Source: Planctomycetota bacterium
GTDB lineage: Bacteria; Planctomycetota; Phycisphaerae; Sedimentisphaerales; Anaerohalosphaeraceae
NCBI GenBank assembly: GCA_016873215.1
Contig: VGXU01000001.1
Location: 62,001-126,000 of the forward strand
Length of the DNA: 64,000 bases
Reading direction: 5' to 3'
Shown: piece by piece, positions 1-64,000 of the stretch
Numbering within the stretch: the first letter of the stretch is position 1
How the letters are laid out: the number at the start of each line of letters is the position of its first letter
Position numbers and translations under genes: made by a program
Notes under the pieces: generated by a model
Database searches by the model: none
Seen by the model: the letters and a program-made list of their open reading frames with translations, nothing else
Told to the model about the DNA's origin: nothing

Positions 1-149
1 GGGTTTTCATCGTAGATTAACAGCCGGTCGGCCAACAGGCCATGGGTGAGGGAGTTTTGAGCGGCGATGGTTTTGCCTTCCGGCGTGCGTGGGCCGGTGG
101 ATTTGAGGGCGTTGAGGCGGTTGGCGGCGATTTGTTTTTCGGTTGTCAT
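1..149 (-). CDS. Conserved hypothetical protein, 'NALKSTGPRTPEGK' family (N-terminus only)
   Basis: Reading the minus strand from an ATG at 149-147 gives about 49 residues beginning MTTEKQIAANRLNALKSTG and continuing PRTPEGKTIAAQNSLTHGLL, open to the window edge. A good Shine-Dalgarno (AAGGAG, spacing about 7) precedes this ATG, which decides the start. The basic N-terminal signature (NAxxSTGPxTPEGKxxxxxNxxxHGL) belongs to an uncharacterised family that I know mainly from planctomycetes and acidobacteria, often in many copies per genome. Its function is unknown. The rest of the gene lies outside the window, so nothing can be said of its C-terminus or neighbours on that side. Confidence 0.75.
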   Translation of the reverse strand, partial: MTTEKQIAANRLNALKSTGPRTPEGKTIAAQNSLTHGLLADRLLIYDEN

Positions 150-948
150 ACAAAACTCCTTCAAAAAAGTATTTATTTCGTGGTTCATAGCCGAAAAACC
201 GACAAAACCACGGGGGCGCAAAAAAGGCGCCTCTTATATAGGGCGGACTTGCACGCCTGTGTCGAAAATTCGTGATTTTTGCGGGACGAAAAAACTGTAA
301 GTCTTTATGGGGAAGGGAGTTAAAAATTTATGGAATTATTGAAAATAGCAGGATAGTGCAATCGCAATACGTTTTATCTGGATAAAACGTATTGCGAATT
401 GAGAATGCAGAATTTAGAATTGAGAAAATAAAGAATAAACAAGAAAATTTCAGGCGGGATAGGACTAATGGGTCTAATGGGGCTTATGGGTGGGGAATTT
501 AGAATGCAGAATTTAGAATTTAGAAATCAAAGGTGTAAACCACGAAAAACACGGATTAACACAGATTTTTTAACGCTAAAGACGCAAGAGGTGCAAGAGA
601 CGCAAGGAGGGGGAAAAAAGGTCAAAAGGAAAAAAGCAAAGACAGCCCTGATTGTCCGGAAAAAGAAAAATAGAGGGTTGTAAAATCGGAGGGGGATTGT
701 ATAATATGGGTACATCAGCAACGGGCGAAACGCAGGTATATAGGTATGCGGGGATACAGGTAGAAGAAATCCGCCGGGAGGCGGGGAAGACGTGAGAACG
801 TGAGAACGAAAAATAGAAGAAAATAAAAGGGCCGTTCGGTCCGCCGGAGGGAAATTGGGCAAAAAATGTACCTGACCCCTTTATTTCCTCCCAAAACGGC
901 TTTACCATCCAGTTCAACCAGAAATATCTATTTGGTTAGGGGAAATAT
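150..948. other. Repeat-rich spacer without a convincing gene
   Basis: No frame here looks coding: the open frames translate to low-complexity lysine- or phenylalanine-rich peptides without ribosome sites. The stretch holds a perfect 17-bp palindrome (362-397), A-rich direct repeats built on GAATTNAGAAT (about 396-430 and 497-530), a run of CACGAA/CACGG and GACGCAAGAG words (about 537-607), and a short CCTGACCCC word near 871-880. These kinds of words recur between genes elsewhere in the window and in other planctomycete genomes. It is best read as an accumulation of dispersed repeats ahead of the 949 gene. Confidence 0.6.
362..397. repeat. Perfect 17-bp inverted repeat
   Basis: The arms TCGCAATACGTTTTATC (362-378) and GATAAAACGTATTGCGA (381-397) are perfect complements separated by only TG. 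Such a near-continuous palindrome would extrude as a cruciform or act as a dimeric protein site; it lacks the U-tract of a terminator. No gene sits immediately beside it. Confidence 0.85.
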
Positions 949-1986
949 ATGGGGAAATCAGAATTGATTAAGTCGGTTTTAGCTTCAGCAGCGATGAGCG
1001 CCAGTGATTTCGTTCGTGATGTTGCTTCTTATGGGATGTTCTCGGGCGACGATATACGCAGAAAGAAATCGCAGATTGATGAGCAGGCCAAAGAATATGA
1101 AACATTAAATCGCAGGATACGAGAGAAACGACACCGTTTGACAGACTGTATCTTCCTTGGCGGGGATGTTCTGACGGATATGATATCCCAATCGTATGAC
1201 ATTCCTGGCGATGTGCTTGAAGCCTATCAGACGGTTTATCCAGATCTTGCGGCAGCGAAATCATTCCAAGATGCAGTGAATTCTTACGATGAAAACCAAC
1301 TGACGGGTTTTATCTCCAGCATAAAAGGCAAACTATTTGAAATGCAATATGCCGACCACCTTAATTCCGGAGTTCTGCCGGAGGGGTATTATGCAGAACT
1401 TGCCCATTCGGTTACGCAGCCCGGCTGGGATATCGAGGTGGTTGGGCCCGATGGTCATATTGCGGATTTAATTCAGACAAAGGCCACAGACTCAGCACAG
1501 TATGTACTTGAGGCCCTGCATCGCTATCCTGATATAGATGTTGTGACGACAGGAGAGGTATATTCTCAACTTGTAATGCAGGATATGACAGAACGCATTA
1601 CGGACTCAGGAATCAGCAATGATGTGATTACCGATTATGTTAATGATACTATTGATGGAACGTCTATACACATGGATTGGTCGCCCCCGCTTATCTCGCT
1701 TGCGTTAATTGCCTTTACGGCCTATTCCATGGAAAACCTGTCTCTATACGAAAAATCTGCTCATTTTGGAACCAGAGCGGGCAAAAGCTATCTATGCTAT
1801 CTTCTTGGAAAAGGAGCTGCGGTTTTTACCCAGTCTTGGCCGTTAGGTCTTGCTGTTAGCCTTGTATCTCGTTATTTGGCGGTAAAGGGCAAGGCTCAGA
1901 GAGACGTGTATTTAAGACTGTGTGAAATAGAACAGACAAACGATAAGATTATTGGCCGTCTGGAGTCACATTTAAGCAAAATATAA
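949..1986 (+). CDS. Uncharacterised protein with a nuclease-like core and two C-terminal hydrophobic segments
   Basis: The 345-residue product is not recognised as a named family. Residues 121-180 have the layout of a PD-(D/E)XK-type nuclease core: IKGKLFEMQ (E131), then GWDIEV (D161), then LIQTKAT (Q176-x-K178), in which the usual D/E-x-K is replaced by Q-x-K, as in several restriction-like enzymes. Two hydrophobic stretches at about 246-262 and 284-310 suggest membrane association, and residues 35-65 are highly charged and helical. The start follows a GGGGAA ribosome site. The next gene begins 12 bp downstream with its own AAAGGAG site, so the two are very probably one operon. The setting among repeats, a DUF559 gene and a restriction relic suggests accessory or defence DNA. 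The nuclease assignment is inferred from motif spacing only. Confidence 0.7.
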   Translation: MGKSELIKSVLASAAMSASDFVRDVASYGMFSGDDIRRKKSQIDEQAKEYETLNRRIREKRHRLTDCIFLGGDVLTDMISQSYDIPGDVLEAYQTVYPDLAAAKSFQDAVNSYDENQLTGFISSIKGKLFEMQYADHLNSGVLPEGYYAELAHSVTQPGWDIEVVGPDGHIADLIQTKATDSAQYVLEALHRYPDIDVVTTGEVYSQLVMQDMTERITDSGISNDVITDYVNDTIDGTSIHMDWSPPLISLALIAFTAYSMENLSLYEKSAHFGTRAGKSYLCYLLGKGAAVFTQSWPLGLAVSLVSRYLAVKGKAQRDVYLRLCEIEQTNDKIIGRLESHLSKI

Positions 1987-1997
1987 AGGAGTATTTT

Positions 1998-2900
1998 ATG
2001 CCATGGTTTGAAAATATTGTAAATTTTGCTTGTGAGTGTATGTTTTTTGTCGGCAATGTACTAGCCGATATATCTATTCAAGTTCAGGATTTCGTGGGCC
2101 GAGTCAGAGAGGCCGTACGCCCCAACATAACCCAAATGCAAGATATCGAGCGAAAACTCCAGGATGTTAATCTTTCAATAGAAGACCTTCTTCGTAAGAA
2201 CAATCGTGATACAGGGCTTTCGACACAAGATAAAAAACGACTTAATGAACTAAAGTCAAAACGGGAACAGCTTAAAAAAGATATTTGGTCAGTAAAAGAA
2301 CAGGAGACACTCCGTACTGTAGCCAATAATGAAAAAGTCTATACTAAGATTATTACTCCTCAGCCTCAGCATTTACACATTGTTCAGTATCACGTTGGCC
2401 AGACAGTAAGCGGGAAAAGATGCCCTAAATGTGGTAAGGAAATGATGTTGAGAATAAATAATGATACACAGAGGCCTTTTTGGGGTTGTGTGGATTATTT
2501 TAGTCTTCCGGGTTCTCCGCCTAAATGCAAAGGCAATGAACCTTACAGGCTGAGCGATCATAGATTATTCTTCCCTACGGAAATTCCTGAATTTGAAATA
2601 TCAAATGCTGAATTTACTGAAATATATTCAGATAGAGGTATTCAGAACGGGGTTGCTCGTCGTATGAAAGAATATCAAAATGTAGCTGCGAACGAGTACT
2701 TTTGCCCAACACATGGCGAACGACTTATTCTGAGAGAGAAAAGAGAATTTGAAGGCGCTTTGGATCAATTTTTTCTGGCTTGTCCTCGCTGGAATCTGGA
2801 AGATCACTCTATTTCTTGTAGGTACAAGATGAAAATCAAGACTCCAGCTCAGTTGGCAGCCGTTTTGAAGAATTATGATCGTAAACGCGGCATCTTGTAA
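1998..2900 (+). CDS. Uncharacterised protein with coiled coil and topoisomerase-like zinc ribbons
   Basis: The 300-residue product has a hydrophobic N-terminus (about 4-25), a charged coiled-coil region (45-110), and then two cysteine clusters. The first (C142-x2-C145 ... C164 ... C177, residues 141-180) closely resembles the C-terminal zinc finger of type I DNA topoisomerases (CPKCGKEM followed by FWGC). The second (C236, H239, C262, C274) looks like a degenerate copy. Such ribbons usually bind single-stranded nucleic acid. With the nuclease-like protein encoded just upstream it could form a membrane-anchored nucleic-acid-handling pair, which is inference. The start has a clear AAAGGAG site. 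I cannot name a family for the whole protein. Confidence 0.7.
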   Translation: MPWFENIVNFACECMFFVGNVLADISIQVQDFVGRVREAVRPNITQMQDIERKLQDVNLSIEDLLRKNNRDTGLSTQDKKRLNELKSKREQLKKDIWSVKEQETLRTVANNEKVYTKIITPQPQHLHIVQYHVGQTVSGKRCPKCGKEMMLRINNDTQRPFWGCVDYFSLPGSPPKCKGNEPYRLSDHRLFFPTEIPEFEISNAEFTEIYSDRGIQNGVARRMKEYQNVAANEYFCPTHGERLILREKREFEGALDQFFLACPRWNLEDHSISCRYKMKIKTPAQLAAVLKNYDRKRGIL

Positions 2901-2970
2901 GCGGGAGAACGAAATGAACGCTAATTCCAAAACAAATAAATGTTCCAGGAACCGATTCGGTCATTCCCAG

Positions 2971-3011
2971 CGATACCAGGGCAGTCAGCGTTCAGTAATC
3001 CGCTGACCACT
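2971..3011 (+). repeat. 41-bp dispersed repeat, copy 1
   Basis: This stretch (starting CGATACCAGGGCAGTCAG) matches the reverse complement of 34046-34086 at 37 of 41 positions. It lies in the spacer after the 1998-2900 gene and encodes nothing recognisable. The other copy abuts a REP-like element beside the transposase at 33332, so this one may be a solitary remnant of the same family. Confidence 0.75.
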
Positions 3012-3060
3012 ACCCGCTTAAACCCAACATCTAATAGCCACTATTCTTCGCATAAAAAGA

Positions 3061-3126
3061 CCGCCTGCAGCTGAAAAAAGATGGGTGAGGAAACCGGGGA
3101 GGTTTCCAGAGGACAACCACAGGCGG
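3061..3126 (+). repeat. Nested hairpin ahead of the DUF559 gene
   Basis: CCGCCTG (3061-3067) pairs with CAGGCGG (3120-3126), enclosing a perfect GGAAACC/GGTTTCC hairpin (3089-3095 and 3101-3107) with a GGGGA loop. The element ends 23 bp before the start codon of the DUF559 gene. It may be an untranslated-leader structure or the end of an inserted element. No known riboswitch consensus was seen. Confidence 0.5.
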
Positions 3127-3148
3127 CAGAAGGAGCTTTTAAAAAAAT

Positions 3149-3547
3149 ATGCAAGATAAATGTTTGAATAATCATCCGGAGATGAAGACGTTTCGGCGGG
3201 AATTGCGAAACGCGATGACACCGGCTGAGGCGAAGATGTGGAGCTATTTGAAAAGTAAACAGCTTGACGGCAGGCGGTTTAAGCGGCAGCACAGCTTTGG
3301 CGGCTATATTCTTGATTTTTACTGTCCGGCTGAACGATTGGCGATAGAACTGGATGGGGCGCCGCATTTTAATGCTGAGGCAATTGAATACGATAGGGAA
3401 CGAGATTTGTTTTTAAAACAATATGGTGTTTTGGTGCTGCGATTTGAAAATCACTGGGTATTTGATAATCCGCAAACAGTGCTGAATGAGATACGAAAAC
3501 ATTTTGGATGGCTGGAGAAAAAAGGAATGCCTTCGGCGACTGAATAA
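3149..3547 (+). CDS. DUF559 endonuclease-domain protein
   Basis: The 132-residue product has the typical length and motifs of DUF559 proteins, relatives of very-short-patch repair endonucleases with a PD-(D/E)XK fold: an N-terminal LRNAMTPAEAKMWSYL helix, FKRQHSFGGYILDFYCP (catalytic D near residue 56), LAIELDGAPHF (E near 66, D near 68), then ERDLFLKQYGVLVLRFEN. The cellular role of the family is not settled. An AAGGAG lies somewhat far (13 nt) upstream of the ATG. Directly after the stop comes a C-rich hairpin (3575-3599), and then the remnant of a restriction/methylase gene. DUF559 genes are often found embedded in such hairpin-bearing spacers and may be mobile, which is an inference here. 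Confidence 0.85.
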   Translation: MQDKCLNNHPEMKTFRRELRNAMTPAEAKMWSYLKSKQLDGRRFKRQHSFGGYILDFYCPAERLAIELDGAPHFNAEAIEYDRERDLFLKQYGVLVLRFENHWVFDNPQTVLNEIRKHFGWLEKKGMPSATE

Positions 3548-3574
3548 CACCCCCTCCCCCCGCTGCGCGGGGTA

Positions 3575-3599
3575 CTCCCCCTTGAAAAAAAAGGGGGAG
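3575..3599. repeat. CTCCCCCTT hairpin element
   Basis: CTCCCCCTT (3575-3583) and AAGGGGGAG (3591-3599) are perfect 9-bp arms around an A-rich loop. Just before it lies CCCCGC-TGCG-CGGGG. Similar C-rich hairpins are common dispersed elements in environmental bacterial genomes. Here it separates the DUF559 gene from a truncated gene and may mark an insertion junction. Confidence 0.7.
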
Positions 3600-3662
3600 A
3601 GCTTATGGCGGTTTTACCCGGTGTCGGCGGCGCCGAAGCGGAAAGAGGGGGAATTGGAGTTT

Positions 3663-3902
3663 ATGGATGTGTGGTACCCGATTCAGGTCAAGCAGAAGGA
3701 GAAGGTTGGGCGGCCGGACATTGACGCATTCGAGGCGGTGATGATGCGCGAAGACCGGACGAAGGGGTTTTTTGTGTCGTTCGATTTCTCATCCGATGCG
3801 ATGAGCGAGATACAGGCGTTTTTCAAGAAGACGGGCAAGAGTATTATCGCGCTGACTGTCAAAGATATTTTAGACGAGCAAATCGCGTATAAGCTGGCTT
3901 AG
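3663..3902 (+). pseudogene. C-terminal remnant of a restriction/DNA-methylase protein (Mrr-like domain)
   Basis: From 3663 the frame encodes about 79 residues reading MDVWYPIQVKQKEKVGRPD, then IDAFEAVMMREDRTKGFFVSF, and ending in DEQIAYKLA. Q-V-K-Q followed by GRPDIDAFEA is characteristic of the Mrr-type restriction-endonuclease domain found at the C-terminus of some DNA methyltransferases. Everything N-terminal to it is missing: the preceding in-frame sequence is translated spacer (the C-rich hairpin element). No ribosome site is seen. I read it as the surviving tail of a gene destroyed by deletion or insertion of the adjoining DUF559 segment. Confidence 0.65.
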
Positions 3903-3937
3903 GGACGACATGGGCAAGGTGGACGGGATGGACACAA

Positions 3938-3959
3938 GGGCGAACACAGGGGTTCGCCC
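3938..3959. repeat. GGGCGAAC hairpin element downstream of the amylase/glycogen-synthase gene
   Basis: GGGCGAAC (3938-3945) and GTTCGCCC (3952-3959) form a perfect 8-bp stem with a 6-nt loop. It lies 17 bp beyond the stop of the minus-strand gene. There is no U-tract, so it may serve as a 3'-end stabilising hairpin rather than an intrinsic terminator. Very similar palindromes are common dispersed repeats in environmental genomes. Confidence 0.6.
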
Positions 3960-3975
3960 CTACCTTAGGTGGCGG

Positions 3976-6900
3976 TTATTTGAGATTTTGGATGCACCAG
4001 TCGGCGAGGGCGGCCTGCTGTTTGTTTTGTGAATCGAGGGCGTGGCGGAGCTGCTTGAGGGTTTCGGTCAGGAATGGATTTTTCAAGACATCAGCAAGGC
4101 GTACGAGCGTTTTTGCCGCGGCAGTGCCGACGGAAGCGATATCCGAACTCATCGCGTCAATCAATACACCGACCGCCTGTTCGGCGGACAGGCCGTATCT
4201 TAATACCACGTCGCCGGCTTCGCCGTCCTCGGTGTAATTGGTTTCCTCAATCAGCCGGAGGGCGTCCAGATGCCGGGGCAGTTGTGTTCCCTGTATCCGT
4301 GCGTACATATCGATATAATCCCGCAGCGGCTTGATCCAGCGATGGTCGCGTGCAAAGGCGTTATAGACGAGGTCGTCATAATCCAGTTGTTTGGGTTTTC
4401 CGGATTCGTCTTTGTAGAGCCGTCTTTGGCCGTGGAAGTAAATCTCGGCGGCGTCGAGCATTGCTTCGAGCAGTCCTTCGCCGGTAAAGCCGGTGAATTT
4501 GACGCCGTTGGCGGGATAGTCTTTATCGCCGAAGTCGTTGTCTGAGACAGTATGCTGCAGGCCGTCCTGATGATGGGCGATGACGGGTGTTCCGCCGGTG
4601 TGTGCTTCCTGCTGACTGATGCCGCAGGGTTCGCCGACTTCGCCGCCGGAGGGCATGACGAAATACTGGCTGCCGACGTAAAGATTGCGATACAAATCGG
4701 GGCTGAGGCTGCCCTGCGGATAATACGCGAATCTGCCGGCCATATCGTTCCTGCCGGCGATGCGGCGCAGGTGCATATCGTACCTTCTGGCGTCCATGCT
4801 GTCTTCCACCCGTCCGCATATCACGAACTGGATGCGCGGGTCGGTGGAGAGGAAATATTCGAGCATTGTGAAGCCATCCATTCGCCACGGTTCCAGCCGG
4901 ACGTAGCGGTTTTGTCCGTCGGTATAGACTTTCCAGTCCACCAGCAGCTCAAAACCTTTTTGTCTGCAGATGCGGTGGAGCATCCCGAAAATAATGTGGT
5001 CGGCGTTTTCGCTGTCGGGCGTCAGGCGGATATTAGGGTCGTTTTGAAGATTGAGCTTGGCGGTTTTTTTGGCGGCGTAGTATTTGTAAAAGAGTCGTTT
5101 TCTGGCCAGGAGCTGCCAAGTCTCGACGAGACTTTTTTTGGTGTTGAACCAGGCGCGCTGGCGTGCTGCCATATTGAAACCGTTACGGCGGGCAAAGAAC
5201 AGTCCCGTTCGTTCTTTTTCAGCGAATTCCCATGCGTGGTTAAACAGCCACGTTTCGCGGAGCATTCGTTCTTTCATAGCTTTACTGACGGTGCCGATGA
5301 AATGGGAACTGCGGAGCATGGTGTGCATGAGGTCGATTTCATGTCCGTGCGGGCTATAGCGGTTGATGGCGAGGTCGTAATGGAATCGCGGGTCCAGGCC
5401 CAGGACGTTGGCATAATAATTTCGCTTTGCGGGGTTGGCTTCGGTCAGGACGATGCCGTACGACGGATGCGGGTTGTGCATCATGCTGCCGACTTTGGTG
5501 TTGGCGAAATGGGGGTCTTCGCGGTATTCCTTCCATGTTGCCAGGAATGCGGCGACCAACCATGTGGGCCATTCGTTGGTCTGAATGACGGACGGATAAT
5601 AATTGTACGCCCGCAGCGCTTCCAGCGCACCCTGAGCCAGCACGCGGGCGCGCCGCACTTTATCTTCGCCGGTGGAGCCGCTGTAAGGGGCGTCGAGGTA
5701 TGCGGCGTTTTCGATGTACAGCACCTCGATGCGCGAGCGTTTGCCGTAACGGCGACGCACGAGGTTGGCCCGCCGGATGTTGACCACCTCGACTTTGGAG
5801 CCTGGCTCAGCGGTTTGTGTCTGTTCGTTAAAATCGGGGAACCGAATGGTAAATTGATGTCCCTCAAACTTCGGGGCGAAATGTGAAAGAATCGCGCTGC
5901 GATTTCTTTCATACAGGGGCGTGACCAGCACGACGTGGAAGCCCAATTCACTGAGAACGTCGGCGATGTCGGTAGTATAGATGCCGACGCCGCCGGATTC
6001 GCCGCTGAATCGTGATTCGGGCGAGACCAGCACGATGGTTCCCAACTGCATGGACTGAAGAATATCGACGGCGGCCCGACAGAGGTCGCGGTCAAAAAGA
6101 CGCTGTTCGTTGATGGTGATTCGCATCAGGAAATCCGTCACGACCTGCGTGATTCCAGGATTGCGGTCGCCAAGGTCCCGCAGCAGGAGTCCCACCGAGG
6201 CGACGCCGTAATCGGCTTCTTCGAGGACCCAGTGAATCAGCAACTCGAATAACTCGCAAAACCGCTCGTATGAGGAATTATCCGGAGCGCAACATTCGAG
6301 AAATACCCGCGCGACATAACAGTGGCGAACGCGTTCCTCGCGTCCGTAGCGGAAAAACCGCCGGAAGGAATCGAAAAGAACCTGTTTTTCCTGAATCACA
6401 TGTTCTTTGGAAACAATTTCATAGACACTGCTGGATACCGGTTCCAGCGAGCCGCCGAATCCCAACTCCAGCAGTTCGTGGCCCGACCAGTATTCTTTTT
6501 GTCCCCATCGCATTTTGCCTTCGACGTTGTTGTATCGTTCCCGCATTTCGTAGAAATCCTGAAGATTGATTCCTTCGACGGGCCGGCCTGTTTCGGCGCT
6601 GCGCAGGCGGAAATTGTACGACCGCGCAATCGCCTGCTGACCTTCGAGGTAGGGGTTTGGGAAATTGAATACGCAGAGCAGTTTTTGTTTTGGGCACGAC
6701 CGGACAAACGCGGCGATGCGTCCGTTGCCGGTGGCGATGGGAGTGATTGTTCCCCTGGCTATCGCCGGGTTTTCGTCGGCAAAGGCAAACAATCCCCGCA
6801 GATACGTTCCGAATCCCCGCAGGTAAGGATAGTGGCGCAGGATGTCCTGTCGGGCGGTTTCTTCCTGCTGCCAGGGATGCGAGAAACGGTTATTGACCCA

Positions 6901-9633
6901 GTGTTTCCAGCATTCGGTATAAGCCATATCGAATCGTTTGGAGAAAGGTCCTGCTTCCGGTCCTGGCAGGCGGCTGATGTGATACATGACGGGGCCGTAA
7001 CTGCTGAAGACCAGCAGGGCCGCGGTCGGCCAAATCATATTCTGGTAATTGCTGGCCGGGGCTTCTTCATCGTGGCTGTTAAACAAGGACAGCGTCTGTC
7101 CGCCGTAGCGGTTCAGAAGCTGCTGCAGATATTCGAGATTGTTATTCAGTCCCAGCGGACTGTCCACGGCCTGACCGCTGCGGATATTTTCAAGATTTTT
7201 AATAACGGCGTTATAAGGAATCGTGGCGGATTTAATCATTCGCACTTCGTTGGCGTGCCATTGCTCGCTGTACATGAGCAGTGCTCCCGGCACCGCTTTC
7301 TGCACATGATAGGCGAGATACAAAATCGGAATGTTCGGTTCGTTGGTTCCGCGCAGGTCAATCGGCTCAAAGCCCTTGACGGTTACTTCCCCGAACAATT
7401 TCGACGTTTCGGTCTGGTCAGGATGCACGGGAAAAACCGTATCAAATCCGTGGCCTACGTCGATGCGCAGGCCGAAACCCAGTTCGGTCAGTTCCCTGCA
7501 GATTCCGGTCAGATATTCGACGTTGTCGAGGTCTCGCATATTGACCATAAAGCTGTCGAGCCATTCGGACCATTCGCCGTCCCAGCCGGCCCGGCGTGAC
7601 AGTTTTCCGTCGGGGCCGGTGATGTAGACCGGCAGGGTGTAAGGCCAACTGTGCCAGGCCCGCGAAAAATGACTCAGTACGCACAGCAGGATTTTCATTC
7701 CGAGTTCGTCGGCTCTTTTCTTGAGGCGCAGAAGACCTTCGATTCCTCCCAAATCATAGCGGATGGTGCGGCCGTCCCAGATGGAAAAGACGGAGGGGTC
7801 CGGCCCCGCTTCGCCGGCCCAGCCCAGCTCCATCGCACCGAGCGGATAAATCCGCGTGTAGCCTTCCTGTTTAATGGCGGGCAATTGTTCGGCCAGGTCA
7901 TCGAACGTGCCATAGACAAACGCGCCGGTTTCATCCCGGACAGGACGCCGGCTTGCGTCGAGCTTGAGATTGAAGGCGTCGGCGTAGAGGCTCAGTACCC
8001 GCTGGCCGCGTTCATCGGCGACGCGTTTCAGCAGGCCGTGCGAGTTTTCGTCGAATTTTTCGAACTGCCATGTTTTTCCCGCGTCGGTGGAAATCTGTAC
8101 GGAATAATGAATCCAGCCGTTTTGTCCCGGCAGGCGGGCCTCAAAGACCAGTTTTTCCTTGTCGGAAGCCGTTTTGTCCAATTGCATCGCCACGTTTTTT
8201 TTCTTGTGACCGTTGACCGACCATTGCACTCGTGCCTGGGTATTTTTGAGACCGATGCGGGCGGGCTTATGCGTACTAACGCGAATATGCGGTGATTCGC
8301 CGCGAAAATAGCTGCGATTGACCCTGGCGGGCGGAAAGGCCGCGGGCCGTTCCGTCAGGAGGTCTTCGAGGATTTTACTGACTCTCAGGCAGACCGACCG
8401 GCTGATGCCCTTGTTGGGATTGTGCCAGTAATACAGTGAGGCATAAAGCAGCCGCAGGGATTCATGGGCGTTTTGTTTATATCGAATCCGCCGGACCAGT
8501 TCGTCCATCGCGGCGTTAACGGTGTGGATGTGATCGGAAATCAGCATCCGCGACAATTCACCCAGCGCCGGGTCGGCGGCCCAGATTGTCAGCCGATCCA
8601 GCCACGGCCGGATAAAGGCGTCGTGGTCGTGAAAAATTTCCGTGCGGACGCCGTGCGAATAAACGCTGCGGCAGGCGTCGTCGTGACTCATCGCGTCGGC
8701 GAATCGTTCGGGGGCCACGCGAATCACTTTTGTGACATCCCGAGGGAGCTGATACACCACCACAATCGTTGAGAATTCAAAAAAGAGATGTTTGAATCCG
8801 ACCAGCGTTTTTTGAATGGCGTCAGGGGTGAGTTTTTTCGATTGGGCGAACAGAATAGCCTGACGGCTCAGGATATTACGAAGATGAGTCCGTTGTTTTT
8901 CCGGCTCGGTGCCAGCGGTGTTTAGAAATTCCGCCGCCGCCGGCGTCCGGCCGAAGTAGTCCCAGAATTCCTCCAGCAAAATCAGCGTGTCTAATTGCTG
9001 CAGGGCGTGCTGCAGGCGCAGCGGGCGGATTTTTTCCGGGAGGGCGTCAATCTGATTAATCGCGGCGTCGAGAATGGATTTATGCGCCTGGAAAAAATAC
9101 AGGCCGTATTGCTGCACCTGACTGATATGAAGGTCGGCATGGCAGAAATGATAAAAGACCATCGCCATGTATCCGGTCAGCAGCGCTTCCCGCTCCACTC
9201 GATTTTCGGCGTCGAAATCCAGAAGGCTCTCGTGCAGGAGGATTTCGTGCGGCATCAGAACCGCCGGCTGTTCGGCCATGAGGCTGATGCGCAGACGGAT
9301 TTTATGGTCGGTCAGATACGCATAATCCTGCGGATTGAATTTTGTGACCGTCTGCCATGTCTGTTCAAGGCAGCGATGAAGAAAGAAGGCCTTGTCCCGG
9401 CTGATTCCTTCGAGGACGGAAATATCGTTGTGGATTTCGCATTGTCCTTCGGGGGTGAACGTGAAGACCGCAACTGTGTCGAATCCCTTGACCTGTGTTT
9501 TCTCCGGGCTCATAACATCCTTATTGAGACAGTCTTTATCGGACCTGGCCTGCGGGCCGATGCTTTCATCTTCCCTCGGCGTGGTATCATCATTGCTTGT
9601 TGTGTTTTTGTCAAGCGTCTTTCGTTTTGGCAC
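3976..9633 (-). CDS. Fusion of GH13-like alpha-amylase domain and glycogen/starch synthase
   Basis: The 1885-residue protein has an all-helical N-terminal region (about 45-430), a carbohydrate-binding-like beta region (435-530), a GH13-type barrel (about 545-1080) and a GT5 glycogen-synthase module (about 1197-1785), followed by a HEAT-like tail. GH13 catalytic positions appear intact: D725 in GLRIDVGH, E790 in MYSEQW and D855 in FNSHDEE. The GT5 half has ESGGVGIYT (about 1211-1220) in place of the usual K-x-G-G-L sugar-nucleotide loop, and the retaining-GT E-x7-E motif (E1668, E1676). It probably remodels and elongates cytoplasmic alpha-glucan. The GTG at 9633 lacks a ribosome site; the ATG at 9513 (residue 41) has AAGGAT well spaced and may be the true start. 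It lies 79 bp after the SpoIIE-type phosphatase, probably co-transcribed. Donor specificity is not determined from sequence. Confidence 0.9.
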   Translation of the reverse strand: MPKRKTLDKNTTSNDDTTPREDESIGPQARSDKDCLNKDVMSPEKTQVKGFDTVAVFTFTPEGQCEIHNDISVLEGISRDKAFFLHRCLEQTWQTVTKFNPQDYAYLTDHKIRLRISLMAEQPAVLMPHEILLHESLLDFDAENRVEREALLTGYMAMVFYHFCHADLHISQVQQYGLYFFQAHKSILDAAINQIDALPEKIRPLRLQHALQQLDTLILLEEFWDYFGRTPAAAEFLNTAGTEPEKQRTHLRNILSRQAILFAQSKKLTPDAIQKTLVGFKHLFFEFSTIVVVYQLPRDVTKVIRVAPERFADAMSHDDACRSVYSHGVRTEIFHDHDAFIRPWLDRLTIWAADPALGELSRMLISDHIHTVNAAMDELVRRIRYKQNAHESLRLLYASLYYWHNPNKGISRSVCLRVSKILEDLLTERPAAFPPARVNRSYFRGESPHIRVSTHKPARIGLKNTQARVQWSVNGHKKKNVAMQLDKTASDKEKLVFEARLPGQNGWIHYSVQISTDAGKTWQFEKFDENSHGLLKRVADERGQRVLSLYADAFNLKLDASRRPVRDETGAFVYGTFDDLAEQLPAIKQEGYTRIYPLGAMELGWAGEAGPDPSVFSIWDGRTIRYDLGGIEGLLRLKKRADELGMKILLCVLSHFSRAWHSWPYTLPVYITGPDGKLSRRAGWDGEWSEWLDSFMVNMRDLDNVEYLTGICRELTELGFGLRIDVGHGFDTVFPVHPDQTETSKLFGEVTVKGFEPIDLRGTNEPNIPILYLAYHVQKAVPGALLMYSEQWHANEVRMIKSATIPYNAVIKNLENIRSGQAVDSPLGLNNNLEYLQQLLNRYGGQTLSLFNSHDEEAPASNYQNMIWPTAALLVFSSYGPVMYHISRLPGPEAGPFSKRFDMAYTECWKHWVNNRFSHPWQQEETARQDILRHYPYLRGFGTYLRGLFAFADENPAIARGTITPIATGNGRIAAFVRSCPKQKLLCVFNFPNPYLEGQQAIARSYNFRLRSAETGRPVEGINLQDFYEMRERYNNVEGKMRWGQKEYWSGHELLELGFGGSLEPVSSSVYEIVSKEHVIQEKQVLFDSFRRFFRYGREERVRHCYVARVFLECCAPDNSSYERFCELFELLIHWVLEEADYGVASVGLLLRDLGDRNPGITQVVTDFLMRITINEQRLFDRDLCRAAVDILQSMQLGTIVLVSPESRFSGESGGVGIYTTDIADVLSELGFHVVLVTPLYERNRSAILSHFAPKFEGHQFTIRFPDFNEQTQTAEPGSKVEVVNIRRANLVRRRYGKRSRIEVLYIENAAYLDAPYSGSTGEDKVRRARVLAQGALEALRAYNYYPSVIQTNEWPTWLVAAFLATWKEYREDPHFANTKVGSMMHNPHPSYGIVLTEANPAKRNYYANVLGLDPRFHYDLAINRYSPHGHEIDLMHTMLRSSHFIGTVSKAMKERMLRETWLFNHAWEFAEKERTGLFFARRNGFNMAARQRAWFNTKKSLVETWQLLARKRLFYKYYAAKKTAKLNLQNDPNIRLTPDSENADHIIFGMLHRICRQKGFELLVDWKVYTDGQNRYVRLEPWRMDGFTMLEYFLSTDPRIQFVICGRVEDSMDARRYDMHLRRIAGRNDMAGRFAYYPQGSLSPDLYRNLYVGSQYFVMPSGGEVGEPCGISQQEAHTGGTPVIAHHQDGLQHTVSDNDFGDKDYPANGVKFTGFTGEGLLEAMLDAAEIYFHGQRRLYKDESGKPKQLDYDDLVYNAFARDHRWIKPLRDYIDMYARIQGTQLPRHLDALRLIEETNYTEDGEAGDVVLRYGLSAEQAVGVLIDAMSSDIASVGTAAAKTLVRLADVLKNPFLTETLKQLRHALDSQNKQQAALADWCIQNLK

Positions 9634-9712
9634 GACAGGAGTATGACTGCGATTTTGTGCGAAACAAAAGACGCTGTAAAACGGTGGAGAGTCTATGTTT
9701 TTGGTGTTTTGA

Positions 9713-10987
9713 TTATGGGTTGTTATTTGTCAATCTTCGGATGGCCAGCATGCTGGTGTCGTCGAGCTGACTGGCGAGTCCTACAAACCGCCGGCGAAAA
9801 CCGAGAATGGTATGCACCATCTGCGAGGCGGAATAGCCGCGAGCCTGATACAAAATTTCCATCAGGCGTTCCTTGCCCCACATCTGCCCTTCAAAATTGA
9901 CGGCGTCAATCAGGCCGTCGGTGTAGAGCAGCAGTGTGTCTTCCAGCTTAAACGGCACGGTTTCGGTTTCATACGGCGTATTTTCCATCAGGCCCATCAC
10001 GAGTCCGCCTTTTTCGAGCGAATCAATTTGTCCTTCGGAACGGATGAGCAGGCCGGGTTCGTGGCCGCAGTTGCAGTAAATCAGCGTATTTTCGCGCGTG
10101 TCGATTTTGGCCAGGAACAGCGTGATAAATTCGCCGTTGCGGCATTCGCGGCAGGCAACGACGTTAAGTTTCTGTATGATTTCCCGCAGACTGTGCCTGC
10201 CGTAGCCGCCGTCGGCATAAGCCCGCATCGCGCCGCGGAACATACTCATCATAATGGCGGCGGGGACGCCTTTGCCGATGACGTCGGCGATGGCGACGAC
10301 AATGCTGTGGTCGTCCACGGCAAAAAAGTCGTAGAGGTCGCCGCCAATCTGAAAGCAGGGTTTATATACGGCGGCGATATCCAGTCCGCAGACGCAGGGG
10401 GCCTTGCTGGGAATCATTCGCCGCTGAATCGTCGCGGCCAGATCCATCTGCTGATTCATTTTTGCGCCTTCCAGCGCCTGGGCGTACAGTTTGGCGTTGG
10501 TGATGGCGATGGCGCATTGTGTGGCGACCAGTTTGGCGATACGAATTGCGTGGCGGTTAAACCGATTCGGCTCGGGGCTGTAAATACGCAGTACGCCCAG
10601 CGGCTTTCCACGGAACATTATCGCTACGGTCAACTGGCTGATGAGGCCTTCTTTGATGGTCGCTTCGCGGTATCGCACCCGCGGGTCTTGGCGCATATCG
10701 TCCAGTACGACGGCCTTGCCGGAAAAGGCTTCCTTGATGACCGGCTCGTCGAGATTGACTGGGCCTTTGTTGCGGTATTCTTCACTCAGGCCGTAGGTGC
10801 TGCGCATAGTCAGGTCGCCGGAGGTATCGTCCAGCAGGCGGATAGAGCAGGCGGTGGTGTTGGTGACCAGCACGGCCGCCTCAGCCAGCCGGTCCAGTAC
10901 CTCCTGCAGCTCAAATTTTCCCGCGACCAGCGTGGAAATCTGATAAATCTTGTCAGCAAGCTTGATTTTTTTCTGTCCTTTGGCCAT
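9713..10987 (-). CDS. GAF-domain PP2C-type (SpoIIE/RsbU-like) protein phosphatase
   Basis: The 424-residue protein has a GAF sensor (about 13-165), a linking helix (166-195) and a SpoIIE/PPM phosphatase domain (about 200-418). Metal-binding motifs are visible: GGDLYDFF (215-222), ADVIGKG (234-240), TDG (356-358) and the terminal LDDTSML (409-414). Proteins of this design dephosphorylate anti-anti-sigma factors in partner-switching cascades. No STAS or anti-sigma kinase gene is present nearby, so its partner is unknown. It precedes the glycan synthase on the same strand and could regulate that function, an inference from proximity only. The ATG has a poor ribosome site. Confidence 0.92.
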   Translation of the reverse strand: MAKGQKKIKLADKIYQISTLVAGKFELQEVLDRLAEAAVLVTNTTACSIRLLDDTSGDLTMRSTYGLSEEYRNKGPVNLDEPVIKEAFSGKAVVLDDMRQDPRVRYREATIKEGLISQLTVAIMFRGKPLGVLRIYSPEPNRFNRHAIRIAKLVATQCAIAITNAKLYAQALEGAKMNQQMDLAATIQRRMIPSKAPCVCGLDIAAVYKPCFQIGGDLYDFFAVDDHSIVVAIADVIGKGVPAAIMMSMFRGAMRAYADGGYGRHSLREIIQKLNVVACRECRNGEFITLFLAKIDTRENTLIYCNCGHEPGLLIRSEGQIDSLEKGGLVMGLMENTPYETETVPFKLEDTLLLYTDGLIDAVNFEGQMWGKERLMEILYQARGYSASQMVHTILGFRRRFVGLASQLDDTSMLAIRRLTNNNP

Positions 10988-11172
10988 TCTTAATCGCCGA
11001 GGGTATCCTTTTGGGTTTCAAATAATTAGACATTTTCTGCCGGTAAATTATAACGGAGGAATAAATCTTTTACAGAGATTTCCGGCCGATGGTTCGGTTT
11101 TTTTGGCGGGAAGGAAATTTAAGGTTTTTAGATTTGCGGGGAAAAGTGACTGGGATTCTCATCGACAAAACA

Positions 11173-11212
11173 GGCCTGTGGGTAAAAGGGAACGCCTCAA
11201 AACCCACAGGCC
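11173..11212 (-). terminator. Probable rho-independent terminator after the C39-like PEP-CTERM gene
   Basis: Perfect 11-bp arms GGCCTGTGGGT (11173-11183) and ACCCACAGGCC (11202-11212) enclose an 18-nt loop. On the minus strand the stem is followed by TGTTTTGT, a short U-rich tract. It lies 47 bp downstream of the gene ending at 11259. Confidence 0.7.
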
Positions 11213-11258
11213 AAATTTTTATTCAACAGTCATCATAGTCTTACAGAAGATTTTTAAG

Positions 11259-12188
11259 CTATTTTCCACGTTTCCACAAACCTAAACTACCCAAGCCAAG
11301 CAACACGGATGTGATTGATGCCGGTTCAGGAACAGGGGATTCGCTCACAACGGTTTCGATATAGCCCAAAGAACCAACATAAAGCTTTCCATTTTTTATT
11401 TCTGTTAATTGCCAGCCATCGTGGACGTTTGCCGGGTCATTAATATACAGGAATGAATCATAAATGCCGGCTGTTCCAAGATTAAGTCCCAGATAATTGT
11501 TATCCCAGAAAGGCTCTCCCAAATCCCAATAGCCGTTGCCATTTTCATCTTCAAATGTTTCGCACATATATCCGGCAATTGTTGTCCATTCTTTCATCCA
11601 GACCGTATCGACATCAATCGTTACCCAATGGTTCGGGGTGGAAATCTCTACATCTTCATCGTCATCAATTTCTTTCATAATCCACTTTAAAGTAGGCTCC
11701 CCGACTGTTTCCGTGCCCCATTTAAGCCCCAGCGAGGTATTTTTCATCCATTTGATATTCAGTTTCAGTCCCCTCGCTTCCGCAAATGCCTTTTTGCCGG
11801 TTACGAACTCGTCATCAGAAACGCCGGGATATTTATCTTTATTCCAATCCCAGCCGGGCTTCATTTTTTTTGCGATCTCTTCGATGATTTCCTGATGCGA
11901 CATATCCACCCATTGGTCGCCGACTATTTTCTGTTTTAATTTTTTATAGGCCGGGTTGTTTTTCGCCAGCCAGACCATGGAGTTTTTTGCGGAAGTGGGT
12001 CCGCACATCATATTGCCCCAATAATCCCCGTGAGCAGGCGCAGGATTGTAATCCCTGGCGTATTGGGAATTATCCGGCATGGTGCTGTAAAACTTATACG
12101 GGCTGGTGGGGATTGCAAATACAGTGAAGCTCATCAATAGAATTTGCAGAACGATGAAGAACGTTGGAATTACTGACTTCTGTCTCAT
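11259..12188 (-). CDS. Exported PEP-CTERM protein with a C39-like peptidase fold
   Basis: The 309-residue product begins with a signal peptide (hydrophobic 8-25). Its body has a papain-like layout: C62 in CGPTSAKNS, H187 in NHWVTID and a possible third polar residue in INDPAN (about 250-254), as in the peptidase C39-like fold. It ends with VPEP (286-289), a hydrophobic segment and a basic tail, the PEP-CTERM sorting signal recognised by exosortase. A perfect AGGAGG precedes the ATG, and a promoter-like pair lies at 12228-12257. The protein is probably exported and processed at the cell envelope. Whether it is an active protease is unproven, and acidic, calcium-loop-like sequence (EDENGNGYWD, 213-222) follows the His. 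Confidence 0.8.
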   Translation of the reverse strand: MRQKSVIPTFFIVLQILLMSFTVFAIPTSPYKFYSTMPDNSQYARDYNPAPAHGDYWGNMMCGPTSAKNSMVWLAKNNPAYKKLKQKIVGDQWVDMSHQEIIEEIAKKMKPGWDWNKDKYPGVSDDEFVTGKKAFAEARGLKLNIKWMKNTSLGLKWGTETVGEPTLKWIMKEIDDDEDVEISTPNHWVTIDVDTVWMKEWTTIAGYMCETFEDENGNGYWDLGEPFWDNNYLGLNLGTAGIYDSFLYINDPANVHDGWQLTEIKNGKLYVGSLGYIETVVSESPVPEPASITSVLLGLGSLGLWKRGK

Positions 12189-12227
12189 CTTTCATCCTCC
12201 TAAAAAAATTGTAAATAAGTTTAATTT

Positions 12228-12257
12228 ACGATAGCATTTTAATATGGGCATTGTCAA
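12228..12257 (-). promoter_or_regulatory. Promoter-like pair for the C39-like PEP-CTERM gene
   Basis: On the minus strand TTGACA (12257-12252) and TATCGT (12233-12228) are spaced by 18 bp, about 40 bp upstream of the start codon. The -35 is consensus and the -10 is a fair match. Confidence 0.45.
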
Positions 12258-12404
12258 TAGGGGAAATCCAGTAAAAAAAGAAGTAAATATACCGAGATGC
12301 TGGCAATTAGAAATTTCAAAGGTGTCTTTAAAAGGTCGGTTTTTCCACAATTAAACCAAAGATTTAGCCATACTATACTTTGTCTTTAGGGTTGTCTGGA
12401 ATTT

Positions 12405-13898
12405 TTAGTCAGCCGGGACGCAGCGGCCCTGTGCCCAGGCGCAGAGTTCTTCCATTTTTTCGCGCATCGTAATCGACAGCGGCGGGGAACTTTTCATGGC
12501 TGTGATAACCATTTCCGTCGTCAGGTCCGTCTGCCTGCTGAAGCCTTCGTGCAGGGCGCTGATGACGGCCTGTTCGATCTCGGCCCCGCTGTAGCCGTGC
12601 GATTCTTTGGCCAACAAGTCGAGGTCGTATTTATGCGGGTCGCGTTTGTGCTTAATGAGGTGAATTTGGAACATCTCTTTTCTTGCCGCAGGGCCTGGGA
12701 GGTTCACAAAGAAAATCTCATCGAACCGGCCTTTGCGCAGCAGTTCGGGCGGCAGGGCTTCAATGTCATTGGCTGTGGCCACAAGAAACACCGGCTGGCG
12801 GTGCTCCTGCATCCACGTCAAGAGCGTGCCGAACATCCGTTTGCTGAGGCCGCCGTCGGTACTCTGGCTGGCCGCCGAGGCGAATCCTTTTTCGATCTCA
12901 TCAATCCATAAGACCGCCGGCGCCATGGCTTCGATTTGCTTGAGGGCGTGACGCAGATTATTTTCCGATTGGCCGACGTAGCTGTTGAACAGGATGCCGG
13001 GGTCGAGACGATAAAGCGGCTGGTGCCAGGCGGTTGCGATGGCCTTGGCACAGAGACTTTTGCCCGCACCCTGGACGCCGAGAATCATTACGCCGCGCGG
13101 CGGTGTGATGCCGTACTCTATCGCCTGTTCAGTAAAGGCATTCTGGCGGTGGGTCAGCCAGTGTTTGAGATTATTCATTCCGCCGATTTCATTCATATCC
13201 AGCGGCGCCTCGACATATTCGAGCAGGCCGTCGGTGCGGACCATCCGGCGTTTGCCGGCAATGATTTTATTAACGTCCATATCGCTGAATTTTTTCTCGA
13301 TGGAGACGGAATCGTAAATAATCTGCTTTGCCTGCCGCAGCGACAGGCCGCGGAGGTTGCGGATAATGGCCGTCAGGCCGTTTTTGGTGATGCCGATTTG
13401 CAAGGGCGTCTTGTCGTGGATTTCGCGCAGTGTCGTTCGAATCAGGTTATCCAGCTCTTTTTCGCCCGGCAGCGATAATTCAAATTCGCGCGTATAAGTC
13501 TTAATGACCCCCGGCAGGATGTCTTCGCCGTGAATCAAAACCAGGATATTCAGATTCGCTTTCAGGAGGTTAATCGTATCCCGCAGGGTACGCAGGGTGA
13601 CCTGTTCGCTCAAAAACGGCGCCAAATCCAGCGCGACACATATCGTTTTTGGCGGGGCCTGGAGAAACATTTTGAGTCCGTGTTCCGGGGTTTTGGGTTC
13701 CATCTCGGAAGGCGTCGGCAGCACGGGGAAAAATCCGTTGCGGACGCCGCGTCCCACGGACCAGATCTGCATTCCATATTCGAGTTTTTCCGCGGCCTGA
13801 CGAACAACCTCCAGCGCCTCGTACTCCTCATACGTGACGATGGAGATACAGGTATTGCCGCATTTGACCAAGTCGATAAATCGGCTTATATCATCCAT
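12405..13898 (-). CDS. Ycf46-type AAA+ ATPase
   Basis: The product (497 residues from the preferred start) has an N-terminal alpha/beta region (about 1-180), then a single AAA+ module: Walker A GVQGAGKS (274-281), Walker B VLWIDE (329-334) and an arginine-finger-like RKGRFDE (388-394). N-terminal region plus one AAA module is the layout of the Ycf46 family known from cyanobacteria, linked there to inorganic-carbon and photosynthesis regulation; its role outside them is unclear. The ATG at 13898 is chosen because AAGGATAGG lies just upstream; the frame is open 26 codons further but without a ribosome site and with an unlikely N-terminus. It is divergent from the CDP-alcohol phosphatidyltransferase gene. 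Confidence 0.88.
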   Translation of the reverse strand: MDDISRFIDLVKCGNTCISIVTYEEYEALEVVRQAAEKLEYGMQIWSVGRGVRNGFFPVLPTPSEMEPKTPEHGLKMFLQAPPKTICVALDLAPFLSEQVTLRTLRDTINLLKANLNILVLIHGEDILPGVIKTYTREFELSLPGEKELDNLIRTTLREIHDKTPLQIGITKNGLTAIIRNLRGLSLRQAKQIIYDSVSIEKKFSDMDVNKIIAGKRRMVRTDGLLEYVEAPLDMNEIGGMNNLKHWLTHRQNAFTEQAIEYGITPPRGVMILGVQGAGKSLCAKAIATAWHQPLYRLDPGILFNSYVGQSENNLRHALKQIEAMAPAVLWIDEIEKGFASAASQSTDGGLSKRMFGTLLTWMQEHRQPVFLVATANDIEALPPELLRKGRFDEIFFVNLPGPAARKEMFQIHLIKHKRDPHKYDLDLLAKESHGYSGAEIEQAVISALHEGFSRQTDLTTEMVITAMKSSPPLSITMREKMEELCAWAQGRCVPAD

Positions 13899-14055
13899 AA
13901 AACCTATCCTTCGGTGAATGACCCTGCAAATCACGGATATAAAAAACAATGTACACGTTTTTTTTCCTCTCGACAAGTCTTATCTGAAAGGAAATAATAA
14001 AAGGGTATCTATAAAAGAAGCTGGTCATGAGATAAATGAGATAAAAGGAGAAACG

Positions 14056-14745
14056 ATGGCGACACCGATTGCCGGCGCCGCGGGCAAGGCGCCGATGAAA
14101 ACACTTTTGGCGCCATACGAAAAACGATTTATTCAGTGGCTGACGCCGCATTTTCCCCGGTGGATTGAGACGTGGCATTTGACCCTGCTGACGGTGCCGT
14201 GGTGTGCCGGGCTGATTGTGTTTGGTTTTCTGGCCGGGACGACGGGGAACCTGCATTGGCTGTGGGCCAGTTCGCTGATGATTTTTTTGCAGTGGTTCAC
14301 CGATGCTTTTGACGGCGCCATCGGTCGATACAAAGACACCGGCCTGATCAAGTGGGGCTTTTATATGGACCACCTGCTGGATTATGTTTTCACGTGTTCG
14401 ACGCTGATCGGCTATGCGCTGCTGGCCGAGGGGTTCAGCCGGGAGATTATTTTACTGCTGGTGCCTGTTTTCGGCGGCTATATGGTCGCGTCGTTTCTGG
14501 GCTTCGGCGCCACCGGCGAATTTAAGATTACTTACTTAGCCACGGGGCCGACGGAGATTCGCATCTGGTTTATTATTATTAACACGGTGCTGATTTTTTG
14601 CGGCACAAAATGGATTCTGCCGCTGCTGCTGTGGATTCTGGCTGTTTCGATGGGGATTTTGTGCATCCTGACTTTTCGCACGCAAAAATATCTCTGGAAG
14701 CTTGATATGGAAATAAAACGACAACAAACAATGGAGCACAAATAG
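14056..14745 (+). CDS. CDP-alcohol phosphatidyltransferase family membrane protein
   Basis: The 229-residue integral membrane protein has about six hydrophobic segments and the family active-site motif D83-x2-D86-G87-x2-G90-R91-x9-G101-x3-D105-x3-D109, with Gly in place of the usual Ala before Arg. The aspartates bind the metal ions that position the CDP-linked donor for transfer to an alcohol acceptor. The acceptor (glycerol phosphate, inositol, serine or other) cannot be told from sequence. The start is the ATG after AAAGGAG (14044-14050) rather than an upstream in-frame codon at 13918. A terminator follows at 14790-14818. Confidence 0.85.
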   Translation: MATPIAGAAGKAPMKTLLAPYEKRFIQWLTPHFPRWIETWHLTLLTVPWCAGLIVFGFLAGTTGNLHWLWASSLMIFLQWFTDAFDGAIGRYKDTGLIKWGFYMDHLLDYVFTCSTLIGYALLAEGFSREIILLLVPVFGGYMVASFLGFGATGEFKITYLATGPTEIRIWFIIINTVLIFCGTKWILPLLLWILAVSMGILCILTFRTQKYLWKLDMEIKRQQTMEHK

Positions 14746-14789
14746 GACTCGGCGGGTCTGAAAACGAGCAAGATATTAGCATTCAAAAT

Positions 14790-14818
14790 GCCGAGAGCGT
14801 TCTCGTTCGGCTTTTTTT
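14790..14818 (+). terminator. Rho-independent terminator after the CDP-alcohol phosphatidyltransferase gene
   Basis: GCCGA and TCGGC arms with an inner GAG/CTC pairing are followed by seven T residues (14812-14818). It lies 45 bp past the stop codon and separates this gene from the nusA-region promoter. Confidence 0.8.
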
Positions 14819-14837
14819 CTGTAAATTGCTTTCCGGC

Positions 14838-14865
14838 TTGACTTTCCGATAAGCAGAGATATAAT
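14838..14865 (+). promoter_or_regulatory. Strong sigma70-type promoter upstream of nusA
   Basis: TTGACT (14838-14843) and a perfect TATAAT (14860-14865) are spaced by 16 bp. Transcription would begin near 14871, exactly where a series of RNA hairpins begins. It is among the clearest promoters in the window. Confidence 0.8.
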
Positions 14866-14870
14866 AATCG

Positions 14871-15169
14871 GGACGCCGGTGTCGGAAACTCCGGCGAATA
14901 GGAATCTAACTTATGGTAATATCAGGATTTATAAGTCGTGTATAGGCATAGTGGCACAAGTTACTATGCTCAAGCGTTTTGGATGCGCCAGCGACTTTTC
15001 GGGTATAAATTCTGTCTTCAGGGACGCGACAGAACAAGCCCCGAAGCAGGGAGGATGGTATGATGGCTGACTAAACTAACAGCCAGTTATTCCATCCGGT
15101 CTGCTGGATGGGCGGTATGTTCTGTGGTGATGAAAAGTGGCAACCTGAAGGTTTCCACTTTTTTATTTT
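14871..15169 (+). ncRNA. Structured RNA of about 295 nt between a promoter and a terminator, directly upstream of nusA
   Basis: The transcript predicted from the 14838-14865 promoter contains a chain of hairpins: CGCCGG/CCGGCG (14874-14896), ACTTAT/ATAAGT (14909-14936), GCATAGT/ACTATGC (14946-14969), a two-tier hairpin with TTCTGTC/GACAGAA (15010-15034) inside CTTTTCGGG/CCCGAAG (14995-15046), TGGCTG/CAGCCA (15064-15085) and CCATCC/GGATGG (15092-15111). It ends in an intrinsic terminator (15133-15169) 20 bp before the nusA start. It does not match tmRNA, RNase P, SRP, 6S or the common riboswitch consensus sequences I know. It is either a free-standing non-coding RNA or an attenuator leader of the nusA operon. 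A 63-codon open frame inside it has no ribosome site and is not taken as a gene. Confidence 0.7.
15133..15169 (+). terminator. Intrinsic terminator/attenuator just before nusA
   Basis: AAAAGTGG (15133-15140) pairs with CCACTTTT (15155-15162), extended inside by AACC/GGTT around a TGAA loop, and followed by a T-rich run. The nusA ribosome site lies just beyond, so read-through here would control nusA expression from the upstream promoter. Confidence 0.8.
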
Positions 15170-15189
15170 ATTACAGGGAAAAGGACAAA

Positions 15190-16422
15190 ATGAATCAGGA
15201 ATTATTGCGAATCGTTGAGAATATCGCGCGGGATAAAAACATCAGCAAGGAGTCCATTTTTGTGGACCTTGAATCGGCGATGGTTTCTGCGGCCCGTAAA
15301 TATTTCAGTTCCAAAGAAGCGAAAGAAACGGAACCGGAGGTGACGGTAAAAATTGACCGCAACACCGGCGAAATAAACGCATGGAAAGATAATGTGCAGA
15401 TTGATATTCGTCAATTGGGTCGTATTCCCGCACAGACGGCTAAACAAGTGATGATTCAGAAAATCCGCGCCGATGAACGCGACAGCATCTTTGCCGAGTA
15501 TGTGCAGCGCAAAGGGGAGATAATCACGGGTATAGCCGGTCGCTATGAGGGCGGGGTGCTGGTGGTGAATCTGAACAATCGGGTCGAGGCGATCATGCCC
15601 AAATCCGAACAGATTACCGGCGAGACGCATCATCCCGGCGACCGTATCCGCTGCATCATTCTCGATGTGCGGGAGACGAACAGCCAGATTAAAATTATCC
15701 TGTCGAGAACTCATCCTGACCTGATTCGCCGGCTGTTCGAACAGGAAGTGCCGGAAGTGGCTGAAAACATTATCGAAATCAAGGCTCTGGCCCGCGAGGC
15801 GGGGTATCGCACGAAAATCGCCGTGGAATCCACCGATGATAAAGTCGATCCGGTCGGTGCCTGCGTGGGAATCCGCGGCAGCCGGATTCGCAATATCGTC
15901 GATGAACTGGGCGGCGAGAAAATCGACATCGTCAAATGGAGTGATTCTTCGCAGGCACTGATCGCTAATGCGCTGATGCCGGCCAAGGTGAGTGAAATTG
16001 CAATCTGTTTTGAACTGGGCAAGGCCACGGTGGTCGTCGCCGAAGACCAGCTCAGTCTCGCTATCGGCAAGCACGGTCAAAACGTGCGGCTGGCGGCCCG
16101 TCTGACCGGCTGGGATATTGATATTCTGACCCCGGCGGAATACAACCGCGAAGTGGACCGGCTGGCGGGTTGTCTGAAAGAAATTCCCGGAGTGGACGAT
16201 CGGCTGGTGGATAAATTACTGGCGCTGGGAATTGTGTCTGTTCTGGACCTCGAGGAAGTCGGCCCGGAACCGTTGATGAAAGAACTGAGCGTCGAAAAAC
16301 CACTTGCGGAACAGGTGGTTGCGTCGGCGACCGAAACGGCCAAGAAAGCGGCGGCGGAAAGTCTGGCTACTCAGGCCGAAAGTCTGATCCGGGAACAACA
16401 AGAAAAAAGACGTTCCCGCTGA
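15190..16422 (+). CDS. nusA: Transcription termination/antitermination factor NusA
   Basis: The 410-residue protein has the NusA N-terminal RNA-polymerase-binding domain (about 1-105), an S1 RNA-binding domain (108-175), two KH domains (KH1 with GACVGIRGSRI at 223-233; KH2 with AIGKHGQNVR at 291-300) and a short helix-hairpin-helix-like tail (about 330-385). NusA modulates pausing, termination and antitermination. The ATG follows AAAAGGA; an in-frame codon upstream at 15124 would run through the terminator hairpin and is rejected. No rimP lies upstream, unlike the usual rimP-nusA-infB order; the structured RNA takes that place. It is followed by infB after 57 bp. Confidence 0.97.
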   Translation: MNQELLRIVENIARDKNISKESIFVDLESAMVSAARKYFSSKEAKETEPEVTVKIDRNTGEINAWKDNVQIDIRQLGRIPAQTAKQVMIQKIRADERDSIFAEYVQRKGEIITGIAGRYEGGVLVVNLNNRVEAIMPKSEQITGETHHPGDRIRCIILDVRETNSQIKIILSRTHPDLIRRLFEQEVPEVAENIIEIKALAREAGYRTKIAVESTDDKVDPVGACVGIRGSRIRNIVDELGGEKIDIVKWSDSSQALIANALMPAKVSEIAICFELGKATVVVAEDQLSLAIGKHGQNVRLAARLTGWDIDILTPAEYNREVDRLAGCLKEIPGVDDRLVDKLLALGIVSVLDLEEVGPEPLMKELSVEKPLAEQVVASATETAKKAAAESLATQAESLIREQQEKRRSR

Positions 16423-16479
16423 TTTGTTCGGGATTTATGCCTGCAGCAAACGGCGGCGTATGAAACAGGAGAACGTGGT

Positions 16480-19173
16480 TTGGCAAAGACTGTCAAGACT
16501 GTCACGAGAGTATATTTACTGGCCAAAGAGTTGGGCGTGGCCAGTAAGGCCATCTTAGCCAAGTGCGTGGATGAAGGCATGGAGCTGAAAGGCGGTCACA
16601 TGACTCCGCTGACGGCGGGTCAGGCCGCGACCATTCGCGAATGGTTCAGCGAGGGTGCACACGTTACCGCGGTGGAAACGGCTAAGCCGGTCGATCTCGA
16701 AAAAGTTCGTGTACGCAGGAAAAAAGCGGGGGCGCCCGTCGTGACAGTGGAAGAAGCGCCGCAGGCGACAAGCGTTTTGCAGCCGGAAGCTCCGGGTACG
16801 GCGGAAACGCAAACGCCGGAAACACCCTCTGAATCGCAGACGGCCCAGGCAGTTGCCGCGACGACTCAGGCGGAACCTTCTCAAATTCCATCCGACGAAT
16901 CCGACTGGGCTGCGGGAGCGATGGTTGAAACACCGGTTGAGCCGCCCGAGCCTGTAGTCCCGCCGCCGGCCTATCCTGCGCCGGTGATGCATGTTCCGCC
17001 CAAACCCAAGGACGTCAAGCCGGCAGGTCCAATGCATAAACCCAAGCCGGCCAAATTAAGCGGTCCGACGGTGATTCGAGTTGAGTCGGTTGAGACCGAT
17101 GCGCTGCGTCCGCCCAAAAAAGGCAAAGCCGCCCGTGAAAAAATAAAAGAACCTGTCGGAGAGGTATTATTGCTGGGTAAAGCCGAACCCGCGGTTCCCG
17201 TCAAAGCCAAGAAACCCGGCAAGGATAAAGGTAAAAAAGGCAAAGGAGGTTTTGAGGACGAAGAACGTCTCAAGGGCGGCAAGCGCATGCGTGCCAGAGA
17301 CATGGAAGAGCGGCAGGCGCGTCTGGCCGCGGCCAGCGGCGAGTCGCTGCGATTTCGTCCGGTTCGGCGGATTGAGACGCGGACAGGGGAAGAGGCGGCG
17401 GCGGTAGAGCGTCCTGAAAAGACGGTGATCACCGAGCCGATACTGGTTAAAGATTTGGCTGCGGCGCTGCGTGTCAAAATCGGCGACATCATTGGACGGC
17501 TGATGAAACAAGGCGTTATGGCCACAGCCAATCAGGCGCTGGCGACAGACACGGCTGAATTGATCGCGATGGAATTCGGTACGGAACTGATTGTCCAGAA
17601 GAAACAAACACTGATAGAACAAATTCACCGTCAGTATGAGCAGCGGGAAAAAACGAATCTTCAAAAACGGCCTCCGATAGTGACGATGCTGGGGCATGTG
17701 GACCACGGCAAGACCAGCCTGCTGGACCGGATTCGCCGGGCGGAAGTCGCCAAGGGCGAGGCCGGCGGAATTACGCAGCATATCGGCGCTTATCAGGCGG
17801 AGTTGAAGGGCAAAAAGGTGACGTTTCTGGATACGCCCGGCCACGAGGCATTTACGACACTGCGTGCCCGCGGAGCGAATATGACGGACATCGTGGTATT
17901 GGTGGTGGCCGCCGATGACGGGGTGATGCCGCAGACGGTGGAAGCCATTCGGCACGCCAAGGCCGCCAATGTTCAGATGATTGTGGCAATGAACAAAATT
18001 GACCTGCCCGGCACGGACTTGCATCGCATCTACGGGCAGCTTGCCGAGCAGGAATTGACGCCGACCGAATGGGGCGGCAATACCGAAATCATCAAGACCA
18101 GCGCGATTACGGGAGAGGGGATAGAGAGTTTGCTGGAACATCTGGATTATATCGCGGAACTGAAAGAGTATAAAGCTGATCCGACGATTCCCGCAACCGG
18201 CTGGGTGATCGAGGCGAAAATGACGCAGAGCCGCGGCGCCGTAGCGACATTGCTGGTGCAGGAAGGCTGTTTTGAAAAAGGCGATATTCTTCTGGTCGGC
18301 AGCGCTTATGGTCGTGTCCGCACGATTACCGACAGCCATGGGCGCAGCATTCAGAAAGCCGAACCGGCGATGCCGGTGGAGATTTCGGGTCTGGCAGAAG
18401 TTCCGCAGGCCGGCGACCGGTTTTATAAACTCGATGATATCAACCAGGCTAAACAGGCGGCGGATGAAAATAAACACCTTGTGCGTGAAGAATCGCTGGC
18501 CCGACGGTCGCAAATTACGCTGGATAATCTGTTCAGCCAGATTGCCGCCGGCAATATCAAGGAATTGAATCTGATCGTCAAAGCCGACGTGCAGGGTTCG
18601 GTGGAAGTACTGAATAAATACCTGACTGATTTGAGTACGCCGGAAGTCAAGGTCAAGATTTTGCACGCTGCCGTCGGCGGTATAACCGAAGGTGACGTGG
18701 TTTTGGCCGAGGCGTCCCGTGCGATTATTATCGGTTTTAACGTCGTCCCCGACGAACATGTTCGGCAGCTGGCCGACAGCAAAGGCGTCGATGTCCGCCT
18801 GTACAGTATTATCTATCGTATTACAGAGGACGTCCGTGCCGCGATGGTTGGTCTGCTGGAACCTGAATATCAGGAAAAGACGCTTGGCCGGCTGACGGTA
18901 CGAAACACTTTCAAGGTGTCCGGTATTGGTACCATTGCCGGCTGTTATGTGACCAGCGGCATGGTCGCCAAGAATGCCAAGCTGCGGCTTATCCGCAACA
19001 ACATTGTTGTCAAGGATAAGTATTCCATTGAATCGCTGAAACACTTTAAGGACGACGTGCGGGAAGTCAAGACGGGTTTGGAGTGCGGCGTCAAAATCGC
19101 CAACTTTGATGATGTCAAGGTTGACGATGTGCTGGAAGCATACGAAATTGTTGAGGTGGCCAGAACTCTGTAG
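16480..19173 (+). CDS. infB: Translation initiation factor IF-2
   Basis: The 897-residue GTPase brings initiator tRNA to the small ribosomal subunit. An IF2_N helical domain (about 1-55) and a long Pro/Glu/Lys-rich linker (60-290) precede a second IF2_N-like segment (about 310-365). The G domain carries GHVDHGKT (405-412), DTPGHE and NKID, followed by domains II to IV ending in EIVEVARTL. The start is a TTG preceded by AGGAG (spacing 8), consistent with the conserved first residues [11 protein letters not shown]. The gene is co-directional with nusA and rbfA, the standard bacterial order. Confidence 0.97.
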
Positions 19174-19193
19174 AGGCAAACGAATAAATTGCA

Positions 19194-19622
19194 ATGGCAA
19201 ACCGAAGACTGCAAAAAATGGCGCATGTGATTCGGGACTCAGTCAGCCGAACTGTCTCTCAGCGGCTCAGTGACCCGCGGATTACGGGACTGATCAGCGT
19301 TACCGAAGTGGTGATTTCGCCGGACACCAAGAACGCCACGGTGTATCTGAGTATTATGGCCGCTAACGACGAGGCGAAAGCGCGCGCCTTTCAGGGAATT
19401 CGCAGCGCCGCAGGAGTGATTCAATATCATTTGGGACGGGAATTAGTCAGCCGGTTTTGCCCGCATCTGCGGTTTGAACTGGATACAAAAATGCAGCAGA
19501 CACTTCGCACGCTGGAAATGATTGAGCGTGCGGCCGAGGAATATAAGGACCATGACAGAAATGACGACAGCGGAGACGGCAGCCACGACGAAAACAGAGA
19601 CAGTACTTCGCAGCAACCCTGA
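19194..19622 (+). CDS. rbfA: Ribosome-binding factor A
   Basis: RbfA is a KH-fold protein that helps mature the 5' end of 16S rRNA in the 30S subunit. The product begins ANRRLQKMAHVIRDSVSRTV and has the typical DPRITGLISVTEVVISPD and LGRELVSRFCPHLRFELD segments, which match the family end to end through about residue 120. The last 25 residues are a charged tail that may be poorly conserved. It starts 20 bp after infB and is followed closely by the HhH-protein gene. Confidence 0.93.
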   Translation: MANRRLQKMAHVIRDSVSRTVSQRLSDPRITGLISVTEVVISPDTKNATVYLSIMAANDEAKARAFQGIRSAAGVIQYHLGRELVSRFCPHLRFELDTKMQQTLRTLEMIERAAEEYKDHDRNDDSGDGSHDENRDSTSQQP

Positions 19623-19644
19623 AATCCCACAGGAGACAGGGAAT

Positions 19645-20310
19645 ATGAAGAACAGTAAAGAATACGGTGCAAAAATCGACAAGTTCATCCGCCTGCTCAG
19701 AAGCGGTCAGAAGATCGGCTCCGCGGACTTTGCCGAGCCGCTGGATGCGCTGATTTATGGGCTGATCAGCGAGTTCACGACAGAGCGGCAGGCTAAAAAG
19801 ATTTTTAAAAACCTTCAGAGCCATTTCATTGATTACAATGATCTGCGAGTGTCGCGCAGCGAGGAAATTCAGGAAATTCTGGAGGAAACGGATCAGCCCG
19901 GCGAGCAGGTGGCGGTCAATCTGACCCGGATGTTGTCGGCGGTATTCGACAAGTATGACGGGCTGACTCTTAAGGCGATTGACGAACAGGGCAAGCGACA
20001 GGCCAAAAAAGAACTGGAGGAACTGAACGGGACGACGCATTTCGCGGTCAATTTCTGTTTTCTGGCGGCGCTGCAGGGTCATGCGATACCGCTGACGAAA
20101 ACGATGCTCAGCTTTCTGAAAAGCCAGGAGTTGGTTTGTCCGGAGGCGACGCAGGAAGAAATTGAAGCATTTTTCGAGCGGCATATTCCGGCCTCACGCG
20201 ATTGGGAGTTTTACGGATTGCTGCGTCAGGCTGCTGAGAAGGGAGGCAAGAAATCCGTCCTTGCCAAAGAAGCCCGGAAAAAACCGGCGGCAAAAAAGAA
20301 AAATAAATGA
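19645..20310 (+). CDS. HhH-GPD-like (endonuclease III-related) protein
   Basis: The product (about 221 residues) is helical, with ADFAEPLDALIYGLISEFT, then KNLQSHFIDYNDLRVSRSEEI, recalling the helical core of HhH-GPD glycosylases such as endonuclease III. The catalytic lysine/aspartate pair and the iron-sulfur cysteines of Nth are not evident, so it is probably not an active glycosylase. The C-terminus is Lys/Ala rich (KKPAAKKKNK). The ATG at 19645, after AGGAG at 19631-19635, is preferred; in-frame ATGs at 19552 and 19561 would overlap the rbfA end. It travels with rbfA in this operon. Its function is unknown. Confidence 0.75.
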   Translation: MKNSKEYGAKIDKFIRLLRSGQKIGSADFAEPLDALIYGLISEFTTERQAKKIFKNLQSHFIDYNDLRVSRSEEIQEILEETDQPGEQVAVNLTRMLSAVFDKYDGLTLKAIDEQGKRQAKKELEELNGTTHFAVNFCFLAALQGHAIPLTKTMLSFLKSQELVCPEATQEEIEAFFERHIPASRDWEFYGLLRQAAEKGGKKSVLAKEARKKPAAKKKNK

Positions 20311-20384
20311 TAAATGGATTATGAATAAACGGCATTATGATTCATGAGTACATTTATCAATAATCATTTGGAAAGGAAACAAAA

Positions 20385-21260
20385 TTGTCTGACCAAGTGT
20401 TAAAACTGGGTATTCCCAAAGGAAGCCTGGAAAAGGCGACACTGGAATTGTTTGAGAAGGCGGGATTCAATATCAGTGGCGCCGACCGCAGCTATTTTCC
20501 GAAGATCGACGATCCAGGAATTCAGTTGATTCTGCTGCGGGCGCAGGAAATGAGCCGATACGTCGAAGACGGCGTGCTGGATGCGGGCTTTACAGGGTAT
20601 GACTGGATTGTCGAAAACGGTTCGAATGTCCATGAGGTCTGCGAACTGCAATACAGCAAAGCAACGTCCAGCCCCACTTGCTGGGTGCTGGCCGTGCCGA
20701 ACGAATCGTCGGTACAAAAGCCCGAAGACCTCAACGGGGGCATCGTTGCCACCGAACTGGTCGGCGCGACACGGCGGTATTTCGAACAGAAAAAAGTCAA
20801 AGTCAAAGTGGAATTTTCGTGGGGCGCCACCGAAGTCAAGGCGCGGCTGCTCAGCGGCATCGTCGAACTGACTGAAACGGGGTCGTCGCTGAAGGCCAAT
20901 AATCTGCGGATTGTGGATACGATTCTTGTTTCGACCACGCGTTTTATCGCCAATCATACGTCATGGAAAGACGCATTCAAGCGGCAGAAAATTGAAGGCA
21001 TCGCGATTCTGCTCAATGCTGCCATTGACGCCAAGACGCGCGTCGGATTGAAAATGAATGTGCACAAGAAAGATCTCGACAAAATCCTGAACCTGCTGCC
21101 TGCGGAAAAAAGCCCGACGGTTTCTTCGCTGGCGGATTCGGATTACACGGCGATTGAAATCGTCGTTGAGGAGAAGATCGAGCGGGAACTGATACCGCAG
21201 CTCAAACGGGCGGGTGCATCGGGGATTTTTACCTACCCGCTGAATAAAGTGATTCATTAA
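20385..21260 (+). CDS. hisG: ATP phosphoribosyltransferase, long form
   Basis: This enzyme condenses ATP with PRPP, the first step of histidine biosynthesis. The 291-residue product is the long, HisZ-independent form: LKLGIPKGSLEKATLELF at the start, then DGVLDAGFTGYDW, LVGATRRYFEQ, and the PRPP-binding region ending IVELTETGSSLKANNL. A C-terminal ACT-like regulatory domain (about 215-290) usually mediates feedback inhibition by histidine. The start is a TTG preceded by AAAGGAA. No other his genes are nearby, so it is detached from any his operon. Confidence 0.96.
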   Translation: MSDQVLKLGIPKGSLEKATLELFEKAGFNISGADRSYFPKIDDPGIQLILLRAQEMSRYVEDGVLDAGFTGYDWIVENGSNVHEVCELQYSKATSSPTCWVLAVPNESSVQKPEDLNGGIVATELVGATRRYFEQKKVKVKVEFSWGATEVKARLLSGIVELTETGSSLKANNLRIVDTILVSTTRFIANHTSWKDAFKRQKIEGIAILLNAAIDAKTRVGLKMNVHKKDLDKILNLLPAEKSPTVSSLADSDYTAIEIVVEEKIERELIPQLKRAGASGIFTYPLNKVIH

Positions 21261-21295
21261 TCTATAAAGGAAACTTTTGCTGAGGTTTTTATCGT

Positions 21296-22048
21296 ATGTC
21301 CGGACATTCACACTGGTCAACCATCAAGTTCAAAAAGGCGGCGATTGACAACAAGCGGGGCAAGCTGTGGAGCAAAATCGCCAGGATGATTATCGTTGCG
21401 GCCAAAGCCGGCGGCGGCGACCCGTCGGCCAATTTATCGCTGCGCTACGCGATTGACAAAGCCAAGGCCGCCAATATGCCCAAAGACACCATTGAAAAGG
21501 CGGTGAAAAAGGGCACCGGCGAACTGGGCGACGTGCATTATGAGAACGTACTGTATGAAGGCTATGCTCCCGGCGGCGTGGCGGTGATGATTGAGGGCCT
21601 GACCGACAACCGCAATCGCACCGCGCCGGAAATCAAAAAGATTTTCGAACGCCGCGGCGGTTCAACCGGGGCTGCCGGCTGCGTGAGCTGGATGTTTACC
21701 AAAAAAGGATTAATTACGGTTAAGTCCGACGCCGTCGGTGAAGACGACCTGATGGAAATTGTTTTATCGGCCGGCGCCGATGATATGCAGAACCTCGGCG
21801 AAATCTATGAAATCACGTGTACACCCGCGGCTTATGATGGTCTGAAAAAAACGCTCGAAGAGAAGAAGATTCCGCTTGAATCCGCCCAGCTTTCGATGAT
21901 TCCGCAAAATAAAGTGCCGGTGACCGATGTTGAAACTGCCCAGAAACTTCTTGGAATGATGGAGGAGTTTGAAGACCACGACGACGTCCAGGAAGTCTAT
22001 GCCAACTTTGACATCCCGGATGAGATACTTAAGAAGATTGGCGGTTAA
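21296..22048 (+). CDS. yebC: YebC/PmpR family protein
   Basis: The 250-residue protein starts SGHSHWSTIKFKKAAIDNKR and has the typical NMPKDTIEKAVKKGTGE and YEGYAPGGVAVMIEGLTDNRNRT segments of the YebC family. These proteins are described as DNA-binding regulators and, for some members, as factors relieving ribosome stalling at difficult sequences. Length and motif order are standard. It begins 35 bp after hisG and probably shares its transcript, and the PQ-loop gene follows after 12 bp. Confidence 0.95.
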   Translation: MSGHSHWSTIKFKKAAIDNKRGKLWSKIARMIIVAAKAGGGDPSANLSLRYAIDKAKAANMPKDTIEKAVKKGTGELGDVHYENVLYEGYAPGGVAVMIEGLTDNRNRTAPEIKKIFERRGGSTGAAGCVSWMFTKKGLITVKSDAVGEDDLMEIVLSAGADDMQNLGEIYEITCTPAAYDGLKKTLEEKKIPLESAQLSMIPQNKVPVTDVETAQKLLGMMEEFEDHDDVQEVYANFDIPDEILKKIGG

Positions 22049-22060
22049 GCGGCATTTTTT

Positions 22061-22336
22061 ATGAGTATCTTTGAAGCGGTGATGATGATTTGTTTCGGAG
22101 CGGCCTGGCCGGTGAGTATTTATAAATCGTGGACCAGCCGGACCTGTGCCGGCAAAAGCGTTATTTTCCTCTATATTGTGGCAATTGGTTATGCGGCCGG
22201 TATCACTCATAAAATTCTCTACAGCCCCGACTGGGTCATCGCCCTGTATGTCCTCAACGGCCTGATGGTAATTATCGATATCCTCTTATACTACCGCAAC
22301 TTATGGCTGAACAGGTCATCTGTTTCAAAGTCCTGA
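22061..22336 (+). CDS. Small PQ-loop-like (SemiSWEET-type) membrane protein
   Basis: The 91-residue product has three hydrophobic helices. FGAAWPVSIYKSWTSRTCAGKS is a PQ-loop-like motif (here W-P in place of P-Q) followed by the typical Y-K-S-x-x-S-R segment. Three-helix proteins of this kind dimerise to form small transporters, but the substrate cannot be told and many relatives remain uncharacterised. It lies 12 bp after the YebC-family gene and is probably part of the same transcript. Confidence 0.75.
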   Translation: MSIFEAVMMICFGAAWPVSIYKSWTSRTCAGKSVIFLYIVAIGYAAGITHKILYSPDWVIALYVLNGLMVIIDILLYYRNLWLNRSSVSKS

Positions 22337-22379
22337 TTCAATACAGGAAAAATTTTTTAAAAATATATGTAAAATAGAC

Positions 22380-22410
22380 TTGACATTATGTATGGCCTGA
22401 TATACATTGT
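22380..22410 (+). promoter_or_regulatory. Promoter and possible operator of the DUF2178-like/XRE operon
   Basis: TTGACA (22380-22385) is followed 17 bp later by TACATT (22403-22408), or alternatively TATACA. Overlapping it is an inverted repeat, TGTAT-N8-ATACA (about 22390-22406), with further TGTATA and TACGTATGTA words downstream. Such dyads fit an operator for a small dimeric regulator, plausibly the XRE protein encoded third in the operon. Confidence 0.5.
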
Positions 22411-22461
22411 GTATAGTTGAAGATACGTATGTATTTAAAACAGATATTTAAGGAGAAGACA

Positions 22462-22902
22462 ATGAATCGTATACAAAAAATGTCGTGGCTGATAGTGATT
22501 ACACAGGGCATCGCCGTTTTATCTGCGGCGATTGCGGTTACGGTCTTTTATTACAAAATCGGCTTTCCCCGCGCTTGGGCAGGATCAGCGTTTCTGGCTA
22601 TCAGTGGTTTTGGGGGATTGGCGCCTGTGCTGTTCAGAAAAGACCCTGGGCCGGTGCAATTTGATGAACGCGACGTGGCGATCAATTCCGCGGCCGTTAA
22701 AAACGGTTTTACGGCTTCCTATTTGTTATTTGGTAGTCTATGTATGGGAATATGGATGATTAAAGGTATACGCGGAACAATCGATGTCAATGTGCTGCCG
22801 ATGATATGGATGCTGGCCGGGATAACCTGTATTTTTGTTCATGCCCTGTCAATTCTGATTCTTTACGGCCGGGATAAAACTTCTGAAGGAGAGACAAAAT
22901 GA
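22462..22902 (+). CDS. Four-helix membrane protein (DUF2178-like), copy 1
   Basis: The 146-residue product has four hydrophobic segments, with FDERDVAINSAAVKNG between helices 2 and 3. This layout and the D-E-R-D motif are typical of DUF2178-like membrane proteins that commonly sit beside a small XRE regulator. The ATG at 22462 has AGGAG upstream, whereas an earlier in-frame codon does not. It overlaps the next gene by ATGA. Biochemical function is unknown. Confidence 0.75.
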   Translation: MNRIQKMSWLIVITQGIAVLSAAIAVTVFYYKIGFPRAWAGSAFLAISGFGGLAPVLFRKDPGPVQFDERDVAINSAAVKNGFTASYLLFGSLCMGIWMIKGIRGTIDVNVLPMIWMLAGITCIFVHALSILILYGRDKTSEGETK

Positions 22903-23333
22903 ACCGGATGCAAAAAACGGCATGGGTGGGATTTTTTGGGAGTCTAACTTCCAGTGTCCTTTACGCGACGGCGTTTATGCTCTTACTTTTATCGCCAGCC
23001 TATCGGCGGGTTTTATGTCTTATTCTATGTCCTTTTCTTGCTGTTCTGTTTGCGGCACTGGTATGGTCCTGTCGGAAACAAAGCCCGGCTGAGCCGGATT
23101 GCGATGAACGGGACAGCCAGATTTCCCGCCGGGCCGTGATCATCAGTTTTGCCGGGCTATGTTTTTTGATCTATATCTCAGATGCCATTGTGATCTTATG
23201 GACCGGCGTCGGAGGTTCTATTCCAACATCCGTACTTCCGGTGATTCATCTGGGGGTTGGTTTATTGACAGCAACCCTTTATTATGCTGCGATGATTGTA
23301 TTCTATGGGAAAGGCAAGAAGGCCAATGGCTGA
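22899..23333 (+). CDS. Four-helix membrane protein (DUF2178-like), copy 2
   Basis: The 144-residue product is a paralogue of the preceding protein: same start (MNRMQK against MNRIQK), four hydrophobic segments and a CDERDSQISRRAV loop matching FDERDVAINSAAV. The start codon overlaps the previous stop (ATGA), indicating translational coupling, and its end overlaps the XRE gene. The pair may form a heteromeric membrane complex, which is inference. Confidence 0.75.
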   Translation: MNRMQKTAWVGFFGSLTSSVLYATAFMLLLLSPAYRRVLCLILCPFLAVLFAALVWSCRKQSPAEPDCDERDSQISRRAVIISFAGLCFLIYISDAIVILWTGVGGSIPTSVLPVIHLGVGLLTATLYYAAMIVFYGKGKKANG

Positions 23334-23535
23334 AAAGCTGACCAATCAAATCCGCCGGCTGCGTTTTGACAATAACGAAATGACCCAGCAGGCTTTGGCG
23401 GATAAAGTCGGCGTGACACGGCAGACAATTATCGCCATCGAGCAGGGCGGCTACACACCGTCGCTCGTGCTGGGGATGAAAATCGCCTGGGTATTCAATA
23501 AAACCGTGGAAGAAGTATTCCGGTTGGAGTGTTAG
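23326..23535 (+). CDS. XRE-family transcriptional regulator (YozG-like)
   Basis: The 69-residue protein is essentially one helix-turn-helix domain: MTQQALADKVGVTRQTIIAIEQG, then YTPSLVLGMKIAWVFN, then TVEEVFRLE. It resembles the YozG-like regulators encoded beside small membrane proteins. The ATG at 23326 overlaps the preceding gene. It probably autoregulates this operon through the dyad near 22390-22406. Its 3' end overlaps the convergent rnfB gene by 4 bp. Confidence 0.9.
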   Translation: MAEKLTNQIRRLRFDNNEMTQQALADKVGVTRQTIIAIEQGGYTPSLVLGMKIAWVFNKTVEEVFRLEC

Positions 23536-24431
23536 CTTGCGACCACTGTTTTTTCCTCGGCCGGATTCACATCTGCCGGGGCGTTTTTGCCGCGATGGAC
23601 GATGACTTTTGTTGGGCATTTGGCTATCGCTGTATTAACCGCGTCGGAGGGGGTGTATTTTTCGTAATTCATCCGTGACAGGTTATCCGCAATCGTAAAT
23701 AAGTCCGTTTGTTTGGCGCAGATGCCGCAGCCGATACAGCCGACTTTGCAGAAGGCGCGGGTGTTTTTGCCGCTTTCTTTGCTGCTGCACGCCACTGTCA
23801 CCATCGGGTCCTGTACAAAAGGCACCATCGTAATCAGATTTCGCGGGCAGGCTTTTGAGCAGGCGGCGCAGCCGGTGCATTTTTCGTAATCGACAGTGGA
23901 CAGGCCCTCGACTATATGCAGCGCATCGAATTTGCAGGCGCGGGTACAATCGCCATAGCCAAGACAGCCAAAGCCGCAGGCCTGCACCAATGGCTGAGCG
24001 TTGGCGGCGGTACAGGCGGGGATGCCGTCGTATTTGGCGTAGAACATCTTGTCGGATTTGTGTCCCCGGCAATGGACAATCGGACGCAGCGGGGCACCGG
24101 CGCCGCTGATTTGCAGGTTGAGGATTTCAGCGATCTTGTCCATCACCGCAGCGCCGCCGGGCAGACACTTTCCCAGCAGAAGCGCATCGGACCTGACTGC
24201 TTTGGCATAGGCGGTACAGCCGGCAAAGCCGCAGCCGCCGCAGTCAATCTTCGGCAGGGCCGCGTAAATATCCAGTACCTTGGGGTCTTCCTGGACGGTC
24301 AATTTGATACTGGCAATCAGCAGTACAACCGCAAAGCCTGTGCCCAGTCCGAGCATCAAAACCGCGGCCGGCCAGGAGGCTTGAATCAAATCCGTTATAG
24401 AAGCCAAAAGAATATCATTTCCCATTTTCAT
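23532..24431 (-). CDS. rnfB: Rnf complex subunit B (ferredoxin-like iron-sulfur protein)
   Basis: RnfB accepts electrons from ferredoxin for the Rnf complex. The 299-residue protein has one N-terminal membrane helix (about 22-42), the Fe4S4 motif C64-x2-C67-x4-C72-x16-C89, and further clusters in the C-terminal half, including CTGCAACSKACP and CKVGCIGCGIC. The last set lacks the usual final cysteine before Pro. The order C-D-G-E-A-B matches clostridial Rnf. A 287-bp repeat-bearing gap separates it from rnfA, unlike the tight spacing elsewhere in the operon. Confidence 0.95.
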   Translation of the reverse strand: MKMGNDILLASITDLIQASWPAAVLMLGLGTGFAVVLLIASIKLTVQEDPKVLDIYAALPKIDCGGCGFAGCTAYAKAVRSDALLLGKCLPGGAAVMDKIAEILNLQISGAGAPLRPIVHCRGHKSDKMFYAKYDGIPACTAANAQPLVQACGFGCLGYGDCTRACKFDALHIVEGLSTVDYEKCTGCAACSKACPRNLITMVPFVQDPMVTVACSSKESGKNTRAFCKVGCIGCGICAKQTDLFTIADNLSRMNYEKYTPSDAVNTAIAKCPTKVIVHRGKNAPADVNPAEEKTVVAS

Positions 24432-24497
24432 TTTTTCCAGAAATTAAAGCTACATCGCTATTTTCTTTCGGATTATTCCAGAGTTAAAATCCGAAGC

Positions 24498-24545
24498 ACG
24501 AAAACCGAAATCCGAAACAAATTCAAAATTCAAAACTAAAATGAC
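24498..24545. repeat. A-rich dispersed repeat between rnfA and rnfB
   Basis: Words such as CGAAAACCGAAATCCGAAAC and AATTCAAAATTCAAAAC repeat with small changes. Similar A-rich, tandem-like stretches occur at about 35526-35556, 38240-38276 and 55636-55663. The stretch is non-coding. Confidence 0.6.
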
Positions 24546-24566
24546 CAAAACAATTGCCAATGCAAA

Positions 24567-24645
24567 CAGCAGCCTGGAGCGCAAGCGACAGGATTTGCAG
24601 GCTTGTCGGCCCAATAAATCGGCTCGCTTGCGCTTGCCGCTGCTG
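24567..24645. repeat. 22-bp imperfect inverted repeat; right arm also found at 39947
   Basis: The left arm (24567-24588, ending AGCGCAAGCGA) pairs with the right arm (24624-24645, beginning TCGCTTGCGCT) with about four mismatches. The right half, 24616-24645, matches 39947-39976 at 29 of 30 positions. This is a REP-like dispersed palindrome inserted inside the rnf operon. Confidence 0.7.
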
Positions 24646-24718
24646 TTAATGTTTGGATTTTAATCATTTGTACTTGTTTTGTCCGCCGCGGCGGATCGAT
24701 ATTCGGATTTCGAATTTA

Positions 24719-25309
24719 TTATTTAATCATTCCGGCAAAGCCCATAAACGCCAGCGTCAGCAAACCCGCTGTAATCAGTGTAATCGGCGCGCCCTGGAGA
24801 CATTCGGGGATATCCGCCATTGCAAGATTTTCACGAATGCCGGCCATAATACAGATGGCCATCGTAAACCCCATACCGGCGCCGAAACTCAGCACCACCG
24901 CCATCAGAAAATTATCAATCTGCCACAGGTTCAGGAATATGCACAGACCCAGAATAACGCAGTTGGTTGTAATCAGCGGCAGGAAGATACCGAACGCTTC
25001 ATACAGCGACGGGAAAAATTTTCGCAGATACATTTCCACCAATTGCACCGCGCCGGCGATGACGAGGATATAGCAAACATAGCGAGTCACTTCCAACGGT
25101 GTGCCGTTCAAAAACAGGTGGTCAATCAGCCATGTCATCGCCCCGGCCAGCGTCGTCACAAACGTGACAGCCATTCCCATCCCGAAGGCCATATCAAGCC
25201 TGCCTGAAACGCCGAGGTATGGACAACTGCCGAGAAACTTCGTAAAAACGAAGTTGTTAATTAAAACGATACTGATAAATCCCAGCGCTAAACTAACCGC
25301 AAAATTCAT
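24719..25309 (-). CDS. rnfA: Rnf complex subunit A
   Basis: RnfA is an integral membrane subunit that, with RnfE, holds an iron-sulfur cluster in the membrane and forms the ion path. The 196-residue protein has six helices, starts with INNFVFTKFLGSCPYLGVSG-type sequence near residues 20-40, and has TNCVILGLC around residue 114, with the conserved cysteines of the family. Length and motifs are standard. The gene lies 23 bp after rnfE. Confidence 0.96.
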   Translation of the reverse strand: MNFAVSLALGFISIVLINNFVFTKFLGSCPYLGVSGRLDMAFGMGMAVTFVTTLAGAMTWLIDHLFLNGTPLEVTRYVCYILVIAGAVQLVEMYLRKFFPSLYEAFGIFLPLITTNCVILGLCIFLNLWQIDNFLMAVVLSFGAGMGFTMAICIMAGIRENLAMADIPECLQGAPITLITAGLLTLAFMGFAGMIK

Positions 25310-25332
25310 AATATTACTCCTGTGTACGAATC

Positions 25333-25971
25333 TCAGGCTTTCTTTTTGGTGAGCTGATTAACGGCGCCGAGTGTCAGGCCCAGCGTAATAAACGCGCCGA
25401 CGGGCATCGCCATCGCCGCCCACGGCGTGAACCAGCCGCCTTTGTCCACCGGGTTCAAAACAGTCCACACGGCCGTTTCCGAAAACGTGATACAGCCTGT
25501 GGATAAAATTTCCCGAATCGAGGCCAAAAAGCACAGCACAATCGTAAAGCCCAGTCCCATCGCCAGGCCGTCCACAGCGCTGACCCAAATTCCATTTTTG
25601 GCCGCACAGGCTTCGGAGCGGCAGATAATAATACAGTTGACGATAATCAGCGGGATGTATGCACCGAGTTTTTCGCTCATCACGGGCTGAAATGCCTTGA
25701 GATACATATCCGCGATAGTGACAAACGCCGCAATTGTTAATGTGAACATCATAATCCGCAGATGCGGCTTGAGGAGGTTACGCATCATACTGACGACGAC
25801 GTTGGAGCAAATCAGCACGAAGACCACGCTGAGTCCCATCGTCAGGCCGCCCTTGACGCTGGTCGTTACCGCCATCGTCGGGCACAGGCCCAGCATCAGC
25901 CGCAGTACCGGAATCTCGTCCCAGAGTCCTCCTCGAAATGCCTTCCAGGCTGTCATTTGATTTTCCGTCAT
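25333..25971 (-). CDS. rnfE: Rnf complex subunit E
   Basis: RnfE is homologous to RnfA and inserted in the opposite sense. The 212-residue membrane protein shows LRLMLGLCPTMAVTTSVKGG near the start and VNCIIICRSEACAAKNG in the middle, with the conserved cysteines. It ends LGAVNQLTKKKA. It lies between rnfG and rnfA on the minus strand and was clearly co-transcribed with them. Confidence 0.96.
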   Translation of the reverse strand: MTENQMTAWKAFRGGLWDEIPVLRLMLGLCPTMAVTTSVKGGLTMGLSVVFVLICSNVVVSMMRNLLKPHLRIMMFTLTIAAFVTIADMYLKAFQPVMSEKLGAYIPLIIVNCIIICRSEACAAKNGIWVSAVDGLAMGLGFTIVLCFLASIREILSTGCITFSETAVWTVLNPVDKGGWFTPWAAMAMPVGAFITLGLTLGAVNQLTKKKA

Positions 25972-26013
25972 AATATCTCGACCTTTATTTCCAGTGCGGC
26001 AGTTGGCCGCGGG

Positions 26014-26643
26014 TTATTGTCCAATCAGCTTTTTTTGCTGCAACTGCTGTTTGATTTGCACGACATACGTATTCATAATATTGACCACCGCCTGACTGGT
26101 GACCGTGGCGCCGGTGATGGCGACGATTTCGCTGTCAATTTTTTTACTGTCGCCGATTTTGGTTAACGTGAATTTGCCGGCCGGGGCTTGTTTGTACTGC
26201 GCTTGGTAGAAACCGTTTTTAATCGTGATTTTGTCGCCGAAGCCGGGGGTTTCGCTGCATTGCTGTACGCCGAAACCGTTGAGTTTCGTAAAGCCGGCGT
26301 CAGCGGTGACGACTAATTTAATCTTGTCGGCAAAACCGCTTCCCTCGGCCAAAAACGCCCAGCCGATGCAGTTGCCCGCCGCGTCAAGACCTTTTCGCAC
26401 GTCGGCCCCTGCCGTCTTGCCGTCACCCAGGTCGATAATGATTTTATCCTTATTCTGCAGCGGCTCAAATTTCATCGCTTCCGGCAGAAGTGCTTTGGCC
26501 AGGTTGCTGAATTTGTTGATTTCGTTTTGTGCAATTTTCGGCGCCCAGGCCGCATTGGCGACCGCCAGCAACGCCCCGAAAAAGACCGCGGATACCATCA
26601 GCAGCCAGCTTTCCCGGAAGAATAATTTTATACTATTGGACAT
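26014..26643 (-). CDS. rnfG: Rnf complex subunit G (flavoprotein)
   Basis: RnfG carries covalently attached FMN on the outer face of the membrane. The 209-residue protein has one N-terminal helix (about 14-32) and an FMN-binding domain with ETPGFGDKI (131-139) and the flavinylation motif T177-G-A-T180-V-T-S, where T180 is the expected attachment residue. It overlaps rnfD by 16 bp. An ApbE-type flavin transferase would be needed, but none is present in this window. Confidence 0.95.
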   Translation of the reverse strand: MSNSIKLFFRESWLLMVSAVFFGALLAVANAAWAPKIAQNEINKFSNLAKALLPEAMKFEPLQNKDKIIIDLGDGKTAGADVRKGLDAAGNCIGWAFLAEGSGFADKIKLVVTADAGFTKLNGFGVQQCSETPGFGDKITIKNGFYQAQYKQAPAGKFTLTKIGDSKKIDSEIVAITGATVTSQAVVNIMNTYVVQIKQQLQQKKLIGQ

Positions 26644-27647
26644 TGGGGTTTTCCTCCCGCCGGTATCAGTCGGCAGAACCGATCAATCAATGGCGTTAGT
26701 GCGTTCATAATCAAGACCGCGTACATCACGCCTTCAGGGTATTCGCCTAATAATCGAATCAGCATAATCAGTACGCCGACGCCGACGCCGAAAATCCATT
26801 CGCCTTTGACTGTCAGCGGCGAAGTAACCGGGTCCGTGGCGATAAAGAACGCACACAGCATCATTCCGCCGCCGACAATGTGAATGACCGGACTGACATA
26901 CGCTGCGGGCTTAATCAGCCAGCCAATCGCAGCGACGACCGCCGCCGAAATCAGAACCGCAAACGGAATCCGCCACGTGATGGTTTTGCGGATGAGCATA
27001 TAAAGACCGCCCAGCAAAATCGCCAGGGCGCTGGTTTCACCGAGACATCCGCCTTCGTCGCCGAGAAACGACAGCTTAATCAAGGGATTGATTTCCGCAG
27101 CGTCTTTCTGTCCCTTGAGAATCATTTTACTCCAGCCCAGCGTCGTGGCCTGTGTGACAGCCTGAGTATTGGAAGCGGAGACAATCTTTAATCCTTCGTC
27201 TTTCATCGTGGCCGGAACAGTCCATGTTGTCATCAAGACACCAAAGCAGGCGGTCAGAAATACACGCGACGCCATCGCGGGGTTAAAGATATTATATCCC
27301 AGTCCGCCAAAGGGCATCTTGACAATCATCATCGCAAACAGGCCGCCGATGACGGCGACCCACCACGGCGCCATCGGCGGAAGCGACAACGCCAGGATAA
27401 TTCCCGTCACTACCGCGCTGAGATCGCCGAGCGAATTGGGCTTTTTGCGAATCCAGTTACATATCCATTCGCCGACCAGGCAGCTTGCCACCGATGCAAC
27501 GAGGACAATCTCTGCGTACTGGCGGAAGAACCACAACGCCGCGGCAACAGGAAACGCCAGCCCGATGATGACATCGAGCATCACCCGCCGGGTTGAAAGC
27601 GGCTGGCTGATATGCGGCGCCGGCGAAACTGTGATTTTACTGAGCAT
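26628..27647 (-). CDS. rnfD: Rnf complex subunit D (flavoprotein)
   Basis: RnfD is a multi-helix membrane protein with covalent FMN. The 339-residue product has about nine helices and the segment AVTQATTLGW (163-172), corresponding to the flavinylation site in which T168 is the likely attachment residue. LPPMAPWWVAVIGGLFAMMI and FGGLGYNIFNPAM are typical of the family. It lies between rnfC and rnfG. Confidence 0.95.
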   Translation of the reverse strand: MLSKITVSPAPHISQPLSTRRVMLDVIIGLAFPVAAALWFFRQYAEIVLVASVASCLVGEWICNWIRKKPNSLGDLSAVVTGIILALSLPPMAPWWVAVIGGLFAMMIVKMPFGGLGYNIFNPAMASRVFLTACFGVLMTTWTVPATMKDEGLKIVSASNTQAVTQATTLGWSKMILKGQKDAAEINPLIKLSFLGDEGGCLGETSALAILLGGLYMLIRKTITWRIPFAVLISAAVVAAIGWLIKPAAYVSPVIHIVGGGMMLCAFFIATDPVTSPLTVKGEWIFGVGVGVLIMLIRLLGEYPEGVMYAVLIMNALTPLIDRFCRLIPAGGKPQCPIV

Positions 27648-27675
27648 TTATGTTAATTCCTTTCGGTTATGTATC

Positions 27676-29037
27676 TCAGGCTTTCTTTTTGGTCCGTGCG
27701 ACGAGCAGTTTTCCGGTCTTGATATAGCCGGTCAATTCGATATGAGCCGGGCAGACATAACTGCACGCGCCGCACTCGATACAGCCGGACATAAAATACT
27801 GCTGGGCCAAATCGAGGTTGTTGTGCTTGACGGCGTGGGCGATGCGCGTCGGGTTGAGATTTTCCGGACAGGCCGACAGGCAGCGTCCGCAGCGGATACA
27901 AGCGGTCTGCTGATGTTTGAATTTGGCTTCGGTTACCTCGGCGCGGGTCAGGAAAGTCAGCCCGCCGCTGGTCTTGGTCAGCGGCGTCGAAAGGTCGGCA
28001 ATGGCGAAGCCCATCATCGGGCCGCCCATCACGACCTTGGCGGCCGATTCGTTCAGTCCGCCGCAGTGATTGATGACTTCCTGCACGCTCATTCCGACGG
28101 GGCAGTAATAATTGCCCGGCTTGGCGATGGCTCGGCCGGTCACGGATACGACACGATGTGTCAAAGGCTGTCCCAGCACAACCGCTTCGGCAATCGCCGC
28201 GGCGGTGGCGACATTAATCACCACTACGCCGATGGTCGGCGGAATGTTGTTGGTCGGTACCGTTTTATTCCAAATCGCCTGGATCAACTGCCGTTCGCCG
28301 CCCTGTGGATATTTGGTTTTGACGGGGACAACCTGAATATCCAAATCCGTGCAGGATTGAATTGCCTGCGAAAAGATTTCAATGGCCTCAGGCTTGTTGT
28401 CTTCGATACCGATTCGAACTTTTTCGACATCGGAGGCTTTTGCCGCCAGCCGGATTCCCGCCAGTATCTGCCACGTCCATTCGAGCATCATACGATAATC
28501 GCAGGTCAAAAACGGCTCACATTCGCAGCCGTTGACAATCAAAACTTCCTTGGGCATCGCAGGATTGGGTTCGATTTTAACCCTCGCGGGGAAACCCGCG
28601 CCGCCCATTCCGACAATCCCCGCTTCCTTGATCGCCTGACAAATTTTTTCTGTCGGCCATTGTTCTGGGCTGAATTTCAAATCAAACTTGTCGGCACAGG
28701 GTTTCTTGGGTTCGCTTTGGGGTGCGGTATCAATAACCACACCCATTGTCCGGCCCAGAACCGGATGCGGTGCAAGAACGATGTCTTTGACCGTGCCATC
28801 CACCGGCGAGTGTATTGCCGCGGAGACAAACGCATCCGAAGAGCCGATTTTCTGCCCGGCCTTGACCGCGTCTTTTTTGTTGACGAGGGCTTTGCAGGGG
28901 GCGCCGAGGTGCTGGCTGAGTAATACCGTCACCTGCTTAGGTGTTGGAACAACCTCAATCGGTCGGTCCTGACTGTACTGTTTACCTTCCGGCGGGTGTA
29001 CCCCGCCCGGAAAAGTCGCTTTGGCACGTGTTTCCAT
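27676..29037 (-). CDS. rnfC: Rnf complex subunit C (NADH-binding)
   Basis: RnfC is the peripheral subunit that binds NAD(H) and FMN and carries two Fe4S4 clusters. The 453-residue protein has GMGGAGFPARVK (NADH/FMN site), then CIRCGRCLSACP and CIECGACSYVCP ferredoxin motifs near the C-terminus. It is the compact form without the long C-terminal repeats found in gammaproteobacteria. Its first 56 bp overlap the small cysteine-bearing membrane-protein gene upstream. Confidence 0.96.
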   Translation of the reverse strand: METRAKATFPGGVHPPEGKQYSQDRPIEVVPTPKQVTVLLSQHLGAPCKALVNKKDAVKAGQKIGSSDAFVSAAIHSPVDGTVKDIVLAPHPVLGRTMGVVIDTAPQSEPKKPCADKFDLKFSPEQWPTEKICQAIKEAGIVGMGGAGFPARVKIEPNPAMPKEVLIVNGCECEPFLTCDYRMMLEWTWQILAGIRLAAKASDVEKVRIGIEDNKPEAIEIFSQAIQSCTDLDIQVVPVKTKYPQGGERQLIQAIWNKTVPTNNIPPTIGVVVINVATAAAIAEAVVLGQPLTHRVVSVTGRAIAKPGNYYCPVGMSVQEVINHCGGLNESAAKVVMGGPMMGFAIADLSTPLTKTSGGLTFLTRAEVTEAKFKHQQTACIRCGRCLSACPENLNPTRIAHAVKHNNLDLAQQYFMSGCIECGACSYVCPAHIELTGYIKTGKLLVARTKKKA

Positions 29038-29353
29038 TTAAGTGTTTTTCCTTTTCAGGACATTGTATGTGGCCGGAAGAATCTTTCCGGGTGAGCCGCC
29101 GAACAATAAAAACCACCACCGCCGCTGCCGCCAGGCCGATGGCAAGTTCAGTCAAGACCATCAGCTTTGCATTTTCGATCTTGTTTTTCAAAAAGGGTTG
29201 GGCGATTAAGACAGCGGCGACAAAAGCCGCTACAGGCACAATAAAGGCCGCGACCGCTTTGGAAGCTACATTTGGGCCTTCACTATGGCCCAGTTTTTCA
29301 TAGACTTCCGTACAGCGGTCTTTTTGCTCACAGCCGTCGCAGTGCTTATCCAT
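28982..29353 (-). CDS. Small membrane protein with N-terminal cysteine motif, first gene of the rnf operon
   Basis: The 123-residue product starts MDKHCDGCEQKDRCTEVYEKLG (C5-x2-C8-x5-C14), followed by two membrane helices (about 30-52 and 63-84) and a polar tail. I do not recognise a named family; size and topology recall RseC-type Rnf/Rsx accessory proteins, but the cysteine arrangement differs. It overlaps rnfC by 56 bp and is the first gene after the 29386-29414 promoter, so it is expressed with the complex. It may bind a metal or cluster for assembly, which is inference. AAGGCGG precedes the ATG. Confidence 0.75.
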   Translation of the reverse strand: MDKHCDGCEQKDRCTEVYEKLGHSEGPNVASKAVAAFIVPVAAFVAAVLIAQPFLKNKIENAKLMVLTELAIGLAAAAVVVFIVRRLTRKDSSGHIQCPEKEKHLNGNTCQSDFSGRGTPAGR

Positions 29354-29385
29354 TCAGCGCCGCCTTATATATAAATAAAGATATT

Positions 29386-29414
29386 ATTATAATCCAGGAA
29401 ACAAAGGTTTGCAA
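29386..29414 (-). promoter_or_regulatory. Promoter of the rnf operon
   Basis: On the minus strand TTGCAA (29414-29409) and a perfect TATAAT (29391-29386) are spaced by 17 bp. They lie 33 bp upstream of the first rnf-operon start codon. Confidence 0.75.
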
Positions 29415-29523
29415 GAGGAAAAAAATGGAAATTACCACTGCCGAAAACAACTGTAATGGATTAAGGAGATAGATTTTTCGATGAAAATAAAACAAGACCA
29501 GCTTAATACATCGTTCTGCAAGC

Positions 29524-30543
29524 TCAAGATTCCGTTTTTTGTATCTGCTCCAGTTGCAGGCTCAGGCGGTCGAGTTTTTTCTGTCCGTCGTCGTATTTGT
29601 TGGCGGCGTTGCGCAAATGGTTTCCTATTGTCCGCCAGTCGTCGGCGAATGTATTCCAGTCGCCGCTCAATCGCTGCAAGTTGGCGCGAATTGTCTCAGC
29701 CTGCTTCTCGATCGCCATCCCGTGCAGACCCATCACCACCGTCATCAAATACGCATACAATAAATTCGGCGACACCGGAATCACTTTCTTTGTGCGGGCG
29801 TATTCGGACAAGTCCGTCTTATCTTCGGCCTGGTGAACGATGGTTTCATAATAAACGTTCTCGGCCGGGATATACATCAGGGCAAAATCCAGCGTCCCCT
29901 CGTCGGATAAAATATAACTGTCGGCAATCTTTTCGATATGTTTGGTGACATCATTCAAAAACTGCTTTCGCAACTTCGCCCGGTCATCATCCGCCTGCGT
30001 CTCGGCCATTTTCTGAAACGATTCAAGCGGAAACTTGGCGTCTATCGGCACGGCATAATCGGCCAGTTTGATTAACGCGTCCACTTTTTTACCGCTGCGA
30101 AATGTATGCTGTAATTCGTAATGTTCCGTCGGCAGAACGGCTTTGAGAAGATTTTCGAGCGAGTATTCACCCATCAGGCCGCGCAGCTTGGGCGCCTGCA
30201 GGATATTTTGCAGTCCCCGCAGGTCAGTGGACAATTGAAGCATTTGCTTGCTGTGGCCTTCAATATTGCCCAACTGCTGTTTGAGGTCGCCGAGAGTCTT
30301 GGAGCTTCCCGTCAGAAACGTCGTCAGGTTCTGCTGGCCGGACTGGAGATTTTGATTGAGCGTCTGCCCCAGCGTTTCCTGACTGGTTCGCAGATTTTCC
30401 ATCTGTTGGTGCAGCAGGTTGACCGTCGCACTCTGACCGCTCAGGTCGCGTCGCGTGGCCGACAGGGTCGAAATTAAATACGCCAGCAATCCCGCCACAG
30501 CAATCAGCAAAACAATTAAAAGTATCCACAACGCCGTTTGCAT
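29524..30543 (-). CDS. rmuC: RmuC-family DNA recombination protein
   Basis: The 339-residue protein has an N-terminal membrane helix (about 5-26), a coiled coil (30-110) and the RmuC domain: GLMGEYSLENLLKAVLP, VDALIKLADYAVPIDAKFPLES, and FALMYIPAENVYYE. RmuC proteins limit recombination at inverted repeats and contain a predicted nuclease-like fold. It ends 170 bp before the rnf operon, which has its own promoter, so the two are probably separate units. Confidence 0.95.
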   Translation of the reverse strand: MQTALWILLIVLLIAVAGLLAYLISTLSATRRDLSGQSATVNLLHQQMENLRTSQETLGQTLNQNLQSGQQNLTTFLTGSSKTLGDLKQQLGNIEGHSKQMLQLSTDLRGLQNILQAPKLRGLMGEYSLENLLKAVLPTEHYELQHTFRSGKKVDALIKLADYAVPIDAKFPLESFQKMAETQADDDRAKLRKQFLNDVTKHIEKIADSYILSDEGTLDFALMYIPAENVYYETIVHQAEDKTDLSEYARTKKVIPVSPNLLYAYLMTVVMGLHGMAIEKQAETIRANLQRLSGDWNTFADDWRTIGNHLRNAANKYDDGQKKLDRLSLQLEQIQKTES

Positions 30544-30622
30544 AATATTTCCCTCTTATTTCCTGTTTTCGCAGGGTGATTATACGTCAAAAACCACACC
30601 GGGCAAAGATAAAAGACGGATA

Positions 30623-30651
30623 TTGCCTGAAAGGAGCCGGCGGGATAGAAT
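30623..30651 (+). promoter_or_regulatory. Promoter of the MscS-family gene
   Basis: TTGCCT (30623-30628) and TAGAAT (30646-30651) are separated by 17 bp, with the start codon 49 bp downstream after an AAAGGA site. Confidence 0.5.
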
Positions 30652-30699
30652 AGAGACCTGCAATGAACAAAAAGCCTGAAAATACGAAAGGATGATGAT

Positions 30700-31575
30700 A
30701 TGCAGGATGCGGTACAACAAAGTGGAATACAACTTCCGCAAAGTGTGGATGCGTTGTGGATGACGGTGCGTGAATTTCTGGCGACCAACGGCTTGCAGTT
30801 GCTGATCAATGTTACCATGGCGGCGATTATTTTCTTTGTCGGCCGCTGGATTGCAAAGATTCTTTCTGATCTGATCGAAAAGGCATTGCATCATGCCCGG
30901 ATGGATGCGACACTGGGCAAATTCATACGGAATCTGACGTATTTTGCAATGCTGGCTTTTGTGGCGATTGCGGCGCTGAGCCGACTGGGAGTGCAGACAA
31001 CTTCGGCGGTGGCGGCTATTGGTGCCGCGGGTCTGGCCGTCGGGCTGGCCCTGCAGGGGTCACTGTCCAATTTCGCCGCGGGTGTGCTGCTGATTATTTT
31101 CAAGCCGTTTAAGGTCGGCGATTTTGTTGAAACCGCCGGCGCCAAAGGGACGGTGCAGGAAATTCAGATTTTTAACACGGTGCTGCATTCGCCGGATAAT
31201 GTGCGAATCGTGATTCCCAACGCACAGGTCACCGGCAGCAATATTATCAATTATACCGCCAATGACAAACGCCGGGTGGATTTGGTCATCGGGGTTTCCT
31301 ACGGCGATGATTTAAGCAAGGTTAAGCAAGTCATCCTCAGCGTGCTTTTGGCGGACAGCCGCGTGCTGCGCAGTCCGGAACCGGCGGTGGCGGTCTCCGC
31401 TCTGGCCGAGAGTTCTGTCAATCTTGTTGTTCGCCCGTGGGTGAAATCGGAGGATTACTGGCCGGTGTATTTTGACCTGACGGAAAAAATCAAAGTCGAA
31501 CTCGAGGCCAACGGCATTACCATCCCATTCCCGCAGCGGGATATTCATATCCGCACCGGGCAGCAAAAAGTCTGA
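30700..31575 (+). CDS. Small-conductance mechanosensitive channel, MscS family
   Basis: The 291-residue protein has three membrane helices followed by the cytoplasmic MscS domain. The pore-lining helix is glycine/alanine rich (AAIGAAGLAVGLALQGSLSN), then FKVGDFVETAGAKGTVQEI and RIVIPNAQVTGSNIINYT. It opens under membrane tension to release solutes during hypo-osmotic shock. Length is standard for the short form. It starts after AAAGGATGATGAT. The following gene begins 33 bp downstream. Confidence 0.95.
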   Translation: MQDAVQQSGIQLPQSVDALWMTVREFLATNGLQLLINVTMAAIIFFVGRWIAKILSDLIEKALHHARMDATLGKFIRNLTYFAMLAFVAIAALSRLGVQTTSAVAAIGAAGLAVGLALQGSLSNFAAGVLLIIFKPFKVGDFVETAGAKGTVQEIQIFNTVLHSPDNVRIVIPNAQVTGSNIINYTANDKRRVDLVIGVSYGDDLSKVKQVILSVLLADSRVLRSPEPAVAVSALAESSVNLVVRPWVKSEDYWPVYFDLTEKIKVELEANGITIPFPQRDIHIRTGQQKV

Positions 31576-31608
31576 AGCCCAAACGGCACAACCGCCGATA
31601 AAACATAA

Positions 31609-32277
31609 ATGAAAATCCGAAAAATAATTACGTTGATTGCTCTGATACCGCTGGGTATCGGGCTGATATATGTCGGCCGGGCGGTATATGAAGGCACGGC
31701 CACTATTCGCCAGCTCCTGACGGAGAATAAACAGCTCAAGCAGGCGATTACGAACCTGACCGCCGAAGAGCAAATCGGCTACGCCAAAGTCCTCCGACAG
31801 GAAACACGCGACGGCAAATTATTCACTACGCTGCGTTTTGTCGAAACCGACCGCAATGACAAGCTGCATAAAATCCTTGAAAAAGAATATACCGTCGAAG
31901 GCGATGTTGTTCATTTTGATGCGCTGATTGTCAAATTCGGGTCGCAGATGGTGCTGGACGGCAAGGCCCGCGCGATGTATCTGTGGCGGCGCGTCTATGG
32001 CGAAAAAATGCCGCCTGAGCAGGGCTTCGCCATCGAACAGCTTGGACAGGAGCCGGCACGCTATGAAGATGTGCTGAAACTGCTGCCCGCGCAGTACCGA
32101 AAACTGTTTTGGGAGCATATCTGGGACCTGGCGGATAATCCCGAATCGCTGCGGCAGTATGACATCGAAGCCGTCTATGGCAATGCGGTCTACACCCGCC
32201 TGCGTCCTGGGGTGATTTATGTTTTTCAGATTACTCCTTCCGGCCAGGTCTATCCGCAGGTTGTCCCGGAACTGTAA
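31609..32277 (+). CDS. Uncharacterised membrane-anchored protein
   Basis: The 222-residue product has one N-terminal membrane helix (about 6-25), a short coiled coil (27-50) and a soluble domain with LRQETRDGKLFTTLRFVETD and DALIVKFGSQMVLDGKARAMYLW. I do not recognise a named family. The remainder resembles a periplasmic beta-rich domain. It follows the MscS gene by 33 bp and precedes the protease gene by 39 bp, so it may be co-transcribed with either. Confidence 0.65.
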   Translation: MKIRKIITLIALIPLGIGLIYVGRAVYEGTATIRQLLTENKQLKQAITNLTAEEQIGYAKVLRQETRDGKLFTTLRFVETDRNDKLHKILEKEYTVEGDVVHFDALIVKFGSQMVLDGKARAMYLWRRVYGEKMPPEQGFAIEQLGQEPARYEDVLKLLPAQYRKLFWEHIWDLADNPESLRQYDIEAVYGNAVYTRLRPGVIYVFQITPSGQVYPQVVPEL

Positions 32278-32316
32278 AGAATTTTGGCAAACGAATATTA
32301 TGAAAGAAAGGCGACG

Positions 32317-33228
32317 ATGTCAAAAACGGCAAAGAGTATTCTGTTGTTATTCTGCATGTCAGCGGCTGCATTTGGCCTGGGATACAATCCGCAAGAGGTT
32401 TTGGGAGCAGACCTGGAAGATATTACTACCGCCTTTTCGCCGCATCCGCCGGATTCAACGGTCGTGGGCATACAATGGCTGCATCACAAGGGCTGGTTCA
32501 CGACTGCGACGGTCATTGCGCCCAATTACATCATCACTGCCGGCCACTGGAATACGTTTGATAGCTCCGACCCGAACTGGCCGATTGGATACCATCTCAG
32601 TAAACTGGGCGATGAGCCGCTTAAGGGGACTGAATATATCATCGTCGATGCACGGGCGGCGTTTGACGTTACGAAACCACAGTCTCGCGTGCCGACTCCG
32701 GACCTGATGATTTGCAGAGTCAAACGCACCGACCCTGCGGACCCCAATTCCTCGCCGGAGAAATATGCGTCGCTCAAAGACGCCAATTTTTCCCCCCCGT
32801 GGATTACGCTGTATGAAGGCTCCGGTGAAGTCGGGCTGATGATGACGACAGGCTCGTTTGGAAAGATTGAAAAATCCGCCAAAACATGGTGTGTCTGTAA
32901 TGAAGAAGAAAAAAAGCTGATTCCGCAAATTCGCGGCGCAGGCACGCTGCACTGGGGCCGCAACAGAATCGTCCGCGCCGACAAGAATTATATTTTATTT
33001 AACTTTGATGCGCCGCAAACGGGTGATTATGTGCCCGGCGAATGTTACGGCGCATACGGCAGCTCCGGCGCTCCGTTGTTTGTCCAGGATGCCAAAAGAA
33101 ACTGGACGCTGGCCGGGGTGATGACGACCTGTACCGGCGGAACGAGAATCAGCCAATGGATTGGATGGTTTAACACACAAATCCTCGATATGGAAAAAGG
33201 CATTCGTCCTCAAGCTTCCGGCAGGTAA
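32317..33228 (+). CDS. Exported trypsin-like serine protease
   Basis: The 303-residue product has a signal peptide (hydrophobic 7-20) and an S1 protease fold. The triad residues appear as H77 in TAGHWN, D129 in TPDLMICRV and S250 in GSSGAPL, though the oxyanion-hole GDSGGP is replaced by GSSGAP. A C-x-C (192-194) and other cysteines might form disulfides. The ATG at 32317 is preferred over an in-frame start 11 codons upstream because of AAAGAAAGG just before it. Substrate unknown. Confidence 0.8.
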   Translation: MSKTAKSILLLFCMSAAAFGLGYNPQEVLGADLEDITTAFSPHPPDSTVVGIQWLHHKGWFTTATVIAPNYIITAGHWNTFDSSDPNWPIGYHLSKLGDEPLKGTEYIIVDARAAFDVTKPQSRVPTPDLMICRVKRTDPADPNSSPEKYASLKDANFSPPWITLYEGSGEVGLMMTTGSFGKIEKSAKTWCVCNEEEKKLIPQIRGAGTLHWGRNRIVRADKNYILFNFDAPQTGDYVPGECYGAYGSSGAPLFVQDAKRNWTLAGVMTTCTGGTRISQWIGWFNTQILDMEKGIRPQASGR

Positions 33229-33265
33229 ACGCCATATTTCCGCTCAAACCCAGAACCCAAACCCA

Positions 33266-34041
33266 GAACCGAAGCAGGTCAGACACGCGTTTCAGTTGAC
33301 ACACGAATAAAGACAGGATATAGTGACGGCCATGCCAAGACCCAAGCGAATAGCTAAAGGAAATGTTGTATATCATGTGAGCAACCGTGCCAACGGCCGG
33401 CTCAGGATATTTAAGACGCCTGCCGACTTTGAAGCGTTTGAGCAGATTCTCGCTGAAGGCGTCGAGCAGTTTTCGATGCGTCTTTGCGGTTACTGCATGA
33501 TGAGTCATCACTGGCATCTGGTCCTGTGGCCGCGAGCTGACGGCGACTTGTCGGCGTTTATGAAATGGATCACGGCCACTCACTCTCACCGCTGGCATGG
33601 GGCGCATGGAACGGTCGGGATAGGCCACCTCTATCAGGGGCGGTACAAGAGTTTTCCGGTACAGAACGGGACGTATTACCTGACGCTGATGCAGTACATC
33701 GAAAGCAATCCCCTGCGTGCCAAATTGGTCAAACACAGTCGGGATTGGCTCTACGGCAGTCTGGCCATCCGTACTGGCGCCGATAAACCGATTCAGTTAT
33801 CCGACGGGCCGATTGTCTTGCCGAAACGATGGGCAAGCCTGGTGGACGGATTGGATGAAACCAGGGTCGGCGAGATTGAAACCTGTATCCATCGCGGCCG
33901 GCCGTTTGGCGATGCAAAGTGGACACAAAAAACGGCCGTCAAACTGTCTCTGGAATCGTCGTTAAGACCGACGGGAAGGCCAAAGAAAGAGGCAGAAAAA
34001 TGAGACCGCTCAGAAAAAGCGTGTCTGACCCGCTTTGGTTC
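33266..34041. mobile_element. REP-like unit: transposase flanked by inverted REP copies
   Basis: The left copy (33266-33292) reads GAACCGAAGCAGGTCAGACA and onward; the right copy (34013-34041) is its reverse complement with a few changes, giving inverted ends around the transposase gene. A third copy lies at 35192-35231 in the left-copy orientation. This is the arrangement expected of a REP-associated tyrosine transposase and the palindromes it acts on. Confidence 0.75.
33332..34003 (+). CDS. REP-associated tyrosine transposase (Y1_Tnp/RAYT family)
   Basis: The 223-residue protein has the HuH nuclease motif HWHLVLWP (H-x-H), with the catalytic tyrosine expected in YIESNPLRA, and the typical start PRPKRIAKGNVVYHVSNRAN. 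HLYQGRYKSFPV is also characteristic. Such enzymes cut single-stranded REP hairpins. The ATG at 33332 is preferred; a GTG three codons upstream is possible. The gene appears intact and is bracketed by REP copies. Confidence 0.92.
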   Translation: MPRPKRIAKGNVVYHVSNRANGRLRIFKTPADFEAFEQILAEGVEQFSMRLCGYCMMSHHWHLVLWPRADGDLSAFMKWITATHSHRWHGAHGTVGIGHLYQGRYKSFPVQNGTYYLTLMQYIESNPLRAKLVKHSRDWLYGSLAIRTGADKPIQLSDGPIVLPKRWASLVDGLDETRVGEIETCIHRGRPFGDAKWTQKTAVKLSLESSLRPTGRPKKEAEK

Positions 34042-34086
34042 TCCCAGTGGTTAGCTGATTACTGATAGCTGACTGCCCTGGTATCG
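34013..34086 (-). repeat. Compound repeat: REP-like copy plus 41-bp dispersed repeat (copy 2)
   Basis: 34013-34041 is the right-hand REP copy. 34046-34086 is the reverse complement of 2971-3011 with 37 of 41 positions identical. The two units are only 4 bp apart, so they may belong to one larger repeat family whose copy at 2971 has lost the REP part. Confidence 0.75.
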
Positions 34087-34098
34087 CGGTTTAAGAGC

Positions 34099-35019
34099 CT
34101 ATTCAACAGCACCGTGTTCTTTTAGAAGCTCAACAATTTCAGTATGCCCTTTAAGCTGAGCAATGGACAATGGGGTATAATCTTTTCCGTCTGTATACTG
34201 TGATTTTACGTTAACATCGGCTCCAGCATCCAACAAAAGCTTGACAATTTCTATGTTCCCCTTCTCTGAAGCAGTGAGTAGTGGAGTCACACCTTTTTTG
34301 GGACCGACGACATCGACATCGGCTTTGGCGTCAAGCAGGAGTTTGACAATCTCGGTGTGGCCGAGCGCAGTTGCAATCAAGAGTGCTGACGTATGATTTT
34401 GACCGATGATATTGACATCAGCCCCGGCGTCCAGCAGCAGTTTGACAATCTCGGTATGGCCCTTCAGTGAAGCTAAGAACAGCGAGGTCGAATCATGTTT
34501 GTCCGTGCTGTTAACATTCGCATTGGCTTCCAGCAGGAGTTTGACAGGCTTAATATGGCCTTGCAGTGATGCCATTATCAGTGGAGTTGCACCAGTATTT
34601 ATATCTGCAGCATTGGTATTGGCTCCGGCATCCAGCAGCAGCTTAACAGTCTCGCTGTGGTCATTCTGTGATGCCATCCACAGTGAAGTAAGGCCTTCGG
34701 GATTGGCAGCATCAACATTTGCTCCGGCGTCCAGCAGTAGTTTGACTATCGCTGTATGCCCTTTAGACGATGCAGTCCACAATAGGGTAGTACCGGCATC
34801 ATCTCTATCGTTCACTGATATCGTTGGTTTATCAATCAGTGATTTGACCTTTTCTACATCACCGTTTTCTGCAGCAACCAACAATTCTTCCTGCAGCTCT
34901 TCAAAATAACTCTCAGGATAACGTTGTTCTTCCTCTTCCTGACAGCTTTGGAATAACAGCAGGGATAACAGCAAGCAAAGATTAAGTAAAATGATGCTAT
35001 TAAACTTTTGAGTTTCCAT
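34099..35019 (-). CDS. Ankyrin-repeat lipoprotein
   Basis: The 306-residue product has a lipoprotein signal peptide with lipobox LLFQSC (C26), then about seven ankyrin repeats with the canonical pattern GHTEIVKLLLDAGADVN. Ankyrin stacks bind other proteins. Lipidation would anchor it in the inner or outer membrane facing the periplasm. Near-identical repeat units suggest recent internal duplications. The partner is unknown. It is next to the REP element, with no operon partner. Confidence 0.9.
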   Translation of the reverse strand: METQKFNSIILLNLCLLLSLLLFQSCQEEEEQRYPESYFEELQEELLVAAENGDVEKVKSLIDKPTISVNDRDDAGTTLLWTASSKGHTAIVKLLLDAGANVDAANPEGLTSLWMASQNDHSETVKLLLDAGANTNAADINTGATPLIMASLQGHIKPVKLLLEANANVNSTDKHDSTSLFLASLKGHTEIVKLLLDAGADVNIIGQNHTSALLIATALGHTEIVKLLLDAKADVDVVGPKKGVTPLLTASEKGNIEIVKLLLDAGADVNVKSQYTDGKDYTPLSIAQLKGHTEIVELLKEHGAVE

Positions 35020-35191
35020 AACAATACATCCTTAAAATGGGTTGCTATTACCAAATCCTAAAACTCCTCAATAAATCTACAACCGCCGGCAAAGCCAGTC
35101 AAGTGTTATTTATCCGCATCTCTGATCACGTTTTCAAGCGACTCACTTGGTCGTGGTTCCAAACAAAGCAAAAGCCCTCCCTAAAATGAGT

Positions 35192-35231
35192 GAACCAAAG
35201 CGGGTCAGACACGCTTTTCAGTTGAAAAGCG
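35192..35231 (+). repeat. REP-like element, copy 3
   Basis: The sequence starts GAACCAAAGCGGGTCAGACA and ends in CGCTTTTCA-GT-TGAAAAGCG, a perfect 9-bp hairpin. It matches the two copies flanking the transposase at 33332. Confidence 0.75.
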
Positions 35232-35412
35232 GATAAGGAATTAGCGGCCAGATGTAATGTCGGCAGCACACCGACGATATTTATTAACGGCCTGAAACTG
35301 GCCGACCGTTTATGAGACGGCTATCACGGCCGGATTAAACGGATTTTGTCTTCACAGGGCAATACTGTCAGCCGGGCAAAATAATGAATCAAAGTAGTCA
35401 ATCACCAATGAA

Positions 35413-35440
35413 GGGCTGGCGCAATGCCGGCTCTTTTTTT
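35413..35440 (+). terminator. Orphan rho-independent terminator
   Basis: GGGCTGGC and GCCGGCTC form a stem with G-U pairs around GCAAT, followed by seven T residues. No plus-strand gene ends nearby, which suggests a short untranslated transcript or a decayed gene upstream. Confidence 0.7.
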
Positions 35441-35636
35441 GTTGTGTTGAAGCGGACAATTCAATCGCGGGAATCCAGTTGCGGAGGATTTTTCAGGCGA
35501 TATAATATCTGTCGCTTCGCTTCGAAGTCAAAAATCAAAAGGTAAAAGGCAAAATTAAGGACGGCCCTGCGGGCCGGAGCGACACAGAATAATGGTCGAG
35601 GAATTCATCGCAAAAAAGAGGTATTTCTTTGCGGGG

Positions 35637-37064
35637 ATGAATATCCGAAGGTTACGCAAAGGAACCGGCGCGGAAAAATTTCTCCGGTTTGGCTGGCGGC
35701 CGGCGGTGGTGGGGATGGTGTTGTTTCTGGCCGGGTGCAACGCGCCCAAAGAGCATCTGAAACAATTCAACTGTATGTATCAGCAGGGCAACTTGGCGGG
35801 GGCGAGAGTTTTCTGCGAGCAGGAAATCAAAGACCCAAACAAACCCAGAGGTGAAGATTTACTCTGGGCTTTGCAATTGGGAGCCGTCAGCCGGATACAG
35901 AAAGATTATTCCGGCAGCACCCTGTGGTTTGACCGCTGCGAAGATATGTTTAAAGTGTTCGACCCGCAAAGCCGGGAAACCGACATCATCGGCACGACGT
36001 TAGTCAACGACAACATCATTCCCTACCGCGGGTGGACATACGACGGCGTTCTGGTCAATACTTATAAAGCCCTGAATTTTATGGCGCAGGGCGACAACGA
36101 CAACGCCCGCATCGAATTTAACCGCGCAATGGAACGCCAGACACGGGCCAAAGAAAAATTCAGCGCCGAAATCCAAAAAGAAAAAGATAAGAAGGATAAG
36201 GCCAACGCCCAAAGGCAGGTTGATTATAATAAAACGACAAACAGCCCGGACGTTCAGCAAAAAATTAAAGAGGCATATCCCGGCTTATACGATTTCGAGG
36301 CGTATCCGGATTTTGTGAATCCATTCTCGACGTATCTTGCGGGTGTTTTCTTTACCGCCATCGGTGACCCGGCCAAGGCGAGGGATTTATTGCGGGAAAG
36401 CACGGGAATGCTGTCGGGAAATCGTTATGTGCAAAGCGATTTCGAAGCGGCGGAACAATGGATGGGAACCAATAAAGCCCCGGAGCCGACAGTATGGGTC
36501 TTCTTTGAAAATGGCGTCGGGCCGACAAAAGAGGAATTTCGAGTCGATTTACCGTTATTTTTGTTCACGGGCAAGGTGTATTACGCCGGGATTGCGTTGC
36601 CGAAATTAGTGCAACGTCAGGCGGCCTGCGAGCGTCTTACTATACAATGCGGAGGCAATTATTACCCGACGGAAATTGTCGGCGATATGGACCGGGTGGT
36701 CCAAACGGAGTTTTCAAAGGAATATCCGTGGATTTTGACCCGTGCGATTATTGCCGCGGGAGCCAAAGCGGCTGCGCAGTATGCAATGACGGAACAGAAT
36801 AACAGCAGCGGTGCCCAGCTTGCGGCAATCGCTATGGCAATGTACAGCTTTGCCACCACGGCGGCGGACGTGCGAATCTGGTCGGCGATGCCGAAGAATT
36901 TTCAGGCGGCGAAGATGCCGATGCCCGCCGACGGGAAAGTGACGATTCAGACGCCGCAGGGATATTTGTACCCCGTGACAATTAGGCCTTGCAGATATGC
37001 CATCGTTTATATTAAAATAGTATCACTTTCAAATGAACCGGCAGTGGATGTGATGACCTATTAA
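35637..37064 (+). CDS. COG3014-type lipoprotein
   Basis: The product (475 residues from the preferred start) has a lipobox at FLAGCNAP and TPR-like helices, with QGNLAGARVFCEQEI and YKALNFMAQGDNDNARIEFNRA. The second half contains FLFTGKVYYAGIALPKL and a stretch of hydrophobic helices. It matches the COG3014 family, usually encoded together with YcfL and LpoB in gammaproteobacteria. The ATG at 35637 is preferred since it places the lipobox about 35 residues in. An in-frame ATG at 35592 is possible. Molecular function unknown, probably an outer-membrane lipoprotein. Confidence 0.75.
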   Translation: MNIRRLRKGTGAEKFLRFGWRPAVVGMVLFLAGCNAPKEHLKQFNCMYQQGNLAGARVFCEQEIKDPNKPRGEDLLWALQLGAVSRIQKDYSGSTLWFDRCEDMFKVFDPQSRETDIIGTTLVNDNIIPYRGWTYDGVLVNTYKALNFMAQGDNDNARIEFNRAMERQTRAKEKFSAEIQKEKDKKDKANAQRQVDYNKTTNSPDVQQKIKEAYPGLYDFEAYPDFVNPFSTYLAGVFFTAIGDPAKARDLLRESTGMLSGNRYVQSDFEAAEQWMGTNKAPEPTVWVFFENGVGPTKEEFRVDLPLFLFTGKVYYAGIALPKLVQRQAACERLTIQCGGNYYPTEIVGDMDRVVQTEFSKEYPWILTRAIIAAGAKAAAQYAMTEQNNSSGAQLAAIAMAMYSFATTAADVRIWSAMPKNFQAAKMPMPADGKVTIQTPQGYLYPVTIRPCRYAIVYIKIVSLSNEPAVDVMTY

Positions 37065-37098
37065 AAAAAATAAAAATCCTTTTGCGAAAGGGGCTTCT

Positions 37099-37539
37099 AT
37101 GAAAAAGACAATAGTGGTGTTGAGTCTTATTATTTTAGCGGCAGGATGTTATCAGCAGCACGACCCGGCGGTGAAACTGCAATCGCAAGTGCGCAGCGAT
37201 TCGCTGGACAATAATATCATCACGCGTCCCATCGGCGCCGTGGTAAGTTTTCTGATTGGCCAGAACATCAAGGTCAATAATATCAAAGAAGCTCGCACGC
37301 CGGAAGGATTTCTGGAGGTGCAGGTCAGCGGCCGCAATGAATCGGCGTTTAAGAAGCGATTTGAATACCGCACGGAATGGCTGGACGCCAACGGAATGAT
37401 CGTTGATTCGATTATGAGCAAGTGGATGCTCGTGTCCGTGCCGGGCAATTCGGATTTCAGCTTTAAGGTCATTGCCCCCAATCCGAGGGCGGCGGATTAT
37501 CGCATCAATACGCGCGTGGCGAAAAATATGGATAAATAA
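37099..37539 (+). CDS. YcfL-family lipoprotein (DUF1425)
   Basis: The 146-residue product has a signal peptide with lipobox AAGCYQ (C17) and a domain with LEVQVSGRNESAFKKRFEYR, then TEWLDANGMIVDS. This matches the small DUF1425/YcfL proteins. It lies 34 bp after the COG3014 gene and 33 bp before lpoB, the same order found in Shewanella and relatives. Confidence 0.82.
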   Translation: MKKTIVVLSLIILAAGCYQQHDPAVKLQSQVRSDSLDNNIITRPIGAVVSFLIGQNIKVNNIKEARTPEGFLEVQVSGRNESAFKKRFEYRTEWLDANGMIVDSIMSKWMLVSVPGNSDFSFKVIAPNPRAADYRINTRVAKNMDK

Positions 37540-37572
37540 AACAAATCAACGAACTATTTCAGGAGATTTTCA

Positions 37573-38238
37573 ATGAAGACATATTTCAGTGCGGCGATGA
37601 TTGTTGTGGTGTTGGTGTTGGCCGGGTGTACCCCGCCGACAAAGACCATTGATACAACCAACGACGAAGGCAAGGCGGTGATGGGGCTGGATTACCGTGA
37701 TTTTGACAAGGCGGCGGTCGAGATGGTGCAGTCAATGATTGCCTCCGGCGTGTTCAAGAAACCCGACGGCAGCCGGTATGTCGTGACGACGGCCACGGTG
37801 CTCAACGACACAATGCAGCGGATTGATACCGAGCAATTGACCTTCAAAATCGAGCAGGAACTGATGAACAGCGGCATGGTGACGATGAGCTCGGCTGTCG
37901 GCGGCAGAGGCGCGGTGGAAACAGGTGGTACTGGAGGTGGCAAACGTGGACCCGACGGCGCTCCCGACCAGATGGTGCATCAGATGCGCGAGCTGCGCGA
38001 TTCGGAAAAAGCCGATGAATTCAAACCGGGCACGCTGCCCGGCAAGGGACAGATTCTCGCGCCGGAATTAAGCATCTCCGGCAAAATCCTCCAGCGCAAT
38101 GTTCCGTATGACAACAATCTCCAGCAGGTCGAGTATTATTTCCAGCTTCGCGTCTCTGAACTGGCTTCCGGCACGACCTACTGGCAGAAAGAAACACTCA
38201 TCGGCAAACGCGGCAGCAAAAAAGTTGCACCGTGGTGA
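37573..38238 (+). CDS. lpoB: LpoB-like penicillin-binding-protein activator
   Basis: The 221-residue lipoprotein (lipobox VLAGCTPP) contains the LpoB domain: GLDYRDFDKAAVEMVQSMI, VTTATVLNDTMQRIDTEQL and LAPELSISGKILQRN. In Escherichia coli LpoB reaches from the outer membrane to stimulate PBP1b. A Gly/Pro-rich insert (about 115-150) is unusual. An AGGAGA site precedes the ATG. Its conserved presence beside YcfL supports the assignment; whether a PBP1b exists in this genome cannot be seen here. Confidence 0.8.
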   Translation: MKTYFSAAMIVVVLVLAGCTPPTKTIDTTNDEGKAVMGLDYRDFDKAAVEMVQSMIASGVFKKPDGSRYVVTTATVLNDTMQRIDTEQLTFKIEQELMNSGMVTMSSAVGGRGAVETGGTGGGKRGPDGAPDQMVHQMRELRDSEKADEFKPGTLPGKGQILAPELSISGKILQRNVPYDNNLQQVEYYFQLRVSELASGTTYWQKETLIGKRGSKKVAPW

Positions 38239-38239
38239 C

Positions 38240-38331
38240 AACAAAGTCAAAAGTTAAAAATCAAAAGTCAAAAATGAAGAATCCGCCGAGGGCGGATAAC
38301 TATTTAATCGGACAAATCGAATGGATTTGTC
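38240..38331. repeat. A-rich repeat and two hairpins ahead of the CsgG-like gene
   Basis: An A-rich run built of AAAGTCAAAA words (38240-38276) is followed by ATCCGCC-GAG-GGCGGAT (38281-38297) and GACAAATC-N5-GATTTGTC (38311-38331), both with perfect arms. The cluster fills the gap in an otherwise tight operon. Confidence 0.65.
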
Positions 38332-38367
38332 ACTATCTCGTTGCCCGATAAGGGCAGGGAGGGAACT

Positions 38368-39828
38368 ATGAAAAAATTGGTTTTGTTAATAATGATGTGT
38401 TCAGCCTGTTCTGTTGTGTTTGCGGCGGAGAACGTCGTGCAGACGGAAGTCAAAGGGCAGGGGGTCACACGCGACCTGGCGATTCAAAATGCCCTTTATC
38501 AGGCGGTCTCTCAGGTGCAGGGCGTCGCGGTCAGATCTGAAATGAGAGATGCTGTTGTTAGAACCGGCCACCGTGACATCGAGCGCGATCCCGATGCAAG
38601 CGGAAAATTAACCATAGTCCACCCGGCAGGAATAATCACGGAAGACATTGACGGGCTTGAAAAAACCCGCGATGAAGTGAAGGTGAAGACCCGTACGTTA
38701 ACTCCCGTGACACGGACCGAAGCCAAAGGTCTGGTCAAATCATACGAAGTCGTCAGCGAAAAAGAAATCAGCCCCAAAGTCTATGAAGTAGTACTGAAAG
38801 TCCAGGTCTATGACTATCAAAGTCCTGAAGACACCAAAAAACTTCGTGTGGCGATATTTCCGTTTGAAGCGGCAGTCCCGGCCAGGCTGATAGTCAACCA
38901 CGAAAACGGCTCTTCTGAAATCCGGGAGCTTGCTTCCCAGCAGCGTCTCGGCGAACAGTTCAGTCAGTATCTGAATACCATGCTGGCCCGCAGTGACAAA
39001 TTCACCGTGCTGGACCGTGATACCCAGACCGCGATTCAGAAGGAAAAAGATGTTCTGCAGGGCAAAGACATCCAGAAAATAGATGAAACTCCGATTGGAG
39101 CCCCGCTGGAAGAACAAATGCGTCTGGGCGAAACTCTCGGCGCTGATTATATGGTGGTCGGTACAATCCCCCAGATGAAAATTACCGTGGAAGAAAAATA
39201 CAACCCCGTTATTGGCTCGACGACGCGGCGGTTCACGGCCATCCTCGAAGCGGAATACCGGCTGATTGTCGGTCCGACCCGGCAGGTCGCCGCCTCCGAC
39301 CAGCTTCGCATCAAACTCGAAGATCAGCAGGTCAAGGCGCTGATGGAAAAATGGGAATCGGACAGGATTGATTATAACGAAATGGAACAAAACCTGGTGC
39401 GGCGTGCCGCCGGACAAATTACGGATATGGTCAGCGATTACCTGCAGCCGGTACGTGTCGCCGCGGTTAAAGACGGCGGGATGCTGATTCTCAACCAGGG
39501 CGGCAAGCGGTTTGCAGAAGGCGATTTGCTCGAAGTCAGCCAGATGGGCGCCGATGTTATCGACCCGGAAACCAAAAAATCGCTGGGCAAGGAAGTCTCC
39601 ATGATTGTCACCGTCAAAGTTACCAAAATTCTGCCGCGGATGTCGTATGCGATGCTGACGCAGGGTGTTGCGTCCGATGCTTTGGTCGGCGCCGTTTGCA
39701 GGCGGATGAAAACGGATGATACGGTTGTAATGCCCAAGCGTTCCAGCGGTGTTCAGGAGACCAGCTCCGGCGGGGTAAAATTGCCGTTTGATAATCGCGG
39801 CGGTTCACAAGTGACGAAAGATAAATAA
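38368..39828 (+). CDS. Exported CsgG-like protein
   Basis: The product (486 residues) has a signal peptide ending near VFAAE and a CsgG-type periplasmic domain: KLRVAIFPFEAAVP, SDKFTVLDRDTQTAIQKEKD and LGETLGADYMVVGTIPQM. The last cysteine-lipobox is not clear, although CSACS is present within the signal peptide. The N-terminus has TPM/FlgT-like sequence around QNALYQAVSQVQG. It ends with a sequence that recalls FlgT C-termini (LTQGVASDALVGAVCRR). The ATG at 38368 follows GGGAGGGA. It is probably a periplasmic or outer-membrane assembly factor encoded with lpoB. Confidence 0.8.
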   Translation: MKKLVLLIMMCSACSVVFAAENVVQTEVKGQGVTRDLAIQNALYQAVSQVQGVAVRSEMRDAVVRTGHRDIERDPDASGKLTIVHPAGIITEDIDGLEKTRDEVKVKTRTLTPVTRTEAKGLVKSYEVVSEKEISPKVYEVVLKVQVYDYQSPEDTKKLRVAIFPFEAAVPARLIVNHENGSSEIRELASQQRLGEQFSQYLNTMLARSDKFTVLDRDTQTAIQKEKDVLQGKDIQKIDETPIGAPLEEQMRLGETLGADYMVVGTIPQMKITVEEKYNPVIGSTTRRFTAILEAEYRLIVGPTRQVAASDQLRIKLEDQQVKALMEKWESDRIDYNEMEQNLVRRAAGQITDMVSDYLQPVRVAAVKDGGMLILNQGGKRFAEGDLLEVSQMGADVIDPETKKSLGKEVSMIVTVKVTKILPRMSYAMLTQGVASDALVGAVCRRMKTDDTVVMPKRSSGVQETSSGGVKLPFDNRGGSQVTKDK

Positions 39829-39850
39829 AAAACGATCCTTTTGATTTACA

Positions 39851-39878
39851 GGCGGGCCAGGGAGGGCTCGCTTTTTTT
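39851..39878 (+). terminator. Rho-independent terminator of the lipoprotein operon
   Basis: GCGGGCC (39852-39858) pairs with GGCTCGC (39865-39871), followed by seven T residues. It lies 23 bp after the stop of the CsgG-like gene. Confidence 0.85.
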
Positions 39879-39946
39879 ATGCGCCCTCATCATAGTACAG
39901 CCGCCTTTGGCTGTGTCGCCCGTCCCGGCATCCGCAATCAAGGATA

Positions 39947-39976
39947 AAATCGGCTTGCTTGCGCTTGCCGCTGCTG
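39947..39976 (+). repeat. Dispersed 30-bp repeat
   Basis: It matches 24616-24645 at 29 of 30 positions (core GCTTGCGCTTGCCGCTGCTG). The other copy is one arm of an inverted repeat inside the rnf operon; here only the single arm remains. Confidence 0.75.
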
Positions 39977-39995
39977 GCGGGGGGATGGTTTCCAT

Positions 39996-40124
39996 CTATT
40001 CAAAATGTTCGAAGGGCTTTCCCGCGACGGAAAACGGCCTCTGTCTGCCGATGCTGTTGAGCAGGCCCAGGGCGATAAAATTAACGATAAGGCTTGAAGC
40101 CGCCGTAGCTGACAAACGGCAGCG
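39996..40124 (-). pseudogene. Truncated rodA 3' end
   Basis: The stretch aligns with 43460-43587, the end of rodA, with about 13 substitutions and one inserted base. Read on the minus strand it ends in the same C-terminal residues (LLNSIGRQRPF then SVAGKPFEHFE and a stop), with almost all changes synonymous. The inserted base (near 40096) breaks the frame just after LPFVSYGG. It is the tail of a second, diverged rodA whose front is gone, placed downstream of the GH106-like gene. Confidence 0.85.
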
Positions 40125-40184
40125 ATACCTGTGCCCGTCGCTGGGGCCTGTCTTCAGTTTCCTGTGGTTCCAGCGGGTTCTCGT

Positions 40185-43100
40185 TCATCGGGCAAGTCCT
40201 TTAAGGCTGAAAGGTTCGAACAGGCCGTAATCGATCGTGTGATACTGTTGGCCGGGCGGGGGGCCGTTTTCGGGGCCTTTATGGAACATCCTCGGCCAGG
40301 CGCTGCCAAGCTGGTCTCCGGCATGATGCGGGCCGAGCGTGTTCTTGAGCGTGCCGGTGACAATGACCTCGATCGTATTGGTCCCGGGACCAATGAGATT
40401 CGTTACCTCACATCGCCAGGGGCGGTATCCGATATACCCCGCCGATCTGCTGTTGACCTTGACTTCGGCGACACTGCCATACCATTTCTCCAGTTCCACA
40501 AAGTATTTTCCGCGCGACTTGTCAATATCAAATGTCTGTGTATAGGAAACCCCTTCGGCGTAGAATGGGCAGCCCTGCTGTTTCCAGCTTCCTGTGTTCA
40601 TATCCGAGCCGCTGCCCACAATGGTAAAGCCCGAATCAGTCTGCGTTAAAGCAAACTGGCCGAGTATATAGGCAGGTTCCAGCTCATGATAGATTGTAAA
40701 AGGCGATGCCTTGATTCGCACCGTATTTTTCCCCAGCTTTGCGGTCTCGGTAATATCGATCCTGCCGAACGACTTATCCAGCCACCACATCCCTTTGGCG
40801 GCGGCAACTGTCCTGCCGTTACAGGTGATTTCATACAAATCAGCCCTTTCGATTACGATCCACAGTTTCTCAGGCAGTTGTTGTTCGATGTTAAAATGAT
40901 ACTGCGCCTCCAATCCGCTGCCTTGATCAAACGTCTTGTGGATGCATTCGTCGCGGAACTGCACGGCATTGTCCCATGGATTACGCTGCAGCCCATTCTG
41001 CTGGAACGCGAACTGATTGGCCTTGTAAAAATAACTATTTTCCTCCGTCTGACCGCCCGCCGAAACATCCATGTAATCGACGGTCAGCACATTGGGGCCG
41101 ATCCGCCTGGCCGTAAGTGACCCATTTGCCTTTAACGTCTGAACATTTTCTTCGACAGGCGCATTTTTACCGTTGGATTTATTCGAAAGAAACAGCAGCA
41201 GGCTTCCGCAGGGAGCCAGATCAAATTCGGCTCTGAGATTTGCATTGACTTTTGCGAAAGGATAAGGCGATATCCTGCCCGTTGCCGGATCCCACTGCTC
41301 GATGCCGCGGCAGGCCGACTCAATGGTTCCCTTCGCCGGCGATTCGATGCTCGTATTGGTCAGGAACAGCAGTTGGCCATCCTTAAAGTGTCTGCGTTGA
41401 TGAAGCAGAATGCCTCTGTCGCCGTCGCTGCGATGGATTTTAAAACCTCCGCTGCCGCTCGATGCCAGCCGTGCGGCCAGCGCGTCGGCGTCAACCGTTT
41501 CCCAGCGCTTTGAGCCGGCCAACCGGGCGCCGTCTTGCGACTCTTTACCGTCCACCCTGGCCGGGGCCTGGCCGCAGCATAACACGATGCCCCCGTTTTT
41601 CAGATAGTCCTGGAGCAGATTTATGGTCTTGCTGTTGAGATTTTCGGTAAACGGCGAAATCACCACCGTATGATATTGCCGCTGGCCGATCACAAATTTA
41701 TCCCTGTCGATCCGGCCGTGGCGGGCAATAATATCTTCGCATCCAATATCGTACTCGACCTGAGCCTTGGACATTGACGTAACCAGTTGCTGAAAACTGT
41801 CGCCGATCCTCTTGAGTTCCTCACCCATCCCCTGGTACATCCATGCTGTCGAAGTCGGCTCGATCACCACGATCTCGTTGAGTTCTCGTCCCTGCGACAG
41901 GGCCGCCGACAAACGCGAAAAATACTCCGCCATGATATGATAAGCCTCCCACCACGGCTCATGATACGAAAACGACTGGGGATGATCATGCTTGCGAGCC
42001 CCGCGAATAGTGACATAGGACAAATGCTCATCCATCGTATTGATTCCAAGCACATAAAGCCAGTCTCCGATTCGCTTCATATCTTCAAACCGCAGATCCC
42101 AGCCTCCCGCGCCATACGCCTCACACAGCGTCCGCTTAAGCCCTAATTGATTGGCCACGCTCGATAATTCCTTGACGATCCGTACATTGCCGAACTGCGC
42201 GTTGGTTTTCTCGTTGTATTGATTCATCAGCACATCGATCGCCGGCCTCTGGTGCCATGCGTACATTGCCATATTGTCGCTGCCGGACGAAGCGCCAGGC
42301 CAGCCGTGTTCCCAGTAATGACCCGTAAATTCAAGGTTATGCTGGTCGCAATATTCAAAGCATGGCCTTGCCCAGCGGTCGATAAACAGTTCAAGCAGGA
42401 CCTGATAATAATCATGCCTGACCCGTTTAAAATCGCCCACAGGCCGAAACAGGCTTGGCAGATGATCCACCAAACTGTAAGCCCAACGCTTTTGAAATGC
42501 CTCCGGCAGATCGCCCGTCCAGTGCAGCCCGCCTGCCGGCGTTAAATGAGGTTCATCGGTAAACACACCCGGGACGCGTTTTCCGAAATGCTCCCCGATC
42601 TGGCGCTGATAGGCCCCCATGGTTATTTCAAGAAATTTCTCCGTGACGCCGGGCTTGAGCAGATCAACATAATACTTGCCCCCTAACCACGCACTCGGCT
42701 TGGCGTATTGCATCACGACCTCAAGATAATCGCCGTCAAGCAGAGATTCATTTGAACGTATCCGGCTGGTGACGTTGACAGCCTTATCCCCGACAAGTTG
42801 ATACACGGCAACCGTGTCTTTGGAGGCTTTTGGCGGCTGTTTATGGTCCCGCGTCACGATCCCGACTCCGCGCGCCTCAGGCATGGCGTCCGGTACCAGC
42901 CCGCCTGCAAATCCGGATGGATACGAATTCTCATCGTATATCCAGACATTCATATCCAGCCGCTGGGCCTCTTTGAGCGCCAGTTTCCATAACCGAAACC
43001 ATTCGTCAGACAAATAAGGAGTCATTAATCCCGGCCGGGGATGTATGAAAACCTGCTTGACCTTCTGCCGGGCAAGATCGTTCATCGTCGATACAATCTG

Positions 43101-43304
43101 TTCATCGGTCAGCATATCGTTCCAGACCCAAAGCGGAGCCGAACTGTATTCGGTCGGCGGCGCTGCGAATAATTTTCTGGCCGCGTTTACGCTTACATCG
43201 TTTTCTTTTTTGATTACGATTTGCCTTGCATTAACAAGTGTTAGATAAAAACAGCCAAAAACGCAAAAAAACAACATATACTTTCGTATTTCCGCATGAT
43301 ACAT
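40185..43304 (-). CDS. Exported GH106-like glycoside hydrolase
   Basis: The product (about 1039 residues) has a signal peptide and a GH106-type barrel: APLWVWNDMLTDEQI (near 56-70), KQVFIHPRPGLMTPYLSDEW and WIYDENSYPSGFAGG, where E in YDEN and later GVFTDEPHL may be catalytic. C-terminal beta domains include a galactose-binding-like fold near the end (about 850-1000). GH106 enzymes remove alpha-L-rhamnose from plant or algal polysaccharides; the actual substrate is not known. AAGGAG precedes two adjacent ATGs; 43304 gives the best spacing. The gene is bounded by two copies of the rodA 3' end. Confidence 0.82.
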   Translation of the reverse strand: MYHAEIRKYMLFFCVFGCFYLTLVNARQIVIKKENDVSVNAARKLFAAPPTEYSSAPLWVWNDMLTDEQIVSTMNDLARQKVKQVFIHPRPGLMTPYLSDEWFRLWKLALKEAQRLDMNVWIYDENSYPSGFAGGLVPDAMPEARGVGIVTRDHKQPPKASKDTVAVYQLVGDKAVNVTSRIRSNESLLDGDYLEVVMQYAKPSAWLGGKYYVDLLKPGVTEKFLEITMGAYQRQIGEHFGKRVPGVFTDEPHLTPAGGLHWTGDLPEAFQKRWAYSLVDHLPSLFRPVGDFKRVRHDYYQVLLELFIDRWARPCFEYCDQHNLEFTGHYWEHGWPGASSGSDNMAMYAWHQRPAIDVLMNQYNEKTNAQFGNVRIVKELSSVANQLGLKRTLCEAYGAGGWDLRFEDMKRIGDWLYVLGINTMDEHLSYVTIRGARKHDHPQSFSYHEPWWEAYHIMAEYFSRLSAALSQGRELNEIVVIEPTSTAWMYQGMGEELKRIGDSFQQLVTSMSKAQVEYDIGCEDIIARHGRIDRDKFVIGQRQYHTVVISPFTENLNSKTINLLQDYLKNGGIVLCCGQAPARVDGKESQDGARLAGSKRWETVDADALAARLASSGSGGFKIHRSDGDRGILLHQRRHFKDGQLLFLTNTSIESPAKGTIESACRGIEQWDPATGRISPYPFAKVNANLRAEFDLAPCGSLLLFLSNKSNGKNAPVEENVQTLKANGSLTARRIGPNVLTVDYMDVSAGGQTEENSYFYKANQFAFQQNGLQRNPWDNAVQFRDECIHKTFDQGSGLEAQYHFNIEQQLPEKLWIVIERADLYEITCNGRTVAAAKGMWWLDKSFGRIDITETAKLGKNTVRIKASPFTIYHELEPAYILGQFALTQTDSGFTIVGSGSDMNTGSWKQQGCPFYAEGVSYTQTFDIDKSRGKYFVELEKWYGSVAEVKVNSRSAGYIGYRPWRCEVTNLIGPGTNTIEVIVTGTLKNTLGPHHAGDQLGSAWPRMFHKGPENGPPPGQQYHTIDYGLFEPFSLKGLAR

Positions 43305-43459
43305 CATAATCTCCTTGCCTTTCTGCATTATTATAGTGCTCCTGGTTGAAATTTTTTAAGCCCCAGGCGTTCCCGTTCTCAGAAAGGTCGAAGGAATCGC
43401 GGGGTTCCGGAGTTCCGGATTACATTATTATTGTTAACTATCCCGTCGCTTATGCTCTA

Positions 43460-44785
43460 TTATTCAAAATGCTCAAAAGGCTTGCCTGCGACCGTAAACG
43501 GCCGCTGCCTGCCGATGCTGTTGAGCAAGCCCAGGGCGATAAAATTAACCACAAGACTTGAGCCGCCGTAGCTGACAAACGGCAGCGTCAGGCCCGTAAT
43601 CGGCATCAGGCCCAGCGTCATACTGATATTGATAATCACCTGCACGGCGAACATGGCAATGATGCCCACCGCCGTCAGCCGCGCGAAGGGGTCGGTGTTA
43701 AGCCATGCGATTTCGGCGCCGCAGGCGAATAAGACGGCATAGAGTCCCAGGACCAGCAGTCCGCCCCAGAAACCCCATTGATGAGTAATCATCGCGAAGA
43801 TAAAGTCATTATGCCGTTCCGGCAGATATTCGTATTCGCTATAGGGTCCTTTGCCGAAACCATAGCCCCAAAGTCCGCCCGAAGCGACGGCCTGCTTGGA
43901 ATGGAGCAGGTGATAACCTTCGTTTTTCTTCCAGTCGCGCAGACGATTTGACGAGCCGACGAGAATTTTGGCCAGCCGCGGGTGATTGGAGGCGGCCTGA
44001 AAGATTTTGTCATTTTGCAGCAGCATACATGAGATGCGCATCTTCTGGTAATCGTGCAGCATATTCCACAGGAGCGGACTGACGAGTATTGCCATGGCGA
44101 TAATCAAAAGCAAATGACGGACTCTTGCCCCGGCCACAAACAGCATCGCGAACAGCATCGGCATCAGCAATAACGACGTTCCCAAATCCGGCTCTTTTAA
44201 AATCAGCGCCATTGCCAGCAGCGTCAGCGCGAACGGCGCCGCGAGGCCGGACAGATGACGATAATTTTTGCGAAACCGCAGATACCACGCCAGCGCCAGA
44301 ATATACGCGATTTTGCAGAATTCGGACGGCTGAACCTGAACATACTGGCTTGCCGTTCCGATGCGAATCCATCGGCGAGATCCTTTGACTAATGGAATAA
44401 ACGGCATATCCACAAATTTATCCAATAATAGCACCATCAATAACACTAAAAATGAGGCATAAATCCAGAAACTGGCCGGGCCAAGCCTGCGGTAGTCAAT
44501 CAAATTGATTGCCAGGAAGACCAAAACTCCCACCACGGCATAAACCAATTGCCTTTTCCATGCCCCGTCTTCGGCCGATGAGTCGTCCTCGGCCGGCGCT
44601 TCGGATTGCGCAATATCCGCGTCGTTAACCTCTTGTTTTTGCTGGACTTGAGAAACAAAAGGGTGTCCCGCCGCATAGATGCTTGCCAGACCGATGGCAA
44701 AAAGTCCGAAAGCCGACAGGAGCATGATGATGCGGGTCATCGTCAGCCGACCGGAAAAAACAGTCGTAAAAAGCTCAAAATTCAT
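43460..44785 (-). CDS. rodA: Rod-shape protein RodA (FtsW/RodA/SpoVE family)
   Basis: RodA is the SEDS-family peptidoglycan glycosyltransferase that works with a class B PBP in side-wall growth. The product (441 residues) has about ten helices with KGSRRWIRIG, QPSEFCKIAYILALAWYL, EPDLGTSLLLMP and ITGLTLPFVSYGGSSLV. An insert between helix 1 and 2 is rich in acidic residues (about 40-75). ATG 44785 is preferred over the first in-frame codon at 44812, and 44740 is also possible. No PBP or mre gene is adjacent. The insert and the relic of its 3' end are unusual. Confidence 0.93.
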   Translation of the reverse strand: MNFELFTTVFSGRLTMTRIIMLLSAFGLFAIGLASIYAAGHPFVSQVQQKQEVNDADIAQSEAPAEDDSSAEDGAWKRQLVYAVVGVLVFLAINLIDYRRLGPASFWIYASFLVLLMVLLLDKFVDMPFIPLVKGSRRWIRIGTASQYVQVQPSEFCKIAYILALAWYLRFRKNYRHLSGLAAPFALTLLAMALILKEPDLGTSLLLMPMLFAMLFVAGARVRHLLLIIAMAILVSPLLWNMLHDYQKMRISCMLLQNDKIFQAASNHPRLAKILVGSSNRLRDWKKNEGYHLLHSKQAVASGGLWGYGFGKGPYSEYEYLPERHNDFIFAMITHQWGFWGGLLVLGLYAVLFACGAEIAWLNTDPFARLTAVGIIAMFAVQVIINISMTLGLMPITGLTLPFVSYGGSSLVVNFIALGLLNSIGRQRPFTVAGKPFEHFE

Positions 44786-45267
44786 AGTTAAAAACCAAAA
44801 TCCCAAATACAAGACACGGAATGTCTTGTCAATGGTGTCCTATTATATGCGGCCTGCTCTGTATTCTCAACTATTAACTCGTAACCTTATAATTCCCGAA
44901 TTCTCAATACTGAAAATCGCCTTTTCTGCTGGTTTTATAAAAAAAATTGACTTTTTTTGAAATTTCTTCTTGCATTCGATTTGCGTTTATAGTATTATCA
45001 GCGTTGTAAGATGCGTAGAAATCCCGAGAATAACATGGATAAGTACGGATTAGGGTTATTGCGGGAAAGCTTTGAAAATAGATTTGGGGTCATTCAGTTG
45101 GGGGAAACTGGAGAAAAGGGTGTTTTAGGTTTGTCCGGACAAGTGAAGGCAAACTGAAATTTGAATAGTTTTGCGTATAATCATTTCCCTTTGGGTATGA
45201 GAGCCTAAAGGGGGTGATGAGAGATAAGAGAAGAGAAAAAGAGAAAAAGAGAAATGGATGGTGTCAG
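44786..45267 (+). promoter_or_regulatory. Leader region of the dockerin-like protein gene
   Basis: TTGCAT (44970-44975) and TATTAT (44993-44998) spaced by 17 bp form a plausible promoter, giving a leader of about 265 nt. It contains a CCCTTTGGG/CCTAAAGGG hairpin (45187-45212) just ahead of a GAGAAAAAGAG run. Nothing here looks coding. The long leader may be regulatory, but I recognise no known riboswitch. Confidence 0.4.
45187..45212 (+). promoter_or_regulatory. Hairpin in the leader of the dockerin-like gene
   Basis: CCCTTTGGG (45187-45195) pairs with CCTAAAGGG (45204-45212) with one mismatch around an 8-nt loop. It lies 55 bp upstream of the preferred ATG (45268), and would sit at an early ATG (45214) which is therefore disfavoured. 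Confidence 0.45.
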
Positions 45268-46482
45268 ATGAAAAAAATTCTTGCAGCGCTTCTTGTACTC
45301 GCCCTCGCAATCCCGGCAATGGCCGATGTGGCTGTGACGGGGACCGATCTGGGCAGCGGTCATCTTCAGATTAAAGTCGCCCCGACGGGCGGAGCGTCCG
45401 TTCGCGGTGTCGCGCTCAAATTGACGCGTACCGCCGGTAACGCATACATCGATGCGACCACCGATGCGACCGCAACACAGTTTAACACGTTTATTGATTA
45501 TGCGTTCACGACCGGCGCCGGTTACACTATCGGCTCGGGCCATTGTCTGGCCAATCCTACTGCGGCCGGCGTGCTGGCAGCTTTTCCCGCCTCGACGTTT
45601 TCTCTCTGTGCGGGGTATCTGGACCAGAGCGGCGGCAAGGCCGGCGTGACGGTGGACAGCTTCTTTGATATCTTCTTTGAGATTTCCGTCGATTCGACGT
45701 TTACTGTTGAGCTGGATCCGCTTCGCGGCGGTATCGTGGGCGACACCCTCGGCACCGTGACAGTTCAGTCTCCAATGCTCGTTGCTGGCAATCCGCCGGA
45801 AACCATTTCCAAGCCGACAGTCGCAAAAACGACGGCTGCACCGGCTATTGCCGGCAGAGTCAACGGTGGTCGAGTTGAAACGTTCGTAGCCAGCGGCGCG
45901 GCCAGCAATCTCGGCCATGCCCTTGAATATCAGTTCACATGGGGCGATGGCAATGTTAGCACTTGGGGTGCTGCGACTCAGACCTATACTTACACCTATG
46001 CGGCCGCTGCCACCTACAATGTGACAGTTCAGGCTCGTTGTATCGCGCATCCCGCTGTAGTCTCTGCGATGTCGGACGCTTTAGCCGAAGCCACCGAAGC
46101 CGTGAAGTCCACCGCGACATTCTATGCGGCGTGGGCACAGTTTGGCAGACTCAATTGCTGGGCTTTCAAGAGAAACTGCCGCGGCGATGCCGATGGCGTC
46201 CTGAATGCTGCGGGTAAGGGCGGTGTTCCTCCGGCCCACTGGGTTGGCAGTCCTGACTTAGGTATTCTGGCGTCTGCGTGGCAGAAGGCTGATGCAGATC
46301 TTACTGGCAACAGGAGTTGTGCGGACTTTGACCGTATTAAAAATGCAGCGGGTAAAGGTGGTATTCCTCCGGCCCACTGGGTTGGCAGTCCTGACTTAGG
46401 TATTCTGGCGGCGTCTTGGCAGAAAGCAGAGGCTCTGACTCCGGTTTGCGGCCAAACGAATTATTGGTACTGGACAAATTAA
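45268..46482 (+). CDS. Exported protein with PKD-like domain and tandem dockerin-like repeats
   Basis: The 404-residue product has a signal peptide (KKILAALLVLALAIPAMAD), a long beta-rich region, a PKD-like domain (EYQFTWGDGNVSTWG), and a C-terminal pair of 46-residue units. Each unit has NAAGKGG[VI]PPAHWVGSPD then LGIL; the DNA copies are 138 bp apart and nearly identical from 46204 and 46342. CRGDADG in the first unit is a calcium-loop-like motif of the planctomycete dockerin-like type. The ATG at 45268 is chosen because the signal peptide starts there. It is probably a secreted or surface protein. Partner unknown. Confidence 0.75.
   Translation: MKKILAALLVLALAIPAMADVAVTGTDLGSGHLQIKVAPTGGASVRGVALKLTRTAGNAYIDATTDATATQFNTFIDYAFTTGAGYTIGSGHCLANPTAAGVLAAFPASTFSLCAGYLDQSGGKAGVTVDSFFDIFFEISVDSTFTVELDPLRGGIVGDTLGTVTVQSPMLVAGNPPETISKPTVAKTTAAPAIAGRVNGGRVETFVASGAASNLGHALEYQFTWGDGNVSTWGAATQTYTYTYAAAATYNVTVQARCIAHPAVVSAMSDALAEATEAVKSTATFYAAWAQFGRLNCWAFKRNCRGDADGVLNAAGKGGVPPAHWVGSPDLGILASAWQKADADLTGNRSCADFDRIKNAAGKGGIPPAHWVGSPDLGILAASWQKAEALTPVCGQTNYWYWTN
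46204..46429 (+). repeat. Two near-identical 138-bp-period units inside the dockerin-like gene
   Basis: The first unit starts at 46204 (AATGCTGCGGGTAAGGGC) and the second at 46342 (AATGCAGCGGGTAAAGGT). About 70 bp of each are nearly identical, including CCGGCCCACTGGGTTGGCAG. It indicates recent tandem duplication of the dockerin-like module. Confidence 0.85.
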
Positions 46483-46560
46483 AAAATGACACACACTTCA
46501 CACGAAGTTAACGTTAACGGTAGTTTGTACAAACAGAAAGTGAAATTAGAAAGGAGTACG

Positions 46561-47106
46561 ATGATGAAGAAGTTTTTAGTATTAGCTCTGGTTCTTGGTG
46601 TTGTGGCTTTGACCAACGTAAGCATTGGTGGATTGATTTTGCAGCTTTCCGTTGATGGCGTGGTCAATGGAGCAGGTATCCCACAGGAAGTTACACTCAC
46701 GCCGTCCGATACCATACTGGTCGATGTAACTGCCACGTATGTGGAGCCGGCTGCCCCTGAAGGTCTCTGGCTGGGCATTGAACCCATACAAGGAAGTGGT
46801 GAATGGGTTGTGGGAACAAAGCATCTCTATCTTGCTGTTGCAGGGAGTACCGCCGTTCTTAGTGATGGCGGCTATGGCGAACTGTGGCTCAACGTTGCGT
46901 ATCCGACTCCTCCGGGAATTGGTACATGGGCTAATGGTACACTAATGGATGTGACTTTCCGTTGCACCGGATTAGGTGATGTCATGATTAACCTGTATGA
47001 CTATACGGGTGCCACTGTGCTCGACAGCATTTTGATTCACCAGGTTCCCGAACCCATCACGATGGTTCTGCTGGGTCTTGGCGGTCTGTTTCTGCGGAAA
47101 CGCTAA
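46561..47106 (+). CDS. Short PEP-CTERM exported protein
   Basis: The 181-residue product has a signal peptide (about 3-24) and a beta-rich cohesin-like core, and ends VPEPITMVLLGLGGLFLRKR: the PEP-CTERM sorting signal (Pro-Glu-Pro, hydrophobic helix, Arg/Lys cluster). It would be exported, cleaved by an exosortase and presented at the cell surface or matrix. AAGGAG precedes the ATG. It follows the dockerin-like gene by 78 bp; a cohesin-like/dockerin-like pairing is possible but unproven. Confidence 0.85.
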   Translation: MMKKFLVLALVLGVVALTNVSIGGLILQLSVDGVVNGAGIPQEVTLTPSDTILVDVTATYVEPAAPEGLWLGIEPIQGSGEWVVGTKHLYLAVAGSTAVLSDGGYGELWLNVAYPTPPGIGTWANGTLMDVTFRCTGLGDVMINLYDYTGATVLDSILIHQVPEPITMVLLGLGGLFLRKR

Positions 47107-47151
47107 GAGGTTCATTTTACCAAGAACCGGAAACGTAACTTAAGTGTGAGA

Positions 47152-47184
47152 AGAGGTCCCTGACACGGGGGCCTCTTTTTTTTT
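47152..47184 (+). terminator. Rho-independent terminator after the short PEP-CTERM gene
   Basis: AGAGGTCCC and GGGGGCCTCT pair around TGACAC and are followed by a run of nine T residues. It lies 45 bp after the stop codon. Confidence 0.85.
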
Positions 47185-47269
47185 GTTGTTTTACAGCGGG
47201 CTTGCTGATATTTTAATAAAGCGGTTTGATGGCAAAAATTATAATTCAACAATCCATTTAAGGAATGCA

Positions 47270-47884
47270 ATGGTGAAAAGAGCATCTTCTTTATTTGCAA
47301 TTGCGATTGCCGGAATGGTTATCGGTGTTCTGTTCATGGCCGGGTGTCAAAGAACGCGGCAATCCGAAGGGGCAGCGAACAAAATAAAAACTGGAAAAGG
47401 GCAAACGGTCGAAATAAAAAATGGAACGGGGTTTCCCGAAGAACTGGCCGGCACCTGGTGGTGTAAGACAAATAACTGGGAAGTCATTCTCGAAAAGAAC
47501 GGTACGGTATCCTGGATTCTCTATCCTCTGGCCGGGGCCTGGATGGAGCCGGGAAAGACACTGGAAGTTCCGATGCAGATGGATCGGGTCTCGATCTATG
47601 CCGCGGGTCCGTGGAAGGCCGTGTACGATCATAAAAATTCCGTATTTTCGATGGAAATCGTTATTCCTTTCTTTGAAATTGGGATGGGCAAGGATACGCT
47701 GACCGGGGACAGCAAAGATATCTTTACCGGGCCTATAGACCCGGTAAAAAAGATATGGGAGGCTGAATGGTTCAGTACAGCCACCTATATTGTCAATACA
47801 CCGCAATTAAAAGATCACGAACTGGAAAAGGAAGATCCCAATAGAGGAACCGTCATTTTCGAGAAGGTGGATGTCAAGTATTAA
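47270..47884 (+). CDS. Uncharacterised lipoprotein
   Basis: The product (204 residues) has a lipobox (LFMAGCQR) and a compact beta-rich domain: LAGTWWCKTNNWEVILEKNG, then DRVSIYAAGPWKAVYDHKN. This resembles lipocalin-like or copper-resistance-type small domains but no named family is certain. The ATG at 47270 is chosen since AAGGAA precedes it and it places the lipobox about 25 residues in. It overlaps the convergent MFS-fusion gene by 4 bp. Confidence 0.65.
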   Translation: MVKRASSLFAIAIAGMVIGVLFMAGCQRTRQSEGAANKIKTGKGQTVEIKNGTGFPEELAGTWWCKTNNWEVILEKNGTVSWILYPLAGAWMEPGKTLEVPMQMDRVSIYAAGPWKAVYDHKNSVFSMEIVIPFFEIGMGKDTLTGDSKDIFTGPIDPVKKIWEAEWFSTATYIVNTPQLKDHELEKEDPNRGTVIFEKVDVKY

Positions 47885-50103
47885 TCTTTGGACGGTCCTG
47901 TTTTTTCTTTTTGCTGCTGGAGGGAGGCAATGTATCGCTGGATTTGCTGTGTGTCCTGGCCGGAAGACGCCATCATCCCGATTAACTGCTGACAAACAGC
48001 GATTGCTTCATCATACCGTCCCTGGTATTCAAGAGTTTTGGCGAGATTGTCATACGATTCGAAAGCGGAAGGATTGAGTTTTATAACTTGCGAGAAAGCC
48101 TGTGAAGCCGAAGCAAAATCTCCTGTCGTGGCGTATGCGTTTCCGAGATAGGCGTAAGCCGTCGCGGTGGGGTTCTCTGCGGTTTCTTTCTGTAAAGCTT
48201 CAATGGATTTTTTAAGCTGTAGATTTGCCTGTTCTTCTTTACCGGATTGCCTGAGAACTAAACCTAAATTAAAATAAATACTCCCGATATTCCCCTTGTT
48301 TTTTTGGGATTCGTTGTAATCAATTGCTTTCTGAAAAGCCCAGGCGGCTTTTTCCCGCTCTTGTTGAATGGCATAAATCATTCCGATTTCATTGTAGACC
48401 TTAAGAGACAGCCTGTCCTGGGTCTTAACCGCATCCTGATAAAAGGCAATGGATTTATCGAACTTGCCGCTTTTTTTGTTTTCTACCGCTAAATTCATAT
48501 ATTTTGTCGCGAGAAAGTCATCGGCGCTCTCACGTACAACCGGCGCAAGAAGGTTTTCAACCGGCGCAAAATCATCGGACAATACAAGGCTTTTTGTTCT
48601 TGTTTCCAATGTTCCCAGCTCTTCCTCATTAAGCTGCCAAAGGCGGATTTTCCCTTTTGTAAAACCGGAAATGATATTGCCTATGGAAAAAACTTTTTTA
48701 GATGCGACAACGACAAAAGCACTTCGCATCGAATAGGGCGTGCCTTCTTCGGTAACGGCTGAAACATACGGAAAGGTTTTCTTCAGTGTATTTACAACAG
48801 AACCGAGGAAGAGTCCTGAATCGAAAACATCGATCAAATTGACCATATAGACGCCGTCGGGGGTGAGTATTTCGGAAATTTTATCCGTAAATTCTTTTGT
48901 GACCAACTGAAAAGGGACGGAATAATCATTGATCGCATCCTCATAAATAAAATCGTAAAGAGGGATTTTCTGTCCTGAAGATCGCTTGTATAACAGCTCA
49001 TCCACATAATTTCTTGCATCTAACGAGATAGAATTAATTTTGGTATCCCTGCTCAAACCGAATGCGGCCATGGCGGCTTCAGTCACTCCCGGATCAATCT
49101 CGACAACATCCACGCTGCTTTCCGACCAAAGTTTTTGAAGATATCTTGGATAGACATATCCGCCGCCGCCGATGATCATAAAGCGGGGTGTTTTTTTGTC
49201 TTTTGCGAGTCCTTCTGTAACCGCCGCATAGATCCTTGTATAAAAATACTGTAAGCTATCCGGATTATCAAGAAGTATTTCACTGTGCTTTAATTTGTCC
49301 TGGTGAAAAGCCAAGTGGTTTGGATTGTCGTCAATTTTTTTTACAGCGACATAACAATAGGCTGTTTCATCTTCATAAATAACCGAAGAATCCGGTTTTT
49401 CACGGAGTAAAAGGGTCGTCCCTAATTCCTGAGCGGCGGAGGCCTCAGTGGAGCTTAGAAAAAAAAAGACAATCAGAATAACGGCCCATAGATAGACCGG
49501 CCAGGACTTGACGCGATAGGCGACAGCCATCAGGAGAAGTATAAAGGCTATAGTCCATATAATGGCGATGGTTCCCATCGCGGCAATGAGGTAAAACCCG
49601 GCAAGAAAGGTTCCTGCGATACTGCCGGCGGCGCCCCACGCATATATTGTACCTATGGTTTTACCTGTTGCCAGCCCTTTATCGAGAGCCATTTTGGCCA
49701 CAACGGGGCTGATAGTACCCAGAAGCACGGAAGGAAGAAGAAAGACCATGGATACGTGTAAAAAGACGCGAACCGGCCAGCTAAGCCGCCACAGCCAAAG
49801 CCAGTCACCAACCACATTATTCAGGATGACGATGACCACGCAGGCAATGGAGGCCAGACAAAACAGGGCCGAGAGAGTTTTACGGGGCTGGAATTTATCT
49901 GCGAGACGGCCGCCGAGATAGTTGCCGATGGTGATCCCGGCCAGGACAACTCCAATCGCAGAAGTCCATGTATATAGCGAAGAACCCAGATAGCGTGCAA
50001 TAAGCCTGCTGGCAACCAACTCGATTATCATAATGCAGGCGCTGGATATAAAGACGGTTAAACTCGGGATTAAAAGCGTAAAACCCTTTTTACTATTGCC
50101 CAT
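47881..50103 (-). CDS. Fusion of MFS-like membrane domain, spermidine-synthase-like domain and TPR repeats
   Basis: The 740-residue product has about eight helices (1-225), a spermidine-synthase-like fold (about 235-510) with FMIIGGGGYVYPRYL and VDVVEIDPGV, and TPR repeats (about 545-735). The combination is known in several bacteria as fused MFS/spermidine synthase proteins. The polyamine-binding residues of true enzymes are not obvious (GGGGY in place of GGGDG), so aminopropyl transfer is doubtful. The ATG at 50103 follows AAGGA; a TTG two codons earlier is possible. Confidence 0.85.
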   Translation of the reverse strand: MGNSKKGFTLLIPSLTVFISSACIMIIELVASRLIARYLGSSLYTWTSAIGVVLAGITIGNYLGGRLADKFQPRKTLSALFCLASIACVVIVILNNVVGDWLWLWRLSWPVRVFLHVSMVFLLPSVLLGTISPVVAKMALDKGLATGKTIGTIYAWGAAGSIAGTFLAGFYLIAAMGTIAIIWTIAFILLLMAVAYRVKSWPVYLWAVILIVFFFLSSTEASAAQELGTTLLLREKPDSSVIYEDETAYCYVAVKKIDDNPNHLAFHQDKLKHSEILLDNPDSLQYFYTRIYAAVTEGLAKDKKTPRFMIIGGGGYVYPRYLQKLWSESSVDVVEIDPGVTEAAMAAFGLSRDTKINSISLDARNYVDELLYKRSSGQKIPLYDFIYEDAINDYSVPFQLVTKEFTDKISEILTPDGVYMVNLIDVFDSGLFLGSVVNTLKKTFPYVSAVTEEGTPYSMRSAFVVVASKKVFSIGNIISGFTKGKIRLWQLNEEELGTLETRTKSLVLSDDFAPVENLLAPVVRESADDFLATKYMNLAVENKKSGKFDKSIAFYQDAVKTQDRLSLKVYNEIGMIYAIQQEREKAAWAFQKAIDYNESQKNKGNIGSIYFNLGLVLRQSGKEEQANLQLKKSIEALQKETAENPTATAYAYLGNAYATTGDFASASQAFSQVIKLNPSAFESYDNLAKTLEYQGRYDEAIAVCQQLIGMMASSGQDTQQIQRYIASLQQQKEKTGPSKD

Positions 50104-50274
50104 TGTCAAGTCCTTAAAAAGTGATTTTGGAAGTTATTATATCAGGGAAAACAAATGCGGCAAGTACTAATAGTATGCGGTTACCCATTTTGAAACAGGC
50201 AGGTAAAATCTTCGTAGTTCACCCAAAAAACGAGAGTGATGAGTTTACACCGTTGGTTTGTTGTCTGGCGATAA

Positions 50275-51696
50275 TTATTGAACTTTTAAGAATTTCCTGT
50301 CCTGAATATCATAGCCGTTGTCGAAGAACAGGCGAACTTCATAGTCCCCCGGCTCAAGAACGGAGGTAAACGTTACAAAGCCTTCTGTTATGCCGGGCGT
50401 GCTGATTTGAGTGCCGTCCGTATAATACCAGTCTATTATCACTCCCGCATAAGGCTCTATAGAAGCTCCTTTTGCGCACAATCCCAGCCAGTCAAACTGA
50501 TTGCCGGGCATATTGGAGAAAGAGGCCACAATCGGCTCGCCGGGAAGGTACGTCGTTTTATCCAGGAGCAAGACCGCATCGATATTGACCTTCAGCCAGT
50601 TGGAGGCAAAGATCAGGATGTCGCCCATGTCAACCGTACCGTTATGATTGAAGTCTTCCCGGCGGGGCTGGTCAAGGACTTGCCATTCGCCGGAGAAGGC
50701 CGAGAAATCCGGGGCGGCGACCTGTTCGTCACAAGTAATGTCGGCGACATTTCCTTTATGAACGACCGACAGGCTTGCCTCCGGGGTTCCGCCGTACGAG
50801 CCGGCGTTGATTCTTTTGCCGTGAGGCCAGGACTCTTCACAATAACCGCTGGCAGGGTCGCCTAAATCAATCCCCGGGCTTGTGACCGTGTCTTTGACCC
50901 AGGTCTTGGAATTGGGGTCCCATCGACCCTTTTGGGATTTCAGATGAAAGTCATTATCTCCCGTATTAACAAAGCAAGGATCCTGACCGTAGATACAGTT
51001 TTCAAAAAATAAACGTATCTGATTTTTCCAATTGCTTTGCAGCATACTGTAAACCACATATGTTCCTGGATGAAAACCGGATTTACACATATGAAAATCG
51101 TAATCAATGTCATTTGGTTCGTTATCCCAGAAAATATTGTTGCTTACCGTAAACACCCCTCCGTTATGAATGTTAGTGCTTATGCCGACAGCGCCTCCTT
51201 TTACATCTGCCGTATTACGATAGAATGTGCAATTGACAACTTTTGTATCCGGGCCGGGTGTACAATAGATACAGGCGGCATTCTCTATAAAAATACAATT
51301 ACGGATTATACAACTTACTCCCCAAAGGTTTATAGCGGGGGAAGACCCGATCGTACTACAACGAACAATTGTAAAACCCTCAATAACCGGGGCGCCGGAC
51401 TCAATAAGTACAACACAGGGAGTCTCCGCTTGACAGTCAATGATACAATGAGTTGGCCCATTTTCACTCCGCAGGGTTATGGTTTTACCCCAAAAGTGGA
51501 TATTCCGATTTCCCGTACCGATATAAGTACCATCGGCGAGCACCACTTCGTCTCCATTTGCGGACGCATCGATTGCCGCCTGAATGGTGGGGTATTGCGA
51601 GGGAACATGTCTTTCAACAGCGATAGCGGAACTGGATATAAGAAAAAACAGTGAAAAAGCGAAGACACAAAATAATTTCGAAAGATTCTTCCCCAT
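50275..51696 (-). CDS. Exported right-handed beta-helix protein with dockerin-like module
   Basis: The 473-residue product has a signal peptide (about 8-27), a parallel beta-helix of pectate-lyase type (30-330) beginning VPSQYPTIQAAIDASANGDE, and a dockerin-like calcium module EDFNHNGTVDMGDILIFASN (about 350-370). It ends with a beta-sandwich domain. The ATG at 51696 follows AGGAGG with good spacing. It is likely a secreted polysaccharide-binding or -cleaving protein; catalytic residues are not evident. Confidence 0.82.
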   Translation of the reverse strand: MGKNLSKLFCVFAFSLFFLISSSAIAVERHVPSQYPTIQAAIDASANGDEVVLADGTYIGTGNRNIHFWGKTITLRSENGPTHCIIDCQAETPCVVLIESGAPVIEGFTIVRCSTIGSSPAINLWGVSCIIRNCIFIENAACIYCTPGPDTKVVNCTFYRNTADVKGGAVGISTNIHNGGVFTVSNNIFWDNEPNDIDYDFHMCKSGFHPGTYVVYSMLQSNWKNQIRLFFENCIYGQDPCFVNTGDNDFHLKSQKGRWDPNSKTWVKDTVTSPGIDLGDPASGYCEESWPHGKRINAGSYGGTPEASLSVVHKGNVADITCDEQVAAPDFSAFSGEWQVLDQPRREDFNHNGTVDMGDILIFASNWLKVNIDAVLLLDKTTYLPGEPIVASFSNMPGNQFDWLGLCAKGASIEPYAGVIIDWYYTDGTQISTPGITEGFVTFTSVLEPGDYEVRLFFDNGYDIQDRKFLKVQ

Positions 51697-51873
51697 TATA
51701 GGCCTCCTCTTCAAAAGAAGATAAGCTTACCTTTCTCGATTATATTAATTATTGATGATATACTTAGTAGGGGTTGTTTGTCAAGTCAATTTAACCGTGC
51801 GAATTACCCATCTTGAATCGGACAATAAAAACCGCTGTTTTTCGCTCAAAAACTGACTTCTGAGGGAAGTCTT

Positions 51874-52365
51874 TTAATACCCCCAATATGAGTTGCCCTG
51901 GGAATCCGTACCTATCGAGTCAATCCGGAACTCCTTTGTTTCGGGTTTATAAATCCACCCATTTACTCCGGCCGGAGCGGCGGGGAAAAGTTCTCCATTT
52001 TTGATAATTCGAACTGAAACTATTCCGTTAAACGGATTTTTCGCAAGGGCCGAGATATAACCTCCGTTTTTCAATTGAGAGCCGAATTGTAAAAAATTTG
52101 GGATCATAGTTGGATTATTACTTGGGTATCCAGGCGCTACATCGTTGTGTTCGGCGGCGTAGCGTTCGATGGCTTCGCGGAGAATTCGTAAAGTATCTTT
52201 CGCGGCGGCTTCTTTGGCCTGCGCTGCGTGTGCCTGAAACTCCGGCAGTACAATCGCCGCCAGAATGCCCAGTATGCCCACGACGATAAGCATCTCGACC
52301 AGCGTAAAGCCGATGTTCGATCTTCGATTTTTGATTTTCGATTTATTAAATTTCTTAATTCTCAA
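51874..52365 (-). CDS. Type II secretion/pilus pseudopilin (GspG-like)
   Basis: The 163-residue product has the prepilin motif G|FTLVEMLIVVGILGILAAIV (cleavage after G19) with the expected glutamate at +5, followed by a pseudopilin head. The basic leader MRIKKFNKSKIKNRRSNIG is encoded by the A-rich dispersed repeat that runs upstream, and the only start available is a TTG at 52365 without a ribosome site; an in-frame stop lies just upstream. It may be a structural pseudopilin such as GspG; no secretion-motor genes are nearby. Confidence 0.8.
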   Translation of the reverse strand: MRIKKFNKSKIKNRRSNIGFTLVEMLIVVGILGILAAIVLPEFQAHAAQAKEAAAKDTLRILREAIERYAAEHNDVAPGYPSNNPTMIPNFLQFGSQLKNGGYISALAKNPFNGIVSVRIIKNGELFPAAPAGVNGWIYKPETKEFRIDSIGTDSQGNSYWGY

Positions 52366-52383
52366 TTCTCAATTCTCAATTCG
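52311..52383. repeat. A-rich repeat running into the pseudopilin leader
   Basis: The + strand reads TCGATC/TTCGATTTTTGATTTTCGATT and then three copies of AATTCTC. The minus strand is the A-rich repeat family seen at about 396-430. The first part encodes residues 1-18 of the pseudopilin; the rest is upstream spacer. Confidence 0.7.
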
Positions 52384-52514
52384 TATAGATAGACCTTTTT
52401 CCGCTCTCTTATCGGCCTATTTGGGAAACAGCTTAATTTGGATTACGGATGTTTTACCATGAAGCCCTTGAAGGTCTGGAAGAATTTAACATTATTCATT
52501 AATCAATAATCATT

Positions 52515-54194
52515 TCACAAGGGTTTCCAGAAGGTTTCCTCCAGCCAGAATCCGGAAAAAACGGCAAAGTCCGATAAGTCCGTTTTGCCATTGCCGGTTA
52601 AATCGGCCTGCAGAGGAGGGGTATTCGAGAGCCATTCGTCGCAAAATACCAGCAGGTCGTCCAAATCGACAATGCCGTCGGTATTAAAATCGGCGGCGAT
52701 TAAGTGCATCTCATCGGCGCCGATATCAACCCTGCCGTTGAAAATACGCGATTCGCCGTCAATATCGAGACTTCCCGATGGGAAAGATGCGGCCGGGTTG
52801 CCGGCATTGACACAGGGCGAAAAAGGCATAATGTGGAAATTATTTGGGCCGGAGAAATTCGGGTCGGCGGAGATATTGCCGTTGGTTCCTGTCCGGTCGC
52901 CAATTGTCGGATTATAGTTACCAAGAGTATTTTGCCAGAGATCGTTGAACTGAATGATTGTTGAAGGATCGGCAGATTCAATTCCATATCCCCCGCTCGT
53001 ATAAGCTATAATATTACCGGAGATAAGCGGCGAAGTCTTTGATTCGCACAAAATTCCTGCACTCTTGCTGGTGGATTTTGAGTTATAAGCAATAGTGTTG
53101 TTAATGACGTTTCCTGTAGCCGTAGAGTTAAACTTTATTGCCGGGCCTTTATTATACATCAGTACATTATTGCTTATGGTTACGTTGCTTTCCCAGTAAA
53201 CCGCTATCCCGCCGCTGTAATAATCCTGATTGTTCAGGATATAATTTCTTGTAATAACGGGCCTGGAGCGAAAGTACACATAAATACCGCCGCCTCCGCC
53301 GCCTGCTATGGTTGAGTTTTCAATTATAATATTTTTATCTATCACAGGGGATGACTCATATGTTATATGAATGCCGCTGCCAAGAGCACTATTATTTGAA
53401 GCGATATAATTATTTTGAATTAAGCCGTGGGACCATTGGCGAAAATGGATTCCGCCGCCGTAGCTTTCTGCGTGATTGTTTTGGATGATATTGTCGGAGA
53501 TGTTTGCGTCAACGCCTTGAAAGCAAACGATGGCGCCGCCGTCGCCGTGGTTGTGAACTTCGTGAGTAGTATTCGGCGGCGAATAACCGTGATTAACAAT
53601 TGCCTGATTGGATTCAAATGTATTGTAACTGATGACAGGCTGTAAATGAACAGGCGGGTCGGAAGGATTAGCAGGATTGACGGGATTGCCATAGACATAA
53701 ATGCCGCCGCCTTCGCCGGCCAGATTATTGACAATGCGGTTTTTTGTAATCGTGGGCTGAGACATATTATAACAGACCACACCGCCTCCGCAGCGGTTCC
53801 AATAGGCCGTATAATACCGCCACGCAATCGCGACCCACGTTCCCGTGCCGCCGGTGATGGTAAATCCTTCCAGCACGGAATTATTGCCCTCGCCGTGATT
53901 GAATGTCACGACGCTGGCGTTGTTAATGTCGGCGGGGGCGGAGCCGTTTATGATTGTGGCCGCGACGGTATTCGGGTCATCCGGATTTGAAGAGCGAACA
54001 GTAATCGCCTTGCCGAGAAAGTTGATATTTTCAAAATAAGTTCCCGGATTTACGACAACGGTATCTTCGTTTATGGAATTCTCAATTGCGAACTGAATGG
54101 TGGGATAATCCGCCGACGGGACGGTTCGTACTTGAGCCTGCAATCCCGCCGCGGCGCAGAAAAACAAAACACATTTTAAAAGTCGAGCTTTCAT
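52515..54194 (-). CDS. Exported right-handed beta-helix protein with dockerin-like module
   Basis: The 559-residue product has a signal peptide (CVLFFCAAAGLQAQ) and a long parallel beta-helix (about 20-470) starting VPSADYPTIQFAIENSINED, similar to the 50275 protein. The end carries two calcium-loop-like motifs, DFNTDGIVDLDDLLVF and DLTGNGKTDLSDFAVF, typical of the planctomycete dockerin-like tail. The ATG at 54194 is preferred (signal peptide begins there); an in-frame codon at 54275 is less likely. Probably secreted and polysaccharide-related, with no visible catalytic residues. Confidence 0.82.
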   Translation of the reverse strand: MKARLLKCVLFFCAAAGLQAQVRTVPSADYPTIQFAIENSINEDTVVVNPGTYFENINFLGKAITVRSSNPDDPNTVAATIINGSAPADINNASVVTFNHGEGNNSVLEGFTITGGTGTWVAIAWRYYTAYWNRCGGGVVCYNMSQPTITKNRIVNNLAGEGGGIYVYGNPVNPANPSDPPVHLQPVISYNTFESNQAIVNHGYSPPNTTHEVHNHGDGGAIVCFQGVDANISDNIIQNNHAESYGGGIHFRQWSHGLIQNNYIASNNSALGSGIHITYESSPVIDKNIIIENSTIAGGGGGGIYVYFRSRPVITRNYILNNQDYYSGGIAVYWESNVTISNNVLMYNKGPAIKFNSTATGNVINNTIAYNSKSTSKSAGILCESKTSPLISGNIIAYTSGGYGIESADPSTIIQFNDLWQNTLGNYNPTIGDRTGTNGNISADPNFSGPNNFHIMPFSPCVNAGNPAASFPSGSLDIDGESRIFNGRVDIGADEMHLIAADFNTDGIVDLDDLLVFCDEWLSNTPPLQADLTGNGKTDLSDFAVFSGFWLEETFWKPL

Positions 54195-54363
54195 CACTTC
54201 AATTCTTCGGCTAAGAAGACCTCCGTATTCATTTAAGTATATCAAAAACCGGAGGTGAAAAGCAATCCGCGCCAAAGAAAACTTGTGAAACCCCCGTTAT
54301 TCTGGTAAATTCCGGCGGAATAAGACTGACAAAAAGAAGCAATTTTACATAAGGAAACGGATT

Positions 54364-55638
54364 ATGAAGGTACTTTTGGTCGGCGGCGGCGGCAGGGAAC
54401 ACGCCCTCGCATGGAAACTCGCCCAGTCAAAGAAGCTAAAAAAGCTCTACATTGCCCCCGGCAACCCCGGCACGGCCCAGTACGGCCAAAATGTCAACAT
54501 CCCCGATACCGATATCCCGGCCCTTGTCGAATTTGCAAAAACCAACAAAATCGACCTGGCCATTATCGGACCCGAAGACCCGCTGGCCGGAGGGGTCGTG
54601 GATGCCCTCGAAAAGGCCGGGGTAATGGCTTTCGGCCCTATGGCCTCCGCAGCCCAGATTGAGGCCGACAAGGCCTTTGCCAAGCAGATTATGCGGTCTA
54701 ACAGCATCCCGACGGCCGAGAGCAGAACGTTCGATAATTTCGAAGACGCCAAGTCCTATATTGCCAGCCGGGACGAGCCGGTCGTGGTTAAGGCTTCCGG
54801 TCTGGCCAAGGGTAAGGGTGTCTTTGTCTGTAATGAGCCATCCCAGGCGATCCTCGCCGCAGAAAAAATTATGATCGGCAAACTCTTCGGCCCGGCCGGA
54901 CGAATCGTCGTCGTCGAAGATAAACTCCTCGGACAGGAAGCATCCATCCTCGCCTTTGTCGATGGCCGCAGCATCTATGTGATGGAATCGGCCCAGGACC
55001 ATAAACCCATCGGCGACGGCGACACAGGCGAAAACACCGGCGGAATGGGTGCCTACAGCCCCGCGCCGGTGGTAACTGACAAGCTGATGGAGCAGATTGT
55101 CCGCGAAATTCTTGTACCGACGATTGATGGGATGAATCGCAACGATACACCGTACAAGGGCGTGCTGTACGCAGGCCTGATGCTGACGCAGGGCGGACCG
55201 CGGGTGCTCGAATTTAACGCCCGTTTCGGAGACCCGGAAACGCAGCCGATTCTGATGCGGATGAAAAGCGATCTGCTGGATGTGCTGCTCGCGGTCTGCA
55301 AAGGCAAGCTGGACGAAATTACCATTCAATGGGATTCACGCCCGGCGGTGTGTGTCGTGATGGCTTCGGGCGGATACCCCGGCGCGTATGAAAAAGGCAA
55401 GGTAATCACCGGCCTCGACGCGGCGGCAAAGCTGAAAGATGTGATGGTGTTTCACGCGGGAACCGCCGAAAAAGACGGCCGAATCGTCACCGCCGGAGGA
55501 CGGGTTTTGGGTGTCACGGCGCTGGGCGATACAATCGCGCAGGCCAAGGCACGGGCTTATGAAGCCGTGGCGAGGATTGCTTTCGAAGGTGCATACTGCC
55601 GAAAAGATATCGCCGATAAAGCCATCGAAAAAAGTTAA
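54364..55638 (+). CDS. purD: Phosphoribosylamine-glycine ligase
   Basis: PurD joins phosphoribosylamine and glycine using ATP, the second step of purine synthesis. The 424-residue ATP-grasp enzyme starts MKVLLVGGGGREHALAWKLA and has AIIGPEDPLAGG, VVKASGLAKGKGV and the family signature RFGDPETQPIL. All domains are full length. ATAAGGAAACGG precedes the ATG. No other pur gene is nearby. Confidence 0.97.
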   Translation: MKVLLVGGGGREHALAWKLAQSKKLKKLYIAPGNPGTAQYGQNVNIPDTDIPALVEFAKTNKIDLAIIGPEDPLAGGVVDALEKAGVMAFGPMASAAQIEADKAFAKQIMRSNSIPTAESRTFDNFEDAKSYIASRDEPVVVKASGLAKGKGVFVCNEPSQAILAAEKIMIGKLFGPAGRIVVVEDKLLGQEASILAFVDGRSIYVMESAQDHKPIGDGDTGENTGGMGAYSPAPVVTDKLMEQIVREILVPTIDGMNRNDTPYKGVLYAGLMLTQGGPRVLEFNARFGDPETQPILMRMKSDLLDVLLAVCKGKLDEITIQWDSRPAVCVVMASGGYPGAYEKGKVITGLDAAAKLKDVMVFHAGTAEKDGRIVTAGGRVLGVTALGDTIAQAKARAYEAVARIAFEGAYCRKDIADKAIEKS

Positions 55639-55716
55639 AAGTTAAAATCCAAAAGTCAAAAATACGATGTAAAGATTTTTATTTTCTCAGCCCCCGCACG
55701 GGGCGAGATGTTGTAG

Positions 55717-55736
55717 CCACGCCCGTAAGGGCGTGG
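55717..55736. repeat. CCACGCCC-GTAA-GGGCGTGG hairpin
   Basis: Perfect 8-bp arms enclose a GNRA-type GTAA tetraloop. It lies between purD and the following terminator. This palindrome is a common dispersed element in environmental genomes. Confidence 0.75.
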
Positions 55737-55761
55737 AATAAAAATCTGCCCAAATAAAAAA

Positions 55762-55790
55762 AGCCTTTCCAAATCGGAAAGGCTTTTTGT
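55762..55790. terminator. Bidirectional rho-independent terminator
   Basis: AGCCTTTCC (55762-55770) and GGAAAGGCT (55776-55784) form a perfect 9-bp stem, preceded by seven A residues and followed by a T-rich run. It serves both purD and the convergent SH3-domain gene ending at 55846. Confidence 0.9.
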
Positions 55791-55845
55791 TTTGTCATCC
55801 AAACTGCTTGTTGAAAACAAGCAGAGCACCCAAAGAGATGCGAAA

Positions 55846-57231
55846 CTATTCTTTCAGTTCTTCGATTTTGGACGCCGTGACTAATGTCACCAGCTCCTTG
55901 GAACTATTGACGATTCTGCCGACGACGCCGACTTTCTTATTGAAAAGGGCCTCGGCGCTGCCCGCCATGGACGCATCAGACAAAACGATGTACGCGATAA
56001 CCCTGTTCTGTTCATTCATCAGCAGATATCGCTTCGGGCCGGCCTTCCCGCTATACACATAAGACGGCTTCAATGTGCCGCTCATAATGTACTGTTCATA
56101 TTTTTGAGAAATCTTCTCAATCTGCGCTTTGCGGGCCTCGTCAATCTGCTTGCGAATGTCGGCCATCTTTTGTTCCTGCTGCTGCACCTCGGCGCCTGCG
56201 GTGATCGCCAGTTCGTAACGTTTGATGATGTCGGAAAGCGATTGCGCATATTGGGCCGCGATGCCGGCATTATTCGGGTCGGCTAGAATCGGCGCCAGAG
56301 CCTTTTTGTACGCATCGTATTTCTGTTCCATCACCGGCTTTTTATTCTCTTCTTCCACCTTGGTCGTCAGTTCACGGCACAGCTTCATATATGTCTGTTC
56401 CATGCTCGGTCGAGGCGGGGCAACGGGCTTGGGTTTTTCTTTTTTGACTTCTTTGACAGGTTCGGTCACCTCTTTCAGACCGCCGGCGGGTGCTTCAGGT
56501 TTGGGTTCTTCTTTTTTGAAAGCCTTAAGACAATCGCCGCTGACCCACAGATAGGAGTCCGCGGGAGGACTGATTTTATAATAATCGCCTTCCCCGGCCG
56601 GGTCGCCAATGATTTCCACCACGGCATCTTTGTTGAGCTTGGTCTGCATGCTTGACGACCGCATTGGCTCAACAAAATCAGAACCTGCCCATACCCTCAC
56701 GGCATCGCCCGTAACAACACCTTTTTTGGGATTGGCCGGATCGAGTTTCACATAATTTTTGGATATCCATGAAAAACTTCCCGGCGGCGGCAGGATTTGA
56801 AACCAGTTGTTCTGAGTAAAACCGATGACCGTCACACGCTGCGGGGCGCTGAGTTTGCCGCAATGATAATACGCCGTTCCGGGGCCGCTGCGAACATAGA
56901 CTTCTGTGCCGACAATTTCAGCGATATAAGGAAATTGTGGCGCCTGTTCCGCGGGTTTGGTTTCCGGTGCGGCCGGCGGATTGGACGGTGCCGGGGATTG
57001 TTCCGGGGCGGCGGGTTTTGCTGCCGGAGCTGCAGGCGCAGAAGACTGGCTTGGAGCTGCCGCCGATGGAGCCGGCGTTGCGGGCTGTTGGGGCGTATCG
57101 GGTTTCGCTGCTGGTGCCGCCGAAGGCGGGTTAGCCGGTGCGGCCGACTGTTTTTCTTCTGCGGCCGAGGCTGCTGATACTAATGCAAAAACCGTCAACG
57201 CGACGAAAAATCCTTTTTTCAAGGTACACAT
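55846..57231 (-). CDS. Exported SH3-domain protein with Pro/Ala-rich linker
   Basis: The 461-residue product has a signal peptide (about 5-22), a Pro/Ala-rich linker (25-95), two SH3-like domains (GTEVYVRSGPGTAYYHCGKL near 110-130, and GDAVRVWAGSDFVEPM), and a charged C-terminal half with helical DIIKRYELAITAGAEVQQQ. Bacterial SH3 domains bind cell-wall peptides or glycans. ATG 57231 follows GGGAG with the signal peptide directly behind it. Function unknown; probably periplasmic or envelope-bound. Confidence 0.75.
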   Translation of the reverse strand: MCTLKKGFFVALTVFALVSAASAAEEKQSAAPANPPSAAPAAKPDTPQQPATPAPSAAAPSQSSAPAAPAAKPAAPEQSPAPSNPPAAPETKPAEQAPQFPYIAEIVGTEVYVRSGPGTAYYHCGKLSAPQRVTVIGFTQNNWFQILPPPGSFSWISKNYVKLDPANPKKGVVTGDAVRVWAGSDFVEPMRSSSMQTKLNKDAVVEIIGDPAGEGDYYKISPPADSYLWVSGDCLKAFKKEEPKPEAPAGGLKEVTEPVKEVKKEKPKPVAPPRPSMEQTYMKLCRELTTKVEEENKKPVMEQKYDAYKKALAPILADPNNAGIAAQYAQSLSDIIKRYELAITAGAEVQQQEQKMADIRKQIDEARKAQIEKISQKYEQYIMSGTLKPSYVYSGKAGPKRYLLMNEQNRVIAYIVLSDASMAGSAEALFNKKVGVVGRIVNSSKELVTLVTASKIEELKE

Positions 57232-57342
57232 TGTAGAGTCTCCCAAAAACGAGTACAATTTTAATTCGGGACAATCTGATTCCATTATCTTTAAAATCTC
57301 AGATTATCACTCTCTTGCCGTCTTGTCAATTGTTTTTCGCGG

Positions 57343-58533
57343 CTACGACAGGTCGGATATTTCCTGCAGCAAATCTTCGCACATCCGGATTTGCCCGGGC
57401 TGAGTCAGTTTCTCCCGGGCCCGGCGAAGGAGTTCTTCGGCCCTGTCTAATTTAGGTACATATCGGGTATAAAGCAGGCCCAGCATGAGTTGAACCTGTT
57501 CAACGTATTCGCTTTGGCTGTACTGAGCCAAAAAATTTTCATACGCTCTGGCCGCCCAGTCCCATTGGCTGTCGGACATCAGGGCATTGGCAAGGTCAAG
57601 CTGGTTTTGCCGGGACATCGTTTGCTTTGGATCTGTTTCCAGCAGTGTTTTGTATAATTTTGCGGCCTGGGGAGTGTTTTTGTGTGCCAGCGCATCGGCA
57701 ATCTGTTCACGCAAATGGGCGATTTCAGAAAACTCCTGCGAGACAGAATCATTCTTGATTTCGACGGAGACGGGCTTTTGCGGTTTGCCGACGCCGAAGG
57801 GGTCATATCCGTCCGACACGGTATCCCGAAAGGCACGCCTGCGATTCCACTGCCGCAGCATCGCCCACAAACTCTCGTGACCGGTGTCAATCAGCCCGAT
57901 GGCCAGCAGAATTAAAATGCACAGGATTCCAAAAGTATAGCCGGCCAGATGCGCACCGTAAGCAATGGCCTGGGGGGAAAATTTCGGTTCAAAGATGTTG
58001 TCCCAGACAATCAGCTTAAACGCAATGAAATACAACGCGCGGATTTCCATCGTATCCCAGATATAGAAAAACATATAAAAGATGGTAATCAGCGTATTGG
58101 GGAACAGCACTAAGTAAGCCCCCGTCACCGCCGCGACGGCTCCACTGGCGCCAAGAACGGGCGTGTTGGAAAACAGTGTATGCCCAACGCCCGAAAATAC
58201 TGCCCCGGCCAGATAAAAACACAAATACCCCACATTGCCCAGCCGGTCATTGACGTTGTTGCCGAAAATGTACAAAAAGTACATATTGCCGAGAATGTGC
58301 ATTATGCCGCCGTGCAGAAAAGCGTAGGTGATAAATTGCCAGAGGAAAAGATGTTCCGGCGTGAGCAAAAACTGCCGCACCCACGGCTGCAGCGGGTCCA
58401 TCATCCGCCGGGAACCTGAGAATAGCCCCTGCCAATGATAACTCAGCATAAATACCAGAATATTGGCGGCAATCAGCAAATAATTGGCATAAGGCGTTTG
58501 TCTGGGTTTCAGACTGGTCTTAATCGGTATCAT
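57343..58533 (-). CDS. Rhomboid-family intramembrane serine protease with TPR-like tail
   Basis: The 396-residue product has six to seven helices with the catalytic pair S130 (GASGAVA) and H195 (YGAHLAGY), and the conserved HILGN (H79, N83). The C-terminus (about 265-395) is helical with DALAHKNTPQAAKLYKTLLE, a TPR-like region. Rhomboids cleave membrane proteins within the bilayer; the substrate is unknown. It lies between the SH3-protein gene and the next operon, with a weak ribosome site. Confidence 0.9.
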   Translation of the reverse strand: MIPIKTSLKPRQTPYANYLLIAANILVFMLSYHWQGLFSGSRRMMDPLQPWVRQFLLTPEHLFLWQFITYAFLHGGIMHILGNMYFLYIFGNNVNDRLGNVGYLCFYLAGAVFSGVGHTLFSNTPVLGASGAVAAVTGAYLVLFPNTLITIFYMFFYIWDTMEIRALYFIAFKLIVWDNIFEPKFSPQAIAYGAHLAGYTFGILCILILLAIGLIDTGHESLWAMLRQWNRRRAFRDTVSDGYDPFGVGKPQKPVSVEIKNDSVSQEFSEIAHLREQIADALAHKNTPQAAKLYKTLLETDPKQTMSRQNQLDLANALMSDSQWDWAARAYENFLAQYSQSEYVEQVQLMLGLLYTRYVPKLDRAEELLRRAREKLTQPGQIRMCEDLLQEISDLS

Positions 58534-58833
58534 AAAAAGTTAAAATTCAATAAGGTAAAAATAAGTTTCCATTTCCATACGAGACCACGACGGGACACGC
58601 TGTTTCCGGGCCGGCGTCGAAAAACATTCTATCCGAATCAGAGGAATTGGACAATAAAAAAAGAATGGGGCAGACATCTACGGGTGCGATTCGCGTTTGT
58701 AGGTAAAAAACACGAATCCGCTTAAGAGCGTGACGGCGCAAGCCGTCCAAATATGGCGGTTTCGCTTTCGTTGCATCGCGGCTTTAGTGAAGGCGGATTT
58801 GCCTGACTTTAACCTCTAGCCTCTCGTCTCTAA
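58534..58833. other. Spacer with a hairpin, no gene seen
   Basis: It contains an A-rich word run near 58535-58562 and a perfect GACGGC-GCAA-GCCGTC hairpin (58732-58747) with a GNRA loop. I see no gene. Confidence 0.5.
58732..58747. repeat. GACGGC-GCAA-GCCGTC hairpin
   Basis: A perfect 6-bp stem with GCAA loop in the spacer before the 58834 gene end. No U-tract. Confidence 0.5.
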
Positions 58834-59505
58834 TCACCTTTCAATGTCAGGTTTTTTGGGAGGTACCGGTTTATATCGCGGGTCGGGCTTGAGGATGGCG
58901 TATATAATAAATGCCGCGACGGCGCCGCCGATCCACAGCCATTTGCGCGGGACTGCCTTGAACCATTTTTTCGCGTTATCCAGCCGGCCCTGCAATGAGG
59001 TGTCGGGTTTCGGCTCGGGCGGCGGCGGGGGCGTTTGAACCTGAATCACCGGCTCATTGGCCTCCACCTTCACCGCCGGCTTCTCTACCGGTTTGGCCGG
59101 CTGAATCGGCTCAGCGGGAGCGGCCGTCGGCTCATTGACCTCCATCGGCTTCATCGCCACTTCCCTCCACAGCGGCGGCTTCCAGTCCAGCAGCAAAAAT
59201 ACTTGCTGCCCGTCCACTGACACCTGTCTAAATCGCACCAGCGCCGTTTTTGGCCGCCAGACAATCTGCCCGTTCTCGCGCCTCGGCGCCTCCTGGTAGT
59301 ACCAGACCTCGAATGGCTCAACCGTTTCCTTTTCCAGCGGCTGGCCCAGCAATGCGACAATCTGCGATTCCGTCATTTTTTTGGCCAACTGCCGCCACGC
59401 CACAGGCGACCGCCACCCGCTGTGCTGTGCCGCAATAGACAAATCCTTGGCCCATCCCATCGCCACAAAGCAGAAAAGAATACCGACCACGCCGTATCGT
59501 TTCAT
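58834..59505 (-). CDS. Uncharacterised exported protein with a C-terminal membrane helix
   Basis: The 223-residue product has a signal peptide (about 5-20), a small domain with MTESQIVALLGQPLEKETVEP, which resembles the SmpA/OmlA (BamE-like) fold, a Pro-rich linker (about 125-170) and a membrane helix near 193-208 with a basic tail. AGGAG and AAGG precede the ATG. It follows the response-regulator gene by 33 bp and may be its operon partner. Function unknown. Confidence 0.7.
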   Translation of the reverse strand: MKRYGVVGILFCFVAMGWAKDLSIAAQHSGWRSPVAWRQLAKKMTESQIVALLGQPLEKETVEPFEVWYYQEAPRRENGQIVWRPKTALVRFRQVSVDGQQVFLLLDWKPPLWREVAMKPMEVNEPTAAPAEPIQPAKPVEKPAVKVEANEPVIQVQTPPPPPEPKPDTSLQGRLDNAKKWFKAVPRKWLWIGGAVAAFIIYAILKPDPRYKPVPPKKPDIER

Positions 59506-59538
59506 CCTTATCGCTCCTGTTTTGAACGTCCTCTGTTT

Positions 59539-60225
<687 letters not shown>

Positions 60226-60248
60226 TCTATCGTAGCTCTACTTTGTGA

Positions 60249-60434
60249 TTATTTGTTCGATTGACCAGTTAGAAACCAACTGATACGGCCGAATCCCAAA
60301 ATGTGTCGGCAATGCGGACAGACATACATGACTTCTTTCTTCATGAGACCTTGGACTTGCCTGAGAATTTCCTGAGCTTCGCCGCCGGCATATTTAAGAG
60401 TCACATCTTTTTCGCAATGCGGGCACTTTCCCAT
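60249..60434 (-). CDS. Small zinc-ribbon protein
   Basis: The 61-residue product has CPHCEKDV (C4, C7) and CPHCRHILGFGRI (C39, C42), a zinc ribbon with a short helix between. AAGGA precedes the ATG. It lies 11 bp after the kinase gene and 23 bp before the response regulator, so it is co-transcribed with the two-component system. The position suggests an auxiliary role, which is inference. Confidence 0.8.
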   Translation of the reverse strand: MGKCPHCEKDVTLKYAGGEAQEILRQVQGLMKKEVMYVCPHCRHILGFGRISWFLTGQSNK

Positions 60435-60445
60435 ACGGATCCTTT

Positions 60446-62446
60446 CTATCCCATTACGGTTGGAATTTTAATAATAAATACTGAGCCATTTCCAATCTTG
60501 CTCTCGACATCAATAGTTCCCTTATGCGCATCGACGATATATTTGACGATGCTCAGGCCCAGGCCGCAGCCTTCGGCCCGGCGGGCCAAGCTGGTGTCGA
60601 CCTGATAGAACTTATCGAAAATTCTCCGACTCTGCCGCCGTGTCATGCCGATGCCGTTATCCCGCACCGCAAAACAAACACACCCATCTTTATTTTGTTT
60701 CATATCTTGATAAACGTTCAATTCAATCCGCTTATCATCACCGGAATACTTGCAGGCATTGTCCAGTAAATTGACTAATACCGTTACCATCGCATCTTTG
60801 TCCGCATACACAGACGGCAGTCCATCATCCACTGTTACTGAAAATCCGCACTTTTTGGCGTTAAATTTAGTCTGTACGGCTTCGATTGCGGTCGCGGCAA
60901 TCTCGGAAGGACTGCATTTGGCCATATCAAACACCCGTTTGCCCCGTTCCATCCGCGAAAATGTCAGGAAGCTGTCGATCATCCGGCTGAGCCGATGATT
61001 TTCCCGGCTAATCAGTTCCAGATATTCCCGGCACTGTTGCTGATAGGTGTAATTGCCGTCCAGCAGGGTATCGACTAAAAGCCGCATGGATGACAGCGGG
61101 GTTTTAAGCTCATGGGTGACGGTGGCGACGAAATTATTCTTCATGGTATTAAGCCGTGCCTGATGCAGAATCTCGCGGGCGGCGAAGAATACAAACAGCA
61201 GCATCAACCCAATTGCCAGCACCGATGACCAGATATAGACCATTTGCTGTTTGTCGGCGGCGGACTGAAAAATGTCGCCGCAGAAATACAATTCAAGTTT
61301 CCATTTGGAGTACATATCGACCAGCGACGTTGACAGGAATATGCCGGTTTCCACGACCTTAAAACCAACCCAGATTTCCGGCCGGCCGCAGACAAAATTC
61401 CCGGCCGAATCATACACCCGGTAAAAGACGATGTTGTCGTCAAGCTCTTTTGCCGACGTCGTTAGTTCATCTGTGAGTTGTTTGCCGTTTATTATACCGA
61501 TTATTCGCCGGTTGTTCTGTATCAGAGTGTATCCATAAAGTGTTTTGTTCATGGGATGGATACCATAGTCCGGGATAGCGGCTGTTTTTGCCGTCAGCGT
61601 TTCCGCCGCCTGTATGGAGATTTCTTCAAAGGATAAACAGGTTTGTGCCTGCTGTATGACGTCGGATAATTTGTCCGTCACGCCGGCATTCTCAATCAGC
61701 GCAAGTATCTGGCTTAAAAGAAATACCCGGCTCGATGTGGAAATATTCAGATCCTTCAGCCGGCCTTGCAAAATTTGTCGGCAATAGGTCACAAACTGCG
61801 GATCAAGTGTCGCCAGATAAATCTGTGCCAGGCGGAGCCGGGATTGTGCCGTAACGAACGGGTCTGTTTTTTCTGTTGATTGGATTAAGTGTTCATATAC
61901 CGTTTTGGCCTCGGCCAGTTTGCCGGCCTGGCTTAAGCATCGGGCCTGCCCGGCCAGTGCCGTTTGGCGTAATGCCGGACCGGTATTAGGGTCAATCATC
62001 TGCTGATATGCCTGTGCCGCCTGTGCATAGAGTTTTTCAACGGACTCCAGCCGCCATGCGTTTTGCAGTGGTGGTGATAGTTGGGGCGGTTCAATTTCCT
62101 GTAAATCATTCAAGACGGGATAAGTCACATCGCCTTTTTCATCAAGTACAATGATGCCCGTAAAGGCGGAAGGAACTTCCTGGATGCAGGGTTGCTTTTC
62201 CAGCGATTCGGCCTGTGCCGGCAATCCGGATTGGCGGTTTTTTGCGGTTTGAGCTATAACTGAGGCCATAGCAGACGCTTTGCCGGTATAGCTGTCGACG
62301 AGCTTTTGGCGGACGGCGATACGTTCATTGCGAACCGCCGCTGTCATAAACCACAACAGACAGACGGTGGGCAGTATCACTGCTGCTGCCAGCAGCAATA
62401 CCACCCACCGCAAAGAATCAGAATTCGTATTGGACTTCAAACTCAT
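60446..62446 (-). CDS. Membrane sensor histidine kinase with large extracytoplasmic TPR-like region
   Basis: The 666-residue protein has two membrane helices (about 13-34 and 402-423) around a large periplasmic domain (35-400). Residues 135-260 look like TPR helices (AQAAQAYQQMIDPNTGPALR, CLSQAGKLAEAKTVYEHLIQ). The cytoplasmic part has the H-box VTHELKTPLS (H445), and the ATP-binding motifs NLLDNACKYS, DNGIGM and GCGLGLSI. The gene overlaps the Ig-like exported protein gene by ATGA and precedes the zinc ribbon and response regulator, so all form one operon. The signal it senses is unknown. Confidence 0.93.
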   Translation of the reverse strand: MSLKSNTNSDSLRWVVLLLAAAVILPTVCLLWFMTAAVRNERIAVRQKLVDSYTGKASAMASVIAQTAKNRQSGLPAQAESLEKQPCIQEVPSAFTGIIVLDEKGDVTYPVLNDLQEIEPPQLSPPLQNAWRLESVEKLYAQAAQAYQQMIDPNTGPALRQTALAGQARCLSQAGKLAEAKTVYEHLIQSTEKTDPFVTAQSRLRLAQIYLATLDPQFVTYCRQILQGRLKDLNISTSSRVFLLSQILALIENAGVTDKLSDVIQQAQTCLSFEEISIQAAETLTAKTAAIPDYGIHPMNKTLYGYTLIQNNRRIIGIINGKQLTDELTTSAKELDDNIVFYRVYDSAGNFVCGRPEIWVGFKVVETGIFLSTSLVDMYSKWKLELYFCGDIFQSAADKQQMVYIWSSVLAIGLMLLFVFFAAREILHQARLNTMKNNFVATVTHELKTPLSSMRLLVDTLLDGNYTYQQQCREYLELISRENHRLSRMIDSFLTFSRMERGKRVFDMAKCSPSEIAATAIEAVQTKFNAKKCGFSVTVDDGLPSVYADKDAMVTVLVNLLDNACKYSGDDKRIELNVYQDMKQNKDGCVCFAVRDNGIGMTRRQSRRIFDKFYQVDTSLARRAEGCGLGLSIVKYIVDAHKGTIDVESKIGNGSVFIIKIPTVMG

Positions 62447-64000
62447 TGTTTCTTTTCAAAACTTTTCACAATCGAATCAAACGTCGGTTTTTGATCGTTA
62501 AATTTCTCTTTCTCGACTCGGAACACAAACCAGTACACTTCAGTCTTGTCAACAAGATATGTGCGGTACTCGACCATCTCTTTGGGTTTATCATATTTTT
62601 GCAGACCGCTTCCGTCTTCCTGATAGTCGGCAATATATTGTGCCGCCTGACAACCATTAATCGTAACATCTTTATTACTGTCCGGCCGGATAAGATAATT
62701 CTTAAATTTCCCTTTTATCTTTTCGCTGTCAGCCTTTGATATCGTCGCCGCGGAAGCCGAATCCGGGTCATCGCCGCGCTTCTGCCATACCAGTACCGCC
62801 CAAGCCTTGATATCAGGCGGGAGCATCTGAAGACTGTATTGCGGGCCGGGGGACTGGTAGCTGTAAAACCGCCAGTCGGATGGAACAGCAACCGAAAAAG
62901 CAGGTAGGGCATTTTCAAAAATCATTGGAGCATCTTTGGCTTTTTGCCGAACCGACTCCAGCTCCATTACCCCCGCTCCGCCTACGTCATATTTAACCAG
63001 ATATTTATGCTCGTCAGCCGAGAACCATAATGTATGCTGCAGCGACTTTATCTGGCCAGCATAGATCGAAAGGTCGGTCTTGAAGCACTTAAACGTCCCG
63101 GCAGCGACGGTAATATCCTCGACAGCCAGAACTTTTATCCAGCACTCAACCGTCGCGCCACCCCCTTGAACGGGGAATATCGGGAAACAGCCCTCATAAT
63201 TTTGGGCCAAAGGCATCCGGCGAATCAGATATAACGCCTGTTCATTATCATACACAGCATTGCTGACCGGGATGTCATGAGTATTGCCATTGGTGGATAG
63301 TTTGACATTTCCCTGTCCGTATTCTGCGGCAAAATTACCCATCCAATTCGTAGTCTGTCCATAAACCGGCACAAAACTGTCGGCTTGGGCTTTGACTAAG
63401 GTAAACTGACTCACATTGCCTTCTTTAACAAACATATGCGAAACAATCTGCCATATTGTTTTTGCGTCTGCGATATCCGATTGAGCCGAATAAATAATTG
63501 CCCCATACTCTTTGCCAGTCGGTCGTATAAGTCGTAATTCCATAATCTCCCCATCTACCCACGGGGCAGACTCAAGCTTCAAGGGCTTGACAGAGGCAGA
63601 CTTTGCACCGGCGGGCGTGAGTTTTTCAAGTTGTTTGACGGCTCGCTCTGACGCTGCGTTAATCGCCTTCGCTTGTTTAAGCAAGTCATCCGGTATCGGG
63701 GTTGGCTTTCCATCGGTGTTTTTTGTGGCAAAAAGGATGACATACCGTTTGGCCGGTTTGCGGTCGGGAGTTTTGAAATTGTTATGACTTGGGCTGTTAA
63801 TACCGACCCAGTACACTTTCCCGGGTTCAAGTTTTACAGGCTTGGTGCAGGTCATTTTGGCTTCATCATAGTAGTGTTCTCCTGTTGTTTGCGGGTATGT
63901 CTCGCCGCCGCCTGTCCATGACCAACTCCCGTCCATCATAACTGTGTTAAAGGTGACGGTTATTTTATCTAAACCTGGATCAACATCATTGGCAAGTGCG
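62443..64000 (-). CDS. Exported protein with Ig-like (SbsA-type) segment, N-terminus outside the window
   Basis: The minus-strand frame continues past the ATG at 63939 to the window edge with NDVDPGLDKITVTFNTVMMD and GSWSWTGGGETYP, the layout of a bacterial Ig-like SbsA-type domain; the 63939 ATG is therefore internal. The rest has LEPGKVYWVGINSPSHNNFK, a region resembling DUF3108-like domains (TLWFSADEHKYLVKYD) and a tail ending DSIVKSFEKKQ. It probably sits in the cell envelope. It overlaps the kinase gene by 4 bp (ATGA), implying coupled expression. The gene is incomplete here. Confidence 0.75.
   Translation of the reverse strand, partial: ALANDVDPGLDKITVTFNTVMMDGSWSWTGGGETYPQTTGEHYYDEAKMTCTKPVKLEPGKVYWVGINSPSHNNFKTPDRKPAKRYVILFATKNTDGKPTPIPDDLLKQAKAINAASERAVKQLEKLTPAGAKSASVKPLKLESAPWVDGEIMELRLIRPTGKEYGAIIYSAQSDIADAKTIWQIVSHMFVKEGNVSQFTLVKAQADSFVPVYGQTTNWMGNFAAEYGQGNVKLSTNGNTHDIPVSNAVYDNEQALYLIRRMPLAQNYEGCFPIFPVQGGGATVECWIKVLAVEDITVAAGTFKCFKTDLSIYAGQIKSLQHTLWFSADEHKYLVKYDVGGAGVMELESVRQKAKDAPMIFENALPAFSVAVPSDWRFYSYQSPGPQYSLQMLPPDIKAWAVLVWQKRGDDPDSASAATISKADSEKIKGKFKNYLIRPDSNKDVTINGCQAAQYIADYQEDGSGLQKYDKPKEMVEYRTYLVDKTEVYWFVFRVEKEKFNDQKPTFDSIVKSFEKKQ

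Follow-up and report, generated by a model that had tools for sequence, protein, structure and literature searches.

SNIPE is a membrane-bound anti-phage nuclease that carries a DUF4041 part and a GIY-YIG nuclease on one chain, and its tethering allows phage DNA to be cut as it is injected, with the host spared (PMC13190303). Membrane tethering is a newly recognised means for a sequence-blind nuclease to separate incoming from resident DNA. Many further defence candidates have been catalogued as PDCs, which are largely unvalidated (PMC12988326, PMC10855318); for PDC-M72 our literature search found no paper, and no published activity for any member. Here we compare with these systems a two-gene cassette from the window, the 64,000-nucleotide stretch of Planctomycetota DNA that was analysed. 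An earlier note on this DNA had described two adjacent open reading frames, which we call B and ZnR and which exist as it described them (Table 1).

Table 1 Features of the B-ZnR cassette (window coordinates)
Feature	Position	Strand	Description or basis
Gene B	949..1986	+	345 aa, PD-(D/E)XK type; remote PDC-M72B member
Predicted nuclease core of B, residues 90-240	1216..1668	+	AF2 block means 86-98; PDC-M72B match over residues 89-238
Codon of E131, first helix of core	1339..1341	+	Invariant, 62 sequences
Codon of D161, second strand	1429..1431	+	Invariant, 62 sequences
Codons of Q176-T177-K178, end of third strand	1474..1482	+	Q 61/62, K 62/62
Putative membrane contact: C-terminal hydrophobic helical tail of B, about residues 246-312	1684..1884	+	Hydropathy; low-confidence AF2 helices
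Gene ZnR (gene 2)	1998..2900	+	300-aa coiled-coil, double zinc-ribbon protein
Ribosome-binding site AAGGAG of ZnR, one base overlap with B stop codon	1986..1991	+	Sequence
N-terminal hydrophobic helix of ZnR, residues 7-25	2016..2072	+	Hydropathy 1.57
Long helical, probably coiled-coil part of ZnR, residues 23-110	2064..2327	+	AF2 helices 23-70, 76-110
Zinc ribbon 1, C142-x2-C145...C164...C177, topoisomerase-I type	2421..2528	+	Alignment, Pfam/hhalign
Zinc ribbon 2, C236-P-x-H239...C262...C274	2703..2819	+	Ligands conserved in all four full-length relatives; ribbon-1 strand order

Results

Family membership and conservation of B

Two PDC-M72B models from PADLOC match residues 88-240 of B (E = 5.9e-22 and 5.7e-20), and the same profiles match B relatives. 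By these profile matches B is a remote member of PDC-M72, a catalogued, uncharacterised defence candidate family; the earlier note had called the system unrecognised, yet it is only the zinc-ribbon partner that the catalogue lacks. Pfam, NCBIfam and PHROGs gave no match to B, and none of the Pfam nuclease profiles matches B or its family. A scan of 85,000 species genomes with the single B protein found no relative; scanning genomes with the B-family alignment gave 80 loci in several phyla. Relatives are present in Planctomycetota, on Rhodobacterales plasmids and on 12 viral contigs, and B of the window type was not found in the viral-contig scans. The distribution is patchy and B very rare (2/59 relatives and 3/246 genomes of the phylum).

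In the family alignment, which comprises 62 sequences with about 20% identity to the window B, K126, G127, E131, D161, K178 and E203 never vary, whereas Q176 is kept in all sequences except one. The E131...D161...Q176-x-K178 arrangement had thus been numbered correctly in the earlier note, and given its conservation at such low identity, the alignment indicates that it is not due to chance. This bears on the reading that B serves housekeeping or repair and has no part in defence, or that it is catalytically dead and tethers DNA. Such a reading could be entertained because the PADLOC call is based on genomic embedding and all members have candidate status, but it fits poorly with a gene that is rare and patchy, occurs on plasmids and in prophages and keeps the full catalytic set, and we consider it very improbable.

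Predicted fold of B

We built an AF2 model of B on 61 family sequences and expressed confidence as means over 10-residue blocks. The confidently modelled core has an alpha-beta-beta-beta-alpha-beta topology, formed by helix 115-142, strands 148-151, 162-165 and 171-178, helix 183-192 and strand 197-200. Within this core E131 belongs to the first helix, D161 borders the second strand and Q176-x-K178 closes the third, and by alignment and model the E...D...(E/Q)xK residues sit at the canonical PD-(D/E)XK positions. Foldseek gave no significant match of the model in the PDB (best E 0.086); the best-ranked neighbours, none of them significant, include the PD-(D/E)XK proteins Ecl18kI, YaeQ, DrdV, influenza PA and Bax1. 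Similarly, a viral fold library gave no significant match (best E 0.009), and the names it returned, all non-significant, were restriction endonucleases, VRR-NUC, Mrr and RecB-like proteins. As Foldseek, Pfam and hhalign yielded no significant structural or profile match of B to a proven PD-(D/E)XK member, we infer the fold from the topology together with the residues. On this basis a PD-(D/E)XK-type nuclease fold of B is supported by computation. The earlier note had made its interpretation depend on a nuclease core in the predicted structure, and a nuclease-type core is what the model displays.

Membership of B in the Mrr or NERD families was rejected, as profile comparison failed (hhalign to Mrr 1%), and neither Pfam nor profile comparison found an Mrr_cat or NERD domain in B. 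A profile search of PDB sequences with B was discarded; its matches were designed or unrelated helical proteins reached through low-complexity helices.

ZnR carries two zinc ribbons

ZnR starts 11 nt behind B, with its ribosome-binding site 6 nt ahead of the ATG. The coiled coil and C4 finger described for this gene in the earlier note are confirmed as the helical stretch 23-110 and C142, C145, C164 and C177. What had been taken for a degenerate second copy of the finger is instead a conserved ribbon. In an alignment of the four full-length ZnR members C142, C145, C164, C236, H239, C262 and C274 are conserved, and C177, the fourth cysteine of ribbon 1, is present in each, displaced by gaps. 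The AF2 model of ZnR is poor overall (mean pLDDT 55) and shows one four-strand order repeated at 136-182 and 230-279. Because the ligands of the second ribbon are conserved and the strand order is repeated, we read ZnR as having two ribbons rather than one and a relic.

Ribbon 1 aligns with the topoisomerase-type ribbon of Mrr/NERD proteins (hhalign 96.5%); its single-protein Pfam score is under the cut-off. The topoisomerase type of the ribbons points to DNA binding rather than signalling. A PADLOC match of ZnR to PbeC was rejected, being accounted for by the coiled coil and ribbon.

The B-ZnR pair recurs in other genomes

In Thiohalocapsa halophila (L069) B is followed after 26 nt by a ZnR homologue that shares this architecture, and the gene order is glycine-zipper gene, B, ZnR. 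A profile built from this copy and that of the window found three more copies among 369 gammaproteobacterial genomes, and none besides the window copy in 392 Planctomycetota genomes. In two gammaproteobacterial loci, L126 and L128, ZnR follows B with overlapping frames, and in total four of the five known ZnR copies, the window included, adjoin B. The earlier note would have given up its interpretation had the genes never co-occurred elsewhere; they do so in L069, L126 and L128. No ZnR relatives were found in phage and plasmid records or in the viral-contig scans, and in draws from Pseudomonadota and Bacillota the sole strong match was the known Thiohalocapsa gene, the others being single-ribbon or coiled-coil hits.

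In the B tree, the window B, L126, L128 and L005 (a B at a contig start) fall on one side of a 100/99 split, and the L069 B groups among glycine-zipper Bs, far from the window clade. Since ZnR accompanies B on both sides of this deep division, a functional link is indicated rather than chance linkage, and the tree argues for a link that arose, or was kept, in two deep B branches. As judged from these loci, the B-ZnR pair recurs across phyla, and the cassette appears to be horizontally spread and rare.

A further ZnR homologue stands alone, with no B, at about 6600-7517 of L127; it belongs to an integron-like cassette array, and an integron-integrase-like gene precedes it. It is apparently frame-shifted, its frame being broken near 6800.

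Hydrophobic segments and membrane association

Both of the C-terminal hydrophobic stretches of B pointed out in the earlier note are real, though borderline, with Kyte-Doolittle means of 1.41 and 1.17 over 19 residues, and the window B tail falls short of the hydropathy commonly required of a transmembrane segment. Across B relatives the tail is more hydrophobic than the rest of the protein (median best 19-residue mean 1.56 vs 1.06) and reaches 1.6 in 29 of the 62 sequences; the hydrophobic partner proteins of these relatives mostly exceed 1.6. A helix comparable to the N-terminal hydrophobic helix of ZnR is found in its relatives, and is weaker in L069. By hydropathy the membrane signal is therefore borderline in the window proteins and clearer in relatives and their partner proteins, which makes membrane anchoring of the window cassette plausible.

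A clostridial B (L023:7959-9182) has a much longer hydrophobic C-terminus. After 12 nt comes a coiled-coil protein (L023:9195-10130) that has a membrane helix at its C-terminus and is possibly another type of adaptor.

The cassette lies in a short accessory patch

The GC content of B and ZnR is 0.447 and 0.396, respectively, vs 0.507 for the window, and such an AT-rich cassette fits accessory DNA. Repeats are present upstream, and the next genes downstream are a DUF559 gene (3149-3547, E 5e-31) and a partial Mrr-type relic (3486-3902, E 9e-5), in agreement with the accessory-looking neighbourhood described earlier. Farther upstream in the assembly, genes that read as tyrosyl-tRNA synthetase-, Obg- and MnmE-like are ordinary chromosomal ones, so the cassette lies in a short accessory patch. 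Read as a whole, 3149-3902 is a restriction relic, made up of the DUF559 nuclease gene and then the C-terminal piece of an Mrr/methyltransferase-like restriction gene. On the reverse strand at 3976-9633, a 1885-aa open reading frame reads like a fusion of an alpha-amylase domain and a glycogen-synthase-type glycosyltransferase.

Partners and genomic contexts of B relatives

Of 95 B loci, 89 encode a hydrophobic partner, as a separate upstream gene in 50 and as a fusion to B in 39. The partner is of a glycine-zipper type related to PDC-M09A in 41 separate and 37 fused cases, and of the DUF697 type in 9 and 2, respectively. Searches of the open reading frames beside the window cassette found neither a glycine-zipper nor a DUF697 gene.

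These partners raise the question of whether B could be an abortive-infection effector, which infection frees or activates to degrade host DNA or RNA, with the hydrophobic partner or ZnR as sensor or restraint and death occurring before phage maturation. Pairing or fusion with glycine-zipper or DUF697 domains would suit a sensor of membrane damage or a pore, and a patchy distribution is usual for such systems. However, profile searches found no sensor, nucleotide-signalling or ATPase domain in B or ZnR, and the ribbons look suited to DNA rather than to signalling; we regard this explanation as rather unlikely.

Type I restriction genes (HsdM, HsdS or HsdR) adjoin B relatives in L048, L060, L061, L064, L070 and L047. 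B and its glycine-zipper gene, where they occur in prophages of Rhodobacteraceae, lie on the strand opposite to the virion genes and adjoin a minor tail gene. A reverse-strand site among virion genes is the usual place of phage cargo genes. Such reverse-strand pairs of these prophages, among virion genes (minor tail, neck), are those at L053:6512-9563 and on the related viral contigs L089-L099. We claim no enrichment of defence genes in the proximity of B: in a near/far PADLOC control within the B loci these genes were not visibly richer near B than several kb away, and pAgo, HamA, ZorA and restriction genes also occur farther out.

The same parts could also explain a membrane nuclease that acts against plasmids, or processes DNA in conjugation or transformation, degrading or trimming DNA that enters other than by phage injection, and plasmid-borne B members do exist. 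Nevertheless, the prophage B among virion genes and the members in restriction operons suggest phage competition, and no competence or conjugation gene linked to B-ZnR pairs was seen, which leaves this option improbable in our judgement. The anti-element or DNA-processing role with membrane anchoring proposed in the earlier note is thus partly supported: the PADLOC candidate family and the restriction and prophage contexts lend support to a putative anti-element role, and the anchoring is plausible with borderline hydropathy.

Discussion

A model for the cassette

Computation supports the fold topology, the catalytic set, the conserved operon, the two conserved ribbons and the defence-type contexts of the family. 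We hypothesize that the cassette is a split restriction-type system, in which B would be a metal-dependent PD-(D/E)XK nuclease (E131, D161, Q176-x-K178) held at the membrane by its hydrophobic C-terminal tail. ZnR, co-operonic with B, might act close to the membrane as a coiled-coil adaptor, gripping DNA with its two zinc ribbons and delivering it to B. Together they would cut phage or plasmid DNA as it enters, and confinement to the membrane would spare the chromosome, a principle like that of SNIPE. We favour cutting at the membrane because it brings a nuclease together with a probable contact to the membrane and an adaptor that would bind DNA, and because single-chain Mrr/NERD proteins and SNIPE provide precedent; we give an even chance to incoming DNA being cut there by a B-ZnR complex.

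Comparison with known systems

The cassette resembles PDC-M72 in that B matches the M72B profile. It differs in that ZnR matches no PDC-M72 model, although the two usual B partners tested match none either, so this comparison does not bear on which protein is M72A. Furthermore, the window B belongs to a separate deep clade, has an N-terminal extension and is without an upstream glycine-zipper or DUF697 gene. PDC-M09A and the DUF697 membrane proteins are similar to the usual partners of B relatives or to the domains fused at their N-termini, whereas the window cassette has neither. Within the reach of these tools, the two-gene form with a zinc-ribbon protein is undescribed and missing from the PADLOC catalogue.

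With the single-chain Mrr/NERD nucleases the cassette has in common a hydrophobic segment, a PD-(D/E)XK-type nuclease and a topoisomerase-I zinc ribbon. In contrast to them, no homology of B to Mrr or NERD is detectable, and the cassette splits the elements over two genes and has two ribbons instead of one. Among the loci collected here, L132-L146, L124, L125 and L140, from Pseudomonadota and Planctomycetota, encode single chains with a hydrophobic N-terminal segment, a NERD/Mrr nuclease and a topoisomerase-type ribbon.

The likeness to SNIPE is one of working principle, namely that a variable anchor keeps a nuclease and a DNA-binding part at the membrane, the membrane hold being putative in the cassette. 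The differences are a PD-(D/E)XK-type core with a separate zinc-ribbon protein and no sequence match, and Pfam matched neither DUF4041 nor GIY-YIG in B or ZnR. It is possible, if doubtful, that the cassette is a two-protein system against mobile elements, consisting of a membrane-held nuclease and a membrane-proximal double zinc-ribbon adaptor, in which SNIPE-like spatial discrimination of self from non-self evolved independently and in which zinc-ribbon, glycine-zipper and DUF697 adaptors are interchangeable within one nuclease family. If the family does work by tethering, the principle would extend to another nuclease fold, one whose adaptors are modular and can be exchanged. The uncharacterised PDC-M72 family would then also become specifically testable, with catalytic residues, zinc ligands and three alternative partners named.

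Follow-up and report, generated by a model that had tools for sequence, protein, structure and literature searches.

Minimal reading frame and terminator in a planctomycete nusA-infB leader: a candidate for ribosome-gated attenuation

The nusA-infB gene pair is nearly universal among bacteria. In the window analysed here, a stretch of 64,000 nucleotides from a genome of Sedimentisphaerales (an order of Phycisphaerae in the phylum Planctomycetota), nusA is preceded by a promoter, a structured leader and a terminator, and no rimP gene is present. What does this leader do, and which signal would decide whether transcription runs on into nusA and infB? The first-pass annotation of this DNA had left two answers side by side, a free-standing RNA or an attenuator leader controlling the synthesis of NusA and IF2. 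The second answer was supported by conservation of the terminator, by a strand complementary to the terminator, and by a single nusA-adjacent match in each matched genome of the window's family. We consider it probable that the leader is a cis-acting transcription attenuator of nusA-infB that is gated, with one sign or the other, by ribosomes on a minimal open reading frame (ORF). From sequence comparison, the ORFs and the terminator appear well supported and the antiterminator moderately so.

Layout and conservation of the leader

The gene nusA (positions 15190 to 16422 of the window, plus strand; NCBIfam TIGR01953, 335 bits) has a Shine-Dalgarno (SD) sequence AAGGA at 15181 to 15185. It is followed by infB, the downstream operon gene that encodes IF2 (16480 to 19173, plus strand; NCBIfam TIGR00487, 740 bits), and then by rbfA (NCBIfam and Pfam). 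The absence of rimP, already remarked in the first-pass annotation, was found again in the relatives: the RimP_N model PF02576, the sole model used, matched none of 31 genomes (the window's genome, G000, and 30 relatives) and matched 10 of 14 reference genomes as a positive control. Thus, the ribosome maturation factor RimP seems to have been lost in Sedimentisphaerales. The gene directly upstream (13918 to 14745) looks membrane-protein-like by eye and has no Pfam or NCBIfam match at the thresholds used. Elsewhere in the window, on the minus strand, a 1885-aa ORF (3976 to 9633) looks by eye like a fusion of amylase-like and glycosyltransferase-like parts.

The leader, about 290 nt long between the promoter and nusA, lies behind a sigma-70-type promoter (TTGACT-16-TATAAT, 14838 to 14865, plus strand). 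This site, claimed earlier as near-consensus, is present with 11 of 12 consensus matches, and its 16-nt spacer is kept in close relatives. Because a promoter scan of the region was no better than chance (two sites with at least 9 of 12 matches versus 1.7 expected), the support for the promoter comes from its recurrence in relatives. Among 90 order leaders, by which we mean leaders of Sedimentisphaerales (three were left out as too short), 66 had a best site with 10 or more of the 12 matches, counted without a shuffled control. By family, and again without such a control, this level was reached in 32 of 32 leaders of f1, the window's own family, and 11 of 11 of f2, all with a spacer of 16, and in only 13 of 30 of f7.

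The region 14872 to 15175 has a folding energy of -116.7 kcal/mol versus -85.0 +/- 5.2 kcal/mol for 100 dinucleotide shuffles (z -6.05), and its minimum free energy (MFE) fold contains about seven helices. To this extent the perfect hairpins described earlier, at least seven in number, are borne out. Most of them are not demonstrated as a conserved feature, because RNAalifold, applied to the 3' half of 28 leaders, returned only the terminator hairpin, and a stem linking the end of the upstream ORF (uORF1) to downstream RNA was rejected as a candidate with 7.40 of 9 pairs in 30 f1 leaders versus 7.17 in shuffles. The earlier remark that the RNA fits no recognised family held at both the gathering and relaxed thresholds of Rfam for the window leader and 20 chosen relatives. 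No Rfam family reached its gathering score anywhere in the 64-kb window, and the best sub-threshold E-value within the leader was 1.5.

The intrinsic terminator (15132 to 15169, plus strand) consists of a hairpin at 15132 to 15163 and a T tract to about 15169, and it ends 20 bp ahead of the nusA ATG at 15190, as the first-pass annotation had it. It was found by folding; a simple terminator scan missed it because the stem is interrupted. The median distance from terminator to nusA in f1 is 29 nt. In two same-genus relatives (L002 and L003) about 76 nt separate terminator and nusA, versus 27 nt in the window, and the gap in L003 has an extra inverted-repeat-like stretch, TCGGCCGGTCAG..CTGGTCGA. 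At another locus (L101 332-604, genome G053) the interval from the leader terminator to nusA contains a 90-aa ORF (MNPVRPRWFYTYYLKCVKDETFYTGCTNDLRKRLKEHNQ..) whose stop overlaps the nusA start; by eye, its motif resembles that of a GIY-YIG endonuclease domain.

The leader is conserved in related genomes. With the leader DNA as query, blastn matched 28 of 59 genomes, counting the window's own; every one belongs to family f1 and has a single match, beside nusA. A covariance model, built from 28 of the 34 f1 leaders that it matched, found the leader in 34 of 39 f1 genomes (again with the window's own), with one match each, ahead of nusA. The five misses are attributed to assembly gaps because the nusA start is missing from those assemblies: G005, G013 and G022 have no NusA match, G030 has a nusA fragment at a contig edge, and the contig of G059 ends inside nusA. 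Across the class, the model matched 19 of 298 genomes, comprising 15 of f1 and four weak matches (E 1e-4 to 3e-4) in f4 and f7, each of them immediately ahead of nusA. When the nusA upstream regions of 59 genomes of families f2 to f7 were read by eye, a diverged form of the leader was seen in most; these leaders were chosen for preceding nusA, and exclusive linkage to nusA was therefore tested in f1. By these comparisons, the leader, in diverged form, occurs in most sampled Sedimentisphaerales and in some other Phycisphaerae orders. The genomes are kin to one another, and all counts given here are accordingly non-independent. Furthermore, the limit of three codons used below, like the uORF1 pattern and the rule for terminators, was set once the sequences had already been inspected by eye.

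These findings bear on the possibility of an independent small RNA that has a promoter and a terminator of its own. A promoter and a terminator do flank the region, and a terminated product of roughly 290 nt would result. This reading has to face the single match per f1 genome, placed before nusA in all 34, as well as the complement to the leader's own terminator and the short ORFs. A pair of ORFs that look translated, together with an antiterminator that competes with the terminator, is most easily understood in cis, so the claim of a free-standing RNA is not favoured, and we regard it as highly improbable.

Terminators of the AAGUGG..CCAC type were found with a loose rule in 93 of 93 order leaders and in 25 of 40 leaders of other orders; four were placed manually, two as replacements and two as additions in leaders that the rule had missed. 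The 40 leaders of other orders were picked among the matches listed, with families f8, f13, f14, f17 and f23 unrepresented. For want of the signature terminator, 15 of 133 leaders were dropped, all from other orders. Same-kind terminators were absent from families f10, f11, f22, f24 and f25 as sampled (12 leaders), and f20 had one doubtful case among four leaders.

The recurrence of one type of terminator across much of the class counts in favour of a reading in which NusA feedback on the terminator is the whole mechanism, with NusA stimulating termination in the leader and the short ORFs being secondary. In the accessible parts of two reports, such feedback is proposed for rimP-leaders (PMC2965389) and for Streptococcus agalactiae (PMC4448216), the latter citing work in E. 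coli. However, NusA acting alone would leave unexplained a conserved minimal ORF with a strong SD, uORF1, and a strand complementary to the terminator. Thus we hold it to be rather unlikely as a full account; action of NusA on the terminator, as raised in the first-pass annotation, is possible alongside ribosome gating.

Two short open reading frames

The first-pass annotation had mentioned neither of the two short ORFs of the leader, nor the strand complementary to its terminator. The minimal ORF, ORF2, occupies 15050 to 15074 on the plus strand. It consists of an SD sequence GGAGG (15050 to 15054), an AUG at 15060 or 15063, the codons GCU GAC and the stop UAA (15072 to 15074). With a minimal ORF defined as an SD word 3 to 11 nt before an AUG, followed by 0 to 3 sense codons and a stop, one was present in 82 of the 93 order leaders versus 3.8 expected from dinucleotide shuffles, and in 15 of 25 leaders of other orders versus 0.4 expected. 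In a separate count the AUG was chosen by SD strength alone, six of 118 leaders being dropped as they had no SD-preceded AUG; a stop then followed within four codons in 89 of 112 leaders in frame, compared to 13 and 30 in the other two frames.

What stands between start and stop varies with the family. AUG is followed by a stop without any sense codon in 29 of 30 f7 leaders and 10 of 12 f2 leaders, ORF2 reads AUG-CGN-stop in seven of the eight leaders of f18 and f19, and in f1 it has 1 to 3 sense codons (31 of 34 leaders), with all three stop types. Among the f1 leaders without a scored ORF2, G003 and G032 have GGGGGG replacing the listed SD words, and G024 has a GUG start. A scored minimal ORF was missing from 11 of the 93 order leaders, five of them among ten f5 leaders, and from all ten leaders of f12, f15, f16 and f26. 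A pattern scan for the f7 start-stop core gave no match in 199 genomes of the phylum, a result without bearing on the spread of the core, as no f7 genome was among those listed. Since the number of sense codons, the identity of the stop and the codons themselves vary while the SD, the AUG and the early stop are constant, translation of ORF2, and not a fixed RNA string, appears to be what is kept. With hardly any sense codon, such an ORF would report initiation and termination and hardly elongation.

Upstream of ORF2 lies uORF1 (14900 to 14945, plus strand), with an SD sequence AGGA at 14900 to 14903 and an ORF at 14913 to 14945 that encodes MVISGFISRV and ends in UAG. Across leaders, uORF1 has 10 to 13 codons, and its peptides in relatives include MIQTGKVSRASV (f1), MIFIGIYSRV (f2) and MVLTGLANRAE (f7). 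The pattern M-x(5-8)-[SNYDRH][RSA][AVESD]-x(0-3)-stop, composed after the peptides had been read, describes the ORF with the highest SD rank in 64 of 91 order leaders versus 1.6 expected from shuffles; two f1 leaders were left out of this count as too short. None of ten f5 leaders fits, two look-alike f5 peptides, MDGKTSRVSA and MDWKGNRVSA, falling outside the pattern.

Could uORF1 itself be the sensor, with ribosomes that slow down or arrest at the conserved S/N-R/S-A end selecting the fold and ORF2 being secondary? Conservation of the ORF and of its C-terminal residues speaks for this, as does the use of UAG in 26 of the 27 pattern-matched f1 uORF1s. However, no run of one amino acid's codons was seen by eye in the uORF1 peptides or in ORF2, and the long-range stem at the end of uORF1 was at the level of shuffles. 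In addition, several of the codons look conserved as nucleotides too, which leaves constraint on the RNA unseparated from constraint on the peptide. We therefore judge a sensing role of uORF1 in place of ORF2 to be quite unlikely.

The origin of uORF1 may lie in a longer gene. At 18 of 78 named loci (L192, L214, L221 and 15 further ones), a frame like an ABC ATPase of the MalK/UgpC type ends 188 to 417 nt before nusA; family scans with Pfam and NCBIfam were done on two query frames, those of L214 and L192. Some of these frames have tails near the place of uORF1 that read ..INGMNSRVGS and ..NEATSRVA. Within f5, one genome has the long ABC-ATPase frame (L192), and G055 and G321 have a short ORF with a similar end. 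Judged by position and a few residues, uORF1 could be a relic of the 3' end of an ABC-ATPase gene.

The antiterminator strand and a possible ribosome gate

A candidate antiterminator strand, CUUCAGG (15016 to 15022, plus strand), is complementary to the apical CCUGAAG (15144 to 15150) in the terminator. In f1, this pairing with the terminator loop has 7 of 7 pairs in 29 of 34 leaders; the motif is lost in G060, and a mismatch or gap is found in G004, G009, G024 and G034. In f7, a conserved GUUUCUGCUUCA can pair with UGAAGUGGAAAC, the 5' arm of the terminator, all 12 pairs being possible in 15 of 30 leaders. The first-pass annotation had looked to compensatory changes for support, and one exists: f1 leader G008 has A-U for C-G, changed on both sides. 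The effect is modest, and covariation within families appears weak, as the motifs hardly vary there; when partners were shuffled, the observed pairing was reached in 2246 of 5000 shuffles for f7, 199 of 5000 for f2 and 31 of 5000 for f1.

The two partner sequences vary from family to family, and the fit of each strand to its own terminator was compared with its fit to foreign ones. Among the 93 order leaders, after row and column correction, pairing with the own terminator was -2.07 kcal/mol versus +0.39 kcal/mol with terminators of other families (sd 2.48), and in 25 leaders of other orders the values were -3.34 and +0.09. The f6 leader is a clear exception, most foreign terminators suiting it better than its own. 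The share of foreign terminators that were as good or better had a median of 15% (23% for f1, 8.5% for f7), and only 22 of 93 leaders had an own terminator that ranked with the top 5% of foreign ones. When the upstream region was shuffled instead, at most 1 of 100 shuffles was as good in 15 of 30 leaders of f7, 4 of 12 of f2, 4 of 34 of f1, 0 of 5 of f4 and 1 of 10 of f5. The window's own pairing does not stand out in this comparison, 9 of 100 shuffles being as good.

A second predicted stem, P2, has its 5' strand ACAGAAC at 15029 to 15035 and its 3' strand GUUCUGU at 15119 to 15125 (both plus strand). P2 encloses ORF2 in predicted folds and would place the antiterminator strand beside the terminator. 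For the window, the fold with the terminator has -113.5 kcal/mol and that with CUUCAGG:CCUGAAG forced has -109.1 kcal/mol, a gap of 4.4 kcal/mol, and P2 is part of both. In f1, pairing of the loop might leave the outer stem of the terminator able to form. In the transcript as it stands ahead of terminator synthesis, the antiterminator strand was predicted to pair in a local hairpin in f2 and partially in f7, and at no single site in f1.

Attenuation gated by ribosomes on ORF2 would then work as follows. The upstream strand would form an antiterminator helix with the 5' arm or the loop of the terminator, and P2 around ORF2 would bring these partners close. A ribosome initiating on ORF2, and unable or nearly unable to elongate there, would sit in P2 and hinder both P2 and the antiterminator, so that the terminator forms. 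When initiation is poor, with little IF2 or few free 30S subunits, ORF2 would stay empty, P2 and the antiterminator would form, and nusA and infB would be transcribed. ORF2 would thus read out initiation alone, placing IF2 under negative feedback. uORF1 may serve to stop upstream RNA from trapping the antiterminator strand.

On geometry, this sign, in which an empty ORF2 means readthrough, is somewhat the likelier of the two. With the opposite sign, a ribosome on ORF2 would block pairing of its SD with a downstream CCUC sequence, allowing P2 and the antiterminator to form, and good initiation would switch nusA-infB on. By eye, most f7 leaders do have an ACCUC past ORF2 that could pair either with an upstream GAGGU, as part of P2, or with the ORF2 SD GGAGG. 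However, the SD pairing looks shorter than P2, and a ribosome within P2 should obstruct it sterically. Equilibrium folding with ORF2 masked as occupied is compatible with this opposite sign. The terminator probability rose in two and fell in four of 31 f1 leaders, rose in one and fell in two of 11 f2 leaders, and rose in one and fell in two of 30 f7 leaders. Because these changes have no consistent direction, the sign is left undecided by folding. Within the ribosome-gated reading, we hold the opposite sign to be somewhat the less likely of the two.

A more specific version of ribosome gating is put forward tentatively. The leader may be a dedicated RNA sensor of initiation capacity, in which a start-stop ORF (AUG-UAG) in a terminator/antiterminator leader lets initiation without elongation set transcription of the IF2 gene, with uORF1 further upstream possibly being a relic of an ABC-ATPase gene. 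If so, control of IF2 supply would be directly testable with a minimal ORF that reports little but initiation, and start-stop ORFs would gain a conserved regulatory role.

Comparison with known systems

In leader-peptide attenuators of the trp and his type, the position of a ribosome in a short leader ORF determines whether a terminator or an antiterminator forms. The leader described here is similar in having a short leader ORF as the proposed ribosome readout of such a choice. It differs in that there is no regulatory codon run and the most conserved ORF has 0 to 3 sense codons. Complementarity between terminator and antiterminator is present and differs in step between families, with weak covariation inside them.

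The closest counterpart by operon is the rimP-leader, the attenuator of rimP-nusA-infB operons described by Naville and Gautheret in 2010 (PMC2965389). The accessible part of that report calls it the most ubiquitous transcription attenuator, names NusA as the likeliest regulator, as a proposal only, and has an antiterminator visible only in several Gammaproteobacteria and no larger conserved element. As far as that text goes, the two leaders share the nusA-infB operon and an intrinsic terminator shortly ahead of the first gene, whereas the leader here has two ORFs and a putative antiterminator strand, and rimP is missing. The GGGc(...)gCCC stem given there for rimP-leaders is absent from the window's leader, whose stem is AAAAGUGGCAACC..GGUUUCCACUUUU (GUGG..CCAC). 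It is approached in relatives of other orders, for example GAAGUGGGCGAGGCACCCACUUU, and several other Phycisphaerae families carry AAGUGGG..CCCACUUUUUU, which is near that stem. No rimP-leader model was among the Rfam matches at E-values up to 10 for the leader and up to 5 for the 20 chosen relatives. Because both the GGGc..gCCC stem and the Rfam comparison fail, the window leader was not filed as a rimP-leader. Judged by its sequence, it would act on the rimP-leader's operon in a similar manner.

The titles and abstract openings of the open-licence literature yielded no description of this leader and no start-stop ORF conserved in an attenuator. One report gives start-stop sites with possible regulatory roles from ribosome profiling of Campylobacter and cites others in E. 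coli (PMC11955535). The accessible text of that report describes 18 Campylobacter sites that are internal, out of frame and from one species. Compared to these, ORF2 is alike in that a stop follows the AUG at once or nearly so. It is unlike them in that conservation of the start-stop extends over a family, in leaders that carry a terminator.
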